DNA of 23,621 nucleotides from a candidate division Zixibacteria bacterium SM23_81 (lineage in GTDB: Bacteria > SM23-81): assembly GCA_001304015.1 (NCBI GenBank), contig LJUY01000044.1, forward strand, positions 1 to 23,621, read 5' to 3'. Each line of letters starts with the position of its first letter. Positions within the stretch are counted from its first letter, which is position 1. A program made the position numbers and the translations under genes. The notes beneath the pieces are model-generated. The model was not told the DNA's origin, did not search any database, and saw only the letters and a list, made by a program, of their open reading frames with translations. Below, one piece after another: positions 1 through 23,621 of the stretch.

Positions 1-920
1 CCAGATGCCCAAGTCCATCCGGTTACGTAAGCATTCCCGGCGCTGTCCACGGCGATGCCATTGCCCCCATCGACATCAACAGTTCCCAAGAAGGTGCTGT
101 AGACAAGAGCGCTGCCCGCAGGATTAAGCTTGGCCACAAAGACGTCTTTGTGCTGATCGACAGCGACGTTATAGGTCTCATCGAAAGCCCCGGGCGTGGC
201 GGGAAAATCGGACGAGGCGGTATACCCAGTCACATACGCGCTGCCAGAGCCATCCACGGCGATGTCCAATCCATTCTCGATCCATGATCCCCCCAGAAAA
301 GTGCCATAGAGAAGGGCACTGCCTGTCGGATTGAGCTTGGTCACAAAAACATCGTCGTGGCCGTTGTGCGTGGTATCAAAAGCCCCCAAAGTGGTGGGAA
401 AAGTGGATGCCCCAGATGCCCAAGTCCATCCGGTTACGTAAGCATTCCCGGCGCCGTCCACGGCGATGCCATTGCCCCCATCGACATCAACAGTTCCCAA
501 GAAGGTGCTGTAGACAAGAGCGCTGCCCGCAGGGTTCAGCTTGGTCACAAAAACGTCTTTGTGCAAATCAACGTCGACGTTATACGTCTCATCGAAAGCC
601 CCAGCCGTGGCGGGAAAGTCGGACGAAGCTGTATACCCAGTCACATACGCGCTGCCAGAGCCATCCACGGCGATGTCCAATCCATTCTCGATCCACGACC
701 CTCCCAGAAAAGTGCTATAGAGAAGGGCACTGCCTGTCGGATTGAGCTTGGTCACAAAAACATCGTCGTGGCCGTTGTGCGTGGTATCAAAAGCCCCAGA
801 GGTGATGGGGAAAGTAGACGATCCAGATGCCCAAGTCCATCCGGTTACGTAAGCATTCCCGGCGCTGTCCACGGCGATGCCATTGCCCCCATCGACATCA
901 ACAGTTCCCAAGAAGGTGCT
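1..920 (-). repeat. 411-bp tandem repeat inside the SBBP gene (2.2 copies visible)
   Basis: The same sequence recurs with an offset of exactly 411 bp: the motif ccagatgcccaagtccatcc is found at 1, 412 and 823. 411 bp equals 137 codons, so the reading frame is kept. Each unit encodes two SBBP blades of about 66 and 71 residues (one with GSWIENGLDIAVDGSG, one with VDVDGGNGIAVD). Copies differ at only scattered bases, which indicates recent duplication or gene conversion. The array continues past the left edge. Confidence 0.92.
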
Positions 921-1152
921 GTAAAGTCTCATCGAAAGCCCCGGCTGTAGTGGGAAAGTCGGCTGAATTGGTGGTCCCTGTCACATAGGCACAGCCGGAC
1001 GCATCTACGGCGATGCTATAACCCACATCGACCCTGCTTGCGCCCAGGAAGGTGCTCCAAATCAGGTCGGCCTTATCGGCCCAGGCCAGGCCGCAGAAGA
1101 AAAACGGCAGAGTCAGGGCGATAATTGCGCACATTCTCACGTTCGGTTTCAT
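1..1152 (-). pseudogene. SBBP beta-propeller repeat secreted protein, frameshifted, 3' end beyond left edge
   Basis: Likely an exported repeat protein. The start chosen is ATG at 1152: it follows a GGGAGAG Shine-Dalgarno and begins a clear signal peptide (MKPNVRMCAIIALTLP, then a cleavage-like GLAWA). Mature sequence shows SBBP features: STFLG, then IAVDxxGxAYVTG, then FPTTAGAFDET. In this frame translation stops at 898-900 after an anomalous tail (LQHLLGNC). From about 923 down to base 1 the homologous repeats continue in another frame, fully open, with blocks such as VFVTKLNPTGSALLYSTFLG. Aligning the junction with the intact copy at 507-590 shows about 71 bp missing, which shifts the frame. 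Either the gene is broken, or a repeat was mis-assembled. SBBP proteins are generally surface or secreted beta-propellers of unknown ligand; the C-terminal end, where a sorting domain might lie, is outside the window. Confidence 0.75.
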
Positions 1153-1323
1153 CTCTTGCTCTCCCTTTCCGGCCACCGAAGTGACCATTACAGAGATGCT
1201 TCTTGTTGCTCTTCGGTCGAAGATTCAGCTTCATCCGACACCACCTCCTCTGCCAATTGGTCATAACATCTAAAAAGACTATTGCTCCCCTCGAGGAGCA
1301 TCATCTCGATGGCTTCTTAGAAA

Positions 1324-1352
1324 AGATTAATTTTTCTAAAAATTCTAGTCAA
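1324..1352 (-). promoter_or_regulatory. Second, downstream sigma70-type promoter of the SBBP gene
   Basis: On the minus strand: TTGACT at 1352-1347, a 17-bp spacer and TAATCT at 1329-1324. It lies 20 bp downstream of a stronger candidate and points to the start codon at 1152, so the two could form a tandem promoter. The region is AT-rich, which raises the chance of a random match. Confidence 0.4.
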
Positions 1353-1371
1353 AATAAATTTATTCATCTTC

Positions 1372-1400
1372 ATTTTACCATAAAAAGTAGCTGTTGTCAA
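1372..1400 (-). promoter_or_regulatory. Sigma70-type promoter upstream of the SBBP gene
   Basis: On the minus strand: TTGACA at 1400-1395, exactly 17 bp, then TAAAAT at 1377-1372, with a TGn extended -10 (TGG) directly before the -10. This is nearly consensus and has the same layout as the promoters before the two TGA-containing paralogs. The predicted leader to the ATG at 1152 would be about 210 nt. Confidence 0.7.
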
Positions 1401-1471
1401 TTCAATTTTGGCCGATCGCTTAAAGCTCATCATAACATCATCAGGGGATAGAGGCCTTTTCCCAAAACAAC

Positions 1472-1494
1472 AAAAAAAGCGTGTCCAAGCACGC
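1472..1494 (-). terminator. Rho-independent terminator (minus strand)
   Basis: Stem GCGTG (1494-1490) with CACGC (1483-1479), loop of six bases, extendable by one A-T pair, followed on the minus strand by seven T (1478-1472). It lies upstream of the SBBP promoter and downstream of the 1752 gene, so it insulates the two units. A first terminator is already present at 1719-1746; this would be a second one. Confidence 0.65.
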
Positions 1495-1718
1495 TCTTGA
1501 TAGATAATCCTTTCCTCACACGAGGAATGAGCACGACATGTCGTGCCCTTCCCGAAAAAACGTGTATCGGTTTTCGGCGTCGAAACTCGTTAGGTCGGTT
1601 GAAACTCGTCTATCGTCTTTCGTCGAAATAATCCCAGGTTGAGGGAGGTACGATTTCCGATGGCCGACATCCAACGAACGTCACACGGCTCGATACCGAC
1701 ACACGAAATCCAATATCC
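1495..1718. other. Gene-free stretch with a perfect 16-bp palindrome at 1531-1546
   Basis: I see no coding frame with a ribosome binding site here. The notable element is GCACGACATGTCGTGC at 1531-1546, a perfect palindrome. It resembles the arms of the hairpin at 11368-11384 (ggggcacg/cgtgcccc), so both may belong to a family of short intergenic palindromes. The rest holds short degenerate repeats of the type cgaaactcgt/gaaactcgtc. Confidence 0.5.
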
Positions 1719-1746
1719 AAAAAATGGGCACGGCAGGCTGCGCCCC
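1719..1746 (-). terminator. Rho-independent terminator of the envelope operon
   Basis: Minus strand: GGGCGC pairs with GTGCCC (one G-U pair) around an 8-nt loop, followed by A and six T (1724-1719). It starts about 6 nt after the TAA stop of the last operon gene (1752-1754). Confidence 0.7.
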
Positions 1747-1751
1747 TGCAC

Positions 1752-2330
1752 TTAAAAATCACACCTCACGACCAATCCCACCTCCCACCTCTCCTCCTGC
1801 CATGTCTCCAATCCTAACGCAAAGGGTCCCTCATCGAATCGGTACAGGTGAGCGTCTACGTAAGCATCCACGATGCTCAGGAACTTGACCCCGGCAAGAT
1901 ACCACAGGTAGGTATTGCGCTTATCTATCCGCCGGGAATAACGAGACCATGCGGCCTCCCTTTCCTGATCACTTTTGGTGGGGTCCTTCCATTCCCGACG
2001 GTCATCCTCAGACCTGCGATGCTCCACCACAGCTCCTCCAATGAGCAGCCCCTCCAGCAGGAAAACCAACCCACTTTTGAGGTATTGCTCATTATACAGC
2101 TGCCCCCACCCCGGCACCAGCCCCGACCTGATCATTGCTCCTAAGGGGGACTTTGTCTTGACCGGAAGGTCTGATGAGGATTCTTCCACTTTGTTCAGAA
2201 TGCAAAAATCGTCCGCACAGCGTCGGTCTGCTAAAGACCGGCCATGGGACGACGAAGCGACCAAAAGAATGAGAATCGCGGCGAGAGCCACCGCCAGCAG
2301 TCCCTTTCCTCTGGCTCTCATAAGGATCAC
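1752..2330 (-). CDS. DUF5683-like small membrane protein
   Basis: A 192-residue protein. A hydrophobic N-terminal segment (about residues 9-28) acts as a signal or anchor. The central part SGLVPGWGQLYNEQYLKSG followed by a second hydrophobic stretch (LVFLLEGLLIGGAVV) is the pattern of DUF5683/YMGG-like proteins, in which a PGxGQxYNxxYxKG motif precedes a membrane helix. Function is unknown for the family. The start is GTG at 2330, chosen because GAGG lies 6 nt before it; the internal ATG at 2321 lacks a good ribosome site. It is the last gene of the operon, 8 bp after the barrel gene and directly before a terminator. Family assignment rests on the motif only. Confidence 0.75.
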   Translation of the reverse strand: MILMRARGKGLLAVALAAILILLVASSSHGRSLADRRCADDFCILNKVEESSSDLPVKTKSPLGAMIRSGLVPGWGQLYNEQYLKSGLVFLLEGLLIGGAVVEHRRSEDDRREWKDPTKSDQEREAAWSRYSRRIDKRNTYLWYLAGVKFLSIVDAYVDAHLYRFDEGPFALGLETWQEERWEVGLVVRCDF

Positions 2331-2338
2331 CGTCGGCC

Positions 2339-3820
2339 TCAGAAATGGCTGAACAGCTTAAGTTCGACGCCCTCAAACTCCGGCTCCCAACGACAGCGCC
2401 CCCCGGTACAGATGAAGCCCCCTTGCCGAGAGCCCACGAACAGCGTGGCGTCATGATTCTCGGTGAGCTGATAATCGAGCTGGATGAAGAACCACCGGTT
2501 GGCCTCACCGGACAGTTTCTGCAAGTCCGACTTATTGGTACGCTCGGTCACCAGGCTCAGAGAAAAATCCGGGGCACGGGTGAACTCCAGGGTGAGCAAA
2601 TGGTCATCGTATTCCCCCCCGTATTCCTCTGTGTGTTGCCCTTGAAGCTCACATCGCAGGGAGTTCAGAGGATCCAGGTAGAGACTTACATCGAGCACTC
2701 CAGTGTAGTTGGTATCTCCTGGAGCCAGTGACTTACCAGCAGCGCCAACGAAGGAAATATTTGCCCCTATCTCCTGGGTGAGTTCCACATATGCCTCACG
2801 GAAAAGAGGCCTGCCATACTTGGCGAAAAGTACCGGGGCTTTTGCCGGCTGCGGTGCACCATTCTGGTGCTCAGCCGTGTAGCTGTAATTGAGCAGAACC
2901 GAAGTCCCCTCAAGGGGTGAGAAACTGGCCTCAGCCTGAACTCCTACCTCGTCCTCGGCATTCAGCTCGCGGGGATGGCGCCGAAACAGAGAATAGGTAT
3001 GCTCTCGCGTCAAGGCAGGAGGGGTGTTGTAGTCCAGCCCGTCAGTGGTGAGCAGGGAAATTTGGTCATAATCCTTCAGCTCAACGGTGCAAGCGAAGCC
3101 AGACAGGGAAAGGCTGGAGGAAAAATAGAGGCCATACCCCAGGTCACGTGTTTTTTTGACCAGCTCGGCATAATAACTTAGCGGCTCGGGGAAAGCTTCG
3201 ATACGGACCGCAGTGATCTCCGTGCCCTTACCCGAGATGTCGGGCGCTTCCAATGTGATATAGCTCCATCCGAAAGTTAATCCCCTAGCTGGTTGAATGT
3301 TCAGGTCGAGACCGCGAATTTCATCGGCGTTGTTCCGATCTTTCCGTGGGGGACGACCAGCCAGAAAGGTGGTTTCTAATCCGCGGTAATTTCCACGCAG
3401 CATCACACCTGTTAATTTGTTATCCACCCGTAAATCCCGGTCCTCATATGAACGAAGAGCCAAGCCCCGGCCAAAGATGGCGTAGAAATCACCTCCCCGC
3501 AACTGGATGCCGTCCTTCTCAGCGGCAAAATAGAGCAGGGCAACCTCTTCTTTTCTCTGCCCTGCTTTGGAGGGCTGAAAGGCCTCAAAGCGAAGGCCAG
3601 TTGTCAGAAAATCCAGGCGATAGGTAACGTCCAACCAGTTTTCCAGGGTTTCCTCATGCTCGTCGGTGTTCCAGGAATACTCCAGCTGGTTGCTCAAGTC
3701 GAATCCAACCAGCTCCACGGCTTTGGCCAGATGCACTCCGCCGAGACTCAAGAGCATATAGAAAAAAATGCCCGTGATAGGGCATAGCTGGAGCAATCTC
3801 GTCATGGCCTCAGTTCTCAC
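2339..3820 (-). CDS. Outer-membrane beta-barrel protein, DUF6029-like
   Basis: About 493 residues with an N-terminal signal peptide (hydrophobic residues about 13-34, ending LAKA). The mature part is rich in alternating aromatic and polar residues typical of beta strands (LEYSWNTDEHEE, VELKDYDQISLL) and closes with a terminal strand ending in Phe (GVELKLFSHF), as outer-membrane barrels do. The stretch GGDFYAIFGRGLALRSYEDRDL is characteristic of the DUF6029 family, which is common in Bacteroidetes-like lineages. It begins with GTG at 3820, overlapping the end of the thioredoxin gene (stop at 3810-3812), which suggests translational coupling; ATG at 3805 is an alternative start. Exact role unknown. 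The coupling to a thioredoxin could mean it needs redox help or acts in export. Confidence 0.78.
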   Translation of the reverse strand: MRTEAMTRLLQLCPITGIFFYMLLSLGGVHLAKAVELVGFDLSNQLEYSWNTDEHEETLENWLDVTYRLDFLTTGLRFEAFQPSKAGQRKEEVALLYFAAEKDGIQLRGGDFYAIFGRGLALRSYEDRDLRVDNKLTGVMLRGNYRGLETTFLAGRPPRKDRNNADEIRGLDLNIQPARGLTFGWSYITLEAPDISGKGTEITAVRIEAFPEPLSYYAELVKKTRDLGYGLYFSSSLSLSGFACTVELKDYDQISLLTTDGLDYNTPPALTREHTYSLFRRHPRELNAEDEVGVQAEASFSPLEGTSVLLNYSYTAEHQNGAPQPAKAPVLFAKYGRPLFREAYVELTQEIGANISFVGAAGKSLAPGDTNYTGVLDVSLYLDPLNSLRCELQGQHTEEYGGEYDDHLLTLEFTRAPDFSLSLVTERTNKSDLQKLSGEANRWFFIQLDYQLTENHDATLFVGSRQGGFICTGGRCRWEPEFEGVELKLFSHF

Positions 3821-4541
3821 ATCCCTCTTTCGCCTGGCTATCGCTTCCCTCCTTTTTTATCTCTTCTTGGTCGCTTCTTTTCTTTTCCTGCGATTCTTCA
3901 CCACTTCCTCCCACTCCTGCACCCTTTTCAGCACCGATACCTTGAGCCCCTTTTTCTCCTTCTGCTCCTCCCTCACCCTCTCGCTCTGATTTTCCCTCCT
4001 CCACATCCTCCTCTGCCACTAACAAGGGCGCTATTTTCTCCGCCAGCACCTGCTCATCGCCGGGGCGATAGCCCATCCGTTTGTAGACCATGCGTCCCTC
4101 TTTGTCCAGCAAAACGGTGAAGGGAAGTGCTCGGAAGTTGAACTTCCGCTGGGTGCTGTAATTGTCGTCCAGCAGAACCAAAAATGTGTAGCGATGTCCC
4201 TTGACGAAGCTGTTAACCTTGGAGAGGCTCCGGGGGGCATCCTCGGAGATGGCCACCACCTTGAGCCCTCGTTCCTTGTGCTGTTCGTAAAGCTCCTGCA
4301 GATGGGGCAGTTCCTTGAGGCAGGGCTTGCACCAGGTGGCCCAGAAAGAGATGAGCACGGGGCCCTGGCCCAACAGATCACTCAGGGCGACCCGCTTTCC
4401 GTCCAGATCCTTGATCTGAAAGTTCGGGGCCATGGGCAGTTTCTCTTTTCCTTCCTTCTCCATGGCGGCGCACCAGGAGACGAGAATCAGGCCCATGAGA
4501 ACGGCCGAGATGAATACAGAATAACCAAATCTTTTTCTCAT
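3810..4541 (-). CDS. TlpA/ResA-like extracytoplasmic thioredoxin with acidic tail
   Basis: A 243-residue thiol-disulfide oxidoreductase. Residues 8-26 form a signal anchor. The AhpC/TSA-type TlpA fold follows: APNFQIKDLDGKRVALSDL, then the active site WCKPC (Cys71 and Cys74), then ALPFTVLLDKEGR with the cis-Pro. It would keep cysteines reduced in the periplasm. After about residue 178 comes a tail of about 65 residues, very rich in Glu, Gly, Lys and Ser, unlike ordinary TlpA proteins of about 170-190 residues; it may be disordered. It lies 21 bp after the sorting-domain gene and overlaps the barrel gene by 11 bp. ATG at 4541 is the obvious start, with AGGA upstream. Confidence 0.9.
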   Translation of the reverse strand: MRKRFGYSVFISAVLMGLILVSWCAAMEKEGKEKLPMAPNFQIKDLDGKRVALSDLLGQGPVLISFWATWCKPCLKELPHLQELYEQHKERGLKVVAISEDAPRSLSKVNSFVKGHRYTFLVLLDDNYSTQRKFNFRALPFTVLLDKEGRMVYKRMGYRPGDEQVLAEKIAPLLVAEEDVEEGKSEREGEGGAEGEKGAQGIGAEKGAGVGGSGEESQEKKRSDQEEIKKEGSDSQAKEGCEN

Positions 4542-4562
4542 GTAAAGGCAATCCTTTTTCGT

Positions 4563-5987
4563 TTAACGAGCCAACACCAGTTTGCGGGTTTGAGAGAATT
4601 CTCCTACTTGAAGTTGGCAAAAGTACACACCGCTGGCCAGATCCCGTCCCAGGTCATCCTTCCCATCCCAGACGACGATATGTCTGCCCGGCCTTAAAAC
4701 CCCAGCCATCAGGGTTCGCACCTCCTGGCCGAGGACATTGTAGATCTTCACAGAGACTGGTTTGGGATTCTCTCCGGGAACATAGAGGGCAAAGGACGTC
4801 GTGGCGTTGAAGGGATTGGGATAGCTGGGTGAAAGAAAGGAGTCCTCGGGTTTCGAAACGAGACCGGCTCTGCTCTCCACAGGAGTCGGTCCCTCGAAGT
4901 AGTTCATAATCCGCTCCATCAGCAGGGCCTGATCGGTGGCATTATCGATGGCCTCGAAGCCGAAGGCCAAATAGACGACCCGGTACATCCCCGTGCTGAC
5001 GGTAAATGCCCCCATGTCTGGCCAGTCATAGAAATCAGTGTAGTGGAAAACCGGATAGGCAAAGTAAGTTTGCCCAAAGATGGGCTCAACGATATCGGGC
5101 GAGGTCTGATTGTTGGCTCCAGCGCCGCCAGATATGTTCAGCGTGCAGCCATCGGATATGCTATTTCCGGCAATGCCATTCAACATTAAGGTGCTCGCGT
5201 ATTCTCCTCCGTATGCCGCCGAAAAGATACTCTCAAACCAGATGATGGTCGAAGAATCCGACTCCCCGCTGGCCGAGTCGCACAGGGCGTAGGCGATGTT
5301 CTGTCCGGAGATGAACAGCCGCCCTCCTCCGTTCAGGTAAGCTGTCAGGGCTTCACGGTCCTCATGGGTCAGCACCGGGGTGGCCTCCCCCGTGAACCAA
5401 ACCACCGCCTGGAAAGGAGCCAGTTCCTCGCTTCCAATGATCGTGGTGGCGTTGTGGAGGGTTCCATGAGTCCAATCCGTGCTGTCCAGAGCGGCTTGGT
5501 AGTAGACCTCGTAGTCTTCGGTTCCATCGTCGTCCACCACCAGGACATCTACCCCCACATTGGTGATGGCCGTCAGCGGGATGGCCACCGCCTGAGCCGG
5601 ATCGGTCAAGGAGCGAACCCTCACGGTCACGGTTCCTACGCCGGTGGCCACATCGCTGGTATCGATGGGTATGATATCGACGGTGAGGGTCTCAAGCTGG
5701 GCCGGGGCCATGATCACATCTGCAGAATCAAAAAAACAGCCCCAGGGGAAACAGGCTATGCTCTGCCAGATTCCGGGCAGATCCTTGTCCATAATCACCC
5801 GGTAGCTATCTGCCTGGGCGCCGGTGTTTCGCAAAACGGTGATAAAGTAGCCGAGGCTATCAGGATCAATCACTTTACCCTGGTTGTCGCAGGTGTAGGT
5901 AAAGGAGTAATCCTGGGCCCATGCGACGCCCACCCCGAGAAAAAGGACGCACATGAGAGCCAGGGGTTTTAAGCCGATCTTTGTCAT
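4563..5987 (-). CDS. Secreted protein with GATase-like middle domain and FlgD-type C-terminal sorting domain
   Basis: 474 residues. Start ATG at 5987 has AAAGG 7 nt upstream and opens a signal peptide (to about AWA at 24). Residues about 150-300 carry VDVLVVDDDGTEDYE and LTAYLNGGGRLFISGQNIAY, a pattern seen in domains attached to secreted peptidases and resembling a glutamine-amidotransferase-like fold; I see no catalytic residues I can name. Residues about 383-474 form the FlgD-like type A sorting domain: SYPNPFNATTSF, then VKIYNVLGQEVRTL, then HIVVWDGKDDLGRDLASGVY, ending QTRKLVLAR. Such tails direct export through type IX-like secretion and surface attachment in FCB bacteria. It starts 10 bp after the Omp28-like lipoprotein gene and is co-transcribed with it. 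Confidence 0.87.
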   Translation of the reverse strand: MTKIGLKPLALMCVLFLGVGVAWAQDYSFTYTCDNQGKVIDPDSLGYFITVLRNTGAQADSYRVIMDKDLPGIWQSIACFPWGCFFDSADVIMAPAQLETLTVDIIPIDTSDVATGVGTVTVRVRSLTDPAQAVAIPLTAITNVGVDVLVVDDDGTEDYEVYYQAALDSTDWTHGTLHNATTIIGSEELAPFQAVVWFTGEATPVLTHEDREALTAYLNGGGRLFISGQNIAYALCDSASGESDSSTIIWFESIFSAAYGGEYASTLMLNGIAGNSISDGCTLNISGGAGANNQTSPDIVEPIFGQTYFAYPVFHYTDFYDWPDMGAFTVSTGMYRVVYLAFGFEAIDNATDQALLMERIMNYFEGPTPVESRAGLVSKPEDSFLSPSYPNPFNATTSFALYVPGENPKPVSVKIYNVLGQEVRTLMAGVLRPGRHIVVWDGKDDLGRDLASGVYFCQLQVGEFSQTRKLVLAR

Positions 5988-5997
5988 CGCAAGCCTT

Positions 5998-7005
5998 TCA
6001 CCGGGAGAGCCCCGCATACATTGAGCTGCCAGCCGCCAGGACCTCTTTGCTGAGATAGTCCTGGAGAAAATAGACGGATAAGATCTGCTCCCCATTCCAT
6101 CCTGGCTGGAGCTCGGTTTCCTCCAAACGATACAAGGTGTCGCCGGCAGCGACGTTCATACCTTCTTCTCCATGAGCCTGAGGGCGTATTTCCCGCATGA
6201 CATAATAAAAATCCTTCTCGCCGTTGATTCCCGGGGCCTGGCTCAGATGGATTTCCCTTTCCAGTATGACGAAGAAACCCCGCAAATCACTTGAGACCAC
6301 GTTTTCCAACCCGATGATCCGGGCTGTACCCCGCCAGGTGGAACCGGTCACGGTATCCGTCACGGCGATGATCGCGGGAGAAGGCTCGGCTAATCTGCTC
6401 TCCACAGCCGCGAACATGGCCAAGGAGTCGGTGGAACCTGGACTTATCACCCCATCCACAAAGAGAACGGGAATAGTGGAGACTCCATAATAAGTATTTC
6501 TGGTGATGTTCTCAAAGCTGGCTGCTTCGTAAAAGGGATCTCCCTCCCAAGGATGATATTCGAGGCCCACCACCTTTTCCGGCCCCAACGTTTCCAGCAA
6601 CCCGTTGATGATCTCATTGGTGGCGGGACAAGGCATACAATTTACGCTGGTGAAGTGCTCCAGTAGAACCACTCGCGCGCTGCTCATGATGAAAACAGCC
6701 TCTACCACTTGTCCGACAGATACGGTGACCTCCTGCGGCGAGCTCACATACCCCTCTAAGTCAACTCTGACAGTGTGGGATCCAATGGGAACGTCCTTCA
6801 GGGTGTCCGGGGTTACCTGCTGGGAATCCTCCTCGTCCAGAAAGATGGCCGCTCCTGGGATGCTGGAGGAGACGAAGATGAATCCCGTGAGAGGCTGCGT
6901 GGGATTCTTCTGGCCGCAGCCACTGAACAGGGCCATCGCAAACAAAGCGACAGCCAAGCCTCCTAGAATTATCTTGACCGCAATAGGAATATATCTGGTC
7001 GCCAT
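5998..7005 (-). CDS. Omp28-like lipoprotein with PEGA and thioredoxin-like (CMPC) domains
   Basis: 335 residues. Start ATG at 7005 follows GGAGG at 6-7 nt spacing and starts a lipoprotein signal ending in the lipobox FSGC (Cys30). Residues about 41-106 look like a PEGA domain (SSIPGAAIFLDEE, IGSHTVRVDLEGY). From about 110 on it matches Omp28-type thioredoxin-fold proteins: VVLLEHFTSVNCMPCPATNE with Cys123 and Cys126, and GVSTIPVLFVDG with the cis-Pro. It probably sits on the periplasmic or outer face of the envelope. It is the first gene of the five-gene operon, and the cysteine reference for the two neighbouring TGA-containing paralogs: its first active-site Cys aligns with their TGA. A strong terminator separates it from the gene upstream; I see no clear promoter of its own in the 47-bp gap to that terminator. 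Confidence 0.88.
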   Translation of the reverse strand: MATRYIPIAVKIILGGLAVALFAMALFSGCGQKNPTQPLTGFIFVSSSIPGAAIFLDEEDSQQVTPDTLKDVPIGSHTVRVDLEGYVSSPQEVTVSVGQVVEAVFIMSSARVVLLEHFTSVNCMPCPATNEIINGLLETLGPEKVVGLEYHPWEGDPFYEAASFENITRNTYYGVSTIPVLFVDGVISPGSTDSLAMFAAVESRLAEPSPAIIAVTDTVTGSTWRGTARIIGLENVVSSDLRGFFVILEREIHLSQAPGINGEKDFYYVMREIRPQAHGEEGMNVAAGDTLYRLEETELQPGWNGEQILSVYFLQDYLSKEVLAAGSSMYAGLSR

Positions 7006-7044
7006 AGAAACCCTCCATCCACTATCTGACAAACTCGAAATTAC

Positions 7045-7083
7045 AAAAAAAACCTCCGGAGCGCAAGCAAAAAGCTCCGGAGG
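7045..7083 (-). terminator. Strong rho-independent terminator after the first TGA-containing paralog
   Basis: Perfect 10-bp stem CCTCCGGAGC (7083-7074) with GCTCCGGAGG (7062-7053), 11-nt loop, followed on the minus strand by eight T (7052-7045). It ends the transcript of the gene at 7150-8259, making that gene a single-gene unit. Confidence 0.92.
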
Positions 7084-7149
7084 TCTGGTTGAAAATCCTG
7101 AGAATGCCAAATATCTTCGGACAATTAAGCAAAAGGCTTGATAGAAGTC

Positions 7150-8259
7150 TCATTTCCGCTCTGGCGGTTCTATATTGGTCACATGCCCGTCGAACTCACC
7201 AACCGCCTGCGAAAATCCCGACTCCTTCTCGCCGGCGACGGCCGTCACCTGATAGTAATAATGGGTCAAGGTATCGCCCACCGTGCCGGTATCGTCTAGG
7301 TAGAAAGCCTCCGCTGTGGAGTCAAAGGGGGGTGGGCTGGGCGAGAAGAAGGGCACGGTGTCCCGATAGACGTGATAGAGATCCACCTCTATGGGATTGC
7401 CATTGGTATCGACCACAACCGGCGACCACTGCAACAACAAATCATTCTCGACCAGGTCGATGGTCAGGTCGTCTATCCCGTCCGGCACGGGGGTGAGCAC
7501 CGGCTTCTGGATGGCCTGGAGCACCTCTTGAGTACTGTTGTCCTGAACAAAAGCCACGATTCTGCAATTCTCCACCGCCCACACTGTTAGTATGGGGAAA
7601 TCTTGGGAGACGGTCACGGTCTCGCCCTCGGCGATGGTGATGGGCACCCCCAAGTGATCGGGGCGATAATCCCGCAGCAACTGATTGTAAGTCTTTCCTC
7701 CATAGTATACGCCGTCCTCGACGACGGCCACGCGCACCCGCAGGGTGGTGAAGGGAATGGTGTCCGTGGCCACCACCTCCACGTGGGCGGTACCACTGTC
7801 GGCCTTGGGAAAATCGACCTGAAGATCAAGGGTGACGGGACTGGACACAGACAACCTGTTACCAATCAATATTTTATAGTCTGACCTCGTGGCAGGAACG
7901 CTGCCTGAATGACCCGTTTTATCTGTAATGCCATCGGCCCACAGGGTGGGCGTCCAATGGGCCCAACCCTGACCTGGAACGAGGGTTGCCGGATACCAGA
8001 AAAACCTATCATAGGCATCCTGGGAATATCCCCCACAGGCATTATGCACTTCATTTCGAATTACGGCTAACTCAGAAGGGGCGAAATCGTACTCGACAAC
8101 ACTGTCAAGCGCCGGATTGGCGATTGTGCAGGCCCCTCAGTAGCAACTGGTAAACAATTCCGCCAGCACACAGCGCTGTGTGGCGCCCACGGAGCCAACC
8201 AGTAGCAAACCCAGGTAAAAACTGATTACCCAGAATACAATTAGCTTCTTTTTTTGCAT
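7150..8259 (-). CDS. Secreted Omp28-like thioredoxin-fold protein, predicted selenoprotein (Sec41, UxxC)
   Basis: 369 codons when TGA at 8137-8139 is read through. ATG at 8259 has a strong GGAGG 5 nt upstream and opens a signal peptide (hydrophobic residues about 6-26). Next comes RCVLAELFTSCY, then TGA as codon 41, then GACTIANPALDSVVEYDF in the same frame with no break. This makes a UxxC motif (U41, Cys44) of thioredoxin type; the cis-Pro is at 104 in WTPTLWADG. A C-terminal fibronectin-like domain (about 265-369) includes LLLQWSPVVVDTNGNP. The paralog at 8552-9649 has TGA at the same codon, and the lipoprotein at 5998-7005 has Cys there. The gene ends with its own TGA stop at 7150-7152. 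A caller that treats TGA as stop would report only a truncated ORF from about 8049. The function, thiol or peroxide redox chemistry in the envelope, is inferred. Confidence 0.85.
8110..8139 (-). promoter_or_regulatory. Candidate SECIS hairpin after the in-frame TGA (first paralog)
   Basis: Directly 3' of TGA (8139-8137), 14 nt are followed by CGCC (8122-8119), loop AATCC and GGCG (8113-8110). The loop begins 18 nt after the TGA, inside the spacing used by bacterial SECIS elements. A further weak CTG/CAG pairing could form a lower stem, using CAG just 3' of the span. The loop lacks a G, which many bacterial SECIS loops contain, so this is weaker than the element in the second paralog. Confidence 0.4.
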
Positions 8260-8324
8260 GTTTCCTCCAAGTCAAAATGGCTGAGAACAAAAACAGGACT
8301 TTTTTCATTTCGTCCTTAATTTAC

Positions 8325-8353
8325 ATCTTATCATATCTCTCGCTTTTTGTCAA
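8325..8353 (-). promoter_or_regulatory. Sigma70-type promoter of the first TGA-containing paralog
   Basis: Minus strand: TTGACA (8353-8348), 17-bp spacer, TAAGAT (8330-8325), with an extended -10 TGA directly upstream of the -10. The -10 lies 66 bp from the ATG at 8259, virtually the same as in the second paralog (67 bp). Confidence 0.85.
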
Positions 8354-8551
8354 GCATTAATTCAAAAATGTCCTTTTAACAGGTGCTGCTTGCTGCGCTT
8401 TTGGTATTAAATTCTGATAATCTAACAATCTCCCGTTGGCTATCCGGTGAAGCAGCCTTATCGATAAGTACCTTAGTTCAGACACCCAGATGTGAACTCA
8501 GGTTTTGGTTAACGCTCTGGAGGTCTAATGTGAATTTAAGCCCTATCTTCA

Positions 8552-9649
8552 CTACTTTGCGGGGAGAATGTTAATATCCATCTCTCCAACTTGTCCAGAT
8601 AACCCAGATTCCTTACCGCCAGATACGGCCATTACCGAGTAAAAGTAATGAGTTCCAGTGTCTCCTACCACACCAGTATCGTCCACATAGAAGGTGTCCA
8701 CGGTGCTGTCGAGAAGAATACCGCCAAGCGAAAAGAAGGCCACTGTATCTCGATAGATGCGATAGAAATCTACCGCCAAGGGATTTCCCTGAGTGTCTGC
8801 GGTCACCGCTGACCAATCCAACCTCAGGTCATCTCCGACCAGAGTGACTATCAGATCGGCGACCTCCTCGGGGACGGGGACAACGACTGGACTCTGGATG
8901 GCCTGGAGTACCTCCCGGGTGGTATCATTCTGCACGAAAGCCACGATCTCACAATTCTCCGCATTCCAAGCTGTTGGGATGACAAAATTCTCAGAGTGGT
9001 TTACGGTATCGCCCTCTACCATGCTCAGGGGTATACCGAGCGTGTCGGGAAAATAATCCCGCAGAACCTGATCGAAGACCCTTTGTCCGGAGATGAGGCC
9101 AGACTCGATGACGGCCATGCGCAGCTTTAGACCTGTGAAGGCAATCGTATCTGTGGCCACCACCTCCACGTTAACGATACCGCTGTCGTCCTTGGTGGGA
9201 AACTCGATGTGAAGATCAAGGGATAGCGGGCTGGGCACAGCTCGCCGGGCCTCAATTTTGGCCTTATAGACGGACCGAGTTGAATCCACGTCAACGACAT
9301 AGTACGTCTGCTGGTCGACGCCGTCACACCACAATGTAGGAGTCCAATGATCCTCCCAACCGAAGAGCGGATGATAAGTGGCTGGATAATAATTGAATCG
9401 GCTTTTGACTTCGGCTTTATAAAAGATGCTGCCTTCCACATGATTGCGAATCACAGCCAGCTCAGAAGAGCTGAAATCGTACTCGACAACACTGTCAAGC
9501 GCCGCATCGGCGGTCGGACAGTCGAATCACATGGTGCTGGTGAACATCTCAGCCAGCACACAGTGCTCTGTGGCTCCCGGCCTGCTCACCAGAATAAGGC
9601 CAGCCACCAAGGCGAGTCCCAGAAAGAGACACAATTTCTTTGCTTCCAT
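8552..9649 (-). CDS. Secreted Omp28-like thioredoxin-fold protein, predicted selenoprotein (Sec41, UxxC), second paralog
   Basis: 365 codons when TGA at 9527-9529 is read through; stop TAG at 8552-8554. ATG at 9649 has AGGAG 5 nt upstream. A signal peptide (about residues 7-26) is followed by HCVLAEMFTSTM, TGA as codon 41, then FDCPTADAALDSVVEYDF in the same frame: UxxC with Cys44. Cis-Pro 104 is in WTPTLWCDG. The later part (VNVEVVATDTIAFTGLKLRM, and the fibronectin-like end DDTGVVGDTGTHYFYSV) aligns throughout with the first paralog. Next to the TGA the two genes are nearly identical in DNA (GCGCTTGACAGTGTTGTCGA in both), so they are a fairly recent duplication that kept the TGA. Independent promoters suggest separate control. 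Alternative readings, sequencing error or pseudogene, are unlikely because both copies have the same TGA and otherwise open frames. Confidence 0.85.
9492..9529 (-). promoter_or_regulatory. Candidate SECIS hairpin after the in-frame TGA (second paralog)
   Basis: After TGA (9529-9527) and 5 nt comes a two-part stem: CTGTC (9521-9517) pairs with GACAG (9496-9492); inside, CGCCG (9512-9508) pairs with CGGCG (9504-9500), with internal loop CGAC/CTT and apical loop ATG. The apical loop starts 19 nt after TGA and contains a G, matching the general bacterial SECIS plan. Part of the pairing is also imposed by coding for ADAALD. Confidence 0.55.
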
Positions 9650-9715
9650 ACACACTCCTGGTTGAGAGTGCACCTGGAAATATGACCCAATTCATTCCAA
9701 TTTATCTATTGTTTC

Positions 9716-9744
9716 ATTTTATCACACCCTAGTTTTTTTGTCAA
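9716..9744 (-). promoter_or_regulatory. Sigma70-type promoter of the second TGA-containing paralog
   Basis: Minus strand: TTGACA (9744-9739), 17-bp spacer, TAAAAT (9721-9716), extended -10 TGA before the -10. Layout and distance to the ATG match the promoter of the first paralog. Confidence 0.87.
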
Positions 9745-9897
9745 GAGGAAATCTCCAAAAGAGAAATTTCACAGTTTTTCCCCTTTTTTCACTGCCTCAT
9801 TTCAAGATAAAAAATCCAAGTCATCTTCAAAACAATCCTGCGGCAATATGCAAAGCTCCAAACAATAGGAAGAGTTTGGAGAACTCACATGCTGCCA

Positions 9898-10023
9898 CTA
9901 TTTGCTGGATAGAAGGCTTCTATCCAGCTCCCCGACCAGTCCGGAGAACTCCGATTCTTTGTAGCCAGACACTGACGTCACAGCATAAAAGTGATGTGTC
10001 CCGGTATCGCCCACTACTCGAGT
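9898..10023 (-). pseudogene. C-terminal remnant of another Omp28-like paralog
   Basis: The minus-strand frame ending at TAG (9898-9900) reads RVVGDTGTHHFYAVTSVSG, then YKESEFSGLVGELDRSLLSSK. This is clearly homologous to the last ~42 residues of the gene at 8552 (VVGDTGTHYFYSVMAVSGGK, then ESGLSGQVGEMD). Homology stops at about 10023, where A/T-rich sequence and the promoter region of fbaB begin. No start codon or signal peptide precedes it, so it is a truncated copy. The TGA-bearing N-terminal part is absent. Confidence 0.85.
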
Positions 10024-10056
10024 AAGGTCCTATCAAAAAAATTTTTTATTTTCCCC

Positions 10057-10085
10057 TTGACAAACATGGGTGTGAAAGGTGTAAA
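10057..10085 (+). promoter_or_regulatory. Possible promoter of fbaB
   Basis: TTGACA (10057-10062), 17-bp spacer, TGTAAA (10080-10085). The -35 is perfect, the -10 weak. The leader to the ATG at 10222 would be about 130 nt; I see no strong hairpin in it. It is the only plus-strand promoter candidate before the only plus-strand gene. Confidence 0.45.
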
Positions 10086-10221
10086 TAGAATATGAAGTCG
10101 GGTAATGTACAGAGAATCAAATACGAAAAAATCAGCTTCTCGAAATCAGGTGAATATTTACAGAATAACTCAATAATCAATAACTCAAGTAAAACTTTGA
10201 ACTTTGACAAGGAGGGCTGTC

Positions 10222-11274
10222 ATGGTAAAAAAAATCAAGGAGCTCTTGGGGAAAGAGGCCACCCAGCTCCTCAACCATTCCTGTGCATTTCCCAAAGAGC
10301 AGCTCCATCTGCCCGGACCCGATTTCGTGAACCGGGTCTTTAGCCTCTCTGACCGACATCCCGCAGTTCTTCGTAACCTGCAGACTCTCTTCGATCATGG
10401 CCGCCTAGCCAAGACGGGCTATGTGTCCATCCTGCCCGTCGACCAGGGCGTCGAGCATAGCGCGGGGGCTTCCTTTGCTCCCAATCCCATCTACTTCGAT
10501 CCCGAAAACATCGTCAAGCTGGCCATAGAGGGCGGCTGCAATGCCGTGGCCTCCACCCTGGGCATTCTGGGGGCCATCGCCAGAAAGTACGCTCATCAGA
10601 TCCCCTTCATCGTGAAAATCAATCACAATGAGCTGCTCACCTATCCCAACGAATTCGACCAGATCCTCTTCGCCAACGTGGAGCAGGCCTTCGACATGGG
10701 GGCAGCGGCCGTCGGTGCCACCATCTATTTTGGCTCCCCAGAGAGCAACCGGCAAATCCAGGAAATCTCCGAGGCGTTTCAGTACGCCCATGAGATGGGC
10801 ATGTTCACCGTTCTCTGGGCTTACCTCCGCAATCCGGCTTTCAAAACCAAGGAAAAAGATTACCACACCGCCGCCGATCTCACCGGACAGGCCAATTACC
10901 TGAGCGCCACTATAGAGGCCGACATCGTCAAACAAAAGCAGCCCACTAATAACGGCGGCTACACCGCCCTCAAGTTCGGCAGAACCCATGAGAAGGTCTA
11001 CACCGAGCTGACCACCGATCACCCCATCGACCTGACGCGGTACCAAGTGATAAACTGCTATATGGGACGCGTCGGGCTAATCAACTCAGGGGGCGCTTCG
11101 ACGGGAGCGGGCGATCTGGAGCAGGCCGTGAGGACGGCGGTGATCAACAAGCGGGCCGGGGGGATGGGGCTTATCTCTGGCCGGAAGGCCTTCCAGAAGC
11201 CCATGAAGGAGGGCGTCAAATTACTGAATGCCATTCAGGACGTGTATTTGTGTGAGGAGGTGACGGTGGCATAG
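10222..11274 (+). CDS. fbaB: Class I fructose-bisphosphate aldolase (FbaB/DhnA type)
   Basis: Cleaves fructose 1,6-bisphosphate to dihydroxyacetone phosphate and glyceraldehyde 3-phosphate (and the reverse in gluconeogenesis), in the cytoplasm, using a Schiff-base lysine. 350 residues, the usual length of E. coli FbaB. Visible marks: [10 protein letters not shown] (71-80), the Schiff-base candidate Lys237 in [10 protein letters not shown], the phosphate-binding SGGASTG (289-295) and [13 protein letters not shown] near the C-terminus. ATG at 10222 is preceded by GGAGGG at 5 nt; an in-frame upstream ATG at 10204 has no such site. It stands alone, opposite in direction to every other gene in the window, with its own promoter candidate and terminator. 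Confidence 0.96.
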
Positions 11275-11367
11275 TGGTGAGAAGCGGCAAGTGGCAGTGG
11301 CATTTGGCAGCAAAGAATGGCAACAGCAATGGCAATGAAAAGAGGAGGCAGGAAGCAGGATGCAGTA
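11275..11367. other. Low-complexity GGCA-rich spacer after fbaB
   Basis: Short runs of ggca/gcaa (ggcaagtggcagtggcattt, ggcaacagcaatggcaatga) without a coding frame of note. Part of a 558-bp gene-free stretch to 11832 that otherwise holds the terminators and palindromes listed separately. Confidence 0.6.
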
Positions 11368-11388
11368 GGGGCACGACGTGCCCCTTTT
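11368..11388 (+). terminator. Rho-independent terminator of fbaB
   Basis: GGGGCACG and CGTGCCCC around a single A, in practice a shorter stem with a small loop, followed by TTTT. About 95 bp downstream of the stop. The same palindrome type occurs at 1531-1546. Confidence 0.6.
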
Positions 11389-11482
11389 CGGATACCTGTA
11401 TTCTGATCTCGGCGCTCGCTGTGCGATACGATTTTCCGTTGTCGGAGATTGGGTAATCGAAGCTCAACAGATTTTTTCATTA

Positions 11483-11665
11483 TGTCATTCCCGCGAAAGC
11501 GGGAATCCAGCGACTTTTCCAAATGTTCTCAAACAATTCGATCGCCGTGGATGTTATCAGCCACAGCATGTCTACTCCATCACCTTTCTACCCTGGCGGA
11601 TGATAACATCCGCCAGGAGCAGGAAAAATGAGATCCTCCGGCCTTTTCAAGGCCTCAGAATGACA
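11483..11665. repeat. Composite palindromic intergenic repeat (REP-like)
   Basis: The element is bounded by inverted ends TGTCATTC (11483-11490) and GAATGACA (11658-11665). Inside are: ATTCCCGC GAAA GCGGGAAT (11487-11506), the common REP-like palindrome of many bacteria that resembles the neisserial dRS3 core; ggatgttatca (11549-11559) inverted against tgataacatcc (11601-11611); CTGGCGGATG ATAA CATCCGCCAG (11593-11616); and GGCCTT TTC AAGGCC (11640-11654). No gene is visible. It may be two REP units in inverted orientation or a non-autonomous mobile element. Confidence 0.75.
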
Positions 11666-11701
11666 GAAAAAGAAAGCCGTCGTGTGAGGCCACCCGACGG
11701 C
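11666..11701 (-). terminator. Rho-independent terminator of the 13119-11833 transcript
   Basis: Minus strand: GCCGTCG (11701-11695) pairs with CGACGGC (11682-11676), 12-nt loop, then TTTCTTTTTC. It is positioned 130 bp after the stop of the serine hydrolase gene. Confidence 0.65.
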
Positions 11702-11775
11702 ACGAAAGGAGTGAAGAGAGGGGCAGTGCTCGTCCCTTATCTTTTCACAGATTCCGAAGCCCTATTCTCTGGTTC

Positions 11776-11829
11776 CGATTAACGAGTCCCGGGTTTTTCC
11801 GATTACCGATCAACGATAACCGATTACCG
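11776..11829. repeat. Degenerate short direct repeats of cgattaccg
   Basis: Four copies of cgatta(a/c)cg or close variants, at 11776, 11800, 11814 and 11821, directly after the stop of the serine hydrolase gene. Role unknown; they could be slippage products or protein-binding sites. Confidence 0.5.
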
Positions 11830-11832
11830 GTT

Positions 11833-13119
11833 TCACTCCTGATAATCCATCTCAAACCGACTCAGATCGGACGTATGCTTTCTGTCCCGCTTTAGCTCGT
11901 GTTCGTAGATGACTCTTCCCAGATTGGCCAAGAACGGCAGCCCAATATCATCGTATTCATAGTGATCGTCATTGAAGATCTGATTCTCATTCACGTAGAT
12001 CATGGCCGTCAGCAGAAACTCGATCTTCTTCTCGAAATCCACGATATAGGCGTTGTCCGTGAGAGTCCCGTAGGCCAGACCGGACTTGCTGAAGATACGG
12101 ATGTGGTCGGGAATGGGATCCTTGCTGTCGCCGAACATGAAGAATTTCACGTAGCTGTCGTTATACTCCTCTGGATCGTACTGGGGATATCGGCTCTCCC
12201 TGGGCATCATGGACATGACCTTGTACAACAGCTCATAGTCATCCTCGGTCAGGTTGAAGCGACGCTTTTCGGGCACGGCTTGGGGGAACATGATGGCCTG
12301 GAGCAAACCCTGAAGGACGTCCAGGGAGACGTAATTCGAGCGAGTAAAATCCTTGGGCTCGTGGTACATTTTCCCTCCGCTGATATACCCCTTGCCGCGC
12401 AGGATGGGTTCGGGGGCGCTGTACTGGGTGGGATTGTAGACCAGGGGCTGCTGGTAGATGATCCTGTCGCCATCATAGAAGCTGAAGGGATTGGTGTTGC
12501 GGTTCTGGTCCGATGTGCGGGCAATGGCCAGGCGATGAGTGATGCGAATATTCCCATAACCCTTTCCCCAGAGGGTCTCGTTCAGATATCGCTGCCCCAG
12601 GAACTCGTACAGCCGATTGTAGGCGTCGTTGTCGCTGACCACGAACAGCTTCTTGACATAATGGGAAATGGAGGGCAGTCCCGTGGGGGAGGTCTCGTCT
12701 TGCTCCACACTCGTCTGAGCGGTATAGGCGCTGTCGATACGCAACGGGGTGTATTTATCCAGCCCCTCGACGCCCAGCTCGTTGAGCTTCTCCAGGGCCA
12801 GAAAGGCGGCGGCCAACTTGATGGAGCTGGCTGGATAGAAATAGGCCTCCGGATCGAACCTGAAGGTATAAGTCAGAAAATGTGGCTTATTCTCCCCGTC
12901 GCGGTCGATCTGGGTGTACAGAATTTGTACTTCATGCTTATCCAGTTGCGCCAAAACCTGCCCGAACAAGTCCGGCCGCGACTTCAACAGTTTCTCTATG
13001 AAGCCGTCTTTCCCAGCAGCCTGAGCATGAAAAGCGCCAGTGAAAAGCAACATCATGACCATTACCCCATGAGAAATGCGCCATCGGATTCGCATCCTGG
13101 ATCTGTTTCGCGGTTTCAT
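11833..13119 (-). CDS. Secreted serine hydrolase of the beta-lactamase/penicillin-binding superfamily
   Basis: 428 residues. The N-terminus has a charged stretch and then a signal peptide (about 18-34, ending AQA). Three superfamily motifs are in order: SSIK (98-101, SxxK with nucleophile Ser98), SDN (162-164) and KSG (345-347, the KTG box). This matches the class A beta-lactamase-like 'Beta-lactamase2' family. The spacing between SDN and KSG (over 180 residues) is longer than in true class A enzymes (about 100), because an insert lies between about 180 and 300. So a resistance role should not be assumed; a peptidase or esterase is as likely. It starts 12 bp after the methyltransferase stop and ends the cluster before a terminator. 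The long frame on the opposite strand is a shadow. Confidence 0.85.
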   Translation of the reverse strand: MKPRNRSRMRIRWRISHGVMVMMLLFTGAFHAQAAGKDGFIEKLLKSRPDLFGQVLAQLDKHEVQILYTQIDRDGENKPHFLTYTFRFDPEAYFYPASSIKLAAAFLALEKLNELGVEGLDKYTPLRIDSAYTAQTSVEQDETSPTGLPSISHYVKKLFVVSDNDAYNRLYEFLGQRYLNETLWGKGYGNIRITHRLAIARTSDQNRNTNPFSFYDGDRIIYQQPLVYNPTQYSAPEPILRGKGYISGGKMYHEPKDFTRSNYVSLDVLQGLLQAIMFPQAVPEKRRFNLTEDDYELLYKVMSMMPRESRYPQYDPEEYNDSYVKFFMFGDSKDPIPDHIRIFSKSGLAYGTLTDNAYIVDFEKKIEFLLTAMIYVNENQIFNDDHYEYDDIGLPFLANLGRVIYEHELKRDRKHTSDLSRFEMDYQE

Positions 13120-13131
13120 CCCTTATTTTCC

Positions 13132-13914
13132 TCAGTTCCCCTGAGTATTCTGTGACCTAAACAGAACCACTTTGGAACAATAGCCCAGCCCCTCTTTCTC
13201 AATATCTTTCCCGAATTTCCTCCAGACCTCCTCGAAAGGAGCTGCTGGGATCCCATATATCTTGGGGACGTTTTGGCAGGCAAACTGGATGTACTCCCGA
13301 GCCTGTGATGGTGTCAGCTTTCTTCCGGTGTAATAAGGTTCCTTTCCGACAAGCGAAAATCCAGCATCTGAAAGCATCTTCTCATATACTTGAGCGCTCA
13401 GCCAGGTGGCCCCACAAGTATAGGAAAACACCTGTATCTCCAGCTGCTGCGCCCTGCTCTCCATCTCCTCTGGAGGCATGGCCACAAACCAGAACTCGCC
13501 CTCCGGCTTGAGAACTCGGCTTACCTCCACGAAGGTTTGAGCAACGCCCGCTCTTTTCCGGGTCATGTGTATGTCTTCCAATCCCAGAAAATTCACAACC
13601 AGATGGAAGACTCTATTTCGAAAACCCATCCTAGTGGCATCCATCTGTGCTGCTTTGATGCGATTCGAGAGGCCTCGTTTGAGAACGTTATTTCGAGTCT
13701 TGTGCATGTCGGATGCGGACACATCGATAGCCACTATCCTCACGTCGCTTTTGTAATTCGCGATCTCCAGAGCGAAGTACCCATATCCTGTGGCCAGATC
13801 CAGAAGGCACATTCCCGGCTGCAGGGGCAGTTTCTCGGCGATCTGACGCCGCACGCCACCGATCTTATCGAAGAAACCGGAATATTCACTTTCAGCTAAG
13901 TAATCCTCGTTCAT
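13132..13914 (-). CDS. SAM-dependent methyltransferase
   Basis: 260 residues, cytoplasmic. Class I Rossmann fold: motif I LLDLATGYGYFALEIA (about 37-52), the acidic ribose-binding position Asp64 in RIVAIDVS, AQMDATRMGF, a motif-IV like LVVNFLGLED, and VSRVLKPEGEFWFVAMP as a post-motif strand. This is the Methyltransf_11/25 group; substrate unknown. No targeting signal is present. It lies 42 bp after the DJ-1/PfpI gene and 12 bp before the serine hydrolase gene, so is probably in the same transcript. The ribosome binding site is weak (GAG before ATG at 13914). Confidence 0.88.
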   Translation of the reverse strand: MNEDYLAESEYSGFFDKIGGVRRQIAEKLPLQPGMCLLDLATGYGYFALEIANYKSDVRIVAIDVSASDMHKTRNNVLKRGLSNRIKAAQMDATRMGFRNRVFHLVVNFLGLEDIHMTRKRAGVAQTFVEVSRVLKPEGEFWFVAMPPEEMESRAQQLEIQVFSYTCGATWLSAQVYEKMLSDAGFSLVGKEPYYTGRKLTPSQAREYIQFACQNVPKIYGIPAAPFEEVWRKFGKDIEKEGLGYCSKVVLFRSQNTQGN

Positions 13915-13956
13915 TCTATTGAGCTCTTTAAAAAGTTGTGCTCATGATACTACCTC

Positions 13957-14520
13957 TCAATCTGACCATCGGTAATCCATCTGTTGGCGGATCTGCTCTC
14001 TGGCCTCCGGGCCGACTATTCTCTCGCAGAGATACAGTCCCAGGTCGATGGATGCCGCAACTCCCCCTGCGGTGATGACCTCGCCCTCGTCAACAATCCT
14101 CTCGCTCACCACAGACCGACAAAATCCCCGCAGATCTTCGAAAGCCTTGGGATGGGTGGTGGCCCTTTTGCCCCTCAAGAAATCCGCGGCACCCAGGAGC
14201 AAGGCACCAGTGCAGACAGAAACCTTTATACTGCTCGACCTCGCTGTTCTGATCCAATCGATGAACTGCACGTCATCGATCAACGTTCGAGCGCTGACGC
14301 CGCCGGGCACGATGATCATGTCGTAGTCTTCAAGAGGTTCGCCCACCTTGGTGGGCACAAAACACAGACCTGTGCCGTCGCGGACCTCATGGGAACAAGC
14401 GCAAACCTGCCATTCCAGATCCGGGATGAATCCCATGGTCTTGAGCCGAGCGATGGGATCGTAGACGCCGATAAAATCCAAGGCCGTCATTCCATCGTAA
14501 ATGACGAATGCGACTTTCAT
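13957..14520 (-). CDS. DJ-1/PfpI family protein (isonitrile-hydratase-like)
   Basis: 187 residues. Typical features: KVAFVIYDGMTALDFIGVYD at the start, MIIVPGGVSART, the nucleophile elbow VSVCTGALLLGAADFLRG with Cys103, then RATTHP and VITAGGVAASIDLGL. This subgroup includes isonitrile hydratase and the N-terminal domains of GlxA-type regulators; here no DNA-binding domain follows, so it is an enzyme or a stress-type protein. ATG at 14520 overlaps the stop of the cupin gene by 4 bp, indicating translational coupling. Substrate unknown. Confidence 0.9.
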   Translation of the reverse strand: MKVAFVIYDGMTALDFIGVYDPIARLKTMGFIPDLEWQVCACSHEVRDGTGLCFVPTKVGEPLEDYDMIIVPGGVSARTLIDDVQFIDWIRTARSSSIKVSVCTGALLLGAADFLRGKRATTHPKAFEDLRGFCRSVVSERIVDEGEVITAGGVAASIDLGLYLCERIVGPEAREQIRQQMDYRWSD

Positions 14521-14909
14521 GGATTTGTTTCCATTTCCAGATCACCACCCCCAACAACCTCTTCATCCTCAGGCCTCCATGGGGGATCCACAATGCACAG
14601 AAAGACCAAATCAGACTGTCCGTCGTTTCGGATTCTCTGAATCGATTGAGGAGGGATGTAAATCGCCTGTCCGGCCATGACCGCTTCTCTGTGGTCATCG
14701 ACGTACATCTGGCCAGTCCCTTCCAGAATGTAGTAGACCTCCGCGCTCTTCAGCCTATGGGCTAAAGTAGTCTGGCCGGGCCTTACCCTGGTATGCGCCA
14801 GGCTGTATCGTATGGTGAGGTCCTCCTTGAGAGGATTCAACAACTCCCTCAGGATGGAATTGTCGCCGGCGATGATTTCTGCACATTTTCTTAGATCTTT
14901 GATGAACAT
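14517..14909 (-). CDS. Small cupin-fold protein with altered metal ligands
   Basis: 130 residues, one cupin_2 barrel. Motif 1 is G-x5-H-x-L-x3-E (PGQTTLAHRLKSAEVYYILEG: His51, Leu53, Glu57), so the second His of the usual HxH is missing. Motif 2 (AGQAIYIPPQSIQRIRN) has Gln91 where His is usual. Relatives with 'LVFLCVxxPP' near the end normally keep all ligands; this protein may bind no metal or use a different site. It overlaps the DJ-1/PfpI gene and starts 36 bp after the TatD-like gene. Function unknown; small-molecule binding is a reasonable guess. Confidence 0.85.
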   Translation of the reverse strand: MFIKDLRKCAEIIAGDNSILRELLNPLKEDLTIRYSLAHTRVRPGQTTLAHRLKSAEVYYILEGTGQMYVDDHREAVMAGQAIYIPPQSIQRIRNDGQSDLVFLCIVDPPWRPEDEEVVGGGDLEMETNP

Positions 14910-14945
14910 ACTGTCCCTCTCGAAAGCGTCACATTAAAATGATTA

Positions 14946-15740
14946 TCAAGGGCTCTGATTCTTGTTAAGAATCCTTGTATACACCTCAGACCACCTGGAA
15001 TCATCCCCAATGAGCCTTTCGAAGTTAGATTGCACCGCCTGAACCATCTCCTGGGCCGTGATCCCCCTCAACTTGGCCAATGCCTCGACCACCTCTGTAA
15101 CCATCCGGGGCATTCCGGGGACGCCCGTCAACCACTCGAGACCACCGGGATTATCCGTCTCGGTGAGCAACAGCTCCGTCGGTAATTCCCGGACTATCGT
15201 TTTGATGTCGTCAGAATGGAGGACTTCAAGGCCCACGGTGAAGTATATTCCCCTGTCCTTCAGTTCTCGAAGGATGTCCAGGGGTCCCGAATACCAATGC
15301 ACGATGGCGCGCTGAATATCATACTGCCGCAGCAGCTTGAAGGTCTCCTGCTCCGCTCCTTTGGTGTGCAGGTTGACGATCTTATCCTGTTCTTTAGCCG
15401 CCGTCAGGAAGAACTCGAACACCTCTCGCTGCGCCGGATATTGACGAGTATCCTCCACAAATTGGTGGTCTAACCCGATTTCACCGAGCATGAGGCTCTG
15501 CTCGACGGCTCCGGTCAACTCCTGCAAGCGCTGGACATACTCAGGGGCTTTCCACGGATGCACCCCAAAAGTGGGCAGCACCAACCGGCTCATCTGGCCT
15601 ATCTCGAGGTTGCGTCGATACGATGCAGGATCCATGGAGTTGCTGATGGTGAAAATCTCGTGTCCTTTGATCTCCTCCAGGGCTGATTCCAAGATATCGT
15701 CGGTGTAAAGGTCAAGATGTGCGTGGGCATCGATGAGCAT
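14946..15740 (-). CDS. TatD-family metal-dependent hydrolase
   Basis: 264 residues, cytoplasmic amidohydrolase-like barrel. Metal-site residues are at their usual places: His6 and His8 (DAHAHLD), Glu87 (GEIGLD), His125 (NLHTKG), His148 (IVHWYSG), Asp196 (TETDNPG). The region GVHPW (59-63) is also family-typical. TatD proteins are DNases or hydrolases of unclear substrate. It sits between a PH-domain membrane protein (54 bp upstream) and the cupin gene. Start ATG at 15740 has only a weak ribosome site. Confidence 0.9.
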   Translation of the reverse strand: MLIDAHAHLDLYTDDILESALEEIKGHEIFTISNSMDPASYRRNLEIGQMSRLVLPTFGVHPWKAPEYVQRLQELTGAVEQSLMLGEIGLDHQFVEDTRQYPAQREVFEFFLTAAKEQDKIVNLHTKGAEQETFKLLRQYDIQRAIVHWYSGPLDILRELKDRGIYFTVGLEVLHSDDIKTIVRELPTELLLTETDNPGGLEWLTGVPGMPRMVTEVVEALAKLRGITAQEMVQAVQSNFERLIGDDSRWSEVYTRILNKNQSP

Positions 15741-15794
15741 ATTAACTCAAGGCTCTGTTGGGAGGACTCTGGCTCTCGTCGGGACTCATCCTTT

Positions 15795-16382
15795 TCACGG
15801 TCTCTCCTGTCTCTCAAGCAATTGACGAATTGCCGTCAGTTCCTTTAAAATGTGTCCTAAAGTCTCCGAGTTACCCTCAGCTTTTGCCCCCTTTGGCAAG
15901 GTTGCTGGGCCGGCAATAGCAGAGCTTCCCACCTTTACCATGACGGCCTCTTTCAGTCCCTCCAGATCTTTCATCCCCTCCATTTTGAGCTCCGCCGTGG
16001 CGCCCTGTTGGCCACCGGCGCCGGCCGTTTGGCAGTGGATGGTTCCGACATGGTACTTTCGCTGAAGCGGCCCCTGGGTGATGTCCACGTTGGTGATTTT
16101 GTGATAGGGAACGGTGGCGAATCTTTTCCAGAACACGCCTTTTTGGCCCTTGATAACCTCTTCTGTGATGGAATACTCCAGGGATCTGAAGTATGCGGGA
16201 ATCCAAAACAGAAAAGGCAACGCGAAAACCACCCACGCAGCCGTGCAAATGGTAAAGACAAGCTCGTTGACCATGAAAATCAGAATAAAGCAGGGAATGA
16301 AAATAGGAAAGAACACCAGTGACCAATGGATAAGCCAAACGGTTCTCTGCCCCCTCTCCGGCCTGACAAGTATCTGGTCCAC
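15795..16382 (-). CDS. PH-domain (DUF304/YdbS-like) membrane protein
   Basis: 195 residues from GTG at 16382, chosen because AAAGGAG lies 5 nt before it; a TTG at 16424 would add 14 residues with a weaker site. Two hydrophobic helices (about residues 14-50: LIHWSLVFFPIFIPCFILI and FTICTAAWVVFALPFLFWI) are followed by a bacterial PH domain: SLEYSITEEVIKGQKGVF, VPYHKITNVDITQGPLQRKY, GTIHCQTAGAGGQQGA. A low-complexity linker and a short helical C-terminus (ILKELTAIRQLLERQE) follow. Family members sit in the inner membrane, and their role is mostly unknown. First gene of the cluster running to 11833. Confidence 0.87.
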   Translation of the reverse strand: MDQILVRPERGQRTVWLIHWSLVFFPIFIPCFILIFMVNELVFTICTAAWVVFALPFLFWIPAYFRSLEYSITEEVIKGQKGVFWKRFATVPYHKITNVDITQGPLQRKYHVGTIHCQTAGAGGQQGATAELKMEGMKDLEGLKEAVMVKVGSSAIAGPATLPKGAKAEGNSETLGHILKELTAIRQLLERQERP

Positions 16383-16513
16383 TTTTTCTCCTTTCTTCGC
16401 CGACAACGCGATTTTTGGAATCAAATATGAACCGCCCCATGTGCCCCAATGCTGAGTCTTGATTCAAGTGACGCCTAGGGGCGCATGGCGATTAACTTGC
16501 ATACAAACCATTT

Positions 16514-16536
16514 AAAATGCTTATGTTAGGCATTTT
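16514..16536 (-). terminator. Weak terminator-like hairpin at the end of the 16535 gene
   Basis: AAAATGC (16536-16530 on minus) can pair with GCATTTT (16520-16514), 9-nt loop, then TAAAT-rich sequence. The stem overlaps the TAA stop. It has low GC and only a short T tract. Confidence 0.35.
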
Positions 16537-18172
16537 ACTGAGTATCATAGCTTAATTTCTTAACTACCTGCTCAACGTTTTTCGGTAGACGAGATGAAAA
16601 GGCTCTCAGATTCTTGTTCAAACTATATTCCTCTGAAGGGTCAACGGCATAAAATGAAACCGTGTTATCGCCACATACCAGATTATTATAGATCTTCCAC
16701 GCTCCGACTTTGTTCCACTGGGAGGGTATTCCACCACACCCCTTAAACCAGCTTTCATATATAATAGCAATTCTAACATTCTTTTGCCTTGCCAAATTGG
16801 ATATCTGCAGTCTGTCATACCTCCCTTTTCTCAATAGCTCTGTTATCTCGTAATTGCCCAGTCCCCATAAATCGAGACATTCAAAATCCGCTAAGTAGTT
16901 AATAGCTCCAATATCATTTGCAGCTACCGACTTTCCTTGATAGAATTCTTTAAGAAACAACCCCATTTGGTACTGCTGTTCATAGATATTTGTGGTGGCT
17001 TGAGGCGTAGATTTTAGCGATTTTATCGCCCTTGAGTCGAAAGAGACAAGAATAATGAGAATGATAAGGGCTTCTGCTATGTACTTGAGCATTAAGCTCC
17101 TGCGCACTGCAAAGGATAATTTCCTGGATAGAAGGTCACCCATTCCGATGACCATGACAAATAGGCCCAGAGCTACCAGATATGCTTCGTATCTATTGTA
17201 CCAACCTGTCTTGGCAAATTGCATGTGCAAAAGAGCGCCGGTGATGAAAATGACCATCATTATTCTGGTGTCTCTCCATATTCCCTTTTGCTTGCTATAT
17301 TGAAAAAGAAAGATGATCAAAGCTCCTAGAATGAGAATTTGCATGTCAGGAGCTGATTTCATTTGATTATAAAGATTGTCCACGGAATGACTGAAAAAGT
17401 TAATGATTCCGGATAAAGAAGAAAACCTAGGCACCTGACCCTTCAAGAGAATAGGGTTTGGCAAGAAATACCATCCATTTGAAATTGAGATGACTCCATA
17501 TATTATTATTGGAAGAAGACCTGCTCCACCTAATCCCAAGGAAAGTATCGGTTTTCTTCTTAGAAGCAATAGTACGCTTACCACAAGAATCAAAAACAGC
17601 CCTTCGTAACGAGCCATCGTGACCAGGGCTGCCAATATCGACCATAAAATGTACCGTTTCTTAGAGGATTTTTCATCTGAGAGAATTTTAGCGGAAAAAT
17701 AAACAAATAATATGGTTATAAGTGCGTGCATGATATGTTCCTGGCCAAAAAATATCAGTGCGGGCAAAGGAGTTAAAAAAGTTATGGCCAATAATCCTAA
17801 ACAGACGAAAAGGAGTCCTATTCCATATTTCCTAAAAAGAAAATAGGCTGACAAAATTAAAAGGGTTCCAAAAATACAATTCAGTACAAATGGGCTGACC
17901 TCACTTCTTCCCAACAAGAAGTAAATCAAAGATATCACTAACGTCCAAAGAGGCGAAGATGACGATGATGTAAAACCCTCTTTATTTATTCCCCAAACTC
18001 CATGTTGTGCGAAATTCTTTGCAATTGCCATATGGATATAAGGGTCATCAAGACCATAGACGAGATGCCCCTGATTCTGTTTGACAGACAGGGTCAACAG
18101 TATCGCAATCGTTCCCCAGAAGACCGCTAATCCTATGATCAGAGGCCAATGTTTTTTAACCAAGCTGGCCAT
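16535..18172 (-). CDS. GT-C type membrane glycosyltransferase (mannosyl/arabinosyltransferase-like)
   Basis: 545 residues with many membrane helices. First helix at about 9-31; the first periplasmic loop carries an Asp-Asp pair (LDDPYIHMAIAKNF, Asp42-Asp43), the catalytic-acid signature of GT-C enzymes that use lipid-linked sugars, and then GFTSSSSSPLWTL. A soluble C-terminal region (about 400-545) contains AANDIGAINYLADFECLDLWG. The downstream neighbour on the genome has the same architecture. It would transfer sugars on the outer side of the inner membrane, onto a glycan or lipid. The gene is visibly richer in A/T than the neighbours on either side, including frequent AAA/AAT/TTT/ATA codons. 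ATG at 18172 is the start; ribosome site modest. Confidence 0.83.
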   Translation of the reverse strand: MASLVKKHWPLIIGLAVFWGTIAILLTLSVKQNQGHLVYGLDDPYIHMAIAKNFAQHGVWGINKEGFTSSSSSPLWTLVISLIYFLLGRSEVSPFVLNCIFGTLLILSAYFLFRKYGIGLLFVCLGLLAITFLTPLPALIFFGQEHIMHALITILFVYFSAKILSDEKSSKKRYILWSILAALVTMARYEGLFLILVVSVLLLLRRKPILSLGLGGAGLLPIIIYGVISISNGWYFLPNPILLKGQVPRFSSLSGIINFFSHSVDNLYNQMKSAPDMQILILGALIIFLFQYSKQKGIWRDTRIMMVIFITGALLHMQFAKTGWYNRYEAYLVALGLFVMVIGMGDLLSRKLSFAVRRSLMLKYIAEALIILIILVSFDSRAIKSLKSTPQATTNIYEQQYQMGLFLKEFYQGKSVAANDIGAINYLADFECLDLWGLGNYEITELLRKGRYDRLQISNLARQKNVRIAIIYESWFKGCGGIPSQWNKVGAWKIYNNLVCGDNTVSFYAVDPSEEYSLNKNLRAFSSRLPKNVEQVVKKLSYDTQ

Positions 18173-18311
18173 GAATCTTCACCCGCGGCGATAAAAAGGA
18201 TCGCCGATAATCCCACCATACTGCAAAGCTTAGCTTTTATTGGCTAAATTACCCACTCACTTCCCGTCCATAACCAATGAGCCCAAATTTCCAGCGCCCA
18301 GCCTAGAATAT

Positions 18312-18446
18312 TTAGAGCAAGCAGGCTGAGGTTGAGATAGGCTTACGGTAACCGCAAATACGTTCTTGCCAAATGTCTCCATCAGGTCTTGCAATGAGAA
18401 TGATATACTTGAATCTGTTATGCTAACGGAACTTACGCGACGTCAT
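18312..18446 (-). pseudogene. Possible degraded small gene with an early amber stop
   Basis: Ten bases after the stop of the GT-C gene (18457), GGAGG 5 nt before ATG (18446) starts MTSRKFR, then TAG (18425-18423). The same frame continues open for about 37 codons (HNRFKYIILIARPDGDIWQE and on) to TAA at 18312-18314. The strong start signal and the open frame suggest a decayed gene; I do not recognise the product. Confidence 0.3.
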
Positions 18447-18456
18447 TTCAACCTCC

Positions 18457-19932
18457 TCATTTTCTCTTTTCGTAAACCCAAAGACTTCTCCCAGAAGCTA
18501 GACGATGAACCTTCAATGAATAGCGGCGATGAAACGCCGGATTCATATACAACTCTTTATCACTTAAGAATACAGGATATTGTGACCCCAAACTGGAACC
18601 GAACAAGATATAATCTGGACTTCTCGATAGAACATAGGCTCCATCGCCCTTTTCATGACCAGCCCAACCTTTCCCCATTCCCGAGATCTGACGATGTGCG
18701 ATGCGGTTGTCATTCATTCCCAGCATATCTATAGTTTTAAGCTTCGCAAAAAAGGGAACACTTCCAGCGGTATTTGTTGCTATCACAGCTTGCGGGGAGG
18801 TGTGCTTTCGAAACCAAAGTCCAACTTCTTTGCCATGCAATGCGACTTTGTCATGAATTATGTGCCCATAAATCTCACTATCAATTCTCATTTGAGCGAT
18901 ATTATATAAAACAAAGACCGTCACAATCAAAAGGGCTGCCAGCTTTTTCCTGATGAGCAATGATATTGACATGGCGGAGACAAGACACAATAGAGGCGCA
19001 ATTGGGGCGAAGAATCTGAATGCAGGCATACAATCTCCGCCGACCAGTATTATATACATCGTGTATGTTGCCGCCACAAGTGGCAATATGAATAAGCTCC
19101 CATACCTGCTGAGCCATTTGCGTGATGCGCTTGCCAGGGATGAAATTATCAAGAGAAACGCCGGAATGGAGAAGCGAAACGCATATTTCAAACCTCTTGT
19201 TACTAGGTCAATGCTCATACCAGCTTTGGCATAGAATGTGTTAGGTAATAAATAACCATAGTATGAATACCTCCACATAAAATAAGGAAGATAGATAATA
19301 AGATAGCAAATCGCTAAGTAGAGAACCGCCTTATTCCCATTTTTAAGGCTTGCGACCAATTGATCAACGAATATGACCGCAAAGACCAGCACACCCTCTG
19401 GACGAGCCATTGTCGATAGGGCACATATAATCCCCAGGAAACCTAACCGCCGTCTGTTATCGGCCAGATGTTTTGTCGACGCATAGATCAGGAGTGATAA
19501 TAACGTGACAAAAGCAAATAATGTAACCTCCATTCCGCTTGTGGCCCAAGGCGTGAATATACCGCAAGTACCGAGCAATACGGCGCCGAGGGCAGAAACT
19601 TTCCTATCAATCTTCCTGATAAATCGATGTGTGTGAGCCAATAGCAGGATACAACTTATGCTGAACAGCATTCCCAGAAGCTTGGAAAAGAAAATAATAT
19701 CAAAACCAACTCTTCTCCCTATGGCCAACAATACGACCCACAAGAAGGAAGTGTATCCCTCCACCCTTTCACCGATATTATATACCAGACCATGCCCCGA
19801 GAAGAAGTTCTCAGCGTATCGAAACAGAATAAACGCATCATCCAACATCCACGGATAAATACAAATGTTATGAACGGCAATTGTGATTATCGAGACGGCC
19901 ACTGCTATCCATGTAAGAGATTTTTTGGCCAA
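18457..19932 (-). CDS. GT-C type membrane glycosyltransferase (AftB/GT89-like)
   Basis: About 491 residues, about ten helices. The N-terminal pattern WMLDDAFILFRYAENF (Asp31-Asp32), then GHGLVYNIGERVEGYTSFLW, is the hallmark of the large family that includes the mycobacterial arabinofuranosyltransferase AftB; family members transfer a sugar from a polyprenyl-phosphate donor in the periplasm. The C-terminal periplasmic part includes VIATNTAGSVPFFAKLKTID and GMNDNRIAH. Start is TTG at 19932, because GGAGG lies 6 nt before it; GTG at 19950 is an alternative. It is followed by a similar gene at 16535, and preceded by the sucrose-phosphate-synthase-like gene. Acceptor and donor are unknown; the FCB context suggests envelope or surface-protein glycosylation. 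Confidence 0.85.
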   Translation of the reverse strand: MAKKSLTWIAVAVSIITIAVHNICIYPWMLDDAFILFRYAENFFSGHGLVYNIGERVEGYTSFLWVVLLAIGRRVGFDIIFFSKLLGMLFSISCILLLAHTHRFIRKIDRKVSALGAVLLGTCGIFTPWATSGMEVTLFAFVTLLSLLIYASTKHLADNRRRLGFLGIICALSTMARPEGVLVFAVIFVDQLVASLKNGNKAVLYLAICYLIIYLPYFMWRYSYYGYLLPNTFYAKAGMSIDLVTRGLKYAFRFSIPAFLLIISSLASASRKWLSRYGSLFILPLVAATYTMYIILVGGDCMPAFRFFAPIAPLLCLVSAMSISLLIRKKLAALLIVTVFVLYNIAQMRIDSEIYGHIIHDKVALHGKEVGLWFRKHTSPQAVIATNTAGSVPFFAKLKTIDMLGMNDNRIAHRQISGMGKGWAGHEKGDGAYVLSRSPDYILFGSSLGSQYPVFLSDKELYMNPAFHRRYSLKVHRLASGRSLWVYEKRK

Positions 19933-20032
19933 TACAGGCCTCCAAGCCACGAGCTATTCTTTCAAGAAGACGCCGGAGAGAAGAATCCATTTGCGCACAA
20001 GGAAAGATGCTGCTTTTTGCATATCCCTCAAG

Positions 20033-21319
20033 TTAACCGTTCTCTTTCACCCTCATAAACTCCCGGTAAAAGGCGACGTGCTTCTCGGCGATGGCCTCCC
20101 AGCTGAATTGCTCCTGAATGGTCTTGCGACCTGCCTCGCCCAGGCTGTCGGATAACTTCCGGTCTTTCAGCAGCCTTATCATGGCCCGGGCAAATTCCTG
20201 GGCTTTTTGGGGGTCCACCAATAGCCCATTTTTCTCCGAGTTGATCACGTTGCGGATGCCCCCGAACTTGGAGGCCACGATCGGTCGGCCACAGGCCATG
20301 GCCTCCAGGGCTGTCATGCCGAAAGGCTCGAAGATCGACGGCAGGGCAAACAGCTCGCTGTGCCGATAGTAGGGGACGACGAGCTCATCCGGGACATAGC
20401 CCATGATGTGCACTCGATCTGACATGCCCTTCTCTTCGAGGATCTTCTCCATAGAGGCCCGCACCTCCAGTTCGGTCTCCTGAGGCTTAGGAGAGCCGCC
20501 ACCGATAACCAGATGCACATCCGGCACCTGTTTTGTGACCATATCGAAAGCATACAGAAGGAGATCGTGCCCTTTGTTGCTGTCGATACGACTCAGAGTG
20601 AAAACATATCTGGCCGGCAGGTCGGTTTCCGCTGGCCGTTCCCCTGGCTCGAGGGGACGGAAGGTGTGCACATCCACTCCCGGGGGAATAACCTCCACAT
20701 TGTCCGAAGAAAATCCGTACAGCTCCTCAAGCTTCTTCTCCTGGACCTGGGTGGTGACCGTTTGAGCCTTCACCGATCGAAAGATGCGCAGCTCCTCCGA
20801 TATGCGGTGCTCGAAGTTGTATTTCTTCTCCATAGCTTCGGGATCTCCCCCCATCTGCTGGCGCTTCCATGCTCCCAGAGAGTGGGCGGTGAAAAAGGCC
20901 GGTTTATCAGACGCTCTGGCCACATCCAGGGTGACGATGCCCGCGTCCACATAATGGCCATGGAAGATGTCATAGTAGAGTTTATTCTTGCGGATGAATT
21001 TAACCATATTTTCCGCCAGTTCAGGCAGTATCCCGTAGATCTCCTCTTTAGGTATGAATTTCCATGGACCGGCCGGTATCCGGATAACCCGAACGCCAGG
21101 AGAATGAGGCACTGTTTCGATCTGCTTTTTGGCACGATCAAACCATCTCGTGTAGATGTCCACTTTTATTTTATGAGTTGCCAGAGCTTTCGCTAACTGG
21201 AGCACATAGACCACCTGTCCACCAGTGTCCGTCCTGCCCAGCTGTGGCACGGGGTCAAAATAACCATGTGTGCTCAGCATGCATATGGCCTGGAGCCTGG
21301 CATCTGTTCCTTCAGGCAT
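20033..21319 (-). CDS. Sucrose-phosphate synthase-like GT4 glycosyltransferase
   Basis: 428 residues, GT-B fold. N-terminal domain: MLSTHGYFDPVPQLGRTDTG, then GGQVVYVLQLAKAL (about 33-46), the motif shared by sucrose-phosphate synthase and sucrose synthase. C-terminal domain: FTLSRIDSNKGHDLLLYAF (nucleotide-sugar side) and the ExxxxxxxE motif EPFGMTALE (Glu331, Glu339), then GRPIVASKFGG and NGLLVDP. It would make sucrose 6-phosphate or a related disaccharide phosphate (mannosylfructose-phosphate synthase has the same look), possibly as a compatible solute. No phosphatase gene follows. ATG at 21319 overlaps the kinase gene by 8 bp; GAGG lies 10 nt upstream. Confidence 0.87.
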   Translation of the reverse strand: MPEGTDARLQAICMLSTHGYFDPVPQLGRTDTGGQVVYVLQLAKALATHKIKVDIYTRWFDRAKKQIETVPHSPGVRVIRIPAGPWKFIPKEEIYGILPELAENMVKFIRKNKLYYDIFHGHYVDAGIVTLDVARASDKPAFFTAHSLGAWKRQQMGGDPEAMEKKYNFEHRISEELRIFRSVKAQTVTTQVQEKKLEELYGFSSDNVEVIPPGVDVHTFRPLEPGERPAETDLPARYVFTLSRIDSNKGHDLLLYAFDMVTKQVPDVHLVIGGGSPKPQETELEVRASMEKILEEKGMSDRVHIMGYVPDELVVPYYRHSELFALPSIFEPFGMTALEAMACGRPIVASKFGGIRNVINSEKNGLLVDPQKAQEFARAMIRLLKDRKLSDSLGEAGRKTIQEQFSWEAIAEKHVAFYREFMRVKENG

Positions 21320-21956
21320 TCTTTTTAACCTCATAGTCTTTGGTGATGATGATATCTGCTTTGGGCTTGTGGGAGGATATGATCTGGTGCTCAATCTTGA
21401 GAATCTTTTCAAGAAATTCATCCTGTTCTTCCCTGGCTCTGCGTTTGCGTGACTTCTTTGTGTCGACATAACTGCGGTCGATGAAGATGTGTCTGTCAAC
21501 ATTCTTCAGAAGAGTCGTGTACGTTCCCTCGACGATCACCGCCTTAACGCCCTTTAGTGCTATGGTTTCCTCGACAATTCGATCCTCGTCGAAAAGCACC
21601 AACGGTTTTTCGATCTCTTCTTTCCCCATCATGATGTCCTCGAGATTTTGGTCCAGCAGTGTCAGGTGAACCTCACAGAGTCCCACGTGATGAATATCTA
21701 TCCTACGCAAGCTGGCGTTTGTCTTGGGAGGATATACGAAGTAGTCGTCCTGTTGGATGATGACGCTTTGAAAATCCTTTTCAGCGAGCAAGTCACTGAG
21801 GGCAGCGGCAACTTCCGACTTCCCGCTCCCGGACTCTCCGGCGACGGTCATGATGAATCTACCCTGGTGTTTTGTGATCTCCGGCAGGAAGAAATCCATC
21901 AGCTCGCGGGCAGCTCGAATGTGCTCTTCTCCAATGATGAGTTTATCGCCTTTCAT
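21312..21956 (-). CDS. P-loop kinase of the uridine kinase/phosphoribulokinase type
   Basis: 214 residues. Walker A GESGSGKS (40-47) follows FIMTVAGE; IIQQDDYFVYPP is the typical substrate-binding stretch after it (QQDDYF in place of the classical DDFY region); VIVEGTYTTLL is the Walker B-like strand; RDxxxRKRRAREEQ gives the basic lid-like region. Members phosphorylate nucleosides, ribulose-5-phosphate, pantothenate or other sugar-like groups. The overlap with the sucrose-phosphate-synthase-like gene suggests a common pathway, perhaps phosphorylation of the sugar acceptor, but that is inference. Start ATG at 21956, with GGA about 10 nt upstream. Confidence 0.82.
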   Translation of the reverse strand: MKGDKLIIGEEHIRAARELMDFFLPEITKHQGRFIMTVAGESGSGKSEVAAALSDLLAEKDFQSVIIQQDDYFVYPPKTNASLRRIDIHHVGLCEVHLTLLDQNLEDIMMGKEEIEKPLVLFDEDRIVEETIALKGVKAVIVEGTYTTLLKNVDRHIFIDRSYVDTKKSRKRRAREEQDEFLEKILKIEHQIISSHKPKADIIITKDYEVKKNA

Positions 21957-22064
21957 TTACATCATCTTCCTAAAAGAATAGTATTCCATTTAATACAAAC
22001 GGGAGATGTTTCTTCTCGATGAACTGCTACTACTCGCTGAGAGCAAAGGGTATATTTCTGCGAT

Positions 22065-22721
22065 TTACTCTCGTAATTCTTTCAGGATCGCCTCCGTCGT
22101 CAACACAAAGGCAAAGCCAAAAGCAAGATTTAGCAGACTGGCTAGATGCATCTGTTCATCGACACTCCCTGTGCCATCTGCGGGGATGAAGATCCTGTAG
22201 TCTCGGTAATAAGCATCTCGGGCTGTAGATTCACAACATAGGTTGGTCATGATGCCCGAGATGACCAGGTCTTCGACTTTCAAACAGCGCAGCACCGTCT
22301 CTAAATCAGTATCGTAAAATGCTGAATATCGATGTTTGGAAACCACCTTCTCATTTTGAAGCGGGGCGACATCCTTATGTATCCTGCTTTCCATATTGCC
22401 TTCCAAGCACATACCCTTCCACCACCACTCCATAATGCCAGCATCAAGCTTTTGGGGGTGATGAACATGTTGCGTGAATATTACCGGTCGACCCGCCTTG
22501 CGAAATGCCGCCAGAAGTCGCTTCAGCATTGGGATAATGGCTAGTCCCCCACAGGTGAAAGTAGGGGAACCGGGATCCAAGAAGAAATCCTGCATATCAA
22601 TGATGAGAAGAGCTGCTTTATCTCGATTGAGCCGCATCCGATGTTGATTGAATGAGGCGATCTTCTCCAGCCAGAACTGCGTTTTGGCGCCAAGAGTTTC
22701 TGGTGTTACATAGGGCTTCAT
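22065..22721 (-). CDS. Isochorismatase-like cysteine hydrolase
   Basis: 218 residues. The family triad is visible: Asp42 (LLIIDMQDFF), Lys129 (VSKHRYSAFYDTDLE), and Cys162 in IMTNLCCESTARDAYYRDYR. The motif TNxCCExTARDA is that of the nicotinamidase, N-carbamoylsarcosine hydrolase and biuret hydrolase-like branch. Cytoplasmic hydrolase; substrate unknown. It starts at ATG 22721, which overlaps the stop of a 42-codon open frame by 4 bp (ATGA). It lies about 110 bp before the kinase gene, so may share the transcript, but I see no promoter I trust. Confidence 0.9.
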   Translation of the reverse strand: MKPYVTPETLGAKTQFWLEKIASFNQHRMRLNRDKAALLIIDMQDFFLDPGSPTFTCGGLAIIPMLKRLLAAFRKAGRPVIFTQHVHHPQKLDAGIMEWWWKGMCLEGNMESRIHKDVAPLQNEKVVSKHRYSAFYDTDLETVLRCLKVEDLVISGIMTNLCCESTARDAYYRDYRIFIPADGTGSVDEQMHLASLLNLAFGFAFVLTTEAILKELRE

Positions 22722-22846
22722 AGGCCTTGCTCCCTTTTGGGCGTTTTGCTTTCTGGAAGAACACTCGCATTTCCAGGAAAAAGCGAAAAAGGCAGATAGA
22801 CAAAATCAACGAAAGCCTTTAAGGATGTGGCTATTCTTACACGCAT
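22718..22846 (-). pseudogene. Small ORF (42 codons) overlapping the hydrolase start; possible gene remnant
   Basis: ATG at 22846 follows GGAGG closely and encodes MRVRIATSLKAFVDFVYLPF, then SLFPGNASVLPESKTPKREQGL, ending in an ATGA overlap with the hydrolase gene. The N-terminal pattern (LKAFVDFVYLPFSLFPGN) recalls the start of GNAT-like proteins of similar bacteria, usually much longer, so this could be a truncated remnant that now serves as a coupling leader. Low certainty. Confidence 0.3.
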
Positions 22847-23041
22847 CACCTCCGCTGGCCATCGGTAGCCAGGCCTCTTTTTATGGGATGGAGACAATGA
22901 GCTCTCCACCACGCAAATACATGAATCCACAGAAACTCAATAAGTCTGCCGGCAAAGATAGACCAGGAGCAACCCTCTGTCAAGATTTTTCCCAGACACC
23001 CGCATTCACACAGTTCGAGGAATAGCCAAGATAAATTGATG
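22847..23041. other. Gene-free stretch
   Basis: I see no coding frame supported by a ribosome site, no tRNA and no strong promoter on either strand. It separates the terminator of the partial Omp28-like gene from the small ORF. Confidence 0.4.
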
Positions 23042-23077
23042 AAAAAACCGTCGACTGCCTAAATCAGCGTCGACGGT
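23042..23077 (-). terminator. Rho-independent terminator after the partial Omp28-like gene
   Basis: Minus strand: ACCGTCGAC (23077-23069) pairs with GTCGACGGT (23055-23047), 13-nt loop, then a run of T ending at 23042. Located 47 bp after the TGA stop of the gene at 23124. Confidence 0.88.
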
Positions 23078-23123
23078 CCAAGAGAGCTGAATATTTCCCT
23101 TTTTCCCGAATATACCAAGAAGT

Positions 23124-23621
23124 TCATTTCACAGACGAGATGTCCTTATCGAACTCCCCAACCACCCGGGACCAGCCCGACTCCAGACCACCGGCCACGG
23201 CGGTGACATAATAAGATCCGTTGGCCTGGGTATCGCCTACATGACCACAAGAGCTATCCAGGTATGACAGCTCCTGAGTAGAGTCGAGAAGGGTCTTGGG
23301 GCCAAGGACCAAATAGAGACTCGTGTCCTTGAACACCCGATAGTAATCTACCGCCAGGGAATGGCCCCATTTGTCTTTCGTCACCGGAGACCAAGTGAGT
23401 AGCAGCGATGAACCGGCCAAAGTAAGCTCCACATCCCCTACGGTCGCCGGGACCTGAGATACGGGAATCCACGTCTGAATGCTCTGCAGCACCTCCCTGT
23501 TGGTGGTGTCGCCCTGCACAAAGACCACCAGATCGCAGTTCTCGGGAAGCCACTGGGGGTCCAGGGTGAAATTTGTGGTGTCACGAAAGACTTGTCCCTG
23601 TTCGATGGCGAAGCTCACGCC
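23124..23621 (-). CDS. Omp28-like paralog, C-terminal part (5' end beyond right edge)
   Basis: 166 codons visible. Sequence such as WLPENCDLVVFVQGDTTNRE, VLQSIQTW, LTLAGSSLLLTWSPVTKDKW, then GHVGDTQANGSYYVTAVAGG and VGEFDKDISSVK aligns with the end of the paralogs at 7150 and 8552 (WAVENCRIVAFVQDNSTQE, LQAIQ, LLLQWSPVVVDTNG, VTAVAGEKESGFSQAVGEFD). So it has the same C-terminal fibronectin-like domain. The N-terminal thioredoxin-like part lies outside the window; whether it carries TGA or Cys cannot be seen. It ends with TGA at 23124-23126, so TGA works as a stop in this family member. GVS at the edge corresponds to GVPITIAEGE of the first paralog. Confidence 0.85.
   Translation of the reverse strand, partial: GVSFAIEQGQVFRDTTNFTLDPQWLPENCDLVVFVQGDTTNREVLQSIQTWIPVSQVPATVGDVELTLAGSSLLLTWSPVTKDKWGHSLAVDYYRVFKDTSLYLVLGPKTLLDSTQELSYLDSSCGHVGDTQANGSYYVTAVAGGLESGWSRVVGEFDKDISSVK

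Follow-up and report, generated by a model that had tools for sequence, protein, structure and literature searches.

The closest described relatives of the proteins considered here belong to GOS_C, a family first predicted in 2008 from ocean metagenomes on the basis of 74 sequences with Sec and 312 with Cys, and described with a thioredoxin-like fold (PMC2398784). A 2026 catalogue and review lists this family as "Hypothetical protein GOS_C", with the motif UxxC and the accession NF045500 (PMC13188914, Table 1). NCBIfam names the same model (Omp28_seleno) "Omp28-related selenoprotein". The original prediction had guessed at an undescribed family; that guess does not hold, given that the NF045500 model exists and GOS_C was predicted in 2008 (PMC2398784; PMC13188914). 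No paper on the protein described below turned up in a literature search that combined Omp28 with selenoprotein or selenocysteine.

We analyzed a 23,621-nucleotide stretch of DNA (hereafter, the window) from a candidate division Zixibacteria bacterium. Like NF045500/GOS_C members, its proteins of interest are Omp28-like, carry a UxxC motif and are thioredoxin-like by profile match. Sequence comparison indicates that in one gene, gene A, the UGA at codon 41 is very probably decoded as Sec under the direction of a hairpin; the product would be an exported oxidoreductase, probably with a thioredoxin fold. The UxxC selenoprotein that had been predicted is strongly supported, by the Sec machinery of the genome, the TGA/Cys column of homologs, paralogs and the hairpin.

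Reading frame and domains of gene A

Gene A and its associated signals lie on the minus strand:

7150..8259, minus strand: gene A, predicted to encode an Omp28-like selenoprotein of 369 codons; UGA as Sec at codon 41, ending in TGA at 7152-7150
8137..8139, minus strand: UGA of gene A, predicted Sec codon, first position of UxxC
8263..8268, minus strand: ribosome-binding site GGAGGA, 5' of the gene A ATG at 8259, read from sequence
8325..8353, minus strand: gene A promoter-like TTGACA-17 nt-TAAGAT (8353-8348 and 8330-8325), a consensus match only

Translation of 8259-7150 with TGA as Sec yields 369 residues and reproduces the frame originally reported: a single internal TGA (codon 41, 8139-8137) followed by 328 open codons. 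The motif reads TGA-Gly-Ala-Cys, or U-G-A-C, within the residues TSCYUGAC. The ribosome site, promoter-like pair and signal peptide assigned to ATG 8259 are all visible in the sequence, the last as a hydrophobic, signal-peptide-like N-terminal stretch ending in VGSVGA. The Omp28-like assignment also stands, with Pfam Omp28 (PF11551) matching residues 117-255 at 45.9 bits, above the curated gathering cut-off of 34.9. No match was found in Pfam for the C-terminal domain (residues ~258-366). This domain occurs at more than 30 further sites in the same genome, often within long open frames.

As had been anticipated, standard gene calling shortens gene A: the ORF call begins only at GTG 8049, 3' of the motif. 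The call could be taken at face value, with translation restarting at this GTG to give a truncated product; however, such a protein would be without the export signal and the motif, and a restart would account neither for the interchange of TGA and Cys among homologs nor for the conserved hairpin (both described below). We consider this reading very unlikely. The dN/dS ratio 3' of the TGA is ~0.24-0.38, and by this sequence-based measure purifying selection is acting downstream of the TGA.

Paralogs in the window and elsewhere in the genome

A second gene of the same kind, absent from the original prediction, is the next gene upstream of gene A:

8552..9649, minus strand: gene B, predicted to encode another Omp28-like selenoprotein, of 365 codons; Sec falls at codon 41 in TMUFDC, and the product shares 55% identity with A
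9527..9529, minus strand: UGA of gene B, predicted Sec codon
9716..9744, minus strand: gene B promoter-like TTGACA-17 nt-TAAAAT, a consensus match only

Gene B contains one TGA only, in the same column as that of gene A (context FTSTM-TGA-FDC), and its match to PF11551 (54.1 bits) likewise exceeds the gathering cut-off of 34.9. The third paralog, L016 on contig C32, again has TGA in this column (FTSTT-TGA-GAC), and its C terminus carries, judging from sequence, an NPFN-type sorting tail.

Two partial copies were also noted on the minus strand of the window. The segment at 9916-10041 is a remnant that matches the C-terminal region of gene A at 55% identity; it holds one TGA and one TAG, and looks like a decayed further copy. 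At 23124-23621 lies the C-terminal part of another Omp28-like paralog, broken off at the contig end, beyond which its motif column would lie.

Selenocysteine machinery and genetic code

The genome that harbors the window has a complete set of Sec genes, the presence of which the original prediction had proposed as a check. selD, selC, selB and selA (L074, L001, L010 and L009), all above curated cut-offs, form one cluster on contig C7 (G000 contig C7:38206-44279), and the tRNA-Sec, at 79.2 bits, exceeds the gathering score of 47. The selD gene has its own in-frame TGA within AGUAAK, which we take to be the known Sec/Cys site of the SelD enzyme, and provides an internal control for the reading of UGA as Sec in this genome.

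UGA also terminates 13 of the 20 window genes, gene A among them, and has thus not been reassigned as a whole. This bears on the alternative that the internal UGA is read as some other amino acid, whether through a reassigned code or by generic readthrough. Any code with TGA as a sense codon leaves the frame open, as this alternative would have it, but the use of UGA as a stop, the limitation of TGA to the column held by Cys in homologs, and the presence of Sec machinery with a Sec-type selD all speak against it, and we regard it as highly improbable.

Sec and Cys forms in related genomes

Related loci were surveyed with an HMM that permitted TGA anywhere and did not permit TAA or TAG. TGA opens the CxxC motif in 20 distinct domains (21 rows, one a duplicate) and Cys does so in 34, and no TGA was found elsewhere in the surveyed Omp28-like domains. 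This restriction of TGA to one exact column is more than chance would provide. In a direct genome search, one of the matches listed over the domain had TAG and none had TAA. At the column in question homologs have either TGA or Cys, and not the random stops that the original prediction had set against it; an in-frame UGA aligned with the Cys of homologs is a feature of bacterial selenoproteins.

The 20 Sec domains are spread over 15 genomes, including a genome of the same family (G001) with TGA at the same column. Three Sec copies are present in the genome of the window and four in G108, in whose phylum the search covered two genomes. All 15 genomes with the TGA form carry tRNA-Sec. In the 14 other than that of the window it scores over the cut-off without exception, versus 7 of 16 comparison genomes, which were chosen from family hits and not at random (Fisher p=0.0009). 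On the tree, the Sec label requires six changes, two of which are forced by well-supported branches; a Sec sequence from G213 and a Cys sequence from G342 are sisters (support 100/99).

Two further observations concern individual loci. Of the five Omp28-like domains that form a single run in G108 (G108:C186:34489-44359), TGA is present in two and absent from three. One Omp28-like domain, L094 (G107:C4), has Asp in the aligned motif column (TTTTDMENC), which may reflect a shifted alignment or loss of the first Cys.

The survey also allows us to weigh whether the TGA of gene A is a true premature stop, either a sequencing error or a lesion in a Cys-gene copy that is decaying. Several Omp28-like paralogs and the degraded remnant with TGA and TAG at 9916-10041 lend this idea some plausibility. 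It is contradicted by the same-column TGA in three genes here and 17 elsewhere, with none at other places in the domains, by purifying selection 3' of the TGA, and by the co-occurrence of the TGA form with tRNA-Sec. The chance that gene A is such a pseudogene or error appears exceedingly small.

A candidate bSECIS hairpin

Published bSECIS rules (PMC13188914) were applied to the region following the UGA codons. Both window genes have a similar candidate element:

8092..8109, minus strand: gene A bSECIS-like hairpin CUUGACA-GUGU-UGUCGAG; apical loop 34 nt after the UGA, loop beginning with G
9482..9499, minus strand: gene B bSECIS-like hairpin, sequence and spacing as in A

In gene A the stem-loop begins 27 nt after the UGA and comprises 8 contiguous base pairs with the loop GUGU at +34 (-9.4 kcal/mol). 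Across the surveyed set, a contiguous stem of at least 6 bp that fits the bSECIS spacing rule is present in 17/20 Sec genes versus 5/34 Cys genes (p=4e-7). A hairpin of 6-8 bp at exactly +34 nt, with the loop GUGU or AGUU, occurs in 11 of the 20 Sec genes, both window genes included, and at this position all 34 Cys genes have at most 3 bp and no such hairpin; the hairpin was noticed on the same sequences as were counted, so these counts lean in its favor. Of the nine Sec genes without a hairpin at +34, six offer a candidate of at least 6 bp at +17 or +18; in the other three (L038, L052 and L085) no stem exceeds 5 bp.

Within the 11 genes with the +34 hairpin, 96% of stem cells are paired, compensatory changes have altered both sides in 6 of the 7 pairs, and the covariation score was reached by none of 500 shuffles and by no slid version. 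The codons GCG CTT GAC AGT GTT GTC are letter-identical in four genes whose proteins are 46-56% identical to A. Taken singly, the 60-nt stretch of gene A folds no more stably than shuffles (z 0.21), and folding of the single gene B stretch gives z -0.93 and a different predicted fold. Support for the hairpin consequently comes from comparison. We propose that this conserved hairpin is likely the bSECIS of this branch.

The pseudogene, recoding and restart readings of gene A were each considered and were rejected on the column test, the hairpin, the Sec machinery and purifying selection.

Predicted redox function and gene neighborhood

When 16 Sec members were combined into a profile, it matched the DUF1223 structure 2axo over the motif (E=2e-10), as well as the archaeal thioredoxins 1fo5 (E=6e-7) and 1nho (E=5e-6). 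The motif falls on the CxxC of 2axo and 1fo5 in the profile alignments, and NCBIfam thioredoxin models match several Sec members. Because of these matches to 2axo, thioredoxins and thioredoxin models, the Omp28-like selenoprotein is probably an exported thiol-disulfide oxidoreductase. An AlphaFold model made from a three-sequence alignment has a pLDDT of 38.5, too low for use.

We envisage that SelA, SelB, SelC and SelD of this genome decode UGA codon 41 of gene A as Sec, with the stem-loop that starts 27 nt past the UGA directing insertion. Sec would replace the first, attacking Cys of CxxC to give U-G-A-C. The protein would then be exported by way of its Sec signal peptide and, outside the cytoplasm, could swap thiols and disulfides through a selenenylsulfide bond.

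Two neighboring genes encode proteins with Cys motifs:

5998..7110, minus strand: Cys-form Omp28-like lipoprotein with a PEGA domain, VNCMPC; downstream neighbor of gene A
3810..4541, minus strand: TlpA/AhpC-TSA-type thioredoxin-fold protein, CKPC

From its position, the TlpA-like protein is a possible redox partner. The minus-strand genes at 1752-7110 comprise the Cys-form Omp28 lipoprotein, a FlgD_ig/Por_Secre_tail secreted protein, the TlpA-like redoxin, DUF6029 and DUF5683, and possibly act as one unit for surface redox or secretion. The order of Sec form, Cys form and secreted protein recurs in a relative, L043 (a Candidatus Zixiibacteriota MAG).

Comparison with known families

All 16 gathered Sec members match the NF045500 model. 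However, genes A and B are set apart by score, reaching 41.2 and 32.6 bits, respectively, against a curated cut-off of 200, and no match over this cut-off was found in the 386 genomes surveyed. Since they fall so far below it, we file the window genes outside NF045500 itself, as what appears to be a divergent, unnamed branch of the known Omp28-related selenoprotein kind. Also unlike NF045500/GOS_C, gene A ends in a domain common to many other secreted proteins of its own genome.

On balance, we favor the view that these Omp28-like selenoproteins form a distinct branch, unnamed so far, that has multiplied within single genomes, is present in several poorly studied bacterial lineages and is missed or shortened by standard calls. 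Its members would be Sec-based extracytoplasmic redox enzymes, many with a +34 bSECIS. The window adds well-supported, multi-copy predicted exported selenoproteins from a candidate-phylum bacterium to a family whose original prediction came from ocean metagenome reads, and gives that family a hairpin with compensatory changes as its likely bSECIS. The curated cut-off of NF045500 misses this branch. The use of these results lies in annotation correction; they open no new kind of biology.

Other relatives can be placed alongside. The domain found in A and B is that of the Omp28 family outer membrane lipoproteins (NCBIfam NF033782; PF11551), but A and B carry Sec instead of Cys, lack an evident lipobox and score 29 and 52 bits, below the NF033782 cut-off of 150. 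Among solved structures, 2axo (Atu2684) of DUF1223 (PF06764) comes closest by profile, and its alignment spans the motif. DUF1223 matches 10 of the 16 Sec members; gene B matches weakly (19.5 bits, cut-off 30.7), and in gene A no match was found at E<=1. Finally, the placement of Sec first in CxxC is shared with Sec-containing thioredoxins and thiol:disulfide interchange proteins (UxxC; PMC13188914, Table 1). Unlike those UxxC thioredoxins, the window proteins have an export signal followed by a redox domain that is fused to Omp28 and to an additional C-terminal domain.
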